Positions 1 through 64,000 of a stretch of 64,000 nt of DNA are shown here, one piece after another. The stretch lies in contig JAUILK010000014.1 in the NCBI GenBank assembly GCA_030433275.1, positions 1 to 64,000 on the forward strand, written 5' to 3'. Under the pieces are notes generated by a model, which saw only the letters and a program-made list of their open reading frames with translations, did not search any database and was not told the origin of the DNA. Source of the stretch: Gammaproteobacteria bacterium. Its GTDB lineage: Bacteria > Pseudomonadota > Gammaproteobacteria > Nitrococcales > Nitrococcaceae. Both the position numbers and the translations under genes were made by a program. How positions within the stretch are numbered: the first letter of the stretch is position 1; each line of letters opens with the position of its first letter.

Positions 1-872
1 AGCGCGAGGGGATCGTCAAGCGGCAAAGCCTGGAGCGCCTCACGATCGGCACTACCGTGCAAGAAAAGGCGGTCGCCTACCCTACGGATGCCAAGCTCTA
101 CGCCCGGGGCATCTGCAATCTAGCCAGGCTGGCGAGCCGCCATGGGATTGCCCTTCGCCAGAGCTACGCGCGCAAAGCCCCGCAGGCACTGCTGATGGTC
201 AACCGCTACGCCAAGGCCAAGCAAATGAAGCGCAAGCGCCGTGAAGACGCGCCGGCTCAAGACCTACCTCGGCCGTGTCACCCGGGATATCGAGCGCAAG
301 CTCGAGCCGGCCCCACCGGCAACGCAAGCCCTTTTCCGCGAGCCCTTGGAGAAAGCCAATCGACTCCTTCACCAAACGCGCCAGAGCAAAAACAAGCTTC
401 TTTCCTGGCACGCCCCGGAGGTGGAGGTCATCGGCAAGGGCAAGGTGGCCAAGCCCTGGGAGTTCGGTGTGAAAGTCGCACTGGCGGTGACCAACCGCGA
501 GCGCTTTGTGCTTGGCTGCCGCAGCATGCCTGGCAACCCCTACGATGGCCATACACTCGCCGAGACACTGGAGCAGGCCGAGATACTCTGCGGCGTGAAC
601 ACTCGAGCGCTCAAACGCGAACTCAAGCGCCGCTCGGCGATTGAGGCGGTTATCGGACACCTGGAAACCGATGGGCGCATGGACCGCTGCCGGCTCAAGA
701 GTGCCCTTGGCGATGCGCTCAATGCCGTGCTGGTGGCCGCCGGGCACAACCTCCGGCTGTTGCTGCGGGCGATGGCCAACCTTTTGCGTCGAATCCTGGA
801 ACGGCTACTCGGGCGATCAATCTCCGGAGCCCATAGCCGAGACTCCGAATCGGCCCTGCAGGCAGCCGCGTA
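1..872 (+). pseudogene. IS5-family transposase, broken and 5'-truncated by the window edge
   Basis: Remnant of a DDE transposase of the IS5 family. The first part reads in frame 3 (TTVQEKAVAYPTDAKLY, RQSYARKAP). After a frameshift near 230-245 it continues in frame 1 (LKTYLGRVTRDIERK, HAPEVEVIGKGK, NPYDGHTL, IGHLETDGRMDR, AAGHNLRLLLR). Three lesions are visible. The residue just before TTVQ, which is the first catalytic Asp in the family, is Gly. There is the frameshift. An in-frame deletion joins EQAEILCG directly to VNTRALKREL and removes the segment that carries the second catalytic Asp. The product cannot be an active transposase. Terminal inverted repeats and a target duplication could not be defined; the sequence after the stop (GGGGTTATTCAGAACCGAC) may be the element end, but this is unproven. 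Confidence 0.85.
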
Positions 873-910
873 AGGGGTTATTCAGAACCGACTAAAAAGT
901 GGTGCAAATT

Positions 911-941
911 TAACAAAAGAGCAGTTTTACTTTTACCGCTC
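911..941 (-). terminator. Rho-independent terminator of the fibre-like operon
   Basis: Read on the minus strand, a 7-bp stem (GAGCGGT with ACTGCTC, one G-U pair) with a 9-base A-rich loop is followed by TTTTGTT. It lies about 30 bases past the stop codon of the last gene of the operon (stop at 973), where a terminator is expected. Confidence 0.6.
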
Positions 942-972
942 TCCTGTGAATGAGGTTCTTGCCGTCAACTCT

Positions 973-1935
973 TCAGAAGTTGTTCTGATTCGACAACAAT
1001 CGGTTGTTCAAAAGGGTATTGCGGAGCGTTGCACTGTACTCGCTGAAATTTTTGATATTGACTTCTACATTCATTTGAATGTCGATACGACGATTGTTGG
1101 CCTGGTTGATTAACGTAGTGCTGATTCGATCGCGGGTGAACTGTTGAATGGCAGCCGTGAGCCCTTTGGTGTCGTTGAGCACGACCCCTTGGATCTTGTC
1201 TCCCAACCCACTGAGATCGACTTGCGCGGCGGATCCCAAGCGTTTGACGCTGGGACCGGTTGTGACGCCTGTTTGAACTGCGCTTGCGTTGGTCGCCGAG
1301 TCTTTGGCCGCCGCTGTTTCGGCTCCGATTTGGTTCGCCAAATTGCGGAGTCCGGCTAATTGCCCCGCGAGGTCGATGGATATGCTCCCCCCCTGACCGC
1401 GGCTGGCCGCAGTGGCCTGAGTATTACCCGCCGTCGCGATGGCAGTTGAATTGTTCGAGCCCGTTTGGTTGCCGCTGACTGCCCCGGTGGCAATGTCTTT
1501 CACCAGGCCGGCGGCATTCTGCGCCACCTGGGAGAGCTGCAACTGCGATCCGCGGGCACTTTGCATGTTCTTGGCCGCCTGTGCTAAGTCCATGCTTGCG
1601 CTGACCCACCCGGCCTGGGTGAGCTGAACGATCGTCTCCAAGCGCACGGTATTATCGATCAGGGTGCGCACGTTGGCTCCCAACTCGAGCTCCAGGCCGG
1701 CGATATTGAATCCGCCCCGCAGTTGCGCCATCTGATCGTGGTCAATGACCGGGAGCGCCGCAAATGGGTTGTTGAGATTATTGGCTGGTTCCGTCGCTGT
1801 ATCCCATCCGCCGGCTAACACGGGGGGGGCGATCGGCAACGTCAGCAGCGCACCTAGCATCATTCCCTGCATGGGGCGGCGTATTCGACTCCGGCCTACC
1901 CTGGAAAGAGCGATTGCGCTTATCACCTTTATCAT
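973..1935 (-). CDS. Exported protein of unknown function, last gene of the fibre-like operon (320 aa)
   Basis: The start was placed at 1935 because it overlaps the stop of the upstream C39 peptidase gene as ATGA, which indicates translational coupling. A longer reading to 2037 would run far into that gene. The N-terminus has a long export signal (hydrophobic core MMLGALLTLPIAPPVLA). The mature part begins with NNPFAALPVIDHDQMAQLRGG, which parallels the segment DPFAAFEVVPSQDLATQRG in the 127-aa protein of the same operon and resembles the double-glycine leader motif cut by C39 peptidases. The rest is rich in Ala, Gln, Asn and Ser and probably helical or beta-repetitive, without Cys. No family was recognised. 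By position it may be a secreted accessory, a minor fibre subunit or a substrate of the peptidase. That role is inference. Confidence 0.75.
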   Translation of the reverse strand: MIKVISAIALSRVGRSRIRRPMQGMMLGALLTLPIAPPVLAGGWDTATEPANNLNNPFAALPVIDHDQMAQLRGGFNIAGLELELGANVRTLIDNTVRLETIVQLTQAGWVSASMDLAQAAKNMQSARGSQLQLSQVAQNAAGLVKDIATGAVSGNQTGSNNSTAIATAGNTQATAASRGQGGSISIDLAGQLAGLRNLANQIGAETAAAKDSATNASAVQTGVTTGPSVKRLGSAAQVDLSGLGDKIQGVVLNDTKGLTAAIQQFTRDRISTTLINQANNRRIDIQMNVEVNIKNFSEYSATLRNTLLNNRLLSNQNNF

Positions 1936-2687
1936 CTCCCGAATTCGTTGCGCCCGGGCAGGTTGAGGTTGAACCAGCCCAGCCCGGTGCTGCGATGGAT
2001 ACCCTGGGCGAGCGGCGCCATCGGGCGCACGCTCCAATCTTGGATGGTGTTGAAATGTTCGCGCGCGGTGACGATTTTCCCGCGCGCGGCCAGCACTTCC
2101 CCGTTCCAGATCTGTTCGAACAGGGCGCGCGGAACAACCGTTGTGCCCACAGCCGGATCACCCACCACGATTTCGGTCGCCTTGACGCCTTTGATGACGA
2201 TGAAGTGCCGGTAGCCCTTGGTGTTGACAAGGGCAATGGCCGGTACGCCAATTTTCTGGAGCCCGTCCAGCGTCATACGGAAGCCGTCGGAGTGCAGGCC
2301 TCTGCTGTCGAGAAAGCGTTTCATATCCAGCATGGAAAAGCCTTGGGCACGGATTTTCTGCTGGTTGCCTGCCCGAAACATTGTTTGGAACACCACAGCT
2401 TCCGTTGTGGGCATAGCGTAGTGGTGGGTAAGAAGCGTGGCGACCGCGGCTGAGCCGCAACTGTAATCGTATTGTTGGTGAATGGTCGTGTCCCATTTGG
2501 ACTCTTTAAGGCTTTTGGCGGTCATAAAGAAGCCATGACCAAAGCCGGGGATCTGGATATTGGCGGCTTGCGTGTTGCTCCCTGCCAGCAGGGTGCCCAT
2601 CAAAGCGGCCGCAAGCCGAGCCTTCCAGGTACTCGCCTTGCCGGGCCACTGTTTTATTACCCAAGGGATCTGCCGCTTGCTATCCAT
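1932..2687 (-). CDS. FapD-like C39 family peptidase, exported (251 aa)
   Basis: C39 cysteine peptidase without the ABC transporter part found in bacteriocin exporters. The N-terminus has a signal sequence (ARLAAALMGTLLAGSNTQA). The catalytic Cys sits in QQYDYSCGSAAVATLL. Next comes GFSMLDMKRFLDSRGL, then the catalytic His in GYRHFIVIKGV and the Asp in VVGDPAVGT, so the active site looks complete. The length, the export signal and the phrase order resemble FapD of the Pseudomonas functional amyloid (fap) operon, a periplasmic peptidase needed for fibre export. The gene starts 8 bases after the stop of the 127-aa protein and overlaps the start of the 320-aa protein by 4 bases, so it belongs to the same operon. 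The likely substrates are the neighbouring exported proteins that carry an RG/GG motif (inference). Confidence 0.85.
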   Translation of the reverse strand: MDSKRQIPWVIKQWPGKASTWKARLAAALMGTLLAGSNTQAANIQIPGFGHGFFMTAKSLKESKWDTTIHQQYDYSCGSAAVATLLTHHYAMPTTEAVVFQTMFRAGNQQKIRAQGFSMLDMKRFLDSRGLHSDGFRMTLDGLQKIGVPAIALVNTKGYRHFIVIKGVKATEIVVGDPAVGTTVVPRALFEQIWNGEVLAARGKIVTAREHFNTIQDWSVRPMAPLAQGIHRSTGLGWFNLNLPGRNEFGR

Positions 2688-2695
2688 GCTGCATT

Positions 2696-3079
2696 TCAGT
2701 TCAGGTTGACGGTGTAATTCACGCCGGTGGAGAAGGCATTGTTGTTGCCGGTATTGAGGACGTTGACGGCCATTCCGCTGAACCCGGCGAAGGCGTTTTC
2801 GCCTATCGTGGCGTTGCCCGAGTTGACCGCGCCAGCATTGATCGTGCTGCCGATAACGGTGGATTTGAACTCCTGATTACTGCTGACGATGGTCAGATCG
2901 CCTGCGCGCCCGCGCTGTGTGGCGAGATCCTGCGAGGGTACGACTTCGAAGGCGGCGAAGGGATCGCTGCCTGGAACGGTTGTAGCTGGCTCGGCGGCGA
3001 GGCTTTGGCTGTTGGCAACGGCCAATCCGCACGCCGCCATCAATGCCCTGCCCCACCACATAGGGAGTTTGTTCTTCAC
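2696..3079 (-). CDS. Small exported protein with curlin-like C-terminal segment (127 aa)
   Basis: GTG start at 3079, chosen because GGAGG lies 7 bases upstream and a signal peptide follows (GRALMAACGLAVANSQSLAA). The mature protein begins DPFAAFEVVPSQDLATQRG, matching a segment in the 320-aa protein of the same operon. The remainder is Asn/Gly/Val rich with short beta-like phrases (STVIGSTINAGAVNSGNAT). Its end has the pattern GxxxM...G..NA...GV...N, which recurs at the C-terminus of the 538-aa repeat protein. No known family was recognised with certainty. Size, export signal and the shared tail suggest a minor subunit, nucleator or chaperone of a fibre. It lies between the repeat protein and the C39 peptidase in one operon. 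Confidence 0.75.
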   Translation of the reverse strand: MKNKLPMWWGRALMAACGLAVANSQSLAAEPATTVPGSDPFAAFEVVPSQDLATQRGRAGDLTIVSSNQEFKSTVIGSTINAGAVNSGNATIGENAFAGFSGMAVNVLNTGNNNAFSTGVNYTVNLN

Positions 3080-3182
3080 GGCACCCTCCGGTTGTTATTT
3101 TGATCCAGTCTCTGACTGAATCGGTTAAAGGGGGGGCCGGCGGGGGTATTCCCCGCCGGCCCGGTCGACATGGCAACGGTGC

Positions 3183-4799
3183 TTAGTTGCCGATGTTGAC
3201 GTTGGAGTGCGCAGCCACGGACACCCCACCGACTGCCGCGTTATACAGGCCGGAGGAGATGTTCATGCTGTTGATGCCGCCGAAGGTGCCGCTGCCCGCC
3301 GCAACGTTGACGTCACCGGTGGCGATGTAGGCGTTGCCGCCCTGGCCGTAACCCGCGTTGGCGGTGTTGGTCCCCGCCGTGGCGCTGGCGCTGGCCGTAG
3401 CCGTCCCGCCGTTGGCATCGCCGCCGTTACCGCCGGTCCCGCCGTTACCCGCCATCGCGGTGCCGCCGTTGCCGTCGGCGTTGCCGGAGGTTGCCGTGCC
3501 GCCGTTACCGCCGGTGCCGTTGGCGCTGCCGCCATTGCCACCGGTGCCGTTACCGGCCGTTGCAGTGCCGGCCCCGCCGGTGCCGTTGCCACCGGTCGCG
3601 CTGCCCGCGCCGCCGGTGCCGTTGCCGGCCGTCGCGCTGCCCGCGCCGCCGGTGCCGTTGCCGGCCGTCGCGCTGCCGCCCGCACCGCCGGTGCCGGAGC
3701 CGCCCGCGCCGCCCGCGGTGTTGCCGGTGCCGCCGGCTCCGCCGCCGCCGCCGGCTCCGCCGGTGCCGTCGTTACCGGCGTCATTGGCATTGCCGCCGTT
3801 ACCGCCGGCGCCACCACCTGCGTTGCCGCCGGTGCTGCCACCGCCGCCACCACCGTTGCCATAATCGCCATCGGCATCGGCCCAACCGCCACGGCCACGG
3901 CCGCCGTCCGCGTCGGCGTAGCCGCCTTCGCCATAGCCGCCATTGCCATCAGCGTTGCCGCCGTTGCCTCGGGCGCCATTGCCATCAGCATAGCCGCCGT
4001 TGCCGTTGCCGCCGTTGGCTGCGCCGCCGTTGCCGTTGCCGCCGTTGGCGTTGGCGTTGCCCGAACCACCGCCGAAGCCCTCGGCAAAGGCGTCGCCGCC
4101 GTCGCCGCCATCAGCCGCGTTCGAGGCAGTACCCGCATTGCCGCCGTTTTGGTCGACGTTGCTATCGGTGTTTTGGTTGGCGTTGGCGTTGCCGCCGAAG
4201 CCGTAGCCGCCATTGATGGTGACCGGTGCGCCGGTGACGGTGGAGTTCATCTCCTGGTAGGAAATCACCTCGGTGACTTCATTGAAGGACTCGCTCCAGG
4301 CACTGGCTGCCCCGCCGGCCCCGCCGGCGCCGCCGCCGCCACCGGATCCGCCGAGCCCAGCGGTCCCGGCCGTACCACTGCCATTGCCGCCGTGGCCATC
4401 CGCGTTGGCGGTGCCGTTGGCGTTAGCGGTGCCATTGGCGGTCGCAGTGGGGTTGCCATTGGCATTGGCATTGGAGTTGTCATTGCCTGCGTCATTGCTG
4501 TTGGCGTTAGCGTTGGGGTTGCCATTGGCGTTGCCATTGGCGTTGGCATTGCCATTGGCGTTGGCGTTGGCATTGCCGTTGCCGCCGTCATTGTCATTGG
4601 CGTTAGCGTCACCGCCGTAGGCGCCGTCGCCGCCGAAGCCGCCGTGGCCGGCATTGGTGTTGGCCGTGGCTGTGGAGTTAACGGTGTTGTTCTGATCTTC
4701 CCCGAAGTTGAACTTGTTGATCGGGTTGGCCGAGGCGCTTGCACCGTACAGGGTGACGAGCGCCAAACCGATGGAGCTCGCTAGTAGCGTCTTCTTCAT
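3183..4799 (-). CDS. Exported Gly/Asn/Ala-rich repeat protein, candidate fibre subunit (538 aa)
   Basis: The ATG at 4799 was chosen because AAGGAG lies 8 bases upstream; an in-frame GTG at 4808 has no such site. The signal peptide (MKKTLLASSIGLALVTLYGA, cut near SASA-NP) is followed by NKFNFGEDQNN and long low-complexity runs: NAN/GNA repeats at about residues 60-130, Gly-rich stretches, a non-repetitive block (SESFNEVTEVISYQEMNSTV) near 170-190, then NGNGG-type and NGTGGAGSATAG-type repeats. The last 45 residues (GGINSMNISSGLYNA...GV...N) are beta-like and match the end of the 127-aa neighbour. There is no Cys. Such composition suits a secreted structural or amyloid-like fibre protein or a surface coat. 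This is inference, because repeat composition alone can mislead. It is the first and largest gene of the operon and follows a sigma-54 type promoter. Confidence 0.8.
   Translation of the reverse strand: MKKTLLASSIGLALVTLYGASASANPINKFNFGEDQNNTVNSTATANTNAGHGGFGGDGAYGGDANANDNDGGNGNANANANGNANANGNANGNPNANANSNDAGNDNSNANANGNPTATANGTANANGTANADGHGGNGSGTAGTAGLGGSGGGGGAGGAGGAASAWSESFNEVTEVISYQEMNSTVTGAPVTINGGYGFGGNANANQNTDSNVDQNGGNAGTASNAADGGDGGDAFAEGFGGGSGNANANGGNGNGGAANGGNGNGGYADGNGARGNGGNADGNGGYGEGGYADADGGRGRGGWADADGDYGNGGGGGGSTGGNAGGGAGGNGGNANDAGNDGTGGAGGGGGAGGTGNTAGGAGGSGTGGAGGSATAGNGTGGAGSATAGNGTGGAGSATGGNGTGGAGTATAGNGTGGNGGSANGTGGNGGTATSGNADGNGGTAMAGNGGTGGNGGDANGGTATASASATAGTNTANAGYGQGGNAYIATGDVNVAAGSGTFGGINSMNISSGLYNAAVGGVSVAAHSNVNIGN
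3541..3687 (-). repeat. 36-bp tandem repeats inside the 538-aa protein gene
   Basis: On the plus strand the phrase CCGGTGCCGTTRCC recurs at 3541, 3577, 3613 and 3649 (36-bp steps) and again at 3688 (39 bp later). Each unit codes for 12 residues of the type NGTGGAGSATAG. The near identity at DNA level points to recent expansion and predicts length variation between strains. Confidence 0.8.
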
Positions 4800-4892
4800 A
4801 ATCCTCACTCCTTGTCACTATCTATTGCTTTACGTCCGGGCCTGTTGAAGCACCCCCATCAGGCCTACGGCCCGACGGTCACTTAGGAATTA

Positions 4893-4908
4893 AGCAATTG
4901 CCATGCCA
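4893..4908 (-). promoter_or_regulatory. Sigma-54 (RpoN) -24/-12 promoter of the fibre-like operon
   Basis: On the minus strand the sequence TGGCATGGCAATTGCT fits the RpoN consensus TGGCAYR-N4-TTGCW, with GG and GC exactly 10 bases apart. Transcription would start near 4882 and give a leader of about 80 bases before the ATG at 4799. No other sequence in the gap competes as clearly. Confidence 0.7.
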
Positions 4909-4926
4909 TTTTTTTGTTTAAAATAT

Positions 4927-4939
4927 TAACTAATTGATT
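4927..4939 (-). promoter_or_regulatory. IHF-like binding site
   Basis: Minus-strand AATCAATTAGTTA agrees with the IHF consensus WATCAANNNNTTR at every defined position. It lies about 45-57 bases upstream of the predicted RpoN start point in an A+T-rich stretch. DNA bending sites are usual between enhancer and promoter in RpoN systems. Confidence 0.5.
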
Positions 4940-5074
4940 GTTATTGTAATAATGAGCAAAGACTGGGGGTTTCGAATCGATAAAGGCTTGGGTCGAATGA
5001 CAAGTGCGTATTACAGTGAAAAGTCGGCTTTGCGGCGTCTTTTTAAAAAAAAATTTTTTAAAAACAAATGCGTA

Positions 5075-5109
5075 GCATAAATTTATGCATGTGTATCAGG
5101 TTTGATACA
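5075..5109. promoter_or_regulatory. Two adjacent palindromes, candidate activator site
   Basis: GCATAAATTTATGC (5075-5088) is a perfect 14-bp palindrome. TGTATCA-GGTT-TGATACA (5092-5109) is a perfect 7-bp inverted repeat. Both lie about 190-230 bases upstream of the predicted RpoN start, a typical enhancer distance. A poly-A/poly-T tract lies at about 5041-5065. The gap 4800-5224 holds no gene. Confidence 0.4.
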
Positions 5110-5224
5110 TCAGAACTCGCTTGGAGGGCCGTGGTGTGTGCCACACGGGTTTATCAGGAAGCGGTTGAGAAGTTCGGCCAAGCCCGCTGGAGTGCCGTTT
5201 TTAGCCGCCAAAACCGGCGGCGGG

Positions 5225-5995
5225 CTATTCGAAACGCAGTTCGGCCACGACCGGCGCATGATCGGAGGGGCGCGGCCAGCCGCGCGGCTCACGATCCACG
5301 TAGCTTGCGGTAAGCGTTCCGGTGAGCGCTGCGCTGCTGAGGATGAGATCGATGCGCAACCCACGGTTGCGGCGGAAGCTGTTCATCCGGTAGTCCCACC
5401 AAGAGAAGATATTAGGCTCTTGCGGGAACTGTCGGAAGCTGTCCGCGAAGCCGAGTGCGAGTAGCGCTTGGAGCGCCTCCCGCTCGGGCGTGCTGCACAG
5501 CACCTGTTCGTGCCATTCCTGCGGATCGTGGACGTCCTGGTCTTGGGGGGCGATGTTGAAATCCCCCACCACGATGCTGCGTGGCCAGCGCTCCAGCTCC
5601 TCGGCGAGCCAGCGGCGCAGGTGGGCGAGCCAGTCGAGCTTGTAGGCATACTTGTCGCTGCCGACGCTCTGGCCATTCGGCACGTACAAGTTGATGAAGC
5701 GCAGATCCCCTGCCGTCACCGCCAAGACGCGGCGTTGCGGATCCGCCAGATTCGGCAGTTCGGTGAACACTTCGGTGATCGGCCAGCGTGAGAGCACCGC
5801 GACGCCGTTATAGGTTTTCTGCCCGGAGTAGGCCACCTCATAGCCTGCGGCACGAAGCGCCTCACCGGGGAAGTGTGCGTCCGACATCTTGGTCTCTTGC
5901 AGGCCGAGGAGGTCGGGTTGCACGGTTTCCAGCCACTCGAGAACTTGCGGCAGCCGGACCTTCAGTGAGTTGACGTTCCAGGAGGCGAGTTTCAA
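5225..5995 (-). CDS. xthA: Exodeoxyribonuclease III
   Basis: AP endonuclease and 3'-5' exonuclease of base excision repair, acting on the chromosome in the cytoplasm. The 256-aa protein has the usual family length and all landmarks of the exonuclease III/APE1 fold: start MKLASWNVNSLKVRL, the metal-binding Glu in LLGLQETK, GDFNIAPQD with Asp and Asn of the active site, and the terminal SDHAPVVAEL with the catalytic Asp-His pair. It lies 77 bases downstream of prlC on the same strand and could be co-transcribed with it. Confidence 0.95.
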   Translation of the reverse strand: MKLASWNVNSLKVRLPQVLEWLETVQPDLLGLQETKMSDAHFPGEALRAAGYEVAYSGQKTYNGVAVLSRWPITEVFTELPNLADPQRRVLAVTAGDLRFINLYVPNGQSVGSDKYAYKLDWLAHLRRWLAEELERWPRSIVVGDFNIAPQDQDVHDPQEWHEQVLCSTPEREALQALLALGFADSFRQFPQEPNIFSWWDYRMNSFRRNRGLRIDLILSSAALTGTLTASYVDREPRGWPRPSDHAPVVAELRFE

Positions 5996-6072
5996 TTTAT
6001 TCAGTGACCTATTGAATATCCACGGTAGCTAGTAAGCTTCTTGAGCGAGGGAAGCCCACGGTTCCGAAGCGT

Positions 6073-8115
6073 TCAGGCGGCAAGTCCGCTGTGGCGCAGT
6101 AGCGGTTCGATGCTCGGCTTGCGGCCGCGGAAGACCTCGAACAGTATCATGGCATCCTCGGAGCCGCCTTTCTCCAGAATGTTTTTTAAGAAGGCGCGAC
6201 CGGTCTGCGCATTGAAAAGCCCTTCCTCCTCGAAGCGCGCGTAGGCATCTGCGGACAGCACCTCCGCCCATTTGTAACTGTAATAGCCGGCAGCGTATCC
6301 GCCCGCGAAGACGTGTGCGAAGTTGCATGGGAAGCGGTTGAACGCCGGGGGGCTCAGCACGGCTACGTGGTTGCGAACCTCGTCGAGGAGCTGGTAGATC
6401 CGGGCGGCTGTGGGTGGCTGCGGCTCCAGATGCAGGCGAAAATCGAACAAGGCGAGTTCGAGCTGGCGCACCATCTGCATAGCCGACTGGAAATTGCGCC
6501 CCGCCTTGAGTGGCTCAAAGAGCTCGGCTGGCAGCGCTGCCCCGCTTTCATAATGGTGGGCGAACAGCTCCAGCGCTGGGCGCTCCCAGGCCCAGTTCTC
6601 CATGAACTGGCTGGGTAGCTCAACCGCGTCCCAGGGTACACCGTTGATGCCAGAGACGCCGGGCCAGTCCACCCGGGTCAGCATATGGTGCAGGCCGTGG
6701 CCGAATTCATGAAATAAGGTCAGGACCTCTTCGTGGCTCAGCCGGGCCGGGGTCTCCTGCGCTGGCGGCATGAAATTGCAGGTCAGATAGGCAACCGGGG
6801 TTTGCAGCCCTTCGGGCCTGCGCCAGCGCACCCGACATTCGTCCATCCAGGCCCCGCCGCGCTTGTTCGCCCGGGCATAGAGGTCCGTGTAGAATTGCCC
6901 GCGCAGCAAGCCTTCGGCGTCACGGATCTCATAAAAGCGTACGTCGGGATGCCAGGTTTCAATCCCGCCGCGCGCGGCGATGCGGATCCCGTAGAGGCGC
7001 TCGACGATGGCGAACAGGCCGGCCAAGACGCTATCGATCGGGAAATACGGGCGCAGGTCTTCGGCTGAGATTTGGAACCGGCGCCGGCGCAGCTGCTCGG
7101 AGTAAAATCCGATATCCCAGGCCTCTAGCGAGTCCATACCGTAAGTGTCACGGGCGTAGCGTTGCAGTTCGGCAAGCTCGGCGAGTGCTTGCGGGCGGCT
7201 GCGCCTCGTCAGGTCCTCCAGGAACTCCAGGACTGCATCCGTGCTCGGCGCCATTTTGGTTTGCAGGGAGAGTTCAGCGTAATTGCGCAGGCCCAGCAAG
7301 CGGGCTTGTTCGCCTCGCAGCGCGAGAATCTCCTCCATGACGGGGTGGTTGTCCCAGCGATGCGCATCGGGACCGGTGTCGGAGGCGCGCGTGTTCCAGG
7401 CCTCATAGAACTCGCGGCGCAGCGCGCGATCCTCGGCATAGGTCATAACGGCATGGTAGGTCGGGAAGTCCAGCGTCAGCTGCCAGCCTGGCTCGCCGGC
7501 ACGGGCGGCGGCCTGCCGGGCCATGTGCTGTGTCGCTTCCGGCAAACCGTTGAGCCGCGCCGGATCGGTGATCAGCTTGTGCCAGTTGTTGGTGGCATCG
7601 AGCAGGTTGTCCTCGAACCGCGCGGCCAGTTCGGCGAGGCGTTGCGCGTTCGCCTTGAATAGTGCTTTCTCCCGCGCTGGCAGCGCGACGCCAGCGAGCC
7701 GAAAGTCCCGCAAGGCGTGGTCGATGGTCTGTTGCTGGGCTCGATCGAACCGGCTGAACGCAGCGCTCTCGCGGAGAGTGGTGAGCGCTTGAAAGAGCCG
7801 TTCGTTTTGCGCGAGCTCGGTGTAGTACGCGGAAAGTTTGGGTAGACAGACGTTGTAGGCTGTACGCAAAGCTTCGTTATTGACCACGGCGTTCATGTGC
7901 GTGACCGGTGACCAGGCCTTGCGCAGCCGATTATTGATCGCCTCCAGCGGCTCGACCAGATTCTCCCAGGTGGGCTGGGAGGCGGCACTGGCGAGAATTT
8001 CCTCGACCTGCCGGCGGTTGTCGGCGAGGATCTCATCAATGGCCGGCTCAATGTGTTCGGGGCGGATGGCGGTGAACCGGGGAAGGCCCTCGGTATCCAG
8101 CACGGGGTTACTCAT
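6073..8115 (-). CDS. prlC: Oligopeptidase A (M3 metallopeptidase)
   Basis: Cytoplasmic zinc peptidase that degrades oligopeptides, including cleaved signal peptides. The ATG at 8115 (MSNPVLDTEGLPRF) was chosen. The reading frame is open further upstream to 8172, but that extension would enter the 83-base divergent promoter region shared with gor. The zinc motif HEFGH is at residues 469-473, followed by GLHHMLTRVDWPGVSG, and ELPSQFMENW also belongs to the family. At 680 aa it is the length of E. coli PrlC. The neighbour downstream is xthA. Confidence 0.95.
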   Translation of the reverse strand: MSNPVLDTEGLPRFTAIRPEHIEPAIDEILADNRRQVEEILASAASQPTWENLVEPLEAINNRLRKAWSPVTHMNAVVNNEALRTAYNVCLPKLSAYYTELAQNERLFQALTTLRESAAFSRFDRAQQQTIDHALRDFRLAGVALPAREKALFKANAQRLAELAARFEDNLLDATNNWHKLITDPARLNGLPEATQHMARQAAARAGEPGWQLTLDFPTYHAVMTYAEDRALRREFYEAWNTRASDTGPDAHRWDNHPVMEEILALRGEQARLLGLRNYAELSLQTKMAPSTDAVLEFLEDLTRRSRPQALAELAELQRYARDTYGMDSLEAWDIGFYSEQLRRRRFQISAEDLRPYFPIDSVLAGLFAIVERLYGIRIAARGGIETWHPDVRFYEIRDAEGLLRGQFYTDLYARANKRGGAWMDECRVRWRRPEGLQTPVAYLTCNFMPPAQETPARLSHEEVLTLFHEFGHGLHHMLTRVDWPGVSGINGVPWDAVELPSQFMENWAWERPALELFAHHYESGAALPAELFEPLKAGRNFQSAMQMVRQLELALFDFRLHLEPQPPTAARIYQLLDEVRNHVAVLSPPAFNRFPCNFAHVFAGGYAAGYYSYKWAEVLSADAYARFEEEGLFNAQTGRAFLKNILEKGGSEDAMILFEVFRGRKPSIEPLLRHSGLAA

Positions 8116-8198
8116 GGCCACGGCTTTGCTCGCTCGGAAGTGAATTCGGTATCTTACTCGATTGTTTCCCATTTTCCCCAGCGGAGGTGGAACTGCAA

Positions 8199-9545
8199 AT
8201 GGCGCGGCATTTCGATCTGATCTGTATAGGCGGTGGCAGCGGCGGGATCGCGGCGGCGCGGCGGGGGGCCAGTTACGGCGCGCGCTGTGCGGTAGTCGAG
8301 CAGGCGCGGCTCGGTGGGACCTGCGTCAATGTAGGTTGTGTGCCGAAAAAAATCATGTGGAATGCCGCCCACACAGCCGAGGTAATCGAGCGGGCGGCTG
8401 ACTACGGCTTTCACCTCCGAGTCTCTGGGCACGATTGGGTCGGGTTGGTCGAGCGCCGGGATGCCTACATCGAGCGGCTGAACGCGATCTACCGGCGTAA
8501 TCTGGAGCGCTCCGGCGTCGATCTCTACGAAAAACACGCCCGCTTCATCGATCCCCATACGTTGGATCTTGGTGATGAGTGTGTGACGGCAGAGCGTTTC
8601 ATCGTCGCGGTGGGTGGTCGTCCCGCGATCCCCGATCTGCCTGGTGCGGAGCTCGGTATCGACTCCGATGGCTTTTTTGCTTTGCAGCGGCGCCCCGAGC
8701 GCGTCGCCGTAGTCGGGGCCGGCTACATCGCGGTAGAGCTCAGCGGCGTGCTCCGACAGCTGGGCAGTCGAGTCTCGCTGTTCTTTCGTAGAGACTATCC
8801 TTTGCGTCACTTCGATCCCATGATCCGAACGGCCTATGCCGAGGCCGCGCAAGCCGACGGCATTGAGCTTGTCAGTGGCTTTGTCCCGGCGGGCTTAGAG
8901 CGGACGGCCGACGGGCTTTGTTTGCACGCTGCAGACGGTCGCTGCGCAGGTGGTTTTGAGCAGGTCATTTGGGCAGTGGGACGCGATCCGAATACGACTG
9001 GGCTGGGCCTGGAGGCGGCGGATATAGAATTCGCTGCAGACGGCGTCATTCCAGTAGATCAGTGGCAAGCTACTAATCAGCCCCACATCTTTGCGATTGG
9101 TGACGTGACGGGGGTGTTTCCGCTTACACCGGTGGCGATCGCGGCCGGGCGGCGTCTGGCGGATCGGCTATGGGGCGGGCAAACGGGGCGCTATTTGCCC
9201 TACGAGATGATCCCTTCTGTGGTGTTCACGCATCCGCCTCTTGGTGCCGTGGGCCTGACCGAGGAGCAGGCGCGGCAGCGCTACGGTGCTGCCGTCACGA
9301 TCTACACGACCCGGTTCGTGCCACTCGAGCTGGCGCTCTCCGAGGATAAACGGCACAGTGCCATGAAGCTCATTTGCGCGGGTCAGCAAGAGCGGATCGT
9401 GGGAGCACATTTGTTCGGTGCGGGAGTCGACGAAATGCTGCAAGGTTTTGCGGTCGCGATTCGGATGGGAGCGACCAAGCGGGACTTCGATGATACGGTT
9501 GCTATCCATCCTACAAGCGCGGAGGAGCTGGTAACTTTGACCTAG
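8199..9545 (+). CDS. gorA: Glutathione-disulfide reductase
   Basis: NADPH-dependent flavoprotein that keeps glutathione reduced. The ATG at 8199 follows GGAGG by about 10 bases and gives MARHFDLICIGGGSGG, the FAD-binding Rossmann start. The redox pair is C42 and C47 in GGTCVNVGCVPKK. The second dinucleotide fold reads AVVGAGYIAVELSGVL. The dimer-interface base His is in AIHPTSAEELVTL near residue 437. At 448 aa it is a full-length class I disulfide reductase. The motif GGTCVNVGCVPKK and the length favour glutathione over dihydrolipoamide or mercury as substrate. The gene diverges from prlC. Confidence 0.93.
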   Translation: MARHFDLICIGGGSGGIAAARRGASYGARCAVVEQARLGGTCVNVGCVPKKIMWNAAHTAEVIERAADYGFHLRVSGHDWVGLVERRDAYIERLNAIYRRNLERSGVDLYEKHARFIDPHTLDLGDECVTAERFIVAVGGRPAIPDLPGAELGIDSDGFFALQRRPERVAVVGAGYIAVELSGVLRQLGSRVSLFFRRDYPLRHFDPMIRTAYAEAAQADGIELVSGFVPAGLERTADGLCLHAADGRCAGGFEQVIWAVGRDPNTTGLGLEAADIEFAADGVIPVDQWQATNQPHIFAIGDVTGVFPLTPVAIAAGRRLADRLWGGQTGRYLPYEMIPSVVFTHPPLGAVGLTEEQARQRYGAAVTIYTTRFVPLELALSEDKRHSAMKLICAGQQERIVGAHLFGAGVDEMLQGFAVAIRMGATKRDFDDTVAIHPTSAEELVTLT

Positions 9546-9718
9546 CGTTTTCCGCCAATCGTTGTGAGGGCTAAAATCTGTTGCCGCTCCCCTGGTACCG
9601 ATGCGTGCGGTTTATGCTTATCATGTCGCGATCGGTAGAATTCTGGTGTTTCCCCGATACGGTCGGGCGTCAGCCTGATTGGCGCCAGGTTTATTGAGAC
9701 GTTTTCGAGCAGAGGCTT

Positions 9719-10252
9719 ATGCTCCGTCCATTCAACGGCCGATCACCGCAGCTTGCTGCAACCGCATGGGTGGATGCGACCGCCTTGGTGATCGGTAAGG
9801 TCACTCTGGCGGAAGACGTTTCCGTGTGGCCCATGGCGGTCATCCGCGGCGATGTCAATGGTATTTGCATCGGTGCGCGCAGCAATATTCAGGATGGGGC
9901 CGTGATTCACGTCACACACGACGGTCCATACACTCCTGGAGGTTATCCAACGAGTCTCGGCGAGGATGTCACGGTGGGCCATCGAGCCGTCGTGCATGCT
10001 TGCACGGTGGGCAATCGGGTTCTGATCGGGATGGGGGCGATTCTCATGGACGCGGCCGAGGTCGACGACGAGGTGATGATTGCTGCCAATGCACTGGTGC
10101 CGCCCGGGAAAAGGCTGCATTCGGGTTGGCTTTATGTCGGATCGCCGGCGCGGGCCGTACGAGAACTAAAATCTGTAGAGCGTGAGCAGCTGCGCTATTC
10201 GGCCCGTTACTATGCGCAACTCAAGGAGCAACATCGCCCGGTGCGGAGTTAA
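9719..10252 (+). CDS. Gamma-class carbonic anhydrase family protein (YrdA-like)
   Basis: Left-handed beta-helix protein of hexapeptide repeats, 177 aa. The helix is visible as ALVIGKVTLAEDVSVWPMAV, VIRGDVNGICIGARSNIQDG and VGHRAVVHACTVGNRVLIG. The three zinc-ligand His positions of the Cam/YrdA family can be matched to VIHVTH and VGHRAVVH. The C-terminus GSPARAVRELKSVEREQ is the usual short helix. Many members of this bacterial subfamily have weak or no carbonic anhydrase activity, so the reaction is not certain. It stands alone between gor and the aspartoacylase-like gene, in the same orientation. Confidence 0.85.
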   Translation: MLRPFNGRSPQLAATAWVDATALVIGKVTLAEDVSVWPMAVIRGDVNGICIGARSNIQDGAVIHVTHDGPYTPGGYPTSLGEDVTVGHRAVVHACTVGNRVLIGMGAILMDAAEVDDEVMIAANALVPPGKRLHSGWLYVGSPARAVRELKSVEREQLRYSARYYAQLKEQHRPVRS

Positions 10253-10381
10253 GCCGTGCGTTGTTACTCCGGCAAATAAATATGGGTCATAAACCAGCTC
10301 GTACACGAGCCTGGGGCTGTCCTAACTTGAATTGTATTCACTGTATTTAATTGCCGGGTTAATAGAGTCTACTATGCCTAC

Positions 10382-11446
10382 ATGAATCACTCGCGAACGA
10401 GCGCTCGGCCACCCCTTGAGATCGCCGGCCATCGGATCGAGGCCGGCCAACGGCTTACCATCGATATTCCGGCCGCGCTGCTCTATACGCATGCGCCGGT
10501 CACGTTGCCGGTGCAGGTTATCCATGGCCGGATGGACGGTCCCTCGTTGCTCGTTTGTGCCGCCATCCATGGTGATGAGATCAGCGGCGTGGAGATTATT
10601 CGCCGGCTGCTGTCACTGCCGGCCCTGAAACGCCTGAAGGGCCGTTTGCTGGCGGTGCCGATCGTCAATGTTTTCGGTTTTGCCGACCGTTCCCGTTATC
10701 TGCCGGATCGGCGCGACCTCAATCGCGCGTTCCCCGGCAGTGAGCGCGGTTCGCTCGCGGCGCGTATGGCGCACCTGTTCGTGCGTGAGATCCTGGTGCA
10801 TGCGAGTCATGTGATCGACCTGCATACGGCGGCGATCCACCGAGACAATCTGCCGCAGATCCGCGCCAACCTGGAGGAGCCGAGCTGCTTGTCCATGGCC
10901 CGCGCCTTCGGTGTGCCAGTCATGATCAACGCGCCGTTGATCGAGGGCAGTTTGCGCCAGCTCTGCAATGATACCGGTAAGGCGGTGATCACCTACGAGG
11001 CCGGCGAGGCGCTGCGCTTCAATGAAGCCGCGATCCAGGCGGGAGTCAAAGGCATCATACGCGTGCTGCGCCATCTTGGCATGATACCTTCCAGCCGTTC
11101 GAGCCGAGTTGCGCCCGAGTCGCATTATGCGGCGAATTACAGCACCTGGGTGCGTGCCGAGCAGGATGGTATCTTCCGCACTGCCGTCGCACTTGGTGCA
11201 CATGTCGACAAGGGACAAGCGCTTGGTTACATCGCGGATCCGTTCGGGGAGCGGGAGCTCACTGTAGAGGCGAGCATCGACGGTATCGTGGTTGGCCGCA
11301 ACAACCTACCACTGGTGCACGAAGGGGAGGCGTTGTTCCATCTCGCTCGCTTCGATTCGGTCCGGCGGGTGGCGAAATACGTTGCTGCTTTCAACCGTGA
11401 GCTCGAGGAAGACCAGGGCTGGCAGGGTGAGTTGCCGATCGTTTGA
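10382..11446 (+). CDS. Succinylglutamate desuccinylase/aspartoacylase-like zinc hydrolase (354 aa)
   Basis: M14-like zinc hydrolase of the AstE/AspA superfamily. The zinc ligands are His and Glu in AAIHGDEISGVEII and His in HVIDLHTAAIHRDN. Substrate-binding Arg residues follow in YLPDRRDLNRAFPG. The C-terminal third (about 250-340) is the beta domain of this group, with AHVDKGQALGYIADPFG, which resembles a lipoyl-like fold. Members remove an acyl group from an N-acyl amino acid or related amide. The substrate cannot be told from sequence, and no arginine-succinyl pathway genes are nearby. A set of palindromic A+T-rich bases (about 10320-10375) precedes the ATG. Confidence 0.85.
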   Translation: MNHSRTSARPPLEIAGHRIEAGQRLTIDIPAALLYTHAPVTLPVQVIHGRMDGPSLLVCAAIHGDEISGVEIIRRLLSLPALKRLKGRLLAVPIVNVFGFADRSRYLPDRRDLNRAFPGSERGSLAARMAHLFVREILVHASHVIDLHTAAIHRDNLPQIRANLEEPSCLSMARAFGVPVMINAPLIEGSLRQLCNDTGKAVITYEAGEALRFNEAAIQAGVKGIIRVLRHLGMIPSSRSSRVAPESHYAANYSTWVRAEQDGIFRTAVALGAHVDKGQALGYIADPFGERELTVEASIDGIVVGRNNLPLVHEGEALFHLARFDSVRRVAKYVAAFNRELEEDQGWQGELPIV

Positions 11447-11497
11447 GATAAACGAGTGCCATCGGGCTCATCGGCACGCCAAGCGATGTGCGCCGTA

Positions 11498-11775
11498 TCA
11501 GATCGAGTAGCGGCGTTGGGTAGATGCTGAGTGCGGGGGACAGGATCGTGAGCGCAGCCTTATCGAGCTTGGCATCGGCAGTCGCGTCTTCTTCTGTTCG
11601 GGCTCACGCAGTCGTTTTGTTTTCGAAATCTCCATGCCATCGTATTTCGCTTTCCAGCGGTAGGCGGTGTTGTCGACCATACCGTGGTGACGTCCCAGAT
11701 CAGGCATTGGCGCGTCGGCCTGTTGCTCTTTGAGAATCGAAATAATCGCTCTTCGGTGTAGCGCTTGCGTTTCAT
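11498..11775 (-). pseudogene. IS3-family orfA remnant
   Basis: Scrap of the first ORF of an IS3-family element. The typical start MKRKRYTEE is at 11775. After a frameshift the phrase IISILKEQQADAPMPDLGRHHG, then TAYRWKAKYDGMEISKTKRLRE, continues in another frame. A second shift is needed to read TADAKLDKAALTILS. No orfB and no terminal repeats are present. The gap 11447-11832 holds nothing else that is recognisable. It marks an old insertion between the hydrolase gene and the liu operon. Confidence 0.75.
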
Positions 11776-11832
11776 GCGGGGGCATCCTTGGGGCCAAAAA
11801 ATAAGGAAATTCCACGTCCCGCATGGCTCGGA

Positions 11833-12741
11833 TTATGGGGATGCGGTCACTGCCAAAGCCTGTGCGACTTTCGAGCGAGGGTGCCGGCCGAGGCGTTCGC
11901 AGATCCAGCGGCCAGTGGCGGCCAGGCGCTCCAGGTTGACTCCGCTCGCTATGCCCAGTCCGTTGAGCAGGTAGACGACATCCTCGGTAGCGACATTGCC
12001 GCTCGCGCCAGGGGCGTAGGGGCAGCCGCCCAGCCCGGCCACTGCGCTGTCGATGGTGGCCAAGCCGAGTTGAAGCACGGCGAACAGATTAGCCAAGGCT
12101 TGGCCGTAGGTGTCGTGGAAATGCGCCGCAAGGCAGGCTAGCGGCACCTCCCGTGCGACCGCCTCCAGCATGCGCAGGGCCTGGAGCGGCGTGCCGACCC
12201 CGATAGTATCGCCTAACGAAATCTCATAGCAGCCCATGGCGTAGAGTTCGGCTGCGATGCGTGCCACTGCCTGCGGCGCGATTGCACCCTCGTAGGGGCA
12301 GCCGAGCACGCAGGAGACATAGCCACGCGTGCGGATGCCCTGTTGCCGCGCGGCCGATACAACCGTTGCGAACCGGGTCAGGCTCTGCTCGATGGAGCAA
12401 TTTATATTCTTTTGCGAAAAGCGCTCCGAGGCCGCGCCGAACACCGCGATTTCCTCGGCGCCGGCGGCGAGAGCCGCCTCCAGACCACGCAGATTGGGGA
12501 CCAGCACGGGATAGCTGACCCCGGCTTTACGTCGAATACCGCTCAATACTTCGCCGGATGCGCTCATCTGCGGGACCCACAGGGGAGAGACGAAGGCGCC
12601 GGCCTCCACAACCGGTAGACCGGCTTCCGCAAGTTGCTCGATCAGAGCGATCCGGACGCTGGTGGGGACGTTGTGAGGCTCGTTTTGTAGGCCGTCGCGC
12701 GGTCCGACTTCGATGATCTTGACGCGTTGGGGTAGCGTCAT
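11833..12741 (-). CDS. liuE: Hydroxymethylglutaryl-CoA lyase
   Basis: Splits HMG-CoA into acetoacetate and acetyl-CoA, the last step of leucine and isovalerate catabolism. The start at 12741 ([21 protein letters not shown]) was chosen over an upstream ATG at 12768 because it matches family N-termini. Visible landmarks are the TIM-barrel metal and substrate motif GPRDGLQNE, the active-site loop [12 protein letters not shown] with the catalytic Cys, and the metal His pair in [15 protein letters not shown]. At 302 aa it is a typical length. It is the last gene of liuABCDE; the downstream side is disturbed by an IS3 scrap. Confidence 0.93.
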
Positions 12742-12801
12742 GGTTGACCTCTTACCCGTAGCTATCATGGTTTTTTCCCGGTCCCGGTCGCGAACTCCTT
12801 C

Positions 12802-14799
12802 CTAACTGCTTGTAATAGATAGCAGTTCGGCGCCCTCCTGTACCTGCTCACCTTCATTGAAGACGATGAGTTCGACGATCCCGTCCGTGGTCGCCTTGAT
12901 CGTGTACTCCATTTTCATGGCTTCCAACACCAACAAGGGTTGGCCTTCGCTCACTTTATCCCCCGGCGTCACTAAAAGCCGTACCACCGTACCCGGCATG
13001 GGGGCCTTGAGGCTGCCTTCGCGAATCTCATCTTCCATGCCGACCATAAGTGGGTCGTGCAATAACAGGCGGTGACTGAACCCCTCCCAGAACACGGTCA
13101 GCTCGGCACCCCACTGGATCACGGTCGCCGTTACCTGTATCCCGTCCAGTTCCGCATGGATATCGGTGTCACCCTCGAGTGCGCCGCGCGCACGCACCGA
13201 GCCACCGGGCAAATCCAATAAGTAATGATCGGGGCGGTAATGGGCCGTGATGGCGATATCGGTTTCATAATCATGAAAATGCAGCTTATGGTGATTGTCG
13301 TCGTTGAGCACCCAACCATCGGTTCGATGCCAGGGGGAGTAGGGGTCGCCGGACACCACCGCTTGTCGGCGAGCCGTCTCGTCATTGCGCAACAGCACCG
13401 CCAGGCAGGCCAACGCAAGTACTCGATCGGAGACACGGTGCAGCGGGGGGAGCAGATCGTTGCGAAAACGCTCGATGAAACCGGTGTCGAGTTCGCCGGC
13501 GGCCAGTGCTGGATGGCTGGCGAGGCGTTGCAGAAACTCGAGGTTGGTATTCGTGCCGGTTACCTGAAAATGGGCCAAGGCACGACGCAGATGGCGCAAA
13601 GCACCGGCGCGATCCATATCCCAGACGATCAGTTTGGCGATCAGCGGGTCGTAATGGACGCTAATTGCATCGTCGGCCCGTACGCCGGTATCGATGCGCA
13701 CATGTGGCCCGGTGGGCGGCGTGCGCAGGTGGGTCAATCGCCCCGGTGCCGGTAAGAATTCGTTACACGGATCTTCGGCATAAATTCGGGCCTCGAATGC
13801 GTGGCCGTGCAGCGCCAATTCCGCCTGTGACAGCGGTAGATGTTCGCCGTCGGCTACCCGCAGCTGCCATTCCACTAGATCCAATCCGGTAACTTGTTCG
13901 GTGACCGGATGCTCGACCTGGAGCCGGGTATTCATTTCCATGAAGTAAAATGCGCCGCCGGGTTCGACGATGAATTCGACTGTGCCGGCTCCTACATAGC
14001 CGATGGCTTGTGCGGCCCGCACGGCCGCCTGGCCCATTTTCCGCCGCAGGGATTCGCTCACTCCAGGAGCGGGAGCTTCCTCGAGCACTTTTTGGTAGCG
14101 CCGCTGCACCGAGCAATCCCGCTCGAAGAGATGGACCACTCCACCGTGGCGGTCGGCAAACACCTGGATCTCGATATGGCGTGGCTCGAGGATGTATTTC
14201 TCGATCAGCACCCGATCGTCGCCGAAGCTTGCTGCGGCCTCTCGCTTGGCTGCGGCGAGCGTGTCGGCGAACGCTGCGGCTTCATCGACTCGGTGCATGC
14301 CCTTGCCGCCGCCGCCGGCCGTTGGCTTGATCAGCACCGGGTAGCCGATTTCCTGGGCGGCTTGCGCCAGCGTGTCCGAATCTTGCGCGTCGCCGTGGTA
14401 GCCGGGCACGAGCGGGACGTCCGCCTCGCTCATAAGGCGCTTGGCTGCGCTTTTTGAGCCCATAGCGGCAATGGCTGAGGCGGGTGGGCCGATGAACACC
14501 AAATCAGCGTCCGCGCACGCTTGGGCGAAACCGGCGTTCTCGGCGAGGAAGCCGTAGCCCGGATGAACCGCCTCGGCACCGCTGGCTCGGGCAATCTCGA
14601 GGATTCGCTCGCCGCGCAGGTAACTCTCGCGAGCCGGTGCCGGTCCGAGCCGCCAGGCTTCGTTGCACAACGCGGTGTGGAGTGCCCCGCTATCGGCTTC
14701 GGAGTAGACGGCCACCGCATGGATGCTCAACCGGCGGCAGGTTTGGGCCACTCGACAAGCGATTTCGCCACGGTTGGCGATCAGGATTTTGTCGAACAC
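12802..14799 (-). CDS. liuD: Methylcrotonoyl-CoA carboxylase, biotin-carrying alpha subunit
   Basis: Carboxylates its own biotin for transfer to 3-methylcrotonyl-CoA. Domains in order are biotin carboxylase N-domain (ANRGEIACRVAQTCR), ATP-grasp (PTAGGGGKGMHRVDE, EKYILEPRHIEIQVFAD), biotin carboxylase C-domain, a BT linker region, and a biotinyl domain with the modified Lys 629 in AMKM. At 665 aa it fits MCC alpha or the related acyl-CoA carboxylases. Location between liuC and liuE decides for methylcrotonoyl-CoA. The frame is intact. Confidence 0.92.
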   Translation of the reverse strand: MFDKILIANRGEIACRVAQTCRRLSIHAVAVYSEADSGALHTALCNEAWRLGPAPARESYLRGERILEIARASGAEAVHPGYGFLAENAGFAQACADADLVFIGPPASAIAAMGSKSAAKRLMSEADVPLVPGYHGDAQDSDTLAQAAQEIGYPVLIKPTAGGGGKGMHRVDEAAAFADTLAAAKREAAASFGDDRVLIEKYILEPRHIEIQVFADRHGGVVHLFERDCSVQRRYQKVLEEAPAPGVSESLRRKMGQAAVRAAQAIGYVGAGTVEFIVEPGGAFYFMEMNTRLQVEHPVTEQVTGLDLVEWQLRVADGEHLPLSQAELALHGHAFEARIYAEDPCNEFLPAPGRLTHLRTPPTGPHVRIDTGVRADDAISVHYDPLIAKLIVWDMDRAGALRHLRRALAHFQVTGTNTNLEFLQRLASHPALAAGELDTGFIERFRNDLLPPLHRVSDRVLALACLAVLLRNDETARRQAVVSGDPYSPWHRTDGWVLNDDNHHKLHFHDYETDIAITAHYRPDHYLLDLPGGSVRARGALEGDTDIHAELDGIQVTATVIQWGAELTVFWEGFSHRLLLHDPLMVGMEDEIREGSLKAPMPGTVVRLLVTPGDKVSEGQPLLVLEAMKMEYTIKATTDGIVELIVFNEGEQVQEGAELLSITSS

Positions 14800-14895
14800 G
14801 TTCGTACTTCCAATGGCTTCGCCGATGTCTCCGCGCCTTGCAGTGGCCGTGCCGGGCCGAGCGATCGTTGGTGTTGTCCGGCGAGGTTGCCAGGG

Positions 14896-15678
14896 TCAAC
14901 GCCAGTCGGGTTTGCGTTTCTCCAAAAAGGCGGTGATGCCTTCTTTCGCTTCGGAGCCGGCCCGTTGTTCGGCGATTCGCCGTGCCGTCTCCTCCATCAA
15001 GGCCGCATCGATTGCATCGCGCCCGGCTGTGCGGATCAATCGCTTGGCGGCGCATACGGCCTGCGGCCCATTGTCGAGCACAAGCCGCACGAGCGTTGCG
15101 AGGCGATCACTGAGCTGCTGGTCGGGTACCACCTCGTGGATCAAGCCCAGCCGCAGGGCCTCCTGGGCTGTAATGCGCTCGCCGGTGAGAAAATAACGGC
15201 GGGCCGCGCGCGCGCCGATGGCCCTGATTACATAGGGGCTGATCATCGCCGGAATCAGGCCCAGTTTCACCTCTGCTAAGGCGAAAAAAGCGGAATCGGC
15301 GGCCACAGCGATATCGCAGGCGGCTACCAGCCCGACGCCGCCGCCCAAGGTGGCGCCTTGGACCTGTGCCAGCGTGGGCAGCTCCAGCTGATCCAAAGTC
15401 TGCATAAGCCGACCGAGCCGTTGGGCGTCGGCGAAATTCTCCTGCCAGGAATAGGCCGCGGTGCGCCGCATCCAGTTGAGATCCGCTCCGGCAGAGAACG
15501 CCGGGCCGGTTGCACTCAAAATGACGAGCCGTAGCCGCTGGTCTTGCTCGAAGCGTTCGAAGGTGGTGATGAGCTCTTCGATGAGACGGTCGTCGAAGGC
15601 GTTGCGGACCTCCGGACGGTTAAGCGTGATCCGGGCTACAGCGCCTTCGATCGTGGTAATTAATCGCTCTGTCTGCAT
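14896..15678 (-). CDS. liuC: Methylglutaconyl-CoA hydratase (enoyl-CoA hydratase family)
   Basis: Crotonase-fold enzyme of 260 aa, with N-terminus VARITLNRPEVRNAFDDRL, oxyanion-hole segment SAGADLNWMRR, and QVQGATLGGGVGLVAACDIA followed by AEVKLGLIPAMISPYV with the catalytic Glu region. In the leucine pathway it hydrates 3-methylglutaconyl-CoA to HMG-CoA. The specificity is assigned from its place between liuB and liuD, because sequence alone does not separate it from other enoyl-CoA hydratases. Confidence 0.9.
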   Translation of the reverse strand: MQTERLITTIEGAVARITLNRPEVRNAFDDRLIEELITTFERFEQDQRLRLVILSATGPAFSAGADLNWMRRTAAYSWQENFADAQRLGRLMQTLDQLELPTLAQVQGATLGGGVGLVAACDIAVAADSAFFALAEVKLGLIPAMISPYVIRAIGARAARRYFLTGERITAQEALRLGLIHEVVPDQQLSDRLATLVRLVLDNGPQAVCAAKRLIRTAGRDAIDAALMEETARRIAEQRAGSEAKEGITAFLEKRKPDWR

Positions 15679-15748
15679 TTACTTGCCATTGCAATCATCA
15701 AGGGCGCGTGATGGAGCGATTTCGACGGCCGTTCGATCGCCCCTGGTC

Positions 15749-17356
15749 CTACATGCGAAAGACGCCGAACCGGCTCGGCTCGATCGGTGCATTGAGTGCC
15801 GCCGAGATTCCGAGCGCCAGCACCATTCGTGTATCCGCCGGATCGATCACTCCGTCGTCCCAAAGCCGCGCCGTCGCATAGTAGGGGTGGCCTTGCGCTT
15901 CGTACTGTTCGCGAATGGGTCGTTTGAAGGCCTCCTCGGCGGCGCTCGACCACGTTTTCCCTTGGCGCTCCTGTCCTTCACGGTGGACTTGTGCCAGCAC
16001 ATTCGCGGCCTGTTCTCCACCCATGACCGAAATGCGGGCGTTCGGCCACATCCACATTAGGCGCGGTGCATAGGCACGCCCGCACATGCCATAGTTCCCG
16101 GCGCCGAAGCTGCCGCCGATGATCACCGTGAATTTCGGCACCCGAGTGCAGGCCACGGCAGCGACCAGCTTGGCGCCGTCCTTGGCGATGCCGCCGGCTT
16201 CGTATTTGCGGCCTACCATGAAACCGGTGATGTTCTGCAGAAACACCAACGGGATGCTGCGTTGGCTACACAGTTCCACGAAGTGGGTCGCCTTGAGCGC
16301 GGATTCGGAGAAAAGCACGCCGTTGTTGGCGAGCAGCCCTACCGGATAGCCATGAATATGGGCAAAGCCGCAAATCAGCGTACTGCCGTAGAGCGCCTTG
16401 AACTCATCGAGCTCACTGTCATCGACAATACGGGCGACTACCTCGCGTATGTCGTAGGGATGCTTGAGATCGGCCGAGACCACGCCGTGCAGCTCGCTCG
16501 GATCGTAGCGAGGCGGGCATGGTGCGCGCACGGCCAATCCAGAGCTTTTGCGGCTGTTCAAATGGCTGACGATGCGTCGTGCAATACCGAGCGCATGGGC
16601 GTCGTTGAGTGCATAGTGGTCCGCGACCCCGGAGGTTCGCGCATGCACTTCGGCGCCACCGAGTTCCTCGGCGGTAACCTCCTCGCCAGTCGCGGCTCGC
16701 ACCAGCGGGGGGCCGCCGAGAAAGATCGTGCCCTGATTGCGCACGATGACGCTCTCGTCGGCCATTGCCGGCACGTAAGCGCCGCCTGCGGTGCAGGATC
16801 CCATGACCACGGCGATCTGTGGGATGCCGGCCGCCGACAGGTTGGCCTGATTATAAAAGATGCGCCCGAAGTGATCGCGGTCCGGGAATACTTGATCTTG
16901 ACTGGGCAGATGGGCACCGCCCGAGTCCACCAGGTAGATGCAGGGTAGGCGGTTTTCGGCGGCAATCTCCTGGGCTCGCAGATGCTTCTTGACGGTGAGC
17001 GGATAATAAGTGCCGCCCTTAACGGTCGCGTCATTGGCGATAACCATGCATTCGCGACCGATGACCCGGCCGATTCCGGTGATGATGCCGGCTGCGGGGA
17101 TGTCCTCGCAATAGACGCCGTGGGCTGCAAGCTGGGAAAGCTCCAAAAAGGGCGAGCCCGGATCCAGCAAAACGCGGATGCGATCCCGCGGCAGCAGCTT
17201 GCCGCGCTCCAAATGGCGGCGACGGGCCGTGTCACTGCCACCGCGCTTGGCCCGCTGAACCTGGTCGCGCAGGTCATTGGTCAGCGTGGTCATGGCGGCG
17301 CGATTGCGGCGAAATTCCGCGGAACGTGTATGGATTTTGCTGCGAATGATGCTCAT
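15749..17356 (-). CDS. liuB: Methylcrotonoyl-CoA carboxylase, carboxyltransferase beta subunit
   Basis: Transfers the carboxyl group from biotin to 3-methylcrotonyl-CoA. The 535-aa protein shows the two crotonase-like carboxyltransferase halves: [36 protein letters not shown] and [16 protein letters not shown] in the N-half, [20 protein letters not shown] and [15 protein letters not shown] in the C-half. The motif AGGAYVPAM and the length match MCC beta rather than propionyl-CoA carboxylase. It partners LiuD. Confidence 0.94.
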
Positions 17357-17413
17357 TGCTGCTGCCCCGGGTGATCCTCCTGTTTACCGACGAACTGGGC
17401 TCTCTCGTAGTCG

Positions 17414-18577
17414 TTAGACACTCTCACGGAATAGCTCGCGGCCGATCAACATGCGCCGGATTTCCGAGGTCCCAGCGCCGATTTCGTAGAGTTTGGCATC
17501 GCGTAACAGGCGCCCCGCGGAGTATTCGTTGGTGTAACCGTTGCCGCCCAGGATCTGAATCGTCTCCAGCGCTGTTTGCGTGGCACGCTCCGCAGCATAG
17601 AGGATGGCCCCAGCGGCATCCTTGCGCGTCGCATCATTGCGATCGCAGGCGGCGCCGACGGCATAGACATAGGCTCGGCAAGCCTGCAGGTGGGTATACA
17701 TGTCGGCGAGCTTCGCCTGGATGAGCTGAAATTCGCCGATCGGCTGGCCGAATTGCTGGCGCTCATGAGTATAAGGTAAGACTACGTCCAGGCAGGCCTG
17801 CATGATACCCAAAGGCCCGGCCGCAAGGATGGCACGCTCGTAGTCGAGCCCACTCATCAGTACTCCGGCGCCGGCATTCTCTCCGCCGAGTATGTTCTCC
17901 GTTGGCACCAGGCAGTCGTCGAATATGAGCTCGCAGGTATCCGAGCCCCGCATGCCGAGTTTGTCGAGCTTTTGCGCCGTGCCGAAGCCCTTATAGCCGC
18001 GTTCGACGATGAAGGCCGTAATACCTTTGCTGCCGGCGGTGGGGTCGGTTTTGGCATAAACCACCAACGTGTCCGCCTCCGGACCGTTGGTGATCCACAT
18101 TTTGGTGCCGTTGAGGCGGTAATGCTCCCCTTGCCTGTCCGCGCGCAGCCGCATGGCAATAACATCGGATCCGGCGCTCGACTCGCTCATGGCGAGCGCT
18201 CCCACGTGCTCGCCGCTGAGCAGCTTGGGCAGGTAGGCGTGTTTTTGCGCCGGTGTGCCGTGCCGGCGGATTTGATTGACGCAAAGATTGGAGTGTGCAG
18301 CGTAGGATAGGCCTACGGAGGCGGAGGCGCGGCTGATTTCTTCCATGGCGATGATCTGCGCCAGATAGCCCATGGCGCAGCCGCCATACTCTTCTTCCAC
18401 GGTGATGCCGAGCAGGCCGATCTCTCCCAATTTAGGCCATAACGCGCGTGGGAAGGTGTTGGTTCGATCAAGCGCCTCGGCGTGTGGCGTGATTTCGTTG
18501 GCGGCGAATTCCCGCACGGATCCGCGTAGCATATCGAGCTCTTCGCCAAGCGCGAAGTTCAGGCAGGGCAGCTCCAT
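17414..18577 (-). CDS. liuA: Isovaleryl-CoA dehydrogenase
   Basis: FAD-dependent acyl-CoA dehydrogenase opening the leucine branch: isovaleryl-CoA to 3-methylcrotonyl-CoA, with electrons passed to ETF. The 387-aa protein has [20 protein letters not shown] and [17 protein letters not shown] of the FAD-binding middle domain. The catalytic Glu of isovaleryl-CoA dehydrogenases is placed in [15 protein letters not shown]. The C-terminal [20 protein letters not shown] is also typical. GGGAG lies 8 bases before the ATG. It is the first intact gene of the operon, directly after a decayed liuR. Confidence 0.94.
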
Positions 18578-18598
18578 CGCGGTTCTCCCGGTAGATTC

Positions 18599-18952
18599 TC
18601 ATCCTCTCGTCTGCAAGACGACTGCATGATCCATATTGGTATGTGGAGCAGATCCTGCCGAATGTTCTCCCTTTGTGAATCGCTTGGGCCTCGACCGGCA
18701 GAGTCGCTTGGATTTCTCCAATTCGGTAAGCGCATTTTCCACGTCTTGGTGTTGGTACAGCGGCAGCTGACGTTTTTCCTCGAGGATTTCGAGGCAACGC
18801 TCAAATTGGCGCTCCTCGCTCTGGCGGTAAGCTCGCCGCTGCCCCATTCGCTGTGGATTGAGCAGCCCCGGTTGCGCATAGAAGCGCAACGTATGGGCGG
18901 CACCGAATTTTGCTGCTGGCTCGCCGATACTGTAGGTGCGGGCTTTTACCAA
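18599..18952 (-). pseudogene. liuR: Decayed liuR (MerR-family regulator)
   Basis: In Pseudomonas a MerR-type regulator, LiuR, precedes liuA in the same direction. Here the matching position holds only pieces. TYSIGEPAAKFGAAHTLRFYAQPGLL resembles the winged-helix start, but the recognition helix lost residues around the usual TTRTIRFYE. About 45 residues (the rest of the DNA-binding domain) are missing after RRAYRQ. EERQFERCLEILEEKRQL and QDVENALTELEKSKRLC correspond to the C-terminal coiled coil. After that the frame runs into unrelated residues. A short protein could still be made, but it would lack most of the DNA-binding domain. The operon may therefore be unregulated or controlled by another factor. 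Confidence 0.75.
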
Positions 18953-19097
18953 ATTCGTATGGCTCTAGTTGGACGTTGACTTTGGCTATACATTAAGTAA
19001 TTGTCGTTTACGTAAATGTTAATGTACAGAATCACGGATTGCCGTTCGCGAGCAGGAAGCTTTATCAGTGTGAAGCGTTACTTTTCCACTGAAGATT

Positions 19098-19111
19098 TTG
19101 ACCTTGATCAA
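19098..19111 (+). promoter_or_regulatory. Anr/FNR-like box upstream of the universal stress protein gene
   Basis: TTGAC-CTTG-ATCAA matches the FNR/Anr consensus TTGAT-N4-ATCAA at 9 of 10 positions. It lies about 210 bases before the usp start codon in a 366-base gap that holds no gene. Oxygen-limited induction of UspA proteins by Anr is known in Pseudomonas. The role here is inferred. Confidence 0.5.
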
Positions 19112-19318
19112 AGGTTGTGTGTGCTTTTCGTAGAGCTTTTAAGTTCTCTTGAGAGGCCCAGAATCAAGTGCTGCGCTTAATCATCCCGGATAAAGCACTA
19201 GTTAAGTTAAGATTAACCACAAAGAGTTGCCTCGGTTGGAGTTGAAGAATAAATCAGAGCTTCTCGGGGTGCTTGCGGCGTCAAACCAACTCGTCTGCCA
19301 CGACTTGGAGAGACATCC

Positions 19319-20167
19319 ATGGGTTTTCGGGATATTTTGGTCTTTGTCGATGAGAGCGCGCAGAATGGGCAGCGTCTCGACCTTGCCATCGAGCTGGCGC
19401 AGCGTACCGATGCGCACCTGATCGGGCTTGCCGTGACCTCCGCAGTGCTGCTGCCCGAGGTTTCGGCCGATTTTTTTCCCCAGGATCTCATCAGCCGCCA
19501 GCGGCAGGCCGCACGCGAACGCGGCGCCCGACTACGCCGGGATTTCGAGGAGCGCACCGCGCGTGAGTCGATAAGCAACGAGTGGCGGGCCGTCGAGCCG
19601 CTGACCCCCGCCGCGGTAGTAGAAGCCGTGGCGCTGCAGGCTCGCTATGCCGACGTCGTGGTGGTCGGGCAGACCGATCCCGATAATTCCGAGATGGGGC
19701 TTGCGAGGGATTTTCCCGGGCAGTTGGCTCTTATGTCAGGTCGACCGGTGCTGGCCGTACCTTATGCTTGGCGTACACACCCCATCGGTAAGCGGGTGCT
19801 GGTGGCATGGAATGCTAGCCGTGAGGCGACGCGCGCGCTCCATGATGCGTTGCCTTTGCTGAGCGCGGCCCAAGAAGTGCGCCTCCTCTCCTTGGCCTCC
19901 AAAGGAGCTGGGCCCGTTCCGGACGATCCCTCCGGCAACGACATCGTGGCCCATTTAGTGCGGCACGGCGTGTCGGCGCGGGTCGAGCATGGCACCCTCG
20001 ATAATACCCGAGTGGGAGCCGCCATTCTCTCGAGCGCCGCGGATTTTGGTGCCGATATGGTGGTCATGGGTGCCTACGGCCGTTCCCGAATGCGGGAGAT
20101 CATCCTCGGCGGTGCCAGTCGCAGCATCCTGCATGGTATGACCTTGCCCGTGCTGATGGCACATTGA
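19319..20167 (+). CDS. Universal stress protein, two tandem UspA domains (282 aa)
   Basis: Cytoplasmic stress protein made of two UspA folds. Domain 1 starts at GFRDILVFVDESAQNGQRLD and domain 2 at GKRVLVAWNASREATRALHD. The C-terminal domain keeps the ATP-binding type glycine pattern GAYGRSRMREIILGGASRSIL. GGAGAG precedes the ATG by about 7 bases. The gene stands alone between the decayed liuR and the convergent hydrolase gene. The Anr/FNR-like box upstream suggests induction at low oxygen. Confidence 0.9.
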   Translation: MGFRDILVFVDESAQNGQRLDLAIELAQRTDAHLIGLAVTSAVLLPEVSADFFPQDLISRQRQAARERGARLRRDFEERTARESISNEWRAVEPLTPAAVVEAVALQARYADVVVVGQTDPDNSEMGLARDFPGQLALMSGRPVLAVPYAWRTHPIGKRVLVAWNASREATRALHDALPLLSAAQEVRLLSLASKGAGPVPDDPSGNDIVAHLVRHGVSARVEHGTLDNTRVGAAILSSAADFGADMVVMGAYGRSRMREIILGGASRSILHGMTLPVLMAH

Positions 20168-20336
20168 GCGTTGGAGTCTGCCTTCGGCCTAGTAGAGGTA
20201 GAGAGTCAAGGGTTATGCGCGGCGTTTCGGGGGGGTGCTCCTGGGGATGTTGCTACCGCCGCCATTATTGAAATGTCCGGTTGTCGCTGACGGCATTCGG
20301 GTAAGCGCTTTTCTGGGCTGCAGCCAAACCATTCCG

Positions 20337-21485
20337 TCATTCTCTGCGTTTGTGCCAGCACACATCCAGGTCTTCGAGCGGATTTGGTATGAGCTCAGGG
20401 GGTGGGGTGAAGTAGACCGCGACGTTTGCATCGGTGACCTCGGTAAGGCTCGGCGGCCGCCACTGCGGCTTGCGGTCCCGGTCGATGAGCCGCGCACGGA
20501 TGCCTTCGGCGAAATCGTGCTGGCGGGTGAACTGTACCGACATGACGAGCTCGCGCATGAATGCTTCTTTTAAGGAGAGCAAACGGCCGCGACGATATTG
20601 CTCGAAGATGACCCGGGCGGAGGTGGGCGAGCCTTCGAGCAGGGCTTTGACGCCACTGGCGAGCCATTCGTCAGCGACTGTATGGCCTTGCAGTTGCGCA
20701 ATGAGGCTCTCGAGACAGTAGTGGTCGGTGATCCGGTCGATGAGCTCCCGGCGCGCGAGCACGTTGGATCGCGGACAGGCGCTACGGTTCACATCGGCAA
20801 AACGGTTTAACAGCTGGGCGAGTTGGCTGCGGTTGCGTTTGGGCGCGGCGCTCCATTTCACCTCGGTGAGGGCGGTATCGAGCTCGGGGCGGTGCTCGGA
20901 ACTGATGAAATAATCGGCGAGATCCACGTAGAGGGCATCACCGGCGTTTATTGCGGTGCCGGTGAGTCCGAGAAACAATCCCACCCGTCCCGGCATGCGG
21001 TTGAGAAACCAAGTCGCGCCGATATCGGGATAGAGCCCGATCGTGATTTCCGGCAAGGCGATGCGCGAGGTCTCGGTGACGACCCGGTGGCTGGCGCCGG
21101 CCATCAGCCCCAAGCCACCCCCCATGACGATGCCGTGTCCCCAGCAGAGCAGAGGCTTGGGATACGTGTGGATCAGGTAATCGAGCCGGTACTCCGTCTC
21201 GAAGAAGTGCTCAGCGACCGGGTTCGGACCGCCGGGGTGCGCGCGCATGGAATCGTACAGGCCGATCACGTCACCACCGGCGCAGAACGCTTTCGCGCCA
21301 CGACCCTCGAGTACCACGCAGGCAAGCGCCGGGTCTTGCGCCCAAATGCTGAGCTGTGAGCGTAAGGCGTCGATCATGGGTTGGTTGAGCGCATTGAGTG
21401 AGTCTTCGGCATTGAGCTGGGCGAAGCCGAGTTTGCAGCCATTCTTGGCTGGGCATTCCTCGAATGTCACGGGCTGATCGCTCAT
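20337..21485 (-). CDS. 3-hydroxyisobutyryl-CoA hydrolase-like enoyl-CoA hydratase family protein
   Basis: Crotonase-superfamily protein of 382 aa, about 120 longer than a simple hydratase, as is usual for 3-hydroxyisobutyryl-CoA hydrolases of valine catabolism. Visible are GAKAFCAGGDVIGLYDSM (oxyanion hole), CWGHGIVMGGGLGLMAGASH, ALPEITIGLYPDIGATWFLN with the family Glu and Asp, and the long C-terminal helix region ending in YFTPPPELIPNPLEDLDVCW. The start was set at MSDQPVTFEE; further in-frame ATGs lie upstream to 21557. Valine and leucine breakdown genes would thus lie within 10 kb, but this gene is separated from the liu operon by usp and may be transcribed alone. Confidence 0.82.
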   Translation of the reverse strand: MSDQPVTFEECPAKNGCKLGFAQLNAEDSLNALNQPMIDALRSQLSIWAQDPALACVVLEGRGAKAFCAGGDVIGLYDSMRAHPGGPNPVAEHFFETEYRLDYLIHTYPKPLLCWGHGIVMGGGLGLMAGASHRVVTETSRIALPEITIGLYPDIGATWFLNRMPGRVGLFLGLTGTAINAGDALYVDLADYFISSEHRPELDTALTEVKWSAAPKRNRSQLAQLLNRFADVNRSACPRSNVLARRELIDRITDHYCLESLIAQLQGHTVADEWLASGVKALLEGSPTSARVIFEQYRRGRLLSLKEAFMRELVMSVQFTRQHDFAEGIRARLIDRDRKPQWRPPSLTEVTDANVAVYFTPPPELIPNPLEDLDVCWHKRRE

Positions 21486-22078
21486 AGCGCTTCCTGCCAT
21501 TCGCCGCGAAGAGGCGTAGTCGAAGTGTCTCGACATTGCCGCAAGCGGCCATCCCAAGATCTCCGTCTGCTTAGTAACTTGCTGGTGTGTAACCAGAAAG
21601 CTAACTTCTGTGCAGAATCCTCCTAATGGATGATAGCTCTATACCGTCGCCGGTGCCGACAGAAACCTCTACGACTTCTGGTGCGCTCCTATTGCGCAGA
21701 TGACGTTTCATGGGTGTAGAGCTCCCGGTTTCGACCGGGCACTTTAGTAGTAGCTGACAAGATCTAGGCCTAGTGCAAAGGAGTGGCCAAGGTGGAACGC
21801 ATCGAAGTGGCGATGGGCGTGCAGCGTCGTCGGCGGTATTTACCACGAAAAAAGGCGAAGCTAGGTTCCGGCGTTTAATGGATGGGGTCGGTCATGGTGA
21901 AGTCCGTTCCGGAAAAAATCTCCTTGCCTTCAATTTCGGGCGCACTACCACTATGCGACATACTATTTGAACATTGTTGACCAGTCCTGAGCTCGGATGT
22001 GGTGCTTCTGGCTGGCAGCCAAGAAAAGCGCACATTAAATAGTCACTTGCGGTCACGGGCCGCAGTGCAGGATGAAAT
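21486..22078. other. 593-base gap without a recognisable gene
   Basis: No convincing reading frame or known RNA was seen between the hydrolase start and the symporter start. A small hairpin CCCGGT-TTCG-ACCGGG (21724-21739) has a stable UUCG loop but no T-tract. The last 100 bases before 22079 should contain the symporter promoter; no clear match to a sigma consensus was found. Confidence 0.4.
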
Positions 22079-23440
22079 ATGCTGAAGTCGATCGAACAGG
22101 CACTGGATGCGTTTACCCAGTCTATATGGGGGACGCCGCTGCTGGTTTTGTTGGTGGGTGGCGGACTTTTCTTTGTTGCCTATTCGAGACTCTTGCCGTA
22201 CCGCCATTTACGCCACGCCCTACACATTCTGCGTGGCGATTATGATGACTCCAGGGAACCGGGCGACATCCCACACTACCAGGCCCTGTCGAGCGCACTC
22301 TCCGGCACGCTGGGCTTGGGTAACATCGCCGGTGTTGCAGTAGCTATTCACGCCGGTGGTCCTGGAGCGGTTTTTTGGATGTGGATTACAGCGCTGGTAG
22401 GGGTGGCCACCAAATTCTTTACCTGCACACTGTCGATCATGTACCGCGGCTATGACAGCGCCGGAGATCTACAGGGTGGACCCATGTATGTGATCCGCGA
22501 AGGCTTGGGGCAGCGCTGGTGGGCGTTGGCGGGCTTTTTCGCGCTAGCTGCGATGTTTGGCACCCTGCCGGCGTTTCAGATCAACCAGCTCACGCAGATT
22601 GTGCGTGAGGTGGTGGCAGTACCCTATGGATTCGCGGCCACGGGCAATCACTTCACCTTCGATTTTATTTTCGGTCTGGTGATGGCTGGCTTTGTAGGGT
22701 ACGTCATTTTCGGTGGGGTGAAACGGGTCGGTGCGGTGGCTGGCCGGCTGGTGCCCGGAATGGTCTCGCTATATCTCGCCGCTACGCTGTTCATCATTGC
22801 TGAGAACATCAACCAGGTTCCTTGCGCTGTCGCGCTGATTTTTACCGATGCGTTTACAGGGCAGGCTGTAGCCGGGGGGGTTATCGGTACGATGATCATC
22901 GGTGTTCGCCAGGGTGCCTTCTCCAACGAAGCCGGTATCGGCACTGAGGTCATGGCGCACGGCGCGGCGCAGACCCGTGAGCCGATCCGGGAAGGACTGG
23001 TTGCGATGTTGGGGCCAATGATCGACACCATCATCGTTTGCACCTGCACGGCCCTGAGCATCCTCATTACAGGTGTATGGCAAACCGAGGCCAACGGTGT
23101 TTCACTCACCAATAACGCATTTCAGCAGGCCATGGGTCCCTTCGGAGCTTGGCTACTGACAAGTATCGTCGTTTTTTTCAGTGTCAGCACCATGTTCACC
23201 TTCTGGTATTACGGCGCCAAATGTCTGGGCTTTATAGTCGGTGTGCGTTATCAGTATTGGTACCGTTATCTGTATCTGGCTTTAGTTGTTGCTGGCAGCG
23301 TTATATCTGTGAAAGCCGTTGTGGCTTTGATTACCGGGTTCTACGGCCTTATGGCGATTCCGACCATGACCGCCACTTTATTGCTGGCGCCACGTGTCAT
23401 GGAGGAGGCTCAAGCTTACTTCAAACAATATGGAGGATGA
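22079..23440 (+). CDS. Alanine/glycine:cation symporter (AGCS family)
   Basis: Inner-membrane sodium-coupled amino acid importer of 453 aa with about eleven hydrophobic segments. Family landmarks are SSALSGTLGLGNIAGVAVAI near residue 75, WITALVGVATKFFTCTLSIMYR, GGPMYVIREGLG, and GVRQGAFSNEAGIGTEVMAHGAA in the middle, all typical of AlsT/DagA-type carriers. The C-terminus is short and charged. No amino acid catabolic gene is adjacent, so the substrate remains alanine or glycine by family only. Confidence 0.92.
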   Translation: MLKSIEQALDAFTQSIWGTPLLVLLVGGGLFFVAYSRLLPYRHLRHALHILRGDYDDSREPGDIPHYQALSSALSGTLGLGNIAGVAVAIHAGGPGAVFWMWITALVGVATKFFTCTLSIMYRGYDSAGDLQGGPMYVIREGLGQRWWALAGFFALAAMFGTLPAFQINQLTQIVREVVAVPYGFAATGNHFTFDFIFGLVMAGFVGYVIFGGVKRVGAVAGRLVPGMVSLYLAATLFIIAENINQVPCAVALIFTDAFTGQAVAGGVIGTMIIGVRQGAFSNEAGIGTEVMAHGAAQTREPIREGLVAMLGPMIDTIIVCTCTALSILITGVWQTEANGVSLTNNAFQQAMGPFGAWLLTSIVVFFSVSTMFTFWYYGAKCLGFIVGVRYQYWYRYLYLALVVAGSVISVKAVVALITGFYGLMAIPTMTATLLLAPRVMEEAQAYFKQYGG

Positions 23441-23736
23441 GGAATCAAGAGCCTAGAACGGACAAACATGAATTTTTCAATAGATTAGCCGAGCGGGATT
23501 AACTCGTTGGCCCGGGTCTTTTGGAAGGCCTCACAAAAAGCCCAGCACGTCGTGTCTGGTTGAATCTGAAACCATGGTAATACTTGACGATGAACCGTAT
23601 CGCCAAGAGTTGGCCTCGGCCTGAGCAGGCCTGGAAGGCGGCATTCGATCCGTTCGTCATCCTGCTCGGGTATCGGGATAAAGCCAGATACACAGTTTAG
23701 GCGACACGCACTCGAACTCCGGCCTCTTTTCACCCC

Positions 23737-23757
23737 TGCGACAATTTGTCGCATTCC
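23737..23757. repeat. TGCGACA dyad, identical to half of the 46-bp palindrome at 41029
   Basis: TGCGACA-ATT-TGTCGCA is followed by TTCC. The full 21 bases recur exactly at 41056-41076 near the copper-type TonB locus. Here it lies 163 bases before the start of a TonB-dependent receptor gene. A dyad with a 3-base spacer is what a dimeric repressor or activator would bind; the regulator is unknown. The gap 23441-23919 contains no credible gene. Confidence 0.55.
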
Positions 23758-23878
23758 CCGCGCCCTGCCGTGCATGTAAATTTACGCGTTCGCTAAGCCC
23801 CTGGGCTCAGCTCCCCGATTTTGCAAACGAATGACATCGCACTCTTAGGGCACGACATACGTCTTCTGCCCTCGCTTT

Positions 23879-23901
23879 GCTGTCTCGAGAAAAGAGACAG
23901 C
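23879..23901 (+). promoter_or_regulatory. Stem-loop in the leader of the TonB receptor gene
   Basis: Perfect 8-bp stem GCTGTCTC/GAGACAGC with a 7-base loop (GAGAAAA), ending 18 bases before the ATG at 23920 and just before the ribosome site AGAGG. It could affect mRNA stability or translation. No known riboswitch class was recognised. Confidence 0.4.
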
Positions 23902-23919
23902 GAGAATCAGAGGCTATAG

Positions 23920-25998
23920 ATGAGATACCGGAAATCCCTCCTTTCCCCAATTTTTCTGTTCTTTGCGCTTCCGGCAGCCGCTCAGCCGGTACAGCTTCCC
24001 GCTGTCGTCGTTAAAGGCTCTGCGGATACCGATCGGAATTTTAGCCCGTCGCTTACATCACCGGATATCGAAGTTGCGCGGGAACGCATCGAGCGCACGC
24101 CGGGCGGCGTGGATCTGATTGATGCGGAGGAATACAAAACGGGTCGGGTATCCAATCTACAAGATACGCTCAAGTTTTCGCCCGGCGTCTATGTGCAGCC
24201 GCGCTTTGGTGCCGAGGAGTCCAGGCTTTCGATTCGCGGCTCAGGCCTCCAGCGCACCTTCCATCTGCGTGGCATTATGTTGTTGCAGGATGGCGTGCCC
24301 ATCAACAAAGCTGACGGTGGCGGTGATTTCCAGGGCCTGGAGCCGCTGGCGACACGTTATATCGAAGTCCAGCGTGGCGCGAATGCACTGCAATACGGCT
24401 CCACCACGTTGGGCGGTGCGATTAACTTTGTCACGCCTACGGGTTACGATGCCGCGCCCGCTCAGCTACGCGTCGAAGGCGGTAGCTTCAATTACCTGCG
24501 CGGGCAAGGCAGTATCGCGGGAGTCAAGGGTGCTGCCGATTATTATCTGTCGCTCAGCCACTTCTCGCAGAAGGGGTTTCGCGACCACGCCGATCAAAGC
24601 ACCCAACGTTTGTTCAGTGATGTGGGTTATCGTTTCAGCGAGAATCTCGAATCGCGCTTGTACTTCTCCGGCATTATTACCGATTCGGAACTGCCGGGTT
24701 CTCTGACCAAGTCGCAACTCAAGGATGATCCCCGGCAGGCGAACACATTCAGCGCGTCGCGCGATCAAAAGCGCGATTTCAACCGTGCACGCGTGGCCAC
24801 TAAAACCACCTACCGTTTCGGTGATTCGCGCATCGAAGGCAGCCTATTCTATACCTACGAGCACTTGCACCACCCGATCTTCCAAGTGCTGGACATCGAG
24901 TACAACGATTATGGTGCTTATCTGCGCTATATCTCAGAGGCTGAGCTATTTGGCCGGCAGAATATGTTCACGCTGGGATTTTCGCCTCAGCGCGGCACTG
25001 CGCGCGACGATCGCTTCGCCAATATTGACGGTCGGGAGGGCGCGCGCACCAACAAGCTCTTCCAGGTCGCCGAGACCTACACGCTGTTCGCCGAAAACCA
25101 GCACTACGTGATCCCCAAGCTTGCCATCGTCATCGGCGCGCAATACACGCTCGCGAGGCGTGATTTAGACGATCGCTTCCTCGACGATGGAGTGGATAAC
25201 AGCTTCGATCGCAACTACTGGAACTTCAGCCCCAAACTGGGTGCACGTTATGAGTTCACGCCGCACAATCAGATCTATGGCAACATCAGCAAGAGCTTCG
25301 AGCCGCCGAGTTTCGCTGAGCTAGCGGGCGGACCCAATGTCACGCAGAACAGCGCGCAGAAAGCCTGGACCTTCGAGATCGGCACGCGCGGCGATACGGA
25401 ATGCCGCTCCTGCCTGCCGGGTATGACGCACCTCGGTTGGGATTTGACCTATTATTACGCCGATGTGAAAGACGAATTACTCAGCCTAGTCGATCCCACG
25501 ACGGGTCTTCCGCTGGGCACCGTCAACGCGGACGACACCGTCCACCAAGGTGTGGAGGTGGGCTTTTCCCTGAAGTTCTTGAACACTCTGACCTTGCGTA
25601 ACGCTTATCTTTGGAACGATTTCCGCTTCGATGACGACCCCGTCTTCGGGGACAACAGGCTCGCCGGTATCCCGAAGCATCTTCTGAACACCGAACTCGT
25701 TTATCGGCATGCAAGCGGATTCTATGGTGGTCCGAACTTTACCTGGTCACCTTCCGACTTCGCCGTGGACCATGCCAACACCTTGTTCAACGACAATTAC
25801 GCCGTGCTGGGCTTCAAGTTGGGTTACAAGCCCAGCACACTCGAGGGGTTCAGCGGTTTTATCGATATTCGTAACATCCTCAACAAAAAATATGCGGCCG
25901 ATACTGGCGTGCTCGCCAACGCCAACGGAATGGACGCCGCCGCCTTTTTGCCCGGTGACGGTGTGTCGGCTTATGCGGGCATCGAGTGGCGCCTTTGA
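23920..25998 (+). CDS. TonB-dependent outer membrane receptor (692 aa)
   Basis: Outer membrane gated porin for a scarce ligand. It has a signal peptide (SPIFLFFALPAAA), a TonB box-like VQLPAVVVKG right after it, and a plug domain with LQDTLKFSPGVYVQPRFG, SRLSIRGSGLQ and LQYGSTTLGGAINFVTPTG. A 22-strand type barrel follows, with KSFEPPSFAELAGG and FSGFIDIRNILNKKYAAD, and the protein ends in the aromatic C-terminal strand AYAGIEWRL. The arrangement resembles the FecA/YncD(PqqU) side of the family rather than catecholate receptors. The ligand (ferric chelate, PQQ or other) cannot be read from the sequence. It stands alone, preceded by a hairpin leader and a TGCGACA dyad shared with the copper-type locus. 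Confidence 0.88.
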   Translation: MRYRKSLLSPIFLFFALPAAAQPVQLPAVVVKGSADTDRNFSPSLTSPDIEVARERIERTPGGVDLIDAEEYKTGRVSNLQDTLKFSPGVYVQPRFGAEESRLSIRGSGLQRTFHLRGIMLLQDGVPINKADGGGDFQGLEPLATRYIEVQRGANALQYGSTTLGGAINFVTPTGYDAAPAQLRVEGGSFNYLRGQGSIAGVKGAADYYLSLSHFSQKGFRDHADQSTQRLFSDVGYRFSENLESRLYFSGIITDSELPGSLTKSQLKDDPRQANTFSASRDQKRDFNRARVATKTTYRFGDSRIEGSLFYTYEHLHHPIFQVLDIEYNDYGAYLRYISEAELFGRQNMFTLGFSPQRGTARDDRFANIDGREGARTNKLFQVAETYTLFAENQHYVIPKLAIVIGAQYTLARRDLDDRFLDDGVDNSFDRNYWNFSPKLGARYEFTPHNQIYGNISKSFEPPSFAELAGGPNVTQNSAQKAWTFEIGTRGDTECRSCLPGMTHLGWDLTYYYADVKDELLSLVDPTTGLPLGTVNADDTVHQGVEVGFSLKFLNTLTLRNAYLWNDFRFDDDPVFGDNRLAGIPKHLLNTELVYRHASGFYGGPNFTWSPSDFAVDHANTLFNDNYAVLGFKLGYKPSTLEGFSGFIDIRNILNKKYAADTGVLANANGMDAAAFLPGDGVSAYAGIEWRL

Positions 25999-26403
25999 GA
26001 AAAAAGAAGGTCCCCAGAAGTGGAGGGCTAATCTCGGATTCTGTTAGGTGCCGAGTGGAGCAGTTCGGTAGATTGCATGCGATGGCGGTGTATCAGGAAG
26101 GTTGCCGTGGGCATAAAACCGTCGCAGTTTCGCAAGCCGTCACTCGGTATTTGTACTTGTCCAGGGCGTGAATTGCGGGGCGGCCTACCGCGATCAACAG
26201 GGCAAGGCCATTGATGATTGGACACACGAAGGTTCTCGCGGTGTCAGTGAAAGCGGGTGTACGCAGATAGCCAAATGATTTGTGGTGAATACCTTTCCAT
26301 TCGTTCATGATCTTGGTGGGTTCGTTCAAACTCCATAACTAGGCACAGAATTTAAATTCTGTCGATTTCATAGTCCGTAACAATGCACTGCAGTTTCTGG
26401 CAG
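25999..26403. other. 405-base gap with an 18-bp perfect palindrome
   Basis: Between the receptor and amidase genes (convergent) no credible gene was seen. ACAGAATTTAAATTCTGT at 26345-26362 is a perfect 18-bp palindrome, 42 bases past the amidase stop. It is A+T rich and lacks a G+C stem and T-run, so it is more like a protein-binding site or a weak processing hairpin than a standard terminator. Confidence 0.35.
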
Positions 26404-27114
26404 CTACGCTCCAGCCACCGTGCGTAGAGCGGCCCAAGTCCGCGATCCGACGATGCCGTCTGCTTTGAGGTCTTGCGAGCGCTGAAACGCCTGGACCGCC
26501 GCCAGGGCGTTTTGGCCGAAGATGCCGTCCTCCGCCACCATGCGGCCGGTGCGGTTCAGCATGGTCTGGAGGCGCAGGACAGACGGGCCGCGCGCCATCA
26601 ATCTCAACAGTGGCTCGGTCGGTCGAGGGCGGGTGGGCGGCGTATTTGCCGACTCCGAGGTCGATGGGCTCACAGTTGGGGCGAAGGTGGGACTACCATG
26701 CGCGTCCAAGCCCAGCACCTTACGATACGGAAAGACGGGGCAGGCCTTCGCCGAGACTTCGCGATGCCCGTGGAACGTAACCATGCCACCGTAGGCCGCA
26801 TCGATCTCGCTGCAGAGCCCGATCAGGCTTTCGTACTGCGCTTTTGTGAAGTGTTCGGCGGCCAGGCCGTGTAGGCATATAGCGATGGTTCCGGTATTGT
26901 GACCGGCCTGTGCGGCCGGGATGTGCTCGAGCAGACGACCGTTCTGCACCGTGCCGTTTTTCTTGATGAAAAAGTGGTAGCCGACCTCCGACCAATTGCG
27001 ACCGTTGACGTGCCAATCACGCATGACGCTGATATCGTCGTGCTCCGCTCGGTCGCTGGCGCTGCAATGGATGAAGATGCGATCGACCCCGCGCGCAGGT
27101 GCCTTGAATGTCAT
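26404..27114 (-). CDS. N-acetylmuramoyl-L-alanine amidase with peptidoglycan-binding domain (236 aa)
   Basis: T7-lysozyme/Amidase_2 type zinc amidase. Zinc and catalytic residues are seen as His16 in DRIFIHCSAS, the Tyr-His in SEVGYHFFIKKNGTV, and FHGHREVSAKACPVF (His...Lys..Cys-Pro). A Pro/Thr/Ser linker (about 145-170) leads to a PG_binding_1 domain with DGIFGQNALAAVQAFQRSQ and ADGIVGSRTWAALR. There is no signal peptide, as in phage endolysins, so export or phage origin are both possible. AGGGG lies about 9 bases before the ATG. It follows the 1045-aa membrane protein gene on the same strand after 107 bases, and the two may form a unit. Confidence 0.88.
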   Translation of the reverse strand: MTFKAPARGVDRIFIHCSASDRAEHDDISVMRDWHVNGRNWSEVGYHFFIKKNGTVQNGRLLEHIPAAQAGHNTGTIAICLHGLAAEHFTKAQYESLIGLCSEIDAAYGGMVTFHGHREVSAKACPVFPYRKVLGLDAHGSPTFAPTVSPSTSESANTPPTRPRPTEPLLRLMARGPSVLRLQTMLNRTGRMVAEDGIFGQNALAAVQAFQRSQDLKADGIVGSRTWAALRTVAGA

Positions 27115-27221
27115 GTTGCGTTTTCCCCTGGGATACTTCTAATGGGCGAGCCCCTTTGCATCTTCATCTACAAAAGAAGCAACGATTTTTCGCTAAGGCA
27201 GTCCGTGGAGACATAACAGGG

Positions 27222-30200
27222 CTACCCAAACGCCGTTACCAGATATTGAATCAATACGACCCCGCCGACCCCGCCGAAGGGCAACAATACCGCCTTGACG
27301 ACCGGCTGCTGGATGAATGGGACGAACGCCCCCTTGCGGAGGTTACGAATCTCCTCAACGAGCAGATGAATCTGCTCGGCGTGCTGCTCTGGCACAGAGG
27401 GGTTTCCTTTGACTCGAACGCACTCGTCGGTCAACCGCTCTACGGCCCAGGATCGAGCTTTTTCGGCCGTTCGCTCTAGAGCGATGCCGCAGGTGGCGGC
27501 GAAGGCGAACAAAAGTGTGAATACCAGGAGAAGGCCGATCGGCATGTTCCAGTTATCGAAATAGGGAAGCCGCGAGAGGGTCATGATCGACAAGATAATG
27601 AACGGCAAGACGATCAATTGACCAATTACCCTGGTTTGTTCCGCTATTAATTTGATCTTGAGCGATGGCCCCCAATACGTTTCCTCCACTCGATGCAGCT
27701 GCGAGGGACGCTCTATGATTTCCCTTTGCCAAGGTAAATTCTCATCGGCGAGTTGCCTTATAAAGCGCACCGCGAGGCGGGTGGCGTCCACCACAAAAAA
27801 GACCAACGCGACCATCGTTATCACACTGAAAATAAGCATCCCTTGATCAATCAGGCCGCTGATCTCACCGCGATAAGGTTGGCTCGGCGGCCCGAAGGTG
27901 CGGATTAACAAGCTCCCAAGAAGCAGGAACAAAACCGCATAGAGAAGCGTCCGTGTGATACGGTTTCGGCACGAGCCCTGCGCCAAATATTCCTGCCACA
28001 AAGCATCGACGTTGCGTTGGGCGCCACCGCCATTGTGCCCCCACCGAGACAAGGCCAACATCGACAATGTTCCCAGCCCTCTGACGAGGTCTCTGTCCGG
28101 ACGGCCCGGCAAAGAGAATTGCCGGGCTATGCCATCGTTGTTGTTGTCGATGTCGCGCCCCGCCTTTAGGAAGAACACCAGGGAGAGTATGCTTGCCAAC
28201 CCCCGGAGTACTTCCGTAGGCCAGATGCTGACGCCCTCAAGCCACAGTAGCGGCTCTTCCGCATACTGCTGCGAGTAAAGCAGGTAACCGATCGCTAAGG
28301 CGAACAGGATGAGCAGGACCACGGGCGTCATTACCAGGACGGGATGGGCGCGAATCTCACGGGCCAGCACGTGGACGGCCTGGGCCATTGATTCGCTTGA
28401 GAGGTACAGCAATCCCAACAGCAACACCGGCACTGCGAAATACCAACTTACGGCCGGGAACGGCTGGGAACGCGGTGGATGGATGCTGAGGTTGTTGTCA
28501 ATCGGGACGGTCAAGTCGATGGGTCCGCTACGCCCGATTTCAAAGATTCTCGGTGAGTGAGCGATCGATTCGATAATGGCCTTCTGGTCCGATGAGCGAT
28601 CGGTCGGTTGCGGATTCTGCGGCAATCGCTCCTTGGGCATCTTTTTTTGAATGGGACCGGCAGGGTCCAATGCCAGTTGGGATGTGGCATAAAACAGCGA
28701 GGTTTGGTAGGCGTCCCGGAATGGTGGGATATCGCCTTGGAGTTTTGGACTTAGCTTCAAGTCAAACCCCGAGGCTACGATGAGGTTTCTTGTCCATTCG
28801 TATTCGGCCGGATGGGCCAAGCGTGCATCCAAATCCGTAGTGAAAAAAATGGCTCTGGGGAAGCGTTTTTTTAGCGCTTGCAAAATCAGTAGCTTATCGT
28901 AGACGTCGCTGCCGAGTACGCCGATCGCTTTGATCGCTTGCTTTGGTTCTTTTTTCGACAATTCCATCTGCAGCGCGTACAGGCTTTGGGAGAGCCGATG
29001 CAGGTAATCGAATTGGCCGCGGCCTTCCGGGCGTTCGATTCGCTTGGTGGTTTCGGTGTGCTCCGTAGCGTATTCGGCATTTTGATCCACCTTCTCCTGC
29101 ATGCCCGGGAGTTGGCCGTCTATACCGCGGAGATAGCTGAAGCGATGGATCCAACTGGGTTGCCGCTCGCGGCAAGGGAATTCGTTGCCGGTTTCCCCTC
29201 CGCGCAAGCCGCAGTGCCAGGCTCGTACGATACCGGTGAACGCCTCCGGCAAAGAGCGGCCATAGAAGCTATCCCATTCTGCAACAAGCGCGACATGGTC
29301 TGTGTGAATCCCCGTGTGCTGCGAATGATGCAGGTTTTCCTTGTTTTGCTCGCAGATTCCTTTCAGCTGATGCCGGCAGCGATCCTCGCCAACGCTGCAA
29401 ACGGCATCGATCCCGCGGCGTCTTAGTTCACATATCAGCGCTTCAGACAAGTCCTTATCTGTTGCGATGGTTCGCAGCAAGTGCATTCCCATTGTCGCAT
29501 TCCGCGGCTTTGGTAAGAATTCATCCGCTACCGTCGCGGACGGTGAATAGATTTCCACTTCATCCGAAAGCGCTGTTTCCTTGCTTCGATTGAGTTCCTG
29601 CGTCATCGCCCGCAGAGTGGTCGATCCGGCCGGCCCTAAGATTTTGAATTGCAGATTGCTCTGTCCTTTCCGTACAAAGTCGATGAGGCGTCTGAGCTTG
29701 GTAATCGGTTTGCTATGGAAGGCATCGTCGTCCAGCCACAAGAGCAGCAAGGGTGGTCGGGATTCGGTGTCTTGCCGCTGGATGGAGTTGAACCATTCAT
29801 AAGGGATGCGGCGCGGCAGCGGCCATTTGGCATCCCCCACCGCGCTTTGGGTCATCTCGTGCGGCTCGAAATAGCCGATGTGCTCGGAATCGTCGGGGCC
29901 ATACCCGGCTCGGCCTAACGCGGATATGGCGGCGTAGCGGCTGCGTAACCGCCACTCGCGATACTCGGCATAGGGTCCGCCAAACACCATGACACCCATG
30001 ACGATAAGCTTTTTATTCTCACTGCCCGCTTGACCCAAATAGGTATTGATTTGAGATCGCAGCGCCTCGAGGGTGTGTCGCGAATTCTGTTTTGTCTGAG
30101 CGGGTGGCTCCAGGGATTGGTCCGCGGCCTGCTCGGCATTGCGGCTTTTGTACAGAGACACAGCTGCGAACGGGTCCTGCCACAGGCGTGCCGGTACGTC

Positions 30201-30359
30201 CTCAGCGCCGCGGGCGGCAAGCTCCATTTCTTCCCTCGGCGCCGCCGGCCGAGAGCCTTTCAGCGGAACGTGCTGATAGAGAGCGGCGCTGAGCAGTGCC
30301 AATAACACGACCACCCCGGAAAGTGGTAAGGCTGGACCCTGTCGCTCCGGTGTTTCCAT
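27222..30359 (-). CDS. Large multi-domain inner-membrane protein of unknown function (1045 aa)
   Basis: The ATG at 30359 follows GGGAG by 8 bases; a GTG at 30377 is less likely. Topology by eye: one N-terminal membrane segment (GVVVLLALLSAALY), then about 600 soluble residues, then eight or nine membrane segments from about residue 640 (WYFAVPVLLLGLLYLS, VLVMTPVVLLILFALAIGYL and others) with a charged C-terminal part, ending in a last hydrophobic segment. The soluble part shows alternating strand-helix phrases such as KLIVMGVMVFGG, PPLLLLWLDDDAF, AIGVLGSDVYDKLLILQALK and RAIFFTTDLDARLAHP. These recall a periplasmic-binding or sensory Rossmann-like fold present twice. No known domain was recognised with confidence. 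The neighbour downstream is a peptidoglycan amidase. It may be a sensor or envelope system component (inference only). Confidence 0.85.
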   Translation of the reverse strand: METPERQGPALPLSGVVVLLALLSAALYQHVPLKGSRPAAPREEMELAARGAEDVPARLWQDPFAAVSLYKSRNAEQAADQSLEPPAQTKQNSRHTLEALRSQINTYLGQAGSENKKLIVMGVMVFGGPYAEYREWRLRSRYAAISALGRAGYGPDDSEHIGYFEPHEMTQSAVGDAKWPLPRRIPYEWFNSIQRQDTESRPPLLLLWLDDDAFHSKPITKLRRLIDFVRKGQSNLQFKILGPAGSTTLRAMTQELNRSKETALSDEVEIYSPSATVADEFLPKPRNATMGMHLLRTIATDKDLSEALICELRRRGIDAVCSVGEDRCRHQLKGICEQNKENLHHSQHTGIHTDHVALVAEWDSFYGRSLPEAFTGIVRAWHCGLRGGETGNEFPCRERQPSWIHRFSYLRGIDGQLPGMQEKVDQNAEYATEHTETTKRIERPEGRGQFDYLHRLSQSLYALQMELSKKEPKQAIKAIGVLGSDVYDKLLILQALKKRFPRAIFFTTDLDARLAHPAEYEWTRNLIVASGFDLKLSPKLQGDIPPFRDAYQTSLFYATSQLALDPAGPIQKKMPKERLPQNPQPTDRSSDQKAIIESIAHSPRIFEIGRSGPIDLTVPIDNNLSIHPPRSQPFPAVSWYFAVPVLLLGLLYLSSESMAQAVHVLAREIRAHPVLVMTPVVLLILFALAIGYLLYSQQYAEEPLLWLEGVSIWPTEVLRGLASILSLVFFLKAGRDIDNNNDGIARQFSLPGRPDRDLVRGLGTLSMLALSRWGHNGGGAQRNVDALWQEYLAQGSCRNRITRTLLYAVLFLLLGSLLIRTFGPPSQPYRGEISGLIDQGMLIFSVITMVALVFFVVDATRLAVRFIRQLADENLPWQREIIERPSQLHRVEETYWGPSLKIKLIAEQTRVIGQLIVLPFIILSIMTLSRLPYFDNWNMPIGLLLVFTLLFAFAATCGIALERTAEKARSWAVERLTDECVRVKGNPSVPEQHAEQIHLLVEEIRNLRKGAFVPFIQQPVVKAVLLPFGGVGGVVLIQYLVTAFG

Positions 30360-30460
30360 GCGCCGTCTCCCTGGCACCGCTCAAGGCTGCCTGGCCAGAG
30401 ACTATAGTCTCAAGGAAGGTGCCGTTTCGACCGGGTGTGTTACCACTTGAACCTGCGGTG

Positions 30461-30958
30461 TCAGCTTAGCGCAAAAGGAATATCGAGATACAGCGCGTCA
30501 TGGCTGTAAACATAGCAGACGTCTGGGGGAGGGAGGGTACGAAGGAAGGCGCCGATTCCGGCAATTGTGTGCTCATCATCGAGACCAGAAATCCGCCTTA
30601 TTTTTAGAATCCAACGTACGCCCCCACGCGGATCTGGGACGTCGAGCTTATAGCGGGGAATCACATGAATATGCAGATGCGACACGGTCTGTCTAGCCGC
30701 TGCGCCATCTTTGGTACCAACGTTGTAGCCGTCGGGTTTATATTTGGCATCAATTTGATCCCTGGCGGTGTGGAGCGCCTGCCGCAGGTCGGCCTATTCT
30801 GAGCTGGGGAGCTCGGCCAGGGAGGAAATGTGACGATCAGGGATGAGCCGCATATGGCCTAGCGAAACCGGTTAGCCATCCCTGATGACGAGCATGTGCG
30901 CCATTTCACCGGCTATCCGAGCCGGCGCCAAGCTACAAAATGGACAGGGTAGTTCCAT
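30461..30958 (-). pseudogene. HIT-family hydrolase with two in-frame stop codons
   Basis: Read from ATG at 30958, one frame gives a complete HIT-type nucleotide hydrolase: MELPCPFCSLAPARIAGEMA, MLVIRDG, then a TAA, PVSLGHMRLIPDRHISSLAE, then a TAG, ADLRQALHTARDQIDAKY, GYNVGTKDGAAARQTVSHLH and the active-site motif HLHIHVIPRYK. Both stops fall in one unbroken frame without length change, so the damage is point mutation. The conserved N-terminal zinc-like CPFC and the HxHxH motif are still present. This is probably a recent pseudogene. Sequencing error at two sites is less likely but possible. Confidence 0.8.
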
Positions 30959-31090
30959 TTCCTCTATTGGGGGTTCGATCGCTTGCGAGCGGCGGATGTT
31001 CCTACTTCGGGGTGTCAGAGCCAAGCAAATCTATGGGGTTGCTGAACTAAAGGACCGATATTTGGATTGGAAGGTAATGCGCCTTGAGTA

Positions 31091-31167
<77 letters not shown>

Positions 31168-31237
31168 CGCACCTAATTACGATACCTTGAACACTGGCTG
31201 TGTCCAAGTGGAAATAGTACACCATGTGGCCAGTGAG

Positions 31238-31266
31238 TTGGCAACTACGACCCATTTTACTATAGT
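31238..31266 (+). promoter_or_regulatory. Sigma-70 promoter of the anchor-module/cytochrome c5 block
   Basis: -35 TTGGCA (31238-31243) and -10 TATAGT (31261-31266), each 5 of 6 to consensus, are separated by exactly 17 bases. Transcription would begin near 31273, about 50 bases before the 36-aa ORF at 31323. Confidence 0.7.
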
Positions 31267-31322
31267 GGATCGACTGTATATTCCGTTTGTTGCCGTATCG
31301 GCGTTGAAATAGGAGGAACCTG

Positions 31323-31433
31323 ATGAGTCAAGAGCAAGACCGGCAGTTTATCCGCAACTTCATGGTGGTCCTTGTTGCCCTGGCGGTGATGGGAATTGGT
31401 TGTGGTGTCCTTGCCAATATCGTGACAGGCTAA
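31323..31433 (+). CDS. 36-aa membrane peptide, duplicate of the cytochrome c5 anchor
   Basis: AGGAGG 6 bases before the ATG and a good promoter support expression. The peptide starts MSQEQDRQFIRNF and continues with one hydrophobic helix (VVLVALAVMGIGCGVLANIV), then stops. It copies the first 36 residues of the cytochrome c5 encoded 400 bases downstream (MSQEQDRRFIRNF...ANVL) and carries no haem motif. It could be a small membrane peptide that assembles with a respiratory complex, or only a frozen duplicate with a retained start. Too short to be found by usual gene callers. Confidence 0.6.
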   Translation: MSQEQDRQFIRNFMVVLVALAVMGIGCGVLANIVTG

Positions 31434-31486
31434 TGCAGCGACAGGTGCGTAAAGATCGTTTTAATTAATTGACCCGTTGCTCAGCG

Positions 31487-31522
31487 CCCTTCGGCAAGCT
31501 CAAATCGAGTCTTGTCGAAGGG
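31487..31522. repeat. Dispersed inverted-repeat element (CCCTTCG...CGAAGGG)
   Basis: Arms CCCTTCGGCAAG and CTTGTCGAAGGG pair at 11 of 12 positions around a 12-base loop. The sequence belongs to the CCCTTCGACAAGCTCAGGG-type small repeats common in proteobacterial intergenic DNA. A related copy is at 58619-58642. Confidence 0.6.
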
Positions 31523-31570
31523 TATAGCATGAATGGAAAATTTCAGAAGCCTCCTTAGGAGGAATCTTAA

Positions 31571-31675
31571 GAGCAAGACCGGCAGTTTATCCGCAACTTC
31601 ATGGTGGTCCTTGTTGCCCTGGCGGTGATGGGATTTGCCTGTGGTGTCCTTGCCAATATCGTGGCAGGTGCCTAG
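31571..31675 (+). pseudogene. Second anchor-module copy, start codon lost
   Basis: Codes EQDRQFIRNFMVVLVALAVMG and so on to ANIVAGA, almost identical to the 36-aa peptide. A strong ribosome site (TTAGGAGG) is still in place, but a 2-base deletion and changes replaced ATGAGTCAA, leaving an in-frame TAA directly before GAG. Only an internal ATG could be used. Confidence 0.7.
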
Positions 31676-31699
31676 TTGGTACGCTTAGAGGACGCAAGG

Positions 31700-31803
31700 A
31701 GTCAGGACCAAGATAAGCGATTTATCTGTGATTCCTAAGCGTTGATTGTTGCCCTGGCTCTAGTGGCAAGCGTATTGCAGCGTCCTTGTCGACATTAATT
31801 GGC
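31700..31803 (+). pseudogene. Third anchor-module copy, strongly decayed
   Basis: SQDQDKRFICDS followed by a stop, then LIVALALVASVL in the next frame, corresponds to the same module with stop codons and a frameshift. It lies directly before the functional cytochrome c5 gene, so the module exists as three tandem partial copies plus the full gene. Confidence 0.65.
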
Positions 31804-31830
31804 GACTGCCTAGCTTTTTAGGAGGGCGCG

Positions 31831-32331
31831 ATGAGTCAGGAACAAGATCGGCGATTTATCCGTAATTTCATCGGTGTACTCGTGGCCCTGGCTCTGGCCG
31901 GAGTACTATTCGGTATCCTCGCCAACGTCTTGGTAGATTTCTATGAAGTGCCTGGGCAGCCGGAGCGCTCGATTGCCCAGTTACAGACCGAGCGTCTGCA
32001 ACCGGTAGGTGAGGTCAACACAGCGAGTGAATCCTCGGCGACTGCGGCGGCTACCGACGGCAGTGCAGGGGGTAGCGATGCGCGTAGCGGCGAGCAGGTC
32101 TTCAAGCAGGTTTGCTCAGCTTGTCATGCGGCCCAGTTTATGAACGCACCGCAGGTTGGCAACAAGGAAGAGTGGGCGTCCCGTGCTAAAGAAGGCTTGA
32201 GTACGCTTGCGATGCACGCTATGCAAGGGTTCGGCAATATGCCTCCGCAGAGCGGCTCTGTCAGTGAGTCGGAGGCGCGCGCCGCCATCGAGTATATGTT
32301 AGAGGACAAGACGGGCATTGATCTGAACTAG
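31831..32331 (+). CDS. Cytochrome c5 family protein, membrane anchored (166 aa)
   Basis: Monohaem c-type cytochrome that carries electrons in the periplasm. An uncleaved anchor (MSQEQDRRFIRNFIGVLVALALAGVLFGILANVL) leads to an Ala/Thr/Ser/Gly-rich linker (about 55-90) and a cytochrome domain with CSACH (VFKQVCSACHAAQFMNAPQVG) and the sixth-ligand Met in MQGFGNMPPQSG. The end EARAAIEYMLEDKTG is typical for c5. AGGAGGG precedes the ATG. It likely links a cytochrome bc1 or dehydrogenase to an oxidase. Three partial copies of its anchor lie upstream. Confidence 0.92.
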   Translation: MSQEQDRRFIRNFIGVLVALALAGVLFGILANVLVDFYEVPGQPERSIAQLQTERLQPVGEVNTASESSATAAATDGSAGGSDARSGEQVFKQVCSACHAAQFMNAPQVGNKEEWASRAKEGLSTLAMHAMQGFGNMPPQSGSVSESEARAAIEYMLEDKTGIDLN

Positions 32332-32358
32332 ATCGGCGATTCTTTCTTGTTCTTGCCG

Positions 32359-32387
32359 CGCCCCGACCCACGGCCGGGGCGTTATTT
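32359..32387 (+). terminator. Rho-independent terminator after cytochrome c5
   Basis: CGCCCCG and CGGGGCG form a 7-bp G+C stem around a 9-base loop, followed by TTATTTT, 28 bases after the cytochrome stop codon. Confidence 0.75.
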
Positions 32388-32405
32388 TGCAGCCTGCGCG
32401 CGAAG

Positions 32406-33287
32406 CTATATTTGTTCATTCTCGCCTAGATACTGTCGACCTGCCCAGTCCCGCGCGAATTGCCAGGCGACGCGGCCGCTGCGTGAGCCGCGGCTGAGAG
32501 CAAAGCGCAGCGCGGCTTGACGAATCGCCTCCGATTCATTTTCGGTTATGCCGAGCTCCGCCAGCCAGTTGAAACAGATATTCAAATAATCTTCTTGATT
32601 GAAAGGATAGAAGGATAGCCATAAGCCGAACCGCTCAGATAGCGAGATCTTCTCTTCTACCGCCTCGCCGTGATGAATTTCACCATCGATATTGCGTGCC
32701 GCCTCGTTCTCGCTGAGATATTCGGGCAGCAGGTGCCTCCGGTTGGAGGTCGCGTAGATCAACAGATTATCTGGCGTTGCCGTGAGCGATCCGTCTAGGG
32801 CTGCTTTGAGTGCCTTATAACTGGGATCGCCGGCCTCGAAGGATAGGTCGTCGCAGAAGAGGATGAATCGTTCGGCCCGGCCATAGATCGGTTCCATGAT
32901 TTGTGGGAGATCGATCAAGTCGTGTGCTTCCACCTGAATCTCCCGCAATCCTTGTTCGGCATATTCATTGAGCAGTGCTTTGACTAGCGAGGATTTGCCG
33001 GTGCCGCGCGAGCCCCAGAGTAGGACATTGTTGGCGGGCAGTCCGGCGAGAAACTGCCGGGTATTGCGGTCGATTGCAGCCACTTGTTGTTCGATATTGC
33101 GTAGGCTCTGAAGTCGGATGTGGTGCGGGTGTCGTACAGGTTCTAGATAGCCCTTGCCAGCGTCCCGTTGCCATCGGAAGGCGATCGTCTTGTCCCAGCA
33201 CGGTGTCGATCGAATAGGGGGTAGCAGAGCCTCGAGTCGCTCCAGCAATCGTTCAATATGGGTGAACATTTGTTCGAGCTTGTCCAT
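32406..33287 (-). CDS. DUF815-type AAA+ ATPase (293 aa)
   Basis: P-loop ATPase of the DUF815 group. Walker A is NVLLWGSRGTGKSSLVKAL, Walker B is ERFILFCDDLSFEAGD, and the sensor-1 type YATSNRRHLLPEYLSENE is a family signature. The C-terminal part has ERFGLWLSFYPFNQEDYLNI. The family is widespread and its cellular job is not established. It stands alone, convergent to cytochrome c5. Confidence 0.9.
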   Translation of the reverse strand: MDKLEQMFTHIERLLERLEALLPPIRSTPCWDKTIAFRWQRDAGKGYLEPVRHPHHIRLQSLRNIEQQVAAIDRNTRQFLAGLPANNVLLWGSRGTGKSSLVKALLNEYAEQGLREIQVEAHDLIDLPQIMEPIYGRAERFILFCDDLSFEAGDPSYKALKAALDGSLTATPDNLLIYATSNRRHLLPEYLSENEAARNIDGEIHHGEAVEEKISLSERFGLWLSFYPFNQEDYLNICFNWLAELGITENESEAIRQAALRFALSRGSRSGRVAWQFARDWAGRQYLGENEQI

Positions 33288-33373
33288 TAAATACCTTTAA
33301 ATCTGTTTCTTGGGCGGGTAGTGCTTGCTATGGCGGTTACGTTAGGCGATGAGAGAGGATTTTAGATTACCTG

Positions 33374-33404
33374 TTGACGAACAATAATCATTATCATTAC
33401 TATT
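33374..33404 (+). promoter_or_regulatory. Promoter with overlapping Fur box before the 79-aa gene
   Basis: TTGACG (33374-33379), an 18-base spacer and TACTAT form a moderate sigma-70 promoter. Inside it, 33377-33395 ends in ATAATCATTATC and agrees with the 19-base Fur consensus at 14 positions; a shifted copy on the other strand overlaps. Iron-dependent repression is predicted. Confidence 0.55.
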
Positions 33405-33436
33405 TGTACAGTTTGAGAAGCGACTGGAGATAATCG

Positions 33437-33676
33437 ATGCACTATCAAATCGACGCGTATTTGGTGCATGGTAATCCACGGCTGCAGATCAAGGAGGCCG
33501 AGTCTGGTACCGTTCGCTTGGTGTGGGACTATCCGAAGCGGTCGGAGCCCCAGTTAGACTCCGAGCAAGCACTTGCCCAGTCGCTTGCCACAGAGGAAGC
33601 GCTTCATAGGCTGTTTCGAGGTCTGTTTCTATTGACTACCGCTCAGTACCTCAACAGGCAGGTCGAGAATGATTGA
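33437..33676 (+). CDS. 79-aa protein of unknown function under a Fur box
   Basis: Small soluble protein (MHYQIDAYLVHGNPRLQIKE, then SGTVRLVWDYPKRSEPQLDS, then a helical C-terminus EEALHRLFRGLFLLTTAQYL). No signal peptide, membrane segment or Cys is present, and the family was not recognised. A ribosome site (GGAGA) lies about 8 bases before the ATG. The Fur-box promoter in front makes it a probable member of the iron-starvation regulon, perhaps with a role in iron sparing or haem handling (inference). Confidence 0.7.
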   Translation: MHYQIDAYLVHGNPRLQIKEAESGTVRLVWDYPKRSEPQLDSEQALAQSLATEEALHRLFRGLFLLTTAQYLNRQVEND

Positions 33677-33717
33677 ATTCGTTCGCCAAGCGGTGAGAGT
33701 AAATTCCATCGGCCGAG

Positions 33718-35070
33718 TTAACGTATGTCGGTTCGTTGATCGGGCCGCCGCGCTGGCAGATCGATGGTGATCGCGAGACCGCCGCGGACATTGGTGGCAC
33801 CGATCCGTCCACCATGCAACGTTATTGCACGGTGGGCGATGGCAAGCCCGAGGCCGTAACCACCGCTGTCGCGGTCGCGTGCCTCACCGATGCGTACGAA
33901 TGGTTGAAATAACCGCTCAAGATCCGCCTCGGGTACTCCCGGGCCGCAATCCCGCACTGTGACCTGCCAATTGCCGCCCTGGCGCGCTATCGTCACCGTT
34001 ACTTCGGTATCGGGCGCTGTATGGCGTACGGCATTGCGCACTACATTTTCCAGTGCCGAGAGCAGCAGTCCAGCATCGCCGACGCAGGGAGCGAATAGGG
34101 GCGCGACGAGACGGACGCAGCGCTTACGGAGGCGGGCCTCGAAGCCGGCGTCCTGAACCACGCGCGCGGTCACTTCGGCAAGGTTTAGCGGCAGTTCGCG
34201 AGGCGCGATATCACCGCTTTCGTAGCGTGCCAACGCCAGTACCTGACCGATAAGTTCGTTGAGTCGGTCCGCTTCGCGGGCAATGCGATCGAGTGCCTCG
34301 ATCGCGCGCGGTCCGGATTCACGCCGGGCGAGTGCGAGTGCCACCTGGAGCCGCGCAAGCGGTGAGCGCAGCTCATGGGACACATCACGCAACAGCCGTG
34401 TTTGAGCGCTCATCAAGCGCTCCAGGTGCTCGGCCATGCGATCGAAGTCTTGAGCTAGGGCGCCGAGTTCGTCGCGGCGCCGGATCGAACCGGCAATGCG
34501 GACACTGAGTTCGCCGTTGGCGAGTCGCCGGCTGGCATCCCGCACGACGCGCACCGGGTGGGTGAGCCAGCGCGCGAGAGCAAGGCAGACTAGGCCGGTT
34601 ACGGTAACCGCGATCAGTGCTCGCAACCACAAAGGTAGGAACAAGCGATGCTTGCTGCGAGGCGGGAAAAAGGCCACTGCGCGATAGCCCTTGCCGAGTT
34701 CTGCCACCACCAGGCGGCCGCCTTCCCGCCGCCGCTGGGCGTTGGCTGGATCGCTCCGGCGTGTCAGGCGATTTTGTACATGCTCTGGAATGTGCTGCCC
34801 GGTGAACTCTTTTCCATGTGGATCAAAAAGGTACAGCCGGCCGGATAAGTCTTGCTCCAGGTCGCGGCGCCAGCGCAGCAGTGCCTGCTCACCGCTACCT
34901 TGCAGGATTTCGACTCCCGCTCGCCCCAAAACGTGGACCAACCGATCGCGGTAGCTCATACCAGGCATGGCATCATCCGCCCACTGGCGCTGGGCGATAA
35001 AGAGCGCCGTGCCCAGCAGAATCATGGCCAGCCAAAACCAAAGCCAGATGCGCAGGAAAAGCCGGCTCAT
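33718..35070 (-). CDS. Sensor histidine kinase, CpxA-like (450 aa)
   Basis: Membrane kinase of the envelope-stress type. The start at 35070 (MSRLFLRIWLWFWLAMILLG) was chosen because it overlaps the regulator stop as ATGA. Order: membrane segment 1 (about 8-28), periplasmic domain, membrane segment 2 (LPLWLRALIAVTVTGLVCLA), HAMP (LTHPVRVVRDASRRLANGEL), dimerisation helix with the phospho-acceptor His in LRDVSHELRSPLARLQ, and an ATPase domain with N box (ENVVRNAVRH), DCGPGVP and GYGLGLAIAHR. The adjacent Spy/CpxP-like gene strengthens the CpxA comparison. The signal is probably misfolded envelope protein or metal. Confidence 0.92.
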   Translation of the reverse strand: MSRLFLRIWLWFWLAMILLGTALFIAQRQWADDAMPGMSYRDRLVHVLGRAGVEILQGSGEQALLRWRRDLEQDLSGRLYLFDPHGKEFTGQHIPEHVQNRLTRRSDPANAQRRREGGRLVVAELGKGYRAVAFFPPRSKHRLFLPLWLRALIAVTVTGLVCLALARWLTHPVRVVRDASRRLANGELSVRIAGSIRRRDELGALAQDFDRMAEHLERLMSAQTRLLRDVSHELRSPLARLQVALALARRESGPRAIEALDRIAREADRLNELIGQVLALARYESGDIAPRELPLNLAEVTARVVQDAGFEARLRKRCVRLVAPLFAPCVGDAGLLLSALENVVRNAVRHTAPDTEVTVTIARQGGNWQVTVRDCGPGVPEADLERLFQPFVRIGEARDRDSGGYGLGLAIAHRAITLHGGRIGATNVRGGLAITIDLPARRPDQRTDIR

Positions 35071-35756
35071 GCGTGTCTCAGATACTGGTAGCCGGCTCCG
35101 CGAATGGTCTCGATTCGTGTTTGGCCGTCCGGCCACGCGCCGAGCTTGCGGCGTAGATTGCTCACATGCATATCTACGCTGCGGTCAAAGGGTTGCAAGG
35201 GGCGACCCAAGGCTTCGCGAGAGATGTTCTCGCGCGATACTGGATGACCGACTGCCCGCAGCAGTACCGCCAATACTTCGAACTCCGCGCTGGTGAGCTC
35301 CACCGGCGCCCCATCGCAAGTCACCCGGCGCGCTGCCGGATCCAGCACTATATTGTCCACTTGCAGGCGCGAGTACGCGCTTTCCGTGCCCGACTCGCGG
35401 CGGCGTCGCAGCAATGCCCGCAGCCGAGCTACCAGCAAGCGTGGATTGAATGGCTTGGGTAGATAATCATCGGCGCCGAGTTCGAGGCCGACGATGGTGT
35501 CGATGTCGTCACCGCGCGCGGTGAGCATGAGTACGGGCGTATCGGTATGCGGCCGCAGCCCGCGCAACACGGCGAAGCCGTCCAACCCCGGCAGCATAAC
35601 GTCCAGCACGATCAAATCATAGCTCCCACTGCGCGCGACCGTAAGCCCGTCTGGCCCGTTGTGTATGGCGGATACAGAAAAGTCCTCGGCGGCGAGGTAT
35701 TCGGTCAGCATCTCGGTCAATTCGTGGTCGTCGTCGACAATAAGCAGTCGGATCAT
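35067..35756 (-). CDS. Response regulator, OmpR/CpxR-like (229 aa)
   Basis: DNA-binding partner of the kinase with which it overlaps by 4 bases. The start at 35756 (MIRLLIVDDDHELTEMLTEY) places the acidic pocket at D8-D10, the phospho-acceptor at D52 (LIVLDVMLPGLDG) and the switch Lys in DDYLPKPFNPRLL. The C-terminal winged helix reads VELTSAEFEVLAVLLRAVGH and RSVDMHVSNLRRKLG. The gene is divergent from the Spy/CpxP-like gene, with 184 bases between, and a 10-base-spaced direct repeat in that gap could be its own site. Confidence 0.94.
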   Translation of the reverse strand: MIRLLIVDDDHELTEMLTEYLAAEDFSVSAIHNGPDGLTVARSGSYDLIVLDVMLPGLDGFAVLRGLRPHTDTPVLMLTARGDDIDTIVGLELGADDYLPKPFNPRLLVARLRALLRRRRESGTESAYSRLQVDNIVLDPAARRVTCDGAPVELTSAEFEVLAVLLRAVGHPVSRENISREALGRPLQPFDRSVDMHVSNLRRKLGAWPDGQTRIETIRGAGYQYLRHA

Positions 35757-35797
35757 GGCACCTCCGACTGCGATGTTGCCACAGTCGACCCATCGCA

Positions 35798-35814
35798 AAG
35801 GTCAAAAAAGGTCA
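35798..35814 (+). promoter_or_regulatory. Direct repeat AAGGTCA-N3-AAGGTCA, candidate regulator site
   Basis: Two copies of AAGGTCA start 10 bases apart (35798 and 35808), one helical turn, as usual for OmpR-family dimers bound in tandem. The repeat lies between the regulator and the Spy/CpxP-like gene. It does not match the enterobacterial CpxR box, so the assignment rests on position and spacing. Confidence 0.4.
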
Positions 35815-35940
35815 CGACACCCTGACAAATCCTTACCAACCTTTGCACAGTTGCGCTCCAATCGGACGGGTATCGAGCGGATACTGCCCTTGAACGCGGA
35901 CAGGCCGCGAGCAGACCGAAGACACTCCAGGAGCTAGTGT

Positions 35941-36399
35941 ATGAAAACAATCACCCGTACCCTCGGCGCATTCATCCTCGCCGCCACAGTGGCCGCATCC
36001 GGCTTTGCCATTGCGCACGGTGGTGGCAGTGGGCACGGCCCGTCGCTTGAGCGTATCCTCGATCGGCTCGACCGCAAGGTGGAGCTTACCGATCAACAGC
36101 GTCAGACGCTCGAGGAGCGCCTGGCTCCCCTCGCCGAGCAATTTCAAGGAATGCGCGGCGCGCGTGGCGCGATGATGCAGCGCCTATGGGAGAGCGTCGG
36201 CGATCAGGCGACGACCGATAAACTGATCGCGGGGCTGCAAAGCCGGGTAGGTGAGAAAATGCGGTTGATGGCCGATGCCATGGGTACTGTTCACGAAGTG
36301 CTCACCCCGGAACAGCGCACGGAGGTCTCCAAAATGCTCGAGCACGGCGGTTGGGGTAGGCGCGGGGCTCATAGCAAGGGTAAACACCACGGGATGTAG
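35941..36399 (+). CDS. Spy/CpxP-like periplasmic chaperone (152 aa)
   Basis: Small periplasmic helical protein that binds unfolded proteins or damps the Cpx kinase. It has a signal peptide (TLGAFILAATVAASGFAIA), a His/Gly-rich stretch (HGGGSGHG), then helices with the two family LTxxQ repeats (VELTDQQRQTL and VLTPEQRTEV), and a His/Gly/Lys-rich tail (HGGWGRRGAHSKGKHHGM) that may bind metal. It diverges from the CpxRA-like genes, as in the classical cpx locus, and is probably their main target. Confidence 0.9.
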   Translation: MKTITRTLGAFILAATVAASGFAIAHGGGSGHGPSLERILDRLDRKVELTDQQRQTLEERLAPLAEQFQGMRGARGAMMQRLWESVGDQATTDKLIAGLQSRVGEKMRLMADAMGTVHEVLTPEQRTEVSKMLEHGGWGRRGAHSKGKHHGM

Positions 36400-36433
36400 G
36401 ATGACAGCGGCGTGCCGAGAGGGTAATTACGCT

Positions 36434-36465
36434 CATGGCGGTACCCGGTAATGGGTATCGCCATG
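36434..36465 (+). terminator. Long stem-loop after the Spy/CpxP-like gene
   Basis: CATGGCGGTACCC pairs with GGGTATCGCCATG over 13 positions (one G-U type) around the loop GGTAAT, 35 bases past the stop codon. There is no T-run after it, so it may protect the mRNA 3' end rather than end transcription by itself. Confidence 0.5.
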
Positions 36466-36658
36466 AACATATTAAAGTCGCGTTTGAAATCTGTTACGTC
36501 GTTTCAGTGTCACCGCCACCCCTCATGTATGCGGCTGTGCACACGGGGCGGCTCGTGCTGGAGTAACAGGGGTTGAGGGGGTATTTGCCGCTAGCAAAGG
36601 AAACCGAGTAGTGCTCGACACGCTTAAATGCAGAAAACAATTGCAGTAGGCGGATATC

Positions 36659-37009
36659 AGCCGTAAGCAGGCCGACGCCGCCGTGCTGGATGAAGTGGTC
36701 AGTGGCTCGGTGGTGACGCGCACACAGCTCGAAAGCCTGGGGCCGGGGCCAGTTGTTGGTCATATCAACCATACGGCGCTGCGCTCCACGCGCGGGAGCG
36801 AAAAGCCGCCTCAGGAGGCCAAAATTGATGGTGTAGGCCACCGCTTAGACGCCAAGATCGAAGGTGTCGATCTCAAGCTAAGCACTGAGATCAGGCAACT
36901 GCGCTGGATGATGGGGGGATTGGCCGCGCTCAGTGCGGCCCTTTTAGTTAAGTTGCTGCCCGAGTTGTTTGGCCGCTATTTTTTAGGGGCGGCCAGTCCC
37001 TACTGCTAA
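36659..37009 (+). pseudogene. DUF1640-like coiled-coil membrane protein, remnant
   Basis: The reading SRKQADAAVLDEVVSGSVVTR, then KIDGVGHRLDAKIEGVDLKL, STEIRQLRWMMGGLAAL and LLVKLLPELFGR has the order of DUF1640-type proteins: a helix, repeated coiled-coil units and one C-terminal membrane segment. No proper start is present and the segment between (about residues 25-55) looks foreign, so it is probably a fragment. A GTG at 36683 could still begin a 108-aa product. The rest of the 36466-37339 gap shows nothing recognisable. Confidence 0.45.
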
Positions 37010-37339
37010 GCCCCGTTGGGCCATTCTGAGCTTTAATCTCGTCTTTTTCGGGTTTACAGGCTTGATGACATCCCACCAAAGCACACTCCTCGTAGAAATA
37101 CTGATGGCTCCGTCGCAATACGGCGTGATGGTTACGATAACCGGGCCAAATAGCAGTTGGTATGGGAAGTCCACGTAGGTCCATGGCGGATTCATGCCAT
37201 GGCCCCTCATGGGCGATGATTGGCGCAGGGAGAGTAATTAAATTCTTATTTAAATCAATATCTAACTATCCTGTCGCAAAACGGTAAACTTGTTATGCTT
37301 GCTAATAAACGGTGGGCTGGTTTTGCCTAATCGAACGCC

Positions 37340-37879
37340 ATGCGACTTCTCCTGGTTCTGCTCGTGCTGCTGCCAAACTTCGTGGTTGCAGAGACTTTAG
37401 TCGGCATCCCTTTCGTCGTGGATAGCAATACGCTGGAGATCCACGGCGAGCGTATTCACCTGTACGGCATTGATGCCCCTGAGCGCACTCAACCTTGCTA
37501 CGATTCGGACGGGTTTCCGTGGCGATGCGGGCAGAAGGCCGCCTCTGCGCTGGCCGCCCGTATCGGTGGGCAGGCGGTGCGCTGCGAGGGCAGCGAACGA
37601 GATGGCGCTGGGTGTCTGGTCGTTGTCTGCTATGTCCAAGGGAAGGATCTCAATGCCTGGATGGTTCGCTGGGGCTGGGCACTGGCCTATCGCGGCCGCA
37701 GTCCTGATTATATAGGCGAAGAGCGGCAAGCCAAAGCCGCCGAACTCGGGGTCTGGTCAGGTTCATTCGTCATGCCTTGGCGGTGGCGCTCACTCCGACG
37801 CGGCGCAGACACAGTGTATGACGAGGACTATCCGGGTTTCGGCCATCAGGGAGCGGCTGGGCGCTTCAGGCAGTTTTAG
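37340..37879 (+). CDS. Exported nuclease-like (SNase fold) protein lacking the expected catalytic Arg (179 aa)
   Basis: Staphylococcal nuclease-fold protein with a signal peptide (LLLVLLVLLPNFVVA). The OB-fold start VDSNTLEIHGERIHLYGIDAPE carries the Asp, Arg and Glu of the active site. QPCYDSDGFPWRCGQKAA and DLNAWMVRWGWALAYRGRS match the common bacterial SNase pattern. In family members a D-x-Y-G-R segment supplies the second catalytic Arg. Here the equivalent reads DGAGCLVVVCY, so Tyr and Arg are replaced and a Cys stands in the Arg position. Nuclease activity is therefore doubtful. The gene is isolated. Confidence 0.82.
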   Translation: MRLLLVLLVLLPNFVVAETLVGIPFVVDSNTLEIHGERIHLYGIDAPERTQPCYDSDGFPWRCGQKAASALAARIGGQAVRCEGSERDGAGCLVVVCYVQGKDLNAWMVRWGWALAYRGRSPDYIGEERQAKAAELGVWSGSFVMPWRWRSLRRGADTVYDEDYPGFGHQGAAGRFRQF

Positions 37880-38315
37880 TTGCGCGACCGAGAGGGATGC
37901 AGTTTGGTGCGAGGATCATTTTGCTAAAATGTGACAAGTTGCGCAAAAATATCGGCCAACTTCTATAAACTTTTCTAACAAAGGATTTGTGGTACGAGCA
38001 GGGATGCTCACCCCTCGAGCACGAGCCACACGGATCCGCCTGCATCGATATCGACCCGGCTGTGTTGGGAAATCACCGTTTGATCTATCCAATAGAGACA
38101 CGAGAGACGTTCGTGTCTCGCTGCCTCGGTTGATCGTCGGGCAGTTCCACCAGAGTTGGTTTACCCCACCGCACTGACGTGCGGTACTTCGTTGCGATGC
38201 ATTTAAACGCCATCAAAAGCGGTGAAGTTGCGCTCCTTCCAGGGTTCGACGTCGTTGGATCGTCTTTGAGCCGCGGGCGCGAAACATCGTCGTCAATAAT
38301 CGTTGGGCATATGTG
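37880..38315. other. 436-base gap with a 9-bp hairpin
   Basis: No credible gene. GAGACACGA-GAGACGT-TCGTGTCTC (38095-38119) is a perfect 9-bp stem-loop without a T-run. The region lies downstream of both the nuclease-like gene and the exbD end, so it should contain transcription stops for both, but no typical one was found. Confidence 0.35.
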
Positions 38316-38795
38316 TCATTGTGGGGCTGAATTCGCTGCGGGTTGTGTCGATGCCTGGTGCGGATCCCCGGTTTGCGAAGGGTCGGATACAAAGCCGATG
38401 CGGCCCAATCCCGCTTTACCCGCCTCGGCCATGATTTCGGCTAGGATCTCATAGCGGGTCGAGCGGTCGGCATGCAAGTGCAACTCGGGTATTGGTACCC
38501 GTTCACCGGCAGCAAGCAAGCGCGCGCTGAGCTCGGCTCGGTCGACTGATGTGCCGTCCCAATAAAAGCGACCCTCGGCATCGATGGCGATCTGCACGTT
38601 CTCTGGTTCTACCTCGGTCGGTTGACTCGCCACCTTGGGCAGATCGATCTTCACGGCATTGGTGATCAACGGTGCGGTGACGATAAAGATCACCAGCAAT
38701 ACCAGCATGATATCGACCAATGGTATTACGTTGATTTCCGTCATGGGAGTCGTAGTGCCGCGCCCACCTTGGCCGTTAAAGCTACCAAAAGCCAT
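38316..38795 (-). CDS. exbD: ExbD, biopolymer transport protein
   Basis: Inner-membrane component of the TonB energising complex. The 159-aa protein has a short cytoplasmic start, one membrane helix with the proton-path Asp (EINVIPLVDIMLVLLVIFIV), and a periplasmic domain with LPKVASQPTEVEPENVQIAID. It ends in a Pro/Ala/Gln-rich tail. It is the last gene of pcuC-tonB-exbB-exbD with 3 bases between exbB and exbD. Confidence 0.94.
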   Translation of the reverse strand: MAFGSFNGQGGRGTTTPMTEINVIPLVDIMLVLLVIFIVTAPLITNAVKIDLPKVASQPTEVEPENVQIAIDAEGRFYWDGTSVDRAELSARLLAAGERVPIPELHLHADRSTRYEILAEIMAEAGKAGLGRIGFVSDPSQTGDPHQASTQPAANSAPQ

Positions 38796-38798
38796 GGC

Positions 38799-39566
38799 TT
38801 AGCTCCGTCGACCGGCCACGGCCGACTCCGCCACGCGCAAATGAGCAACGGCTTCAGAGGGCTGTGTCTGCCGATCGAGTTTGGCGCCAGTAACGAAGAA
38901 GGCGAAAAGATCGTGAGCGAAACCATCGAGCCGCGCCAGCATCAGTCGATTGCTACGTACCAGAAAGTTGTAGCCGAGTACCGCCGGGATGGCGACGGCG
39001 AGCCCGATGGCGGTCATGATGAGTGCCTCGCCTACCGGGCCGGCCACCTGATCCAAGCCGCCACTGCCGCTTTGGGCTATGGATATGAGCGCATGGTAGA
39101 TACCCCACACTGTGCCGAGCAGCCCGACGAAAGGTGCGGTGGAGCCGATCGAAGCGAGCAAGGTAAGCCCGGATTCGGCCCGTGCGGTCTCCTCGTCGAT
39201 GACGTTGCGCAGCGCACGGGTAAGGAAGTCGCCGGCGCTGCCGGCCTCGCTTACGCGACTCACACCGTAGCGCTCATGATGAGAACTGGCGATCACGCCA
39301 TGGTGGGCCAGGCGTGAAAATGGGTCTTTTGGGTGTTGCTCCTCCAGGTGGGCTGCCACGGCGGTGAGCGAAGGCGTATCCCAGAAAAACTCCAAAAACC
39401 GCCGACTGCGCTTGATCGCCAGCGCATTATGTACCGTCTTGGTTAGTATCAAATACCAGCTGATTAACGAGGCGAGCAGCATCAGCACCAAGATGGCCCT
39501 GGCGAGGCCATCAGCCTGCTGCAGAAAATTAATGAAGCCTAACGCGTGTTCGGTTTCCACGGCCAA
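38799..39566 (-). CDS. exbB: ExbB, MotA/TolQ/ExbB proton channel protein
   Basis: Forms the pentameric channel that surrounds ExbD. The 255-aa protein has three membrane helices: LARAILVLMLLASLISWYLI, then TLLASIGSTAPFVGLLGTVWGIYHAL and AGPVGEALIMTAIGLAVAIPAVLGYN, the last two being the family signature. It lies between tonB and exbD with 3-base gaps, so all are translated from one message. Confidence 0.94.
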   Translation of the reverse strand: MAVETEHALGFINFLQQADGLARAILVLMLLASLISWYLILTKTVHNALAIKRSRRFLEFFWDTPSLTAVAAHLEEQHPKDPFSRLAHHGVIASSHHERYGVSRVSEAGSAGDFLTRALRNVIDEETARAESGLTLLASIGSTAPFVGLLGTVWGIYHALISIAQSGSGGLDQVAGPVGEALIMTAIGLAVAIPAVLGYNFLVRSNRLMLARLDGFAHDLFAFFVTGAKLDRQTQPSEAVAHLRVAESAVAGRRS

Positions 39567-39569
39567 CCC

Positions 39570-40325
39570 TTAACTTAGCTCGAATTGAATGGGAACCAGC
39601 ACCCAAGCGGCAATAGCTTGTCCGGCTTGGTGGGCCGGCGCGAAGCGCCAATTGCGCACGGCCTCCAACGCGGCCTGATCCAGGCGGCGGTGGCCGCAAG
39701 AACGCTGCACTTTGATTTGATTGACGTGTCCGCTGGCGTTGACGTGCACCCGCAGTAGCACTTTGCCCTGTTCGCCCAAGCGCCTTGAGCGCATGGGATA
39801 GGCCGGCGGCGGATTGTCCCGATAGGCCGCCACGATATTGGGCGGGATGATCGGTGCCTCCTTGGCTGTGTCGCTGGTCGAAACCGAGCGTGGCGTCCGC
39901 TCCGGCGCTGGTTGCACCGGCGGCGATGGTTTGGGTGGCGGCTGCGCTATGGATTCCCGGCGAGGCGGGGGTTTAGGCGCTGTTTCCATCGGCACCGGTT
40001 CGGGTCGAGTTTGCGCGATAAGCGGTTTTTTCACCGGCTTGGGTCGTTTAACCGGTTCAGGCGGCCGTTTCACTTGCGGCTTGGGTTTCGGCTCCGGTTT
40101 AATCTTCGGAGCCGGCTTAGGCTGCGGGGTTGCCGGCTCAGGAGCCGGTGGTGCCTCGATGAAGCGTACCATCAGCGGCTCGCCAGCGGCGAGTTGTGGC
40201 ATCGGCTGATGCAGTTGCGTTATTGCCCATAGCAATACCGCATGCACAGCCAGCACCAACCCGGCCACGGGCCAGTTCAGTGTTGGCTGTGTAGACAGAT
40301 CAGCCCACGTTGCCATTGTAGGCAC
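39570..40325 (-). CDS. tonB: TonB energy-transducing protein
   Basis: Links the proton motive force to outer-membrane receptors. The 251-aa protein has an N-terminal anchor (WPVAGLVLAVHAVLLWAITQ) and a long Pro/Lys/Glu-rich periplasmic spacer (about 50-150, PKPAPKIKPEPKPKPQVKRP). The C-terminal TonB domain shows YPMRSRRLGEQGKVLLRVHV, IKVQRSCGHRRLDQAALEAV and RNWRFAPAH. A GTG at 40325 with GAGG about 10 bases before it was preferred to the ATG at 40316. Only one TonB is seen in the window, so it may serve both receptors here. Confidence 0.93.
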   Translation of the reverse strand: MPTMATWADLSTQPTLNWPVAGLVLAVHAVLLWAITQLHQPMPQLAAGEPLMVRFIEAPPAPEPATPQPKPAPKIKPEPKPKPQVKRPPEPVKRPKPVKKPLIAQTRPEPVPMETAPKPPPRRESIAQPPPKPSPPVQPAPERTPRSVSTSDTAKEAPIIPPNIVAAYRDNPPPAYPMRSRRLGEQGKVLLRVHVNASGHVNQIKVQRSCGHRRLDQAALEAVRNWRFAPAHQAGQAIAAWVLVPIQFELS

Positions 40326-40353
40326 GATGACGCCTCGTTGTCGTAAGATGGAT

Positions 40354-40800
40354 CTACTGCGACTCGGACCAGCCTCGTGCTGCCGCTCCCTTGACTAAGA
40401 ACTCGGCGCGGCGGGTCGAGCCGTCGGCGAATTTGAGCGTTACCGCTACTTGGTCCCCCGGTTTGAGGGGGTCGTGCGGGGGCATGAGCATGATGTGATA
40501 TCCGCCGGGGGCGAAGCGTAGCTGGCTACCGACGGGTACTTCGATTGAGGCGACAGGGTGCATCTCGCCGTGGCCATCGGTCACAATGCTTCGATGCAGC
40601 ATAGCACGTGTGAAGCCTTCTGCGGTCGCTCCGGTAAGAGTGATTGTATGACCGGTACGGTTATCGAGCACGAAATAGCCGCCTGCCGGTAGATCGCCGG
40701 GCAGCAGCCGTATCCAGGCCTGATTGATGCGCACGTTTTCATTTGCAAAAACAAGTCCGGACAGAACGAGTAATACGCCTGCCACCAGGTTCTTAACCAT
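40354..40800 (-). CDS. PCu(A)C-type periplasmic copper chaperone
   Basis: Carries Cu(I) in the periplasm, usually to the CuA or CuB site of cytochrome oxidase. Signal peptide MVKNLVAGVLLVLSGLVFA. The copper-binding pattern of the family is conserved: His in AMLHRSIV, Met in GEMHPVASIEVPVG, and His-x-Met in FAPGGYHIMLMPPHDPLKPG. The 148-aa length is standard. It is the first gene of an operon with tonB, exbB and exbD, an uncommon arrangement that suggests the TonB set energises copper uptake. Confidence 0.9.
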   Translation of the reverse strand: MVKNLVAGVLLVLSGLVFANENVRINQAWIRLLPGDLPAGGYFVLDNRTGHTITLTGATAEGFTRAMLHRSIVTDGHGEMHPVASIEVPVGSQLRFAPGGYHIMLMPPHDPLKPGDQVAVTLKFADGSTRRAEFLVKGAAARGWSESQ

Positions 40801-41028
40801 CTTGAGCTCCAGGTTGCGCGCCGCAGCGTGTGGACGTTGCCGGCTGCGCCCGATTTCTCCTCAATTCACGAACGGATGCTCGTGGATCCGGCCGCCATGA
40901 GTCGGGCTGATCGTACGTTGACCAAATATTTTGTTGCGATTTTCGAGTCCGGTGTCCGACGCGTAGGGCGTGCGCCGACCAGTATTTGGAGATTCTATTA
41001 CAGGATGGCTTGTTATGGTGCATGAGTA

Positions 41029-41074
41029 AATGCGACAAATTGTCGCACCCTAGGGTGCGACAATTTGTCGCATT
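41029..41074. repeat. Perfect 46-bp palindrome built from two TGCGACA dyads
   Basis: The left half (41029-41051) is the exact reverse complement of the right half (41052-41074), centred on CCTAGG. Each half contains TGCGACA-N3-TGTCGCA, so four half-sites are present. The right half plus two bases recurs at 23737-23757. It lies 229 bases before pcuC and about 250 bases before a decayed siderophore receptor. There is no T-run at either side, so a regulator site is more likely than a terminator. Confidence 0.75.
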
Positions 41075-41321
41075 CCGATTGTTCATCTCTCATCCTATGC
41101 TTTAAGCCGTCGACCGGCTAGGCAAGCATTTTTCCCTCGGTACATCGGCACCGCCTGTTTCGGACTCTGAAGTCGGGGCCGGCGGTTGGATGTGCCGATT
41201 GTGCTGGACTGCACATGTTAGGGACAGGACGTCCCGGGCGAATTACTTTTGGCAAGCCTCCAAGGGGGCGGCTTTTTGTAGTATCCGTAAAAACATTCAA
41301 AGATCAGCACCAGGAGAGGGG

Positions 41322-42010
41322 TGATGCGCCCGCGGCCCGTTTTTTCGTCGCTGGCTCGATATTGACATTAAGCACGGTTATGCCCGCGGAACGCCCGCTC
41401 GCCGGATTGGCCGAACAAGGGGCGGTCAGCTAGAGTTGTCGGCCTTGACCGCGACAGCGCGCCCCGTATCCAGCTATAGCGTCCCCAACGCCAGTACCGC
41501 CACCAAGGCCGACATGCCGATCAGGCAAATACCGGTGTCCATCCAAGCGGTGCCGAAAGCCGTTTTGGATGACCAACAGGTCCTCGACCTAGAGGGGGCA
41601 CTGAAAACGTGAACGGAGTAGCCCCCAATTCTCTTTCGGTTATCGGGACGGATTTTTGATGCGCCGTTTTCCGACCCGCGATACGCAGCACAGGGATGGT
41701 TTCCTTAAGAAGTCTCTGGACTGGGCACGAGCTTGGGCGAGTCGGATGGCCGGGTCTGTCCGTTGGCGCTGGTGCGTTTTTTGTGAGCCAACGCGAAGAG
41801 GGTAATGCCAATACCCTCCAACTCCCTGGTTATGGGCGAGTGGATTTGATGCTCGTCTGCCCTAGATGAGTTGGCCCCAGCAGGGTAAGTGTTCGGTTCA
41901 ACGTCGAGAACCTGCTCGACAATAAATACTTCGTGGCGTCCAACTATCGGAACAACGTCATGCCCGGCGCGCCACTGACCTTCCTGGGGCAGGCGCAGGT
42001 GAGTTTTTAG
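41322..42010 (+). pseudogene. TonB-dependent siderophore receptor, decayed with internal deletion
   Basis: Pieces of a receptor lie in order in several frames. There is a signal-peptide-like start (MRPRPVFSSLA, then ILTLSTVMPAE after a shift). A plug start SVPNASTATKADMPIRQIPV and SIQAVPKAVLDDQQVLDLEG follow. LKNVNGVAP is restored by adding one A near 41610, then come FPTRDTQHRDGFLKK, LQLPGYGRVDLML and the last strand NVENLLDNKYFVASNYR...GQAQVSF with the stop at 42008-42010. About 500 residues between plug and C-terminus are missing. The order and content match FhuA/FpvA-type siderophore receptors. Its loss leaves the palindrome and TonB operon next to the copper-type receptor. Confidence 0.8.
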
Positions 42011-42166
42011 GTATTTTCAGGCGCGATAGCTTTAGCTGAGTTTTGAGTTCCGTGGCGCGCGCCGGCGCACCGAGATCGTAGGCAGTAGGCTGCTGTTCAC
42101 GCCCAGGCTGGCTTGATCGGCCCGTGTCGGTGGAATGACTCGGCTTGTAAGTTGTTCGAGGTTGTT

Positions 42167-44329
42167 ATGGCTAAACGTACGCTATTTTTTGTTCTCTTGG
42201 CGGCCGTTTGCGTCGCTCGCCCGTTGTTTGCCCAGGATGAGGAAGTGAGGTTGCCAGCGCTCGAAGTAGTGGGCCAGCCCATCGACCGTCCGGGTATCAA
42301 CCCGGAGCGGGCGCCTTTTGCTACGCCTGATACGGCCGATCTGCTGCGCCGGGCTCCCGGTGCCAACGTGAATGTAAATGGCCCCATCACGGGAATGGCC
42401 CAATATCGAGGGATGTTTGGGCAACGACTCAATGTGCGGCTGAACGGCACGCCGATCGAGCCTGGAGGCCCTAATTGGATGGACCCACCATTACAATACA
42501 TGCCCCGCAGTTTGGTGGAGTCAGTCAACGTTATACGCGGCGTTGCGCCGGTGAGTACGGGTTCGGGAATCGGCGGTTCTATCGAAGTGACGGAGAAATC
42601 CAGCCGATTTTCCGAGAGTGAAAAGTTCGAATTCCATAATGATGTTGAGGTTGCCGGTCATTCCGTCGATAGCGGTTATAACTTAGGGGGCATTCTGTCT
42701 TTAGCTAATAAACACCACCGGTTGCATTTCATAGGTAGCCGGGATGACGGTGATGATACTCGGTTTGGTGACGGCACCATCAAGGGTACCGAGTACGAGC
42801 GGAATACCTACGGCGCTGGCTACGGATTTAAAGTTGGCGATCATGAGTTTGGACTCGATTATCAACGCCTCGATGTCAACGATACCGGTACCCCTGGCTT
42901 GCCCATGGATATTAGCTTTACCGAGACGGATCGGGTAAATGGAAACTATGCCGGAGTGTGGAACGATATCAAATTCAAGGCCGGTGTCTATTATTCGAAC
43001 GTAGATCACCGAATGAACAATTTCAGTTTGCGGCAGACACCTAACTTTTGCCAACTGCCGGCGCCGTTTTGTGCGGGTGCGGATAAGCGCTTGGTTAACG
43101 CCGACAGCGATACCTTCGGTTATAGTGCCCAAGCGATTCTAGCCCTGTGGGGGGGCAGCTTGACGCTCGGGGCGGATGGTCAGCTTGCTGAACACGATGC
43201 GACCGTCCTTGATCCTGACGTGGCGCCGTTTTTCATCACGAACTTCAATGACGCCCGTAGCAATACTTATGGATTCTTCAGCGAATGGAGCAGGGCATTT
43301 CGCCAAAATTGGGAGTTGCAGCTTGGCGTACGTTACCACCGCGTGGCAATGGATGCCGGTCGGGTCGATGCGTTCCCAGCCCAACTCGCCGATATGGGGA
43401 TGGGAGGGATGCCGGCCCAAATGGTGAGCATGCTAAGGGACCGATTCAATAATGCGAACCGGGATCAGATCAACAACAATGTGGATTGGCTGGTTCAGCT
43501 TGGTTATCAAATGAATCCTTCGTTTCACTGGACTTTTGCGGTGGCACGCAAAGTTCGCTCCCCCAACTATGTCGAACGTTATATGTGGATACCGCTCGAA
43601 GTCAATGCCGGCCTTGGAGACGGGAATAACTACATAGGGAATGTAAACCTTGATCCGGAAATCTCCCGTCAGGTGGAGTTGGGGTTCGACTGGCAAACGC
43701 AGGCCGATACGGCCTATTTTTCCCCGCGCCTCTATTACCGCAGGGTAAACGATTACATTCAAGGAACGCCGGTTACGGATCCGGTGGTGACGGGCGTCAG
43801 CGCCAATGCGGCCGGGGATCCCACGCCACTGCAATTCAGTAACGTAGATGCCGCGATTTATGGCTTCGATGCGAATTTCGGCTACCGCTTTCATCCGCAA
43901 TGGCGGATCGATGGGGTGGCGAGTTATGTTCGTGGCAAACGGCGCGATATCAACGATAATTTGTATCGTATGGCTCCGCCGACGATACGGCTGGCCCTTA
44001 CTCATGAGCACGCCCAGTGGTTCGCGACGCTGGAGGGCGTGTTCGTTTATCGTCAGGAGCATATTTCTAAGACGAACACGCGGGATCCGCAGAATCCGAA
44101 CAATAGCGATAGCGAAATCCCCGGCTACGTACTAGCCAATCTCTACGGGCAATACCAATTTCCTGACCAAGGGCTCACGCTTAATCTCGGGATCAATAAT
44201 CTTCTTGACAAGAGCTACATTAATGCCTTGGGAGGGTTCAACCGGGTTTTGAACAGCGATGTTGCGCAAGGCCAGCGCCTCCCCGGGCCCGGGCGCAACT
44301 TTTTTGCGTCCGTGCGCTATAAATTTTAG
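42167..44329 (+). CDS. TonB-dependent receptor, probable copper type (720 aa)
   Basis: The start at 42167 (MAKRTLFFVLLAAVCVARPL) gives a signal peptide; GAGG lies 8 bases before it. TonB-box region EVRLPALEVVGQ. The plug has DLLRRAPGANVNVNGPITGM, QRLNVRLNGTPIEPGGPNWM and DPPLQYMPRSLVESVNVIRG, phrases shared with the OprC/NosA copper-receptor branch. The barrel contains a methionine-rich segment (DMGMGGMPAQMVSMLRDR, about 409-425) and a Cys pair in NFCQLPAPFCAG. The C-terminal strand ends FFASVRYKF. Met-rich loops suit Cu(I)/Cu(II) binding, and the nearby pcuC-tonB-exbBD operon supports this. The metal is inferred, not proven. Confidence 0.85.
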   Translation: MAKRTLFFVLLAAVCVARPLFAQDEEVRLPALEVVGQPIDRPGINPERAPFATPDTADLLRRAPGANVNVNGPITGMAQYRGMFGQRLNVRLNGTPIEPGGPNWMDPPLQYMPRSLVESVNVIRGVAPVSTGSGIGGSIEVTEKSSRFSESEKFEFHNDVEVAGHSVDSGYNLGGILSLANKHHRLHFIGSRDDGDDTRFGDGTIKGTEYERNTYGAGYGFKVGDHEFGLDYQRLDVNDTGTPGLPMDISFTETDRVNGNYAGVWNDIKFKAGVYYSNVDHRMNNFSLRQTPNFCQLPAPFCAGADKRLVNADSDTFGYSAQAILALWGGSLTLGADGQLAEHDATVLDPDVAPFFITNFNDARSNTYGFFSEWSRAFRQNWELQLGVRYHRVAMDAGRVDAFPAQLADMGMGGMPAQMVSMLRDRFNNANRDQINNNVDWLVQLGYQMNPSFHWTFAVARKVRSPNYVERYMWIPLEVNAGLGDGNNYIGNVNLDPEISRQVELGFDWQTQADTAYFSPRLYYRRVNDYIQGTPVTDPVVTGVSANAAGDPTPLQFSNVDAAIYGFDANFGYRFHPQWRIDGVASYVRGKRRDINDNLYRMAPPTIRLALTHEHAQWFATLEGVFVYRQEHISKTNTRDPQNPNNSDSEIPGYVLANLYGQYQFPDQGLTLNLGINNLLDKSYINALGGFNRVLNSDVAQGQRLPGPGRNFFASVRYKF

Positions 44330-44458
44330 CCTCGTCGCGGCGGGATAAAGCGCGCTGTTCACCCTTTGCGGGTGGGTGCACGCAAGTACGTACCGGTGGT
44401 GCGGATTGGGGTGTCGTGTCGGTGAGTGCCTGCAATGCTGAGGGGGCTGCGTTTGTAT

Positions 44459-44501
44459 CGGCCCCATCGGCAACCGCTTGACGGTTTTGCCGATGGGGCC
44501 G
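44459..44501. terminator. Bidirectional hairpin between the copper-type receptor and cynS
   Basis: CGGCCCCATCGGCAA (44459-44473) and TTGCCGATGGGGCCG (44487-44501) pair perfectly over 15 bases, with an inner CCG/CGG. The hairpin lies between two convergent stop codons (44329 and 44511). T-runs are weak on both sides, but position and stability argue for a shared terminator. Confidence 0.7.
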
Positions 44502-44510
44502 AGATCGTTG

Positions 44511-44957
44511 TTACCAACGCTTGTAGGGCAGAAATTTACCGTTCCAGGTCAATACCACCCGGTCGCCCTTGGGATCGTGCTCCACGTCGACATCAAGGGT
44601 GAAATCGATAGCGCTCATGATGCCGTCACCGAACTTCTCATGGATGACCTGTTTAACGCTTTCGCCATAGACTGTCATGACTTCGTAGAGACGATAGATA
44701 AGCGGATCGCGTGGCACGGTCTCCTTGGTGTTGCTGCCTTTGAGAGGGCATTCTTGCAGCGCGACGGCCACTTCGCTGGAAAGCTCCAAGGTGTTGCACA
44801 CCTCGGTTGCGAGCTCTGTCGGCATACTGTTTTCGCCTAGACAGGCCGAGGCTGTCCACACCGGCGACATGTCGATGGTCTGCCCGAGTTGTTCCCAGGT
44901 GATCCCTTTTTGTGCCTTGGCCTCGAGGATGGCCGCGCGCATAGTTTGCTTGTCCAT
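44511..44957 (-). CDS. cynS: Cyanate hydratase (cyanase)
   Basis: Converts cyanate and bicarbonate to ammonia and CO2. The 148-aa protein has the helix-turn-helix-like N-domain (KAQKGITWEQLGQTIDMSPV) and the catalytic C-domain with R89 and E92 in DPLIYRLYEVMTVYG and S115 in GDGIMSAIDF. AGGAG lies about 8 bases before the ATG. No cynT or cyanate transporter is adjacent, although a carbonic-anhydrase-like gene is elsewhere in the window. An NtrC-like palindrome upstream suggests nitrogen control. It could give ammonia as nitrogen source or remove cyanate. Confidence 0.95.
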   Translation of the reverse strand: MDKQTMRAAILEAKAQKGITWEQLGQTIDMSPVWTASACLGENSMPTELATEVCNTLELSSEVAVALQECPLKGSNTKETVPRDPLIYRLYEVMTVYGESVKQVIHEKFGDGIMSAIDFTLDVDVEHDPKGDRVVLTWNGKFLPYKRW

Positions 44958-45184
44958 GATGTACTCCTGTTTTTTGAGAAATTCCGCGATGGCCGGGCCG
45001 CCATCGACTGTGCTGCCCGGGTCGATCGGTTGCCGGCGAATCGTGCTATCGCCGTGGCTGAGTTAATTCCTATCAAATGCCATGCCAGTCAGAAGCACAT
45101 GGCTTCGTGCGGCCTCGAGCGGTGGTCGTAACCGGTCTATAGCCTGTCTATCGCTTGCGTAGAGTGTTTTTGGTGGGTTGTTTT

Positions 45185-45199
45185 GCACTAAAATAGTGC
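45185..45199 (-). promoter_or_regulatory. NtrC-like palindrome upstream of cynS
   Basis: GCACTA-AAA-TAGTGC is a perfect dyad agreeing with the NtrC pattern GCAC-N7-GTGC, 228 bases before the cynS start. No convincing RpoN -24/-12 promoter was found between it and cynS, so the assignment is tentative. Confidence 0.35.
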
Positions 45200-45252
45200 G
45201 CTTGTGCCCAAAAATGGGTCAAGCCTGCCTGGCTAGCCTGAAGCAGCCAGCA

Positions 45253-45588
45253 TCATTCGTTTTTGCCGTTCGTCTCGACCAGCCATTTGACGATGATCGG
45301 AATGTTCTGCGCGGAGATCGGGCAACCGTAGTGCTTGATCATTGCGGTCGCCACGCTTTTCCATTGCTGCTGTGTGAGCGGTGGCTGGGTGGCAATGTAG
45401 TCTCCGGAATGGCAGATCCCGCAGGCCTGGGCCACGTTAGGCGGTTGAGCGGGGAGCTCGGCGGCCGGCGGCAGTTTTACCGCAACGATCCCGAATGCCA
45501 GGGCGAATGCGGGTATCGGTAGGGCTAGGAAGAGGCAACCGATGTTCGATGCCAAGCGATACTGAAGATGCTTGCCAGTGTGTTGCAT
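45253..45588 (-). CDS. sorB: Sulfite dehydrogenase cytochrome subunit (SorB-like, 111 aa)
   Basis: Small monohaem c-type cytochrome with an N-terminal signal or anchor (NIGCLFLALPIPAFALAFG) and one haem site CGICH at residues 56-60 (NVAQACGICHSGD). The C-terminal part WKSVATAMIKHYGCPISAQN has the typical helix and a possible axial ligand region. It follows sorA by 14 bases. As in Starkeya SorAB it would accept electrons from the molybdenum subunit. The start at 45588 was chosen by the signal sequence. Confidence 0.85.
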   Translation of the reverse strand: MQHTGKHLQYRLASNIGCLFLALPIPAFALAFGIVAVKLPPAAELPAQPPNVAQACGICHSGDYIATQPPLTQQQWKSVATAMIKHYGCPISAQNIPIIVKWLVETNGKNE

Positions 45589-45602
45589 GGAGCGGATTCT
45601 CC

Positions 45603-46844
45603 TCAGACAGCGCTGATCTTGATGGTTTCGACCACGTTGCGCAGGTAGCCGCTCGGGTTCCATCGTGGCGTGAAGCGCTGGCTTTCGCCGATCGTGTTGA
45701 TTGCCAGGGCAAGTAGTGAGTAGGAGCGCCCCTTGTGCGGTTGGAAGTGAGTTTGCCACTCGCGGAAACTGTATTGGCCGTGATCCTTGCCGAGGCGGGT
45801 CTGTATCCAGTGGCGACCGCCGTCGCTGGAGAAGAGCACGCGCTTGATCCCGAAGCCGCCGTCGAAGGCGATGCCACGCACTTTGAGTTCACGGCCTGCG
45901 GGGACCTGCGCGCCGTCGGCTATGTTGGTGATGAAGGAGCGCACGTTCATGCGGTTGATCGGAACCAGAGGGACGTTTTCCTCATCGGGTTTCAAACAGC
46001 CGCAGGCATTGGCCGGAATGCGGTAGGCCTTAGCGGTCCAAAAGTTCTGATCCTCATGGCTGAGTACCTCGATCTCATCGAGCATCTTCACCCAATAGGT
46101 CGCATACCAACCGGGTACCACCAGGCGCAGGGGGTAGCCGTTGAGCAAGGGCAGTGGCGCGCCGTTCATCGCGTAGGCGATCAGCACGTCTTCACTGCGC
46201 GCTATTTCCATGTCCAAAGATTTCATGAAGTCGGGTGTCTGCGGTAACGGCGGCGCTTCAGCGCCGTTGAATCGGACCTGTACCGCATCGGCTCTGAGGC
46301 CGGCTTTATCGAGGACCTCTCGCAGGCGTACGCCCTTCCAATGGGCATTGCCCATGGCGCCGTTGGCCCATTGACCGCCCGCTACCCTTGGCTCGAACAA
46401 GCCGCGGCTGTTGCCGGAGCATTGACAGACGGCCGTGAGTTCGACCGGCTCGAAATCATTTGCAAGCTGCGCCGGGGTGAATTCCAGCGGCTGTTTGACC
46501 CGCCCGTGAATACGGATCGTAAAGCGGTGACCGTCGATGCGAGTTGGCACGTTGGCGAGATGCCAGCGCACGAAGAACGCATCGTTGGGAGTGATCACCC
46601 CTTGGTTGAAAACTGCCATCGGAGTCTCGAGCTGCACGGGACGTGAGGTCAGCACGAGCAGTGCGCGTTTCTGCGGATAGCGCGCCAGCGGGCGCTCTCC
46701 ATTGGCCATAGGTAGACGTACCGTCGTGGCTGATGCATTGCCCGCGCCGCCGCGCAGCAGCGCCAGGCTACCGAATACGGCGCCGGCGCGCAGAAAGCCG
46801 CGCCGGCTCTCGTCCACCGCTTCCTTGTCCTTGTCTCTATTCAT
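45603..46844 (-). CDS. sorA: Sulfite dehydrogenase molybdopterin subunit (SorA-like, 413 aa)
   Basis: Periplasmic molybdenum enzyme of the sulfite oxidase family. The twin-arginine signal reads ESRRGFLRAGAVFGSLALLR. The molybdenum-ligand Cys is in VELTAVCQCSGNSRGLFEP. PLPLLNGYPLRLVVPGWYAT and the C-terminal dimerisation domain (RGIAFDGGFGIKRVLFSSDG) match the family. The start at 46844 follows AAGGAGG and ignores a 61-residue open extension to 47027. With SorB it oxidises sulfite to sulfate and feeds cytochrome c. The operon is divergent from kynA. Confidence 0.9.
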   Translation of the reverse strand: MNRDKDKEAVDESRRGFLRAGAVFGSLALLRGGAGNASATTVRLPMANGERPLARYPQKRALLVLTSRPVQLETPMAVFNQGVITPNDAFFVRWHLANVPTRIDGHRFTIRIHGRVKQPLEFTPAQLANDFEPVELTAVCQCSGNSRGLFEPRVAGGQWANGAMGNAHWKGVRLREVLDKAGLRADAVQVRFNGAEAPPLPQTPDFMKSLDMEIARSEDVLIAYAMNGAPLPLLNGYPLRLVVPGWYATYWVKMLDEIEVLSHEDQNFWTAKAYRIPANACGCLKPDEENVPLVPINRMNVRSFITNIADGAQVPAGRELKVRGIAFDGGFGIKRVLFSSDGGRHWIQTRLGKDHGQYSFREWQTHFQPHKGRSYSLLALAINTIGESQRFTPRWNPSGYLRNVVETIKISAV

Positions 46845-47019
46845 GCCCAACTCCTCCTTATATGAAGCTCCGCTTCGCGCGTTCTTTGCTGGGATGTATT
46901 TCGAGTATTGCTTCTTGCAGCATAGACTGGATGACTCGCGGGGTGAGGCGAACTGAGATCTGATAGGTCGTTCGGAACGTTGTGTTGGGCAGCGCTCGTG
47001 TGGGGAGGAGTGTGACGCC

Positions 47020-47886
47020 ATGACCAAGGTTGATCAGGGTTACGGCCCGCCTACGCGAGCCGTCGATCTCGGTGACGAAGCCATTCACTGGGATTTCAGT
47101 GCCGAGATGTCCTACGGGCAATATCTTTGTCTGGATCGCCTGCTGAATTGTCAAAAGCCGCGGTCGGCCCAGCACGACGAAATGCTGTTCATTACCATTC
47201 ATCAGGCGAGCGAGCTCTGGATGAAGCTTGTCGTCTTCGAGTTGTCTGCCGCCTTGCATTGCGTACGTGAGCAGCGGCTTGGGCCAGTGTTCAAAATGCT
47301 CGCCCGGGTCGCGGCCATCCAGCGCCAGCTCATTCAGTCTTGGAACGTGTTGGCTACATTGACCCCTACCGATTACTCGAGCTTCCGCGACACCCTCGGC
47401 CACAGTTCGGGCTTTCAGTCCTACCAGTACCGGCTGATCGAGTTCCTCCTCGGCAACAAAAACCGGCGCCTGATCGAAGTTCACCATAACGACCCCGCCG
47501 TATATGCCCGTCTGCAACAGGCGCTGGAGCGCCCGAGTCTATATGATGAAACCCTCCGGCTGCTGCATCGGCGCGGTCTGCGCGTGCCCTCGGCAAAACT
47601 CGATCGGGATTGGAGCGAGCCCTACGAGCCCGATGAACGGGTCGAGGCCGTTTGGCAAAGCGTCTACCATAATGTGGAGGACCATTGGGATCTCTACGAG
47701 CTTGCCGAGAAGCTCGTCGACCTCGAGCACGCTTTTCAGCGCTGGCGCTTCGAGCACATGAAGACCGTCGAGCGCATCATCGGTTTCAAGCGTGGTACTG
47801 GCGGCTCCTCGGGCGTGGGCTATTTGAAAAAAGCGCTCGACTTGCGTTTCTTTCCCGAGCTGTGGACGGTGCGCACCCTTCTGTAA
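47020..47886 (+). CDS. kynA: Tryptophan 2,3-dioxygenase
   Basis: Haem enzyme that opens the tryptophan indole ring to N-formylkynurenine. The 288-aa protein has the family phrases DEMLFITIHQASELWMKLVV, the distal region TDYSSFRDTLGHSSGFQSYQ, and the haem-ligand region RWRFEHMKTVERIIGFKRGT followed by GVGYLKKALDLRFFPELW. Length and motifs are complete. Kynureninase lies 1 kb downstream in the same direction, separated by an opposite-strand peptidase gene. Confidence 0.95.
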   Translation: MTKVDQGYGPPTRAVDLGDEAIHWDFSAEMSYGQYLCLDRLLNCQKPRSAQHDEMLFITIHQASELWMKLVVFELSAALHCVREQRLGPVFKMLARVAAIQRQLIQSWNVLATLTPTDYSSFRDTLGHSSGFQSYQYRLIEFLLGNKNRRLIEVHHNDPAVYARLQQALERPSLYDETLRLLHRRGLRVPSAKLDRDWSEPYEPDERVEAVWQSVYHNVEDHWDLYELAEKLVDLEHAFQRWRFEHMKTVERIIGFKRGTGGSSGVGYLKKALDLRFFPELWTVRTLL

Positions 47887-47904
47887 AGCTTGTCGAACCC
47901 CTCG

Positions 47905-48816
47905 TCAGCGCTTGTCGCGCGCGATCTGTAGGGATGCGTGTCGTGCGGTCTTTGGTTCGGCGCCGTGTTCGATCCAGCCACAGTGCAAATATGCGCTTGA
48001 CTGAGCGGTGGCGATCGACCCGGTTTTGTCGACCAGAATGAAGCCGCCGTTGCCATTGATCTTTGCGACCAGGTATTCGATGGCGATCCGGGCGGCCGTG
48101 TGAGCCTCGAGACCTTGGTGGGCGATCAGAAAGTCGAGGTAAGCGGCCAGCGCCGTGCGGATGAAATCTTCACCCCATCCCGTACAAGAGACGGCGCAGC
48201 CCGCATTGTCGGCATAAGTGCCGGCGCCGACGAGCGGGCTGTCGCCGACCCGACCCGGCCGTTTGCCCTTTTGCCCCCCGGTCGATGTGGCGGCGGCCAG
48301 ATTGCCAGCGCAGTCCCGAGCCACCGCCCCGACCGTGCCGTAGCCATTGTTCTCGGCCTTGCCGTATTTGCTCCAACCTTCTTGGAAGTAAGACTGGCTG
48401 GCGGTTGCGATGCCGTTGGTTGCGGCAAAGTCGCCGGCTCCATGGCCCGCAAGCATGACATGCGGTGTCTGCTCCATGATTTGACGAGCGAGCTCGACCG
48501 GATTGCGGATGTACTCGACATAAGTGACTGCACCCGCCTTTAGGGTCCGCCCCTCCATCACGCACGCTTCGAGTTCGAAGCGGCCGGCCGAGTTGGGAAC
48601 GCTACCGTAGCCGGCGTTGTAGAGGGGGTCATCCTCGAGCAGGCGGGTGCAGTGTACGACAGTATCAAGCGCCGTTGCGCCGGCGGCGAGCCGGGCGCCG
48701 CCTTCCTCCAGGATCGTTTTCAGGCTCTCTCTGATGAGCCTCGCTTTGGCCGGCGGCGTGGGACGGTTACCCGCGCCGCCGTGGATGCCGATGCTGTAGC
48801 GGTGCTGAGTTGCCAT
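47905..48816 (-). CDS. Isoaspartyl peptidase/L-asparaginase (Ntn hydrolase, 303 aa)
   Basis: Type-2 asparaginase fold. The precursor splits itself before T161 in NNGYGTVGAVARDCAGNLAA, which becomes the N-terminal nucleophile. GIHGGAGN near the start, YNAGYGSVPN, LAGHGAGDFAA and TSTGGQKGKRPGRVGDSPLV complete the signature. It hydrolyses beta-aspartyl dipeptides and often L-asparagine. No signal peptide was seen, so it acts in the cytoplasm. It is placed opposite to kynA and kynU, so it is not part of their transcript. Confidence 0.92.
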   Translation of the reverse strand: MATQHRYSIGIHGGAGNRPTPPAKARLIRESLKTILEEGGARLAAGATALDTVVHCTRLLEDDPLYNAGYGSVPNSAGRFELEACVMEGRTLKAGAVTYVEYIRNPVELARQIMEQTPHVMLAGHGAGDFAATNGIATASQSYFQEGWSKYGKAENNGYGTVGAVARDCAGNLAAATSTGGQKGKRPGRVGDSPLVGAGTYADNAGCAVSCTGWGEDFIRTALAAYLDFLIAHQGLEAHTAARIAIEYLVAKINGNGGFILVDKTGSIATAQSSAYLHCGWIEHGAEPKTARHASLQIARDKR

Positions 48817-48920
48817 GTTCGCTCTTTACACGGTTACGCCGTTCGGCTCCAATTCCTTTGAGCGTACCGAAAATAAACCATTCGAGGTGAATCGAAAGCG
48901 GTGATGCGGGAGATCAACTG

Positions 48921-50162
48921 ATGCACAGCCTGTCCCGGGATGATTGTGAGCGGCTCGATCGCGAAGATCCGCTCAGCCTATGGCGCGCGCGTTTCGAGCT
49001 ACCGAGCGGTGTGATCTATCTCGATGGCAACTCGCTCGGGGCGTTGCCGGTTGATACTCGGCAGCGGCTTGATGAGCTCGTGCGGGTGCAATGGGGCGCG
49101 GACCTGATCCGCTCGTGGAATAGACACGACTGGATTGGTATGCCGCAGCGCATCGGCGCCAAGGTTGCCCGGCTGATCGGTGCGCGCGATGGCGAGGTGA
49201 TCGCCGCGGATTCGACGTCGATTAATCTTTTTAAACTGCTCGGGGCGGCGCTGCGCCTATGCCCGGACCGCAAGGTCATCGTCTCCGAGCGGACCAATTT
49301 TCCTACGGATCTCTATGTCATCGAGGGGCTCATCGAGCTGCTGGGTCAAGGTCACGAGCTGCGTTTGGTGCATGCCGACGAGCTCTCCGACGCTCTGAGC
49401 GAGGACGTTGCGGTGCTTGTATTGACCCAAGTCGATTACCGCAGCGGACGTCTCCACGATTTGGCTACGTTGACCCGTAAAGCACGGACAAAAGGTATTC
49501 TCACGCTCTGGGATCTAAGCCACAGCGCCGGCGCGATGCCCATCGAGCTCAACGCCGCCGGCGTCGATATGGCGGTGGGTTGCGGCTATAAGTATCTTAA
49601 CGGCGGACCCGGCGCGCCCGCCTACCTCTTTATCGCTCGGCGCCATCAGCGGAAGGCGTGGCCTGCCATCGCCGGCTGGATGGGGCACGCCGCACCGTTC
49701 GCGTTCGCACCGGATTATCGCCCGGCCGCTGGGATCGAGCGTCATCTCGTCGGGACGCCGCCCGTGCTGGGGCTCGCTGCGCTAGAGGCCGGTGTTGATC
49801 TCCTGCTGGAGGCAGATCTGCGGCTGGTACGTGAGAAATCCCGGCAGCTGGGCGATCTGTGCTTGCGGTTAGTCGACCAGGAATGCGCGGCCTTCGGTTT
49901 CGAGCGCGCCTGCCCGCATGATTCGGCACGGCGCGGCAGTCAGATCGCTTTTCGGCACCCGCAGGGCTATGCCATTATCCAGGCGCTGATCGCCGAGGGC
50001 GTGATCGGCGACTTCCGCGCCCCCGATCTTCTGCGCTTCGGCCTCGCGTCGCTTTATTTACGTTATGTCGATATCTGGGAGGCTGTGGTCGCGCTGCGCC
50101 GGGTTATGGCGAGTCGGTCTTGGGACAGGCCCGAGTTCAAGCGCAAGGCGGCCGTGACCTGA
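48921..50162 (+). CDS. kynU: Kynureninase
   Basis: PLP enzyme splitting kynurenine into anthranilate and alanine. The 413-aa protein has VIYLDGNSLGALPVDTRQRL, the substrate-binding FELPSG start, the PLP-phosphate loop region, DLSHSAGAMPIELN with the PLP-ring Asp, and the Schiff-base Lys at K224 in CGYKYLNGGPGAPAYLF. The end has FRHPQGYAIIQALIAEGVIG. With kynA it covers the first and third steps; kynurenine formamidase (kynB) is not in the window. Confidence 0.95.
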   Translation: MHSLSRDDCERLDREDPLSLWRARFELPSGVIYLDGNSLGALPVDTRQRLDELVRVQWGADLIRSWNRHDWIGMPQRIGAKVARLIGARDGEVIAADSTSINLFKLLGAALRLCPDRKVIVSERTNFPTDLYVIEGLIELLGQGHELRLVHADELSDALSEDVAVLVLTQVDYRSGRLHDLATLTRKARTKGILTLWDLSHSAGAMPIELNAAGVDMAVGCGYKYLNGGPGAPAYLFIARRHQRKAWPAIAGWMGHAAPFAFAPDYRPAAGIERHLVGTPPVLGLAALEAGVDLLLEADLRLVREKSRQLGDLCLRLVDQECAAFGFERACPHDSARRGSQIAFRHPQGYAIIQALIAEGVIGDFRAPDLLRFGLASLYLRYVDIWEAVVALRRVMASRSWDRPEFKRKAAVT

Positions 50163-50187
50163 GCCGGTCTCATCCGTGACCCGATGT

Positions 50188-50820
50188 TCAGCCGGTCGTT
50201 CGTGTGCCGAGCCTTGGCCGGTTGTGCCGAGCGACGAGTCCCACACCCAGAAGCCCCAGGCTGAAGAGCCAATCCGATTCGGGTGTCGTGATTGGCTGGT
50301 TCATCCCCTCGATGAAGATCAGGTCCTGCGCCGCAAGATTACTCGGCGCGAGCCCCTCTTGCAGGAATTGCCCGCCGGTATAGGTATCGCCGGCGGTCCA
50401 GCTAACGCCTTCGATTCCGCCCGGAGTGAACAGCTGAGCGACATAGGTCTGCCCCGGTGTCAGGGCGACCCGGGTGGGGAAATCGAAGTGGATAGTCTGC
50501 TGACCGTTCAGGGTGAATACCGTAACGGGATGCGAGGTGGCGATAACGGGGCCGCCCAGGCCGTCGGCGCCGAGCAAGCCGTCGAGGATGTTCACTACGA
50601 CGGCCTGACCCAGGCCGGCCATGAGGAATTCGATCGCATCGATGGCAGGCAAGGTGGGGGTAAACGATTGACCGAAGCTGGCACCGCCGTTCGTTCCGGC
50701 AACGATTCCTTGGTTTTGCTGATCGACTCGGGTAATGGGCGCTGCATATAGCGCTGTCGTTATTCCGAGCAATAATAATCCGGCTGCGCAGCGCATGGCC
50801 GCGCTATGGGTCTGTTTCAT
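50188..50820 (-). CDS. Exported protein with PEP-CTERM-like sorting tail (210 aa)
   Basis: The start at 50820 follows AAGGAG by about 10 bases and gives a signal peptide (AAGLLLLGITTALYA). The mature protein is beta-rich (FGQSFTPTLPAIDAIEF, VALTPGQTYVAQLFTPGG), resembling a lectin or discoidin-like sandwich. The last 30 residues, TTPESDWLFSLGLLGVGLVA plus RHNRPR, have the order of a PEP-CTERM signal: P-E-S instead of P-E-P, a hydrophobic helix, and basic residues. Exosortase-processed surface proteins have such tails. No exosortase gene is in the window. Confidence 0.72.
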   Translation of the reverse strand: MKQTHSAAMRCAAGLLLLGITTALYAAPITRVDQQNQGIVAGTNGGASFGQSFTPTLPAIDAIEFLMAGLGQAVVVNILDGLLGADGLGGPVIATSHPVTVFTLNGQQTIHFDFPTRVALTPGQTYVAQLFTPGGIEGVSWTAGDTYTGGQFLQEGLAPSNLAAQDLIFIEGMNQPITTPESDWLFSLGLLGVGLVARHNRPRLGTRTTG

Positions 50821-50939
50821 TATCCGAAACTCCTTTGGGAGCGAGTTCAGCATTGCCACGGATATTCGGCTGTATTTTTATCTGAATTAATATGGCTGTA
50901 GAGTTTCTTTAGAATAAAAAATAACCTCGGTTTGCGCCA

Positions 50940-51359
50940 TCAATCATCGACATCGTCGACATCCACCTGGCCGCTCATGCGACGGCGGATGTGAGACCAG
51001 GACATGCCGGTGGACAACACGGCGGCCAACGCGATTAGCAGCAAGTAGCTTATCAGCCGTCGGTCGTTCGCCGCGACCCAGCCGAAATCGACCATCACCC
51101 ACAGCAGGGTGCCGAAGAAAGCGATTGCGAGCGTAGTGCCGATCAGCCCGAGTGAACGCAGAGTCGCCCGTAGGAATACCGTCCAGCCGATCAACAGCAC
51201 CACGCCAGCGAACACTTTCAGCGCCAACCGTTGCGTATCGCGATCCGCAACTATCCAATGAAAATAGGAAAGCTGTTCCGGGTTGTAGGTCACGAAGACC
51301 AGCATCAGTGCCGCCACAAAGCGGGTCAAGAATCCACTCCAACTGAAATTCGAGGCCAT
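50940..51359 (-). CDS. Four-helix inner-membrane protein (DUF6524-like, 139 aa)
   Basis: Hydrophobic protein with four membrane segments: FLTRFVAALMLVFVTYN, LKVFAGVVLLIGWTVF, LGLIGTTLAIAFFGTLLWVM and LISYLLLIALAAVLSTGMS. A charged acidic tail ends in VDVDDVDD. The start FSWSGFLTRFVAAL and the TYNPEQLSYFHW phrase resemble the DUF6524 group, recalled with moderate certainty. The function is unknown. It stands between the PEP-CTERM-like and hemP genes, and the 311-base gap to hemP contains no other credible gene. Confidence 0.75.
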   Translation of the reverse strand: MASNFSWSGFLTRFVAALMLVFVTYNPEQLSYFHWIVADRDTQRLALKVFAGVVLLIGWTVFLRATLRSLGLIGTTLAIAFFGTLLWVMVDFGWVAANDRRLISYLLLIALAAVLSTGMSWSHIRRRMSGQVDVDDVDD

Positions 51360-51619
51360 GTGAGTTCTTCCGGGAGTATGGGCGTGGGCCGACTCGGTCG
51401 GCTCTAGGGTATGCGATGAATTGTACGTGAGGAATTACACCATCGCACCGCTGGATCTTTCGATATGAGGCAGGCCGCTTGGCCGCTTGGCTGGGGTGGC
51501 CTCCAGCTGAAGTTTGGTGATCGCTTGCACAACCGGATGTGGTCGTCGTGCCACCGAGTTTGCTGTCACTGGTTCAGTGTCCTCAGGGCCGGAGCGCCTA
51601 ATGTGATGGCGGGAAGAGG

Positions 51620-51647
51620 TTGACATGATAATAGAAATGATTATCAT
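51620..51647 (+). promoter_or_regulatory. Fur-controlled sigma-70 promoter of hemP
   Basis: -35 TTGACA (51620-51625, perfect) and -10 TATCAT (51642-51647, 5 of 6) with a 16-base spacer. The Fur-type sequence GATAAT...ATTATC (51627-51645) fills the spacer and matches the 19-base consensus at 15 positions. Fur would block polymerase directly when iron is sufficient. Confidence 0.75.
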
Positions 51648-51670
51648 TCAATACAAAAGGAGGAAATAGC

Positions 51671-51865
51671 ATGGCCACCAGGAAAATAGAAACCCCGTGC
51701 TCATCCCGCAGTCAGGCGAGTACTGCAGCGCCTGTTTTACCGCCGGGCCTCGATACACGGGATCTCTTTCACGGCAACCGCACCGTGGCCATCAATCACC
51801 ACGGTGAGCGCTATATCCTGCGACTTACTCGCAACGAACGGCTGATTCTTACCAAGGAGGTGTAA
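51671..51865 (+). CDS. hemP: HemP, small hemin uptake protein
   Basis: 64-aa protein of the HemP/HmuP family, with the family core LDTRDLFHGNRTVAINHHGE followed by RYILRLTRNERLILTKEV. AGGAGG lies about 7 bases before the ATG. In other bacteria HemP is a small positive factor for haem receptor expression or function. No haem receptor or HmuTUV genes are in the window, so hemP is an orphan here. The Fur box in its promoter predicts expression in iron starvation. Confidence 0.9.
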   Translation: MATRKIETPCSSRSQASTAAPVLPPGLDTRDLFHGNRTVAINHHGERYILRLTRNERLILTKEV

Positions 51866-52369
51866 ACCGGCTAACCGCGCATCGCTTACTCAGCAAGCAA
51901 GAAAAATTGCAACAACCCCGATTTATCCATGTCCGTGACTATTAGCGGCCGCCAGCCAGCCGAGGCAGGGACGCTCGGCCAGCCAGCAGTTTTTCTTTGC
52001 GCCTTGCACCGCTGCGATCCCCCTTTCGCACCCCTGCGTTGCATGTGTCCCCGCGCGCTTCCACGATGAAAGCAGTTATGTCTGCGCTTATTCATTCGTC
52101 TCAGCGGGGCAGAGTAGTTGCTGTGCGCCGGGGGCTTGGGTAAGAGAGTCCGCTGTGGTAATACGTGCGCTTTACGCCCCCGCTTTGGAGCCGGCACTGG
52201 CAAGCGGAGAATTAGCTTTCAGCCGTTCGAATGTCCCCTGCGTGGCGCCATGTTGATGCGAAGTTTCGACTCGGTGGCGCATCTGGTCCAAGGCGATTTT
52301 CCGGCAAGCGAGATAAATTTTTACCGGCGCATGCCGATGGATATCAGGGATGCAATCGAGGTTTTGCTT
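51866..52369. other. 504-base gap without a recognisable gene
   Basis: Between hemP and the OmpA-type lipoprotein no coding sequence of known type was seen. A weak hairpin GCCGAG...CTCGGC (51959-51979) is followed about 10 bases later by TTTTTCTTT and could end hemP transcription. Open frames here look accidental. Confidence 0.35.
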
Positions 52370-53029
52370 ATGAAAGAACGCCGTCTGTTTATCGCTGCGG
52401 GTGCAGTGAGCGCTGCGCTGACACTGGCTGCGTGTACGACCAACCCTTACACCGGGGAGCGTCAGGCCGGGAAGGCCGGTATCGGCGCCGGGGTAGGGGC
52501 GGCCGTGGGTGCAGGAATCGGCGCGGCCGCCGCTAAAAAACATCGTGGCAGAGGGGCACTGATTGGCGCTGCCAGCGGTGCGGCGCTTGGTGGCGGCGTG
52601 GGTTATTACATGGACGTGCAGGAAGCCAAGCTGCGCGAAAAAATGCAGGGCACTGGTGTGAGCGTGACGCGTCAGGGCGATGCCATCATTTTGAACATGC
52701 CGAACAATGTCACGTTCGACATCGACAGCAGTTCGCTGAAACCGGCCGGTGCCAACACCCTGACAGGCGTGGCTATGGTGCTCAAAGAATACGATCAGAC
52801 GGGAGTGAACGTGGTGGGCCATACCGACAGCACCGGTGGTCGCGCGCACAACATGACGCTTTCGCAACGGCGCGCCGACAGCGTCGCCAGCTCGTTGATC
52901 ATACAGGGCGTAACGGCTAACCGTATCCGCACCGCCGGCGCCGGTCCGGATGACCCGATTGCCGCCAACAGCACCGCCGAGGGCCGCGCCCAGAACCGCC
53001 GGGTAGAGATAACGCTGACCCCGTTATAA
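52370..53029 (+). CDS. OmpA-family outer-membrane lipoprotein with glycine zipper (219 aa)
   Basis: The ATG at 52370 gives a lipoprotein signal (VSAALTLAACTTNPYTGER, lipobox LAAC). A glycine-zipper segment follows (GAGVGAAVGAGIGAAAA and GAASGAALGGGVGYYM), then an OmpA peptidoglycan-binding domain with FDIDSSSLKPAGANTL, VVGHTDSTGGRAHNMTLSQR and AEGRAQNRRVEITLTPL. This is the YiaD/Pal-like architecture that links the outer membrane to the cell wall. The reading frame is open to 52118 upstream, but the extension has no export signal and was rejected. Confidence 0.92.
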   Translation: MKERRLFIAAGAVSAALTLAACTTNPYTGERQAGKAGIGAGVGAAVGAGIGAAAAKKHRGRGALIGAASGAALGGGVGYYMDVQEAKLREKMQGTGVSVTRQGDAIILNMPNNVTFDIDSSSLKPAGANTLTGVAMVLKEYDQTGVNVVGHTDSTGGRAHNMTLSQRRADSVASSLIIQGVTANRIRTAGAGPDDPIAANSTAEGRAQNRRVEITLTPL

Positions 53030-53099
53030 TAATCTGCCCGGCACCCTTTCATTTGATGAGCCGTGACCGATTGGTCAACCTCGCCGGCTGGGAGGAGGT

Positions 53100-55778
53100 T
53101 CAGTGTCCAGGCGGAGCCGGACCCTGCACCACCTGGGTCAGGTGTTGCGGTTTAACGTATTTTTCGAAGGCGGCGCGGACCTGTTGCGGAGTGAGCGTGA
53201 GGTAGTGCTTTACCGCAACCATCGGCTGGTCCAGCGGTTCGCCATGCCAGCTCCACGCCAGCAGCGAACGTGCGATGCGCTCGACGCTGGATACGCCAAG
53301 TGGAATCGAACGAATCTCGTACTGGCGAGCATTGTCGAGCTCGTCCGCTTCGACCGGCTGAGTACGTAGCACGTCGATGTTTCGGCGCACCAACGCGTCC
53401 ACCCGCGCGACCTTGTCCGGGTCGCTGCCATATTGCACGTAGAAGATCGAGCGTGACCGGTCGAAATCCATTACTGAACCCACACTGTAAGCGTAACCGT
53501 GACGTACGCGGATGTCGGCCATCAGGCGCGAGGCGAAGCCGCTGCCGCCGAGCACGTCGTTACCTAGCTGCAATGCGTAGCGATCCGGGTTGTTCAGATC
53601 GAGATCCAGCATTTGCCCCATCAGCACTTGGTTTTGCGAAGCATACGGGTTGGGCACCAGGGCGTAGCCTGGTGGATTGAGCGGCACTCGCGGCGGTACC
53701 ACCTCGGGTTTCGAGCCATGGGCTTGCCAGTCGCCGAAGTATTTCTCGATCGTGAGCTTGGCTTGTTCGGGTGTGATGTCGCCGACCACGACAAGCGTGG
53801 TGAGATCGGGCCGATAAGTCGCTGTGAAGTGATTCTGGACGTCCTGCAGGGTGAGCTTGCCGACCGTGCTGGGCGTGGCTTCGCGCAATCCCGGATCGCC
53901 GCTTGGTAGCAGTGCCTGTTTCAGCGCGCGGATCATCCGGTAGCGCGGTGATTGCAACTCGCCGGCGAGGGTGCGCGCCAACGTGTCCCGCTGCACCGTG
54001 AAAGCCTGCTGCGGCAGCGCCGGGCGTAGCTCGTTGTCGGCTAATAGCTGCAGCCCGCGTTCGAAATTTTGGCTCGGTACAGCTAGGCTGAACTCGGTGC
54101 CGCTGGTGACGCGGGCGGCGATATCGTCCAATGCCTTATGAAAGGCGTCGCGATCCAGTGTGGTCGTGCCGTAGTCGAACAGCGCGGCGAGCACCCGGCC
54201 GACGCCCTCCTGGCCGCGCGGTTCCTGTAGGCCGGCACTGTGGTCGATATGGCCGACCACGGTGACTGTCTGGCTGACCGACTTCGGCTGCACAATAAGT
54301 TTGATGCCGTTGGCGAGTTTCATCTGCACCGGGTCGAGCGTCCAGTGCGGTAACTTCAGTTTAGCCAGCACCTGGCTCGCCCAGGTCGGCAGAGGGACGT
54401 CCAACGTGTCGTCGCCAGTGAAGGATTCGGTGCCGCCGAAGCCGGTGCTCTGTGGTGGGCGTTTGCCTTTGGCGCTGGGGGTGAGCACGACGGTCACGCG
54501 TTGATCGGGTTTGAGATGCTCTCGCGCGAGGCGTTCGACGGCTGCGGTGTCGACGGCGCCGATTTGCTGAGCGGCCTGCGCGGGCGAATCCAGGCCCCGC
54601 CAGGCAAGTACCTGCGACCATGTGCTGGCGAGCGTTGCCGCGCTGTTCTTGGCGAACTCGAACTGCGCCAGTTCGGCGCGCTTGGCCGCTTCGACCAGCT
54701 CAGGCGATATGCCGTTCTCGAGCAAGTCGGTAATTATTTGTTCGAGATGCAGGCGCGCCTGCCGCGCGTTGCCGTCTTTCGGAAAACCGACTTCAACCAC
54801 GCCAATGCCGCCATGGCTGAAGGGCAGCGTTTGGGCATCGGCACTCAATACTTTGCCCTCGGCGGCCAGTTCCGCAAGGGGGCTGCGCGCGTTGTTAAGC
54901 ACGTCCATCAGGATTTGCGCGGCGGCATAATCTTCGGATGCCATGCCCGGCATTCGATACAGAAATTGCACCGAACCGGTGGCCGCCGGTGTGGCCATGC
55001 GGATGGTCTGTGGTTTCACCGGTTGCAGTGTGATTGGCGCGCGGGTCGGCACCGGGCGCGCGGCGATTGGACCGAAAAGCTGCTTGATTTTGGTCAGTGT
55101 TACCTGGGGATCGATATCACCGACGATCACGAAGATGGCATTGCCGGGCACGTACCAGTTGTCGTAGAACCGGCGCAACACGCTGGCCGTGGTGCGGTCG
55201 AACGACGGTCGCGTGCCGAGTGGATTCTCCGCGTAGCCGGTGTCGGCGTAGAGGATACGCTGCGCCTGCTGGAAGGCGAGAAAGCCGGGGTCGGAGATGT
55301 TGCGCGAGACCTCCTGCTCGATTGCGCCTTTCTCCAGGGCCCAGTTCTTATCGGTCAGAAGTGCTCCGCGCATCCGGGTGGCTTCGATACGCAGCAGGAC
55401 ATCGAGGTACGAGGCCGGTGTGACGAAATAATATTGGGTGGCATCGTTGGTGGTGAACGCATTGACGACACCGCCCATTTTGCCGCTCATCTTGTCGAGC
55501 TGAGCGGCACTCAGGCCTTTGCTGCCGCGGAACAGCATGTGTTCGAGGGCATGTGCCGTGCCGGGGTAGCTCTGTGGCGCTTGGTAGCTGCCGGCGAGGT
55601 AAGTAATTTGAGTGGTGACAACCGGCGCCAGCGCGTCGTGAATGATAACTACATGCAGACCGTTGTCCAGCGTCGCACGCAGCGTGTTGGCGTGTCGGTT
55701 GGCGGTCGCTGCAGCGGGTCCCGCCGTAGCGAGTAGGCCGAATCCCAGCAAGAGGCCATGCGCCAGCGCTTTGAACAT
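53100..55778 (-). CDS. M16 family zinc peptidase, double-length (892 aa)
   Basis: Periplasmic insulinase-type protease. The start at 55778 gives a signal peptide (MFKALAHGLLLGFGLLATAG). An upstream extension to 56612 would overlap another gene and was rejected. The inverted zinc motif HALEH is at residues 76-80 and the third ligand Glu is in EKGAIEQEVSRNI. An N-terminal active half is followed by an inactive half (KLPHWTLDPVQMKLANGIKL onward) with LGNDVLGGSGFASRLMADIR, so both M16 halves of a pitrilysin-like clamp are in one chain. The natural substrate is unknown. Confidence 0.92.
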   Translation of the reverse strand: MFKALAHGLLLGFGLLATAGPAAATANRHANTLRATLDNGLHVVIIHDALAPVVTTQITYLAGSYQAPQSYPGTAHALEHMLFRGSKGLSAAQLDKMSGKMGGVVNAFTTNDATQYYFVTPASYLDVLLRIEATRMRGALLTDKNWALEKGAIEQEVSRNISDPGFLAFQQAQRILYADTGYAENPLGTRPSFDRTTASVLRRFYDNWYVPGNAIFVIVGDIDPQVTLTKIKQLFGPIAARPVPTRAPITLQPVKPQTIRMATPAATGSVQFLYRMPGMASEDYAAAQILMDVLNNARSPLAELAAEGKVLSADAQTLPFSHGGIGVVEVGFPKDGNARQARLHLEQIITDLLENGISPELVEAAKRAELAQFEFAKNSAATLASTWSQVLAWRGLDSPAQAAQQIGAVDTAAVERLAREHLKPDQRVTVVLTPSAKGKRPPQSTGFGGTESFTGDDTLDVPLPTWASQVLAKLKLPHWTLDPVQMKLANGIKLIVQPKSVSQTVTVVGHIDHSAGLQEPRGQEGVGRVLAALFDYGTTTLDRDAFHKALDDIAARVTSGTEFSLAVPSQNFERGLQLLADNELRPALPQQAFTVQRDTLARTLAGELQSPRYRMIRALKQALLPSGDPGLREATPSTVGKLTLQDVQNHFTATYRPDLTTLVVVGDITPEQAKLTIEKYFGDWQAHGSKPEVVPPRVPLNPPGYALVPNPYASQNQVLMGQMLDLDLNNPDRYALQLGNDVLGGSGFASRLMADIRVRHGYAYSVGSVMDFDRSRSIFYVQYGSDPDKVARVDALVRRNIDVLRTQPVEADELDNARQYEIRSIPLGVSSVERIARSLLAWSWHGEPLDQPMVAVKHYLTLTPQQVRAAFEKYVKPQHLTQVVQGPAPPGH

Positions 55779-55849
55779 ATCGAGTGTGCTCCATGAAACC
55801 ATTCGGAGGATATGGCCGATCAAGTGGACAAGCCAGGGTCTCCTATACC

Positions 55850-56245
55850 TCATTGCCACAAAAACGCAATCGATAACAAGACACCCAGTAAATAGGGTGC
55901 TCGGGTGGCGGGAATAGCGACCTGATTTGCCCAGTGCGGGCGCGACGAGAAATGGGTGTATTGCAGGGATGTCTCCAATTCGGCGATGCGTCGACCGAGG
56001 GCTCGCAGGTAGCCGTCGATGCCTTCCTCGAAGGCCCAGAAGACAAGCGATAGGATGAGCGAGAGAAAGATGAAATACCCACGCAGCCCGGTCGGACCAG
56101 GCAATACACCGCCGGCCCCGGTCGCTGCCGCAACCAGGCCGACGAACAGCACCGCGAATACGCCAAGGCTGGTAAAGCGCAGGTTGCTGTAGTGGCGGTG
56201 GCTTGTCAGCGCTTCCGTGTACTCGATCTCTGGGTTGCCGGGCAT
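55850..56245 (-). CDS. Small two- or three-helix membrane protein (131 aa)
   Basis: The start at 56245 follows CAGGAGA by about 7 bases (MPGNPEIEYTEALTSHRHYS). Membrane segments LGVFAVLFVGLVAAATGAG and YFIFLSLILSLVFWAF are followed by a short amphipathic region and a last hydrophobic stretch (APYLLGVLLSIAFLW). No family was recognised. It is encoded upstream of the M16 protease on the same strand with 71 bases between and could be co-transcribed. Confidence 0.7.
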   Translation of the reverse strand: MPGNPEIEYTEALTSHRHYSNLRFTSLGVFAVLFVGLVAAATGAGGVLPGPTGLRGYFIFLSLILSLVFWAFEEGIDGYLRALGRRIAELETSLQYTHFSSRPHWANQVAIPATRAPYLLGVLLSIAFLWQ

Positions 56246-56511
56246 GGCTGTCTCCTGGTGTTGCTTTGCGGCGCGTGCCGCTCCAGTTTGTGCCGTAGAG
56301 AAGGTATGCGAGTCTGTCGTGGTCTTTTGCGGGCGGTTCAAGGGAGACCAATTCTAAGGCTGATTCGCGGGCCGAGCGAAGAGTGTATGCTCTCTTCGAG
56401 AGGCACGGTGTATTTTTCTTGGACGCAGCCGCGATGTGCGTCGGTGCTTTCGGAGTATTTTGCGGCAGGATCCTTGGCCGAAGCGGTTTGTTCTCACATA
56501 ATGGGTTTGCT

Positions 56512-56967
56512 ATGAGGATATGGGTGGATGCGGACGCCTGCCCGAAGGTGATCAAGGCGATTCTGATCCGCGCCGCCGAGCGCGCCAGGGTTGTACTCAC
56601 GTTCGTGGCCAATCAGCCGGTACTGACCCCGCGGTCGCGCTATATCAAATCGATCCGAGTAGCGCCCGGTTTTGATGGGGCCGATTGTGAAATCGTCAAG
56701 CATGTCGCCGATGATGACCTGGTCATAACAGCCGATATTCCTCTGGCTGCCGAAGTGATCGGCAAAGGCGGGTACGCCCTCAGCCCGCGTGGCGAGCTAT
56801 ACACGTCGGATAATATCAAGGCCCGCTTAACCATGCGGGATTTCATGGATACGCTGCGGGCCAGTGGGATCAACACCGCAGGACCGGCGCCGCTGAGTCA
56901 GAAAGACCGGCAGGCTTTTGCGGGTCATCTTGATGAACTATTGGCGCGGCAAGCTAAACAACGATGA
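56512..56967 (+). CDS. UPF0178/DUF188 (YaiI/YqxD) family protein (151 aa)
   Basis: The start [20 protein letters not shown] is typical and carries the conserved DADACP motif. [20 protein letters not shown] and the basic C-terminal part ([15 protein letters not shown]) complete the family pattern. The fold is PIN-like, so a nuclease role has been proposed for the family but is not established. It precedes the SDR gene by 22 bases and may share its transcript. Confidence 0.9.
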
Positions 56968-56989
56968 ACAAGGGCGCATTCTCTCTGCG

Positions 56990-57763
56990 ATGAACTGCGA
57001 CAGGCCGGTTTCGTTTATAACCGGAGCCTCATCTGGAATCGGCCGCAGTTTAGCGCGCCGTATTGCAAATGAAGGGCACGCCGTTGCGCTGATTGCGCGA
57101 CGCAAGAATTTGCTCGATGAGCTCGCGCTGGAGATCGAGCAGGATGGCGGCACCGCCTTGGCAATCGCATGCGATGTCACCGACGCTGCAAGTGTTGGGG
57201 ACGCGCTGCGCACGGTGGAGTCGACTCTCGGGCCTGTCACACGATTGATTGCCAATGTCGGCGGCGGTGAGCGCACCGATGTGGGCCAATTTTCGGCCGT
57301 GCACATAGAGCGCGTGTTCGCCCTGAATGTGATGAGCACGGCAATCTGCATCGAGGCGGTTCTGCCGGGCATGCTGATGCGCAGGGGTGGGCATATCGTT
57401 GCTATGGGTAGCCTGGCAGGCCATCGCGGTTTGCCCGGCGCGGCGGGCTATTCGGCCGCGAAGGCTGCTCTTACCAATATGATGGAAAGCCTGCGTATGG
57501 AGTTGCGCCCGCGCGGGATCCAAGTGACTTTGCTGCTGCCCGGTTTTGTTAGGTGCAAGCCCAAACGCAAAAAAAGACCGTTCGAGCTTGAGCTGGAGGT
57601 GGCAACGGCGCGGATGCACCGGGCTATACTGGCGCACAAGCCACGTTGTGCGTTTCCCTGGCCGCTGGTGTGGATCGCCAATATCTGTCGGTTATTGCCG
57701 GCATCGTTGTATGATGCTTTGCTTGCCGGGCGTGGACCCAAGCCCCGTGTTCGCGCGGAGTGA
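56990..57763 (+). CDS. Short-chain dehydrogenase/reductase (257 aa)
   Basis: NAD(P)-dependent Rossmann-fold enzyme with cofactor motif TGASSGIGRSLA at 11-22, ARRKN suggesting NADP preference, S141 in VAMGSLAGHRG, and Y154/K158 in GYSAAKAALTNMME. The C-terminus is longer than usual and hydrophobic (PWPLVWIANICRLLPASLYD), which points to a membrane-near substrate such as a lipid. The genes beyond it (hydroxylase, then convergent acyl-ligase/acyltransferase) fit a lipid pathway, by inference. Confidence 0.9.
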   Translation: MNCDRPVSFITGASSGIGRSLARRIANEGHAVALIARRKNLLDELALEIEQDGGTALAIACDVTDAASVGDALRTVESTLGPVTRLIANVGGGERTDVGQFSAVHIERVFALNVMSTAICIEAVLPGMLMRRGGHIVAMGSLAGHRGLPGAAGYSAAKAALTNMMESLRMELRPRGIQVTLLLPGFVRCKPKRKKRPFELELEVATARMHRAILAHKPRCAFPWPLVWIANICRLLPASLYDALLAGRGPKPRVRAE

Positions 57764-57806
57764 GGCGGCATGACTATCGCTGCCAACACCGGTTAGGACT
57801 AAACGA

Positions 57807-58613
57807 ATGGGGAATATCGTAGAGATGAATGCAACGGCAATGCTCGCGGCCCTGAGAGAGGCCCGCAAAAAATCTGTACGGAACGTGGGCAAGCGGGTCC
57901 TCAGAAAAATCGATCGTTACATGGCGGCGAACTCCCTGGTGCCGGACGAACCGGTGCTTGACTCCCAGACGTTCCCCTGGGTGGCCGATTTGGAGGCGAA
58001 CTGGCATGATATTCGTGCCGAACTCGAAAAAATCCTGGAGTTCCGTGACCACATTCCGCGATTCCAGGATGTCTCGGCGGATCAATACCGAATCTCTCCG
58101 GATGATCAATGGCGCACCTTCATCCTTTATGGGTTCGGTTACCAATCCGAGCTGAACTGCCGGTTGTGCCCGAAAACCACCGCCGTTCTGCAGCGAATCC
58201 CTCATCTGCAAACTGCATTCTTTTCCATTCTCGCGCCGGGCAAGCATGTGCCGCGTCACCGAGGCGTAACCAAGAGTCTCATTCGCTGCCATCTCGGGCT
58301 GATCGTCCCGCGCCAGCGCGAGCAGTGTTATATGGACGTGGGTGGAGTGCGCTGCGTTTGGGAAAACGGGCGTGCGTTCGTGTTCGATGATCGGTACCCA
58401 CATGAGGTTCACAACAATACCGACGAGGAGCGCGCCGTGCTGCTGCTCGACGTCGAGCGGCCGATGCGGCGGCGGGCGGTGGTGCTCGGTCGAGTTTCGC
58501 TGTGGCTGCTTAAAAGGACGGCCTATGTAGTCGAGGCGCGGCGCAACTTGGCGCATTGGGAGCAGCGTCTGCAGGCCCATCTGGCCGGGAAAGCGGGAAG
58601 TGCTGGTGGCTAG
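57807..58613 (+). CDS. Aspartyl/asparaginyl beta-hydroxylase-fold dioxygenase, LpxO/OlsC-like (268 aa)
   Basis: Fe(II)/2-oxoglutarate oxygenase. Iron ligands can be placed at H151 (GKHVPRHRG) and H199 (FDDRYPHEVHNNTDEERAVL), with an Arg on the following strand for 2-oxoglutarate. An N-terminal hydrophobic or amphipathic part, then SQTFPWVADLEANWHDIRAE, resembles LpxO and OlsC, which hydroxylate the acyl chains of lipid A and ornithine lipids. No lipid A or ornithine lipid gene is adjacent except the convergent fatty-acyl ligase fusion. Substrate unknown. Confidence 0.87.
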   Translation: MGNIVEMNATAMLAALREARKKSVRNVGKRVLRKIDRYMAANSLVPDEPVLDSQTFPWVADLEANWHDIRAELEKILEFRDHIPRFQDVSADQYRISPDDQWRTFILYGFGYQSELNCRLCPKTTAVLQRIPHLQTAFFSILAPGKHVPRHRGVTKSLIRCHLGLIVPRQREQCYMDVGGVRCVWENGRAFVFDDRYPHEVHNNTDEERAVLLLDVERPMRRRAVVLGRVSLWLLKRTAYVVEARRNLAHWEQRLQAHLAGKAGSAGG

Positions 58614-58618
58614 ACCCC

Positions 58619-58642
58619 GTTCACCCTGAGCAAGTCGAAGGG
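58619..58642. repeat. Dispersed repeat (GTTCACCCTGAGCAAGTCGA...)
   Basis: Related to the element at 31487-31522, in the family GTTC-(A/G)CCCTGAGC..GTCGAAGGG. CACCCT and AGGGTG can pair, giving a small hairpin 6 bases after the hydroxylase stop, between convergent genes, where it may help stop transcription. Confidence 0.5.
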
Positions 58643-58737
58643 TGGTGCGTGTGAAGTTTCGGAGCCTTCATCGTGCGGCCTCGGTACGACTCGCAAAGCG
58701 CTTAAACGGTGTGCTACGGATTGAACAGCCGTCTCCG

Positions 58738-61548
58738 TTAGCTCTCCAGTAGATCAGGCTCGCCACATCCGGAAGTGATGAAAGCGCGCGCTTCGTCCCT
58801 TAGTCGCGTGATTTCCTGCCAGCCCTCGCCGCGTGGTTCTATTGGTGGCCCCACCCTGATTTTCAGTCGCCGGTGGCGCGGAAACCATTCGACGTCACGC
58901 AGCAGTGAACGGGTACCGGATAAAGCAATCGGGATGATTGGCGTTCCCGACCGGGCCGCGACTTGAAAGGCACCCAGATGGAACCGACGCACGCCCGGGG
59001 CCCGTGTAAATGTACCTTCAGGGAAGAAGGCGAGCGAGTCGCCCCCGCGCAGAACCTGCTCTGCACGATCGGCCTCCTGGCGGGCGCGTTGCCAATCGAA
59101 TCGTTCTACCATCAGCGTACCGAGGCGCTCAAGCAGCACTCGGGCGAAAAAGCTGGACTGGAGCTCTCGCTTGGCGAGAAAGCGGACAGATTCCGGCAGG
59201 ATGGCCGTCAGAACCAGCGGATCAATGTAACTGGCATGATTGCAAACGAATACCATATGCCTCCCATGAGGGATATTCCCGAGCCCGGTGATCTCCATTC
59301 GGATGCCAAGGAGTATGGCCAGCGCTCGCAATGCCTGTCGCGATACCGCCCATCGCCAACGTCGACGCGGCAGCAGGGCCACGGCCAGCCACGTCGGTAA
59401 TGCGATAAGACCGAAAGCCCCCCAGGCATAGCCGGCATAGAGACGCTCCTTAACCTCTTCAAAGCGCCGGCTGATGCGCGTGGCGGCGGCTGAAGCGCTC
59501 AGGCGAGCGATTTGCCACCATACCGAACTGCTGCGCTTGCCGAGTCGGTTGCTTTCGTAGAGTTCACGGGTGGCGCCGCGGCGGATCTTACCGCTGGAAG
59601 TTTTCAAAATACTGTGGGGGGGAGGCAGTCGTATGTCATCCGGAGGGATACCGGAGATTTGGGTAACGCGTTCGGCGATCCGGCGCTCCATCGCCTGGCG
59701 GCGCTCCGAATCCTGCTCATGGGTTTCGGCAATGACGATGAGTCGTTCGGTGCCCGTTTCTTGCTCCGGACTGGCAAAAACGGCAATGCAGCCCTTGCGG
59801 ACCCCCGCAATCTCACCGACCGCCAGCTCCACTTCGTGGGGGTAAACGTTACGCCCGGCCCGTACAATCATGTCCTTCACGCGCCCGGTCACAAACAGCT
59901 CGCCTCTGACCAAGTAGCCGAGGTCTCCGGAGTCAAGCCAGGCGCCGTGGAAAAGGTTGGCATTTAGCCGAGGGTTGCCGTAGTAGCCGAACGTTGTGGA
60001 CGGGCCGCGGAATTGGATGGTGCCCTCTCGGCGTTCCGGAACTTCCCGGTCGGAGGCGTCCACCACGCGAATCTCATAGCCTTCCAGCGGCGGCCCACAG
60101 GAGACAAAGCGCAGCGGGTTGGGGTCGTTTTCAGAAACGGGCTTCGCCTCGCCACTGCGAGTAAATATCTCCCGGTCCACTGTGTCTACCCAGGGACCGC
60201 GTCCGGGACGCGAAATCGTCAACCCGACCGCAGCCTCAGCCAGGCCGTATACAGGCATTTGAGTCTCCCAATGCAGCCCGTTGGTGCGGAAGGTGGCGTA
60301 GAAGCGCTTCAGGGTCACCGGGCTGACCGACTCGGCGCCGTTGAAGGCGATTCGCCAGCTGGACAAATCCATTTCTTCGAGGGGGGCGTCGCGCGCGGCG
60401 CGCAGGCACAGCTCGAACCCGAAGTTGGGGGAGGCAGACAAGGTGGCGCGGTGGCGATGGATGATCCACAGCCATTGCAGCGGGTGTGCGAGAAACGTCA
60501 GCGGTGACATGATCGCTAGCGGGCAGCCAAAGTAGAGGCTGCCCAACCAGGCTCCGATCAAGCCCATGTCATGATAAAGAGGTAGCCAGCTAACGAAGAA
60601 GTCCTCAGACGTGGCCTCGATACGCTGGCCGATCGCCCGGATGTTCGCGAGCAGATGCTTGTGGGCTAGGGTGATGCCTTTGGGATCGCCGGTACTGCCT
60701 GATGTGTACTGAAGCAGCGCCAGGTCTTCGGCATGGCGGTCCATGCCAGGACGGCCAGCGGCCGGCTGCGCCAGGTCCTCAGCGGTGATAATGTCCTCCA
60801 GATCGGGCGCCTCCGCCCTGAGCAGCTGGCTGAGCCGTTGCGCCTCCGGTACCGTGATCAGCACCCGAGCACGGGCGTTGGTTAGAATCCGTCCATGGCG
60901 GCGCAGGTGCTCTTCGAGCTGCGCTGGCCTTGCGGGCGGGTAGATCGGTACTGGCACGGCACCGGCAAGTAGAACACCGATGAAGCTTACGAAATAGTCG
61001 CGACCGGTCGGCAGCATTAGAGCCACTGTTTGGTCGGCACCGATACCCCGTTCACGCAGGCCAGTGGCGATTTCTGCGGCTTTGCGATCGAGTGCGCCAT
61101 AGCTCAACGGCTCCGGCTCTTCTGCGTCGCCGTAGATATAAATATGCGTGCGGTCGGGGTGCTGCTGGACGTGCCAATCGAACGCCTCCAGCAATGTCCG
61201 CGCCTCATGCGGATGACCGACGAGTTCTCCGGGCGATGCGTGTTGCAGCTTTTGCTGCGGTTGCCGGCGCGGCTTCGCACCCGCCTTGGTTATGGCATCA
61301 AGGAGTTGTTCCGGTGTTTCGGCCTGTACGGCTGAATCCGGTAGGCGCACCCGGAACTTGCGTTCGCATCGCATGATCAACTCGGTACGGGCTAGGCTGT
61401 CAATCCCCAGGTCCAGATCGAGTCGATCGCTTGGTCGTGGTCGGGCGCTTCGGGAAGCGCCTCCGCTCTCCTTGGCGATCTGCCGAACAAGCTCCAAGAG
61501 CTCATTCATGCCGTCGCGGCGTGCTGGTTGTGGGGATTTCGCTTCCAT
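58738..61548 (-). CDS. ACP - fatty acyl ligase - acyltransferase fusion (936 aa)
   Basis: Three domains are seen. Residues 20-90: acyl carrier protein-like domain with the phosphopantetheine Ser S51 in LDLDLGIDSLARTEL. About 110-690: ANL superfamily adenylating domain with YTSGSTGDPKG at 281-291, FVSWLPLYHDMGLIGAWLGS and LVRGELFVTGRVKDMIVRAG, of the fatty-acyl-AMP ligase (FAAL) type. About 700-936: PlsC/LPLAT acyltransferase with the NHASYID motif (H771, D776) and FFPEGTFTRAPGVR near 842. The chain would activate a fatty acid, load it on its own ACP and pass it to a lysolipid or similar acceptor. The gene lies upstream of uup on the other side and convergent to the hydroxylase. The acceptor is unknown. 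Confidence 0.9.
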   Translation of the reverse strand: MEAKSPQPARRDGMNELLELVRQIAKESGGASRSARPRPSDRLDLDLGIDSLARTELIMRCERKFRVRLPDSAVQAETPEQLLDAITKAGAKPRRQPQQKLQHASPGELVGHPHEARTLLEAFDWHVQQHPDRTHIYIYGDAEEPEPLSYGALDRKAAEIATGLRERGIGADQTVALMLPTGRDYFVSFIGVLLAGAVPVPIYPPARPAQLEEHLRRHGRILTNARARVLITVPEAQRLSQLLRAEAPDLEDIITAEDLAQPAAGRPGMDRHAEDLALLQYTSGSTGDPKGITLAHKHLLANIRAIGQRIEATSEDFFVSWLPLYHDMGLIGAWLGSLYFGCPLAIMSPLTFLAHPLQWLWIIHRHRATLSASPNFGFELCLRAARDAPLEEMDLSSWRIAFNGAESVSPVTLKRFYATFRTNGLHWETQMPVYGLAEAAVGLTISRPGRGPWVDTVDREIFTRSGEAKPVSENDPNPLRFVSCGPPLEGYEIRVVDASDREVPERREGTIQFRGPSTTFGYYGNPRLNANLFHGAWLDSGDLGYLVRGELFVTGRVKDMIVRAGRNVYPHEVELAVGEIAGVRKGCIAVFASPEQETGTERLIVIAETHEQDSERRQAMERRIAERVTQISGIPPDDIRLPPPHSILKTSSGKIRRGATRELYESNRLGKRSSSVWWQIARLSASAAATRISRRFEEVKERLYAGYAWGAFGLIALPTWLAVALLPRRRWRWAVSRQALRALAILLGIRMEITGLGNIPHGRHMVFVCNHASYIDPLVLTAILPESVRFLAKRELQSSFFARVLLERLGTLMVERFDWQRARQEADRAEQVLRGGDSLAFFPEGTFTRAPGVRRFHLGAFQVAARSGTPIIPIALSGTRSLLRDVEWFPRHRRLKIRVGPPIEPRGEGWQEITRLRDEARAFITSGCGEPDLLES

Positions 61549-61730
61549 AAGTTTTCGGCGTAGGTTTGTGGGTATCCGAATAGCGTAAATTGGATATGCT
61601 GGCGCAGAGTATCCCGAACAAGATCTACGGATCGGGAATCGCTGGTCAACTGCTCATTCGGCTCCCGCTTACGATGCCGGATACGGCGGCTTGCCACGTG
61701 CTGGCGGGGCTTGGCCGCTCAATCGGGTGA

Positions 61731-63656
61731 TTATCTTACACCGCTCGGCGGTGCGGCTTTCATCTCCTCAAGCTCCACCCAGCGCTCCATGGCGCGGTCG
61801 AACGCTGTCTGGCGGGAATCCAGTTCGGCGAGGGTCGCCTGGATGGTTGCCTGAGGTTGCTCGTAGAACGCCGGATCCCCGATCCGTTCCTGCAACCCTC
61901 TAACTTCGGCCTCCAGGGCTTCGACCCGTTCGGGCAGCTGATCGAGCTCCCGCTGGAGCTTGTAGCTGAGCTTGCGGGGTTTGGGCGGGCTCGCCGCCCG
62001 TGCAGGTGTAGCGGGCGGGGGCTTCGTGGCGCGAGGCCGTGGCGATTCCACCGCGTCGGCCTGCGCCAGCGTGCGGTCGTGCTGGAGCCAGTCGCTGTAG
62101 CCACCCATGTATTCGCGCACGCGGCCGCGACCTTCGAATGCCAGCGTACTGGTCACGACGTTGTCGACGAAGGCGCGATCGTGGCTTACCAGCAGCAGCG
62201 TGCCGGGATACGCCACCAGGCGTTCCTCCAATACCTCGAGCATCTCAGTATCGAGGTCATTGGTTGGCTCGTCCATCACCAGCAGGTTGGCTGGGCGCGT
62301 GAACAGTTTGGCGAGAATAATCCGGTTGCGCTCGCCGCCGGACAGCGCCCGAACGGGCTGGCGGGCCCGTCGAGCGCTGAACAGAAAGTCCTGCAAATAG
62401 CTGATGATGTGGTGGTCTTTGCCGTTGATCCGCACGTGCTCACGGCCTTCGCCTACGTTGTCCGCCACCGTCTTGTCAAGCTCCAGCGTGGTGCGCAGCT
62501 GGTCGAAATAGGCCACCTCCAGATTGGTGCCGAGGGTTACGTGACCCCGGTCGGGCTCGATCTCACCCAGCAGGATGCGCAGCAGCGTCGTCTTGCCCAC
62601 ACCGTTGTTACCAATCAATCCGATGCGATCGCCACGCATGATTTTGATCGATAAGTCCTCGATCAGGGTATGCCCTTGATAGCCATGAGTGATGTGGCGC
62701 GCTTCGATGACTTTGCGGCCGGAAGGATCCGCCTCTTCCATACGCAATCGGGCCTTGCCCTGCGGGGTCAAGCGTGCGGCACGGGCTTCGCGCATGGTCT
62801 GCAGGGCCCGTACACGGCCCATGTTGCGGGTTCGGCGCGCCTTGATGCCCTGCCGTATCCAGGTCTCTTCTTGAGCCAGCTTGCGGTCGAACAGCGCATT
62901 CTGCCGCTCCTCCGTCTCTAGCCACTGCTCTTTTTGCTCGAGGAAGTTGCGGTAGTCGCCGGGCCAGCTCATCAGGCGGCCACGGTCCAGTTCGACGATA
63001 CGGGTGGCGAGCTTCTGCAGGAACGCCCGATCATGGGTGATGAACAACACCGCGCCAGGGAAATCCTGCACCGTCCGCTCCAGCCATTCGATGGTGCCGA
63101 TATCGAGATGGTTGGTTGGCTCGTCGAGCAGCAGTAGATCCGGTTTGGCCACCAGCGCCTTACCAAGCGCTACGCGCCGGCGCCAACCACCGGAGAGGGC
63201 CTCCATGCGCTTGTCGGCCGGCAGCTTGAGCTGCGTGATAAGGGTATCCACTTGTTGATCCAGCTGCCAGCCGCCATGGGCCTCGAGCCGGTGCTGCAGA
63301 TCCTCGAGCTCGCGCAGGCCACGACTGTCCAACTCTGCGGCGGCGCGTGTGTGGTAGGCTTCCACCAGCGCTTGGACGGCGGCCATCCCCGATTTGACAA
63401 CTTCCCGCACAGTGCGGGCATCGCCTTCCGGCAGACTCTGCTCCAGTTGGCTGATTTCGATGCCGTCCGGGCGCTGAATATGGCCGCTGTCGGGTTGCAG
63501 TTCGCCGGTGATGAGCTTGAGCAGGGAGGACTTGCCGGCGCCATTGCGACCGATCAGACACACCCGCTCGCCGGTGTCGATGGTGAACTCGGCGGTATGC
63601 AGCAGTGGCGTGACGCCGAACTCAAGGGAGACTTGGTCGAAGCGTATCAGGTTCAA
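61731..63656 (-). CDS. uup: ABC-F ATPase, Uup-like
   Basis: Ribosome- and DNA-associated ABC-F protein of about 640 aa, with no membrane part. Two ATPase cassettes: Walker A IGRNGAGKSSLLKLI and IGNNGVGKTTLLRIL; signatures ALSGGWRRRVALGKAL and ALSGGERNRIILAKLF; Walker B LLLDEPTNHLD and LVMDEPTNDLD. The C-terminal extension (KLSYKLQRELDQLPERVEAL) is the coiled coil that binds DNA in Uup. A TTG start at 63656 with AGGA 8 bases upstream was preferred. The open frame reaches an ATG at 63695, but that ATG lies in TATAAT and has no ribosome site. Confidence 0.88.
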   Translation of the reverse strand: MNLIRFDQVSLEFGVTPLLHTAEFTIDTGERVCLIGRNGAGKSSLLKLITGELQPDSGHIQRPDGIEISQLEQSLPEGDARTVREVVKSGMAAVQALVEAYHTRAAAELDSRGLRELEDLQHRLEAHGGWQLDQQVDTLITQLKLPADKRMEALSGGWRRRVALGKALVAKPDLLLLDEPTNHLDIGTIEWLERTVQDFPGAVLFITHDRAFLQKLATRIVELDRGRLMSWPGDYRNFLEQKEQWLETEERQNALFDRKLAQEETWIRQGIKARRTRNMGRVRALQTMREARAARLTPQGKARLRMEEADPSGRKVIEARHITHGYQGHTLIEDLSIKIMRGDRIGLIGNNGVGKTTLLRILLGEIEPDRGHVTLGTNLEVAYFDQLRTTLELDKTVADNVGEGREHVRINGKDHHIISYLQDFLFSARRARQPVRALSGGERNRIILAKLFTRPANLLVMDEPTNDLDTEMLEVLEERLVAYPGTLLLVSHDRAFVDNVVTSTLAFEGRGRVREYMGGYSDWLQHDRTLAQADAVESPRPRATKPPPATPARAASPPKPRKLSYKLQRELDQLPERVEALEAEVRGLQERIGDPAFYEQPQATIQATLAELDSRQTAFDRAMERWVELEEMKAAPPSGVR

Positions 63657-63737
63657 GGTGTTCCTATGAGATTTAATCCGCGTCGAATGAGGCATTATAA
63701 GGGTGCTGGCAAGAGGATGGGGCGAAGATTCAGCGGG

Positions 63738-64000
63738 TCAACGTTGCGTGGATTGCCAATTCTGTGGTTCGTACCAGGCTCTGTCCTGCGGCGGCAGGGA
63801 GTCGGCTCCGCGGATGGCATCGGCCAACTTCTCCGCTAGCATGATGACCGGAGTATTGAGATTGCCGGTGGTGAGCCGTGGCATGATCGAGGCATCCACC
63901 ACGCGCAATCCCTCCACAGCGTGAACGCGCCCGGTGCTGTCTACCACGGATTTCTCGTCATGGCCCATACGGCAGGTGGCACAGGGATGATAGGCGCTCT
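63738..64000 (-). CDS. Choline dehydrogenase-like GMC oxidoreductase, C-terminal part
   Basis: Only the last 87 residues or so are inside the window; the gene continues past 64000. [20 protein letters not shown], then [20 protein letters not shown] and [13 protein letters not shown], are the C-terminal signature of BetA/GMC flavoproteins, including the catalytic His of YHP and the Asn of NTP. Choline oxidation to glycine betaine is likely, but alcohol dehydrogenases of the same family cannot be excluded. Confidence 0.85.

Follow-up and report, generated by a model that had tools for sequence, protein, structure and literature searches.

The window analysed here is the whole 64,000-bp (64-kb) stretch from G000, a 3.41-Mb genome of the genus Nitrococcus. 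At 41029–41074 it contains AATGCGACAAATTGTCGCACCCTAGGGTGCGACAATTTGTCGCATT, which equals its own reverse complement across 46 of 46 bases. As the preliminary description had stated, this palindrome is perfect, has no T-runs on either side, and is placed between the pcuC-tonB-exbB-exbD operon and a decayed siderophore receptor. The pcuC start is 229 bp away, and by tblastn the receptor lacks its middle. Its halves are 17-bp dyads of 7-3-7 form, TGCGACA-N3-TGTCGCA, giving the four half-sites that had been described; these dyads, A and B, are 25 bp apart from centre to centre, with CCCTAGGG in between. The genes and elements concerned are:

23737–23753, no strand: second RegA-type site, a single dyad, conserved in the Nitrococcus genomes G001 and G004
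23777–23782, plus strand: -10-like element TAAATT, 23 bp after the dyad at 23737
23920–25998, plus strand: TonB-dependent receptor behind the 23737 site
38316–38795, minus strand: exbD (PF02472)
38799–39566, minus strand: exbB (PF01618)
39570–40325, minus strand: tonB (PF03544)
40354–40800, minus strand: pcuC, PCu(A)C copper chaperone (PF04314)
40992–40997, minus strand: -10-like element TAGAAT, 33 bp after dyad A and directed toward pcuC; conserved in G001 and G004
41029–41074, no strand: perfect 46-bp palindrome seen in the sequence, with two RegA-type dyads
41031–41047, no strand: dyad A, predicted pcuC-proximal operator, conserved in three Nitrococcus genomes (alignment; matrix rank 3)
41056–41072, no strand: dyad B, predicted operator proximal to the decayed receptor; degenerate in G001 and G004
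41073–41078, plus strand: putative weak -35-like element TTCCGA directly 3' of dyad B, 17 bp before the -10 element
41096–41101, plus strand: -10-like element TATGCT, 23 bp after dyad B and directed toward the decayed receptor
41421–42007, plus strand: decayed TonB-dependent siderophore receptor, of which just the N- and C-terminal pieces remain (tblastn; PF00593 fragment with a stop)
42113–44329, plus strand: intact TonB-dependent receptor at 1041 bp from dyad B; similar to copper receptors, though scoring below the family cut-off

No longer perfect palindrome occurs in the window. In 100 simulated copies of it (first-order Markov) no perfect palindrome exceeded 24 bp, and 2e-9 are expected with a length of at least 46 bp. 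The dyad itself is strongly over-represented in the source genome, with 8 exact copies against 0.01 expected and a few further copies carrying one mismatch; all exact dyads contain GCGAC-N5-GTCGC. When the spacer was allowed to vary, as TGCGAC-N(2-12)-GTCGCA, N5 was found in 8 of 10 cases, and the dyad spacing is therefore not free. Pairs of dyads recur, their spacing being nearly always 23–25 bp. Among 59 genomes searched, the five of Nitrococcus carry 2 to 13 copies each, and genomes of other genera carry none, except for a lone match whose spacer is GC-rich. The dyad is probably a 17-bp control site before metal-uptake genes, and the set of sites recurs only in Nitrococcus among the genera searched. 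One exact dyad (L033:8129-8145) lacks a -10 box on both sides, has no gene evidently placed behind it, and is possibly a relic.

Elsewhere in G000, dyads occur at receptor genes on contigs C12, C89 and C100, the last of which also has them at a truncated receptor and at a BNR-TlpA operon. Targets in the congeners comprise the same genes, together with regA and with pcuC followed by a DUF3450 plus ExbB-like operon. Further targets there are copC-copD with a ycnI-like DUF1775 gene, and a small His/Met-rich protein. Apart from regA, no regulator gene was seen beside any of the sites. Two of the receptors behind dyads pass the siderophore-receptor cut-off, while the intact receptor of the window is copper-receptor-like but below the cut-off; the regulon thus appears to span iron-type and copper uptake. 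Four of the seven site loci lie less than 300 bp upstream of one of the receptor genes, of which there are about eight in all (P about 1e-11), with the qualification that receptor promoters are partly duplicates of one another and are not all independent. The promoters of pcuC, BNR, ycnI-copCD and the 23737 site have unrelated flanks. The small His/Met-rich (HMHMM) protein recurs beside receptors and dyads (L013:7708-8124, L026:7558-7974, L033:7207-7689, L036:1106-1513); it is conserved, probably carries a signal peptide, matches no Pfam family, and is a candidate periplasmic metal-binding protein.

The sites show a fixed geometry relative to the promoters. By manual count, 24 of 27 oriented promoters have a TAnnnT hexamer that begins 22 or 23 bp beyond the dyad, and the mean -10 score is +2.9 at offset 23, compared with about -5.8 (SD 1.8) across all offsets. 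If this hexamer is placed at -12 to -7, the dyad extends from roughly -52 to -36, against the -35 region, which itself shows weak TTnnnn hexamers at 17-bp spacing; the dyad is then centred near -44 and the second dyad of a pair near -68. The remaining three, all pcuC promoters (G000, G001 and G004), depart from this pattern; those of G000 and G001 have their -10 element a helical turn further away, at 33 bp from the dyad. Such a position would be the usual one for a class II activator, although a repressor is also compatible with it. Sigma-54 elements (-24/-12, GG-N10-GC) within 200 bp downstream are absent at most sites and weak at the rest. Copies at random positions, as of a small mobile repeat, had been named beforehand as evidence against a regulatory role. 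The genome scan did not find them: the copies are non-random and stand in fixed promoter geometry upstream of receptor and copper genes, and for that reason the implied reading as a metal-uptake-linked regulatory operator with four half-sites is upheld.

The claim that no known box fits the palindrome did not survive comparison with response-regulator sites, since the core GCGAC-N5-GTCGC is of the RegA/PrrA/RegR type. A RegA matrix was built from 33 Rhodobacter capsulatus sites having ChIP peaks and expression changes (PMC5359404). On the window it ranks the three dyads 1, 2 and 3 of 63,986 positions, scoring 17.66 where the maximum is 17.71. Column permutation of the matrix, repeated 2000 times, never gave the same ranking. 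The genome encodes a RegA (C64:44618-45154) with domains PF00072 and PF02954, and regB is just upstream. RegA is also encoded in G001, G003 and G004, and regB adjoins regA in G000, G001, G004 and at one of two copies in G003. The helix-turn-helix of Nitrococcus RegA is identical to that of PrrA (1umq) at 24 of 42 residues, including MHRRTLQR. RegB hallmarks are a GGXXNPF quinone motif and a redox-box cysteine (PMC8191878); RegB of G000 has GGATNPF, HELGTPL and GRCRQAL, and so both the quinone motif and the cysteine.

Regulator gene and site stand side by side in G003 (Nitrococcus bin 48_S62), where two regA copies that are 85% identical (L032:3149-3709, L036:6991-8809) both adjoin paired dyads. 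On C213 the pair lies between regBA and a receptor gene, while on C89 it lies about 190–250 bp upstream of a solo regA that is preceded by an apparent remnant of the regB end, an arrangement that suggests autoregulation. The dyads of the pcuC and 23737 promoters are conserved between species. Counting against RegA, there is no good dyad in the regBA promoter of G000, G001 or G004, and related genera have RegA but lack these dyads, so that the wiring would be specific to Nitrococcus. In the G002 bin dyads are present and regA was not found, perhaps because the bin is incomplete.

Beyond Nitrococcus, a scan of the genome collection for paired dyads returned Burkholderiales loci and scattered single cases. 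The Burkholderiales pairs are of the form GCGACA-N3-TGTCGC with 22-bp spacing (L047:6571-6607, L048:2547-2583, and similar in L050, L053, L056 and L058); those of L047 and L048 lie upstream of a TAT formate dehydrogenase, and they may be used by some other Fis-type regulator. As the genomes with such pairs before formate dehydrogenase gave no RegA match, the dyad alone is no proof of RegA. A pair near cytochrome oxidase genes in Alphaproteobacteria (L062) was left uncounted, being a direct repeat downstream of those genes. In a Thiobacillus bin (L065:2629-3238), paired dyads 27 bp apart lie upstream of a PCuAC gene in a genome that encodes RegA. This is the only scan case beyond Nitrococcus with both RegA and a copper target, and it provides an independent example of RegA-type sites preceding the gene for a copper chaperone. 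A literature search with the literal half-site strings gave primer and unrelated matches only.

Taken together, the palindrome is probably a shared, divergent RegA-type operator for metal uptake, RegA binding, activation and signal being predicted from sequence. RegA, of the RegB/RegA redox two-component system, would bind each 17-bp dyad as a dimer and would most likely activate sigma-70 promoters from directly upstream of a weak -35 region. Output on the minus strand would be pcuC-tonB-exbB-exbD and, on the plus strand, the siderophore receptor that has now decayed. The same dyads would control other TonB-dependent receptors, the BNR-TlpA operon and, in a congener, ycnI-copCD. Since dyads stand before genes of these kinds, RegBA would link copper and iron import across the outer membrane to the redox state of the respiratory chain, which suggests that a redox sensor controls the uptake of both metals in Nitrococcus. 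The element can be regarded as an operator of an ordinary kind, assigned to the RegA type with good confidence and unusual in its role and its uniformity.

Regulators other than RegA could in principle use such sites. NtrC binds 17-bp dyads (TGCACC-N5-GGTGCA), often paired, through a Fis-type helix-turn-helix, and the dyads might be operators of another regulator of this type, such as an NtrC-family sigma-54 activator. Dyad geometry and HTH_8 class are the same, many NtrC-like proteins are encoded in the genome, and the dyad pairs of Burkholderiales occur without RegA. Most sites, however, have a sigma-70 -10 box at a fixed 23 bp rather than any evident -24/-12 element, and the letters of the half-sites fit RegA, not NtrC, so that this assignment is improbable. 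A metal-sensing repressor (Fur, Zur, CopY/BlaI or an undescribed copper-starvation repressor) blocking uptake promoters when metal is ample would account for the fact that every clear target is a metal-uptake or copper gene, and, as the dyad abuts the -35 region, a repressor could act there too. Candidates for it are wanting in G000, where CopY/BlaI (PF03965) has no match and a Fur-family protein (PF01475), which would include Fur and Zur, has none up to an E-value of 10. The four congeners have a single Fur-family protein each, the dyad is not a Fur box, and no regulator gene but regA was seen next to the sites; repression by such a protein is accordingly rather unlikely.

That the dyads do not serve as operators, and are instead RNA hairpins or small palindromic repeats spread by mobility or amplification, is very improbable. 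There are several genomic copies, perfect palindromes are able to form hairpins, and some receptor promoters have visibly been duplicated together with their genes; against this, unrelated promoters share the 17-bp dyad only, with differing flanks, and the sites precede a limited set of uptake genes. Because the dyads lie upstream of the promoter elements, at a fixed distance from the -10 box, they should be untranscribed, which argues against RNA hairpins, and no T-run follows them. The same dyads are also found in AT-rich viral contigs of IMG/VR (L069-L080; for example L077:8265-8337), with two to five TGCGACA-WWW-TGTCGCA copies clustered upstream of the terminase gene against an expectation below 0.001. 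These were set aside as operators, being more hairpin-like and in some cases having longer outer complementarity.

Returning to the RegA-type operator, its perfect symmetry at this locus can be followed in the alignment with G001 and G004. Dyad A lies within 27 consecutive invariant columns and, from this conservation, is taken as the conserved pcuC operator, whereas dyad B is degenerate in both congeners. In G004, cynS directly adjoins the pcuC operon; in the window, the receptor remnant and the intact receptor sit between them. Dyad B probably arrived with the receptor gene that is now decayed. Because dyad A is invariant, dyad B is degenerate in the congeners and the plus-strand side has a receptor-type promoter (TATGCT 23 bp after dyad B), the palindrome is best explained by an ancestral pcuC operator next to which a receptor gene was inserted together with its own operator, the gene later decaying, in what would have been that order of events.

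The absence of the Fur family is peculiar to the assembly of the window strain, as the four congeners each have a member. Near position 9336 of C31 in G000 (L126:5337), synteny with G001 (L127:4670-5237) breaks beside fur, and transposase-like genes lie on the G000 side of the break; this would reflect loss of fur at an insertion sequence or else a wrong join in the contig at that point. A more far-reaching reading would be that Nitrococcus has hard-wired RegB/RegA, by way of near-perfect paired operators, as the direct regulator of copper and iron import through TonB-dependent receptors. In the window strain, where an insertion-sequence junction would mark the loss of fur, RegA would for that reason be the main control that these receptors still have. 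In this full form the proposal is unlikely.

RegA regulons are a known kind, and what would be unusual here is a highly uniform operator dedicated to metal uptake. The Nitrococcus dyads have in common with RegA/PrrA/RegR/ActR sites of Rhodobacter and Bradyrhizobium the core GCGNC-N5-GNCGC and a spacer leaning towards A/T (PMC5359404, PMC5506826), and R. capsulatus RegA sites such as GTGACAATTTGTCCC (cydA) and CGGACAAAATGTCGC are two or three positions off the Nitrococcus dyad (PMC5359404). The known targets belong to photosynthesis, respiration and hydrogen use, whereas those of the Nitrococcus dyads belong to TonB-dependent uptake. RegB/RegA governs iron uptake in Methylomonas sp. DH-1, where feo, a tonB-exbBD operon and a TonB-dependent receptor are under RegA, but ChIP showed direct binding at feo only and the effects on receptor and tonB were judged indirect (PMC13274454); in Nitrococcus, by contrast, the receptor and tonB promoters themselves contain consensus sites. 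RegA has also been linked to copper in R. capsulatus, through a copper-bound, disulfide-linked form (PMC9147068). That form depends on Cys156, and this mechanism was rejected for Nitrococcus RegA, whose helix is free of cysteine (KAHGGN or QTHDGN, compared with EMCDRN in PrrA).

Enhancers of the NtrC type resemble the Nitrococcus sites in their 17-bp dyad geometry and frequent pairing, but their half-site letters differ and they serve sigma-54 promoters, of which none is evident here. If the assignment is correct, a marine nitrite oxidiser would directly link the redox state of its respiratory chain to import of the copper and iron which that chain needs. In Acidithiobacillus a search for RegA sites failed, the sites being too degenerate (PMC5506826). 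Known RegA sites are in general degenerate and rarely perfect dyads, while those of Nitrococcus are near-invariant, palindromic and often paired at 23–25 bp, and offer well-defined natural material for studying how RegA recognises DNA.
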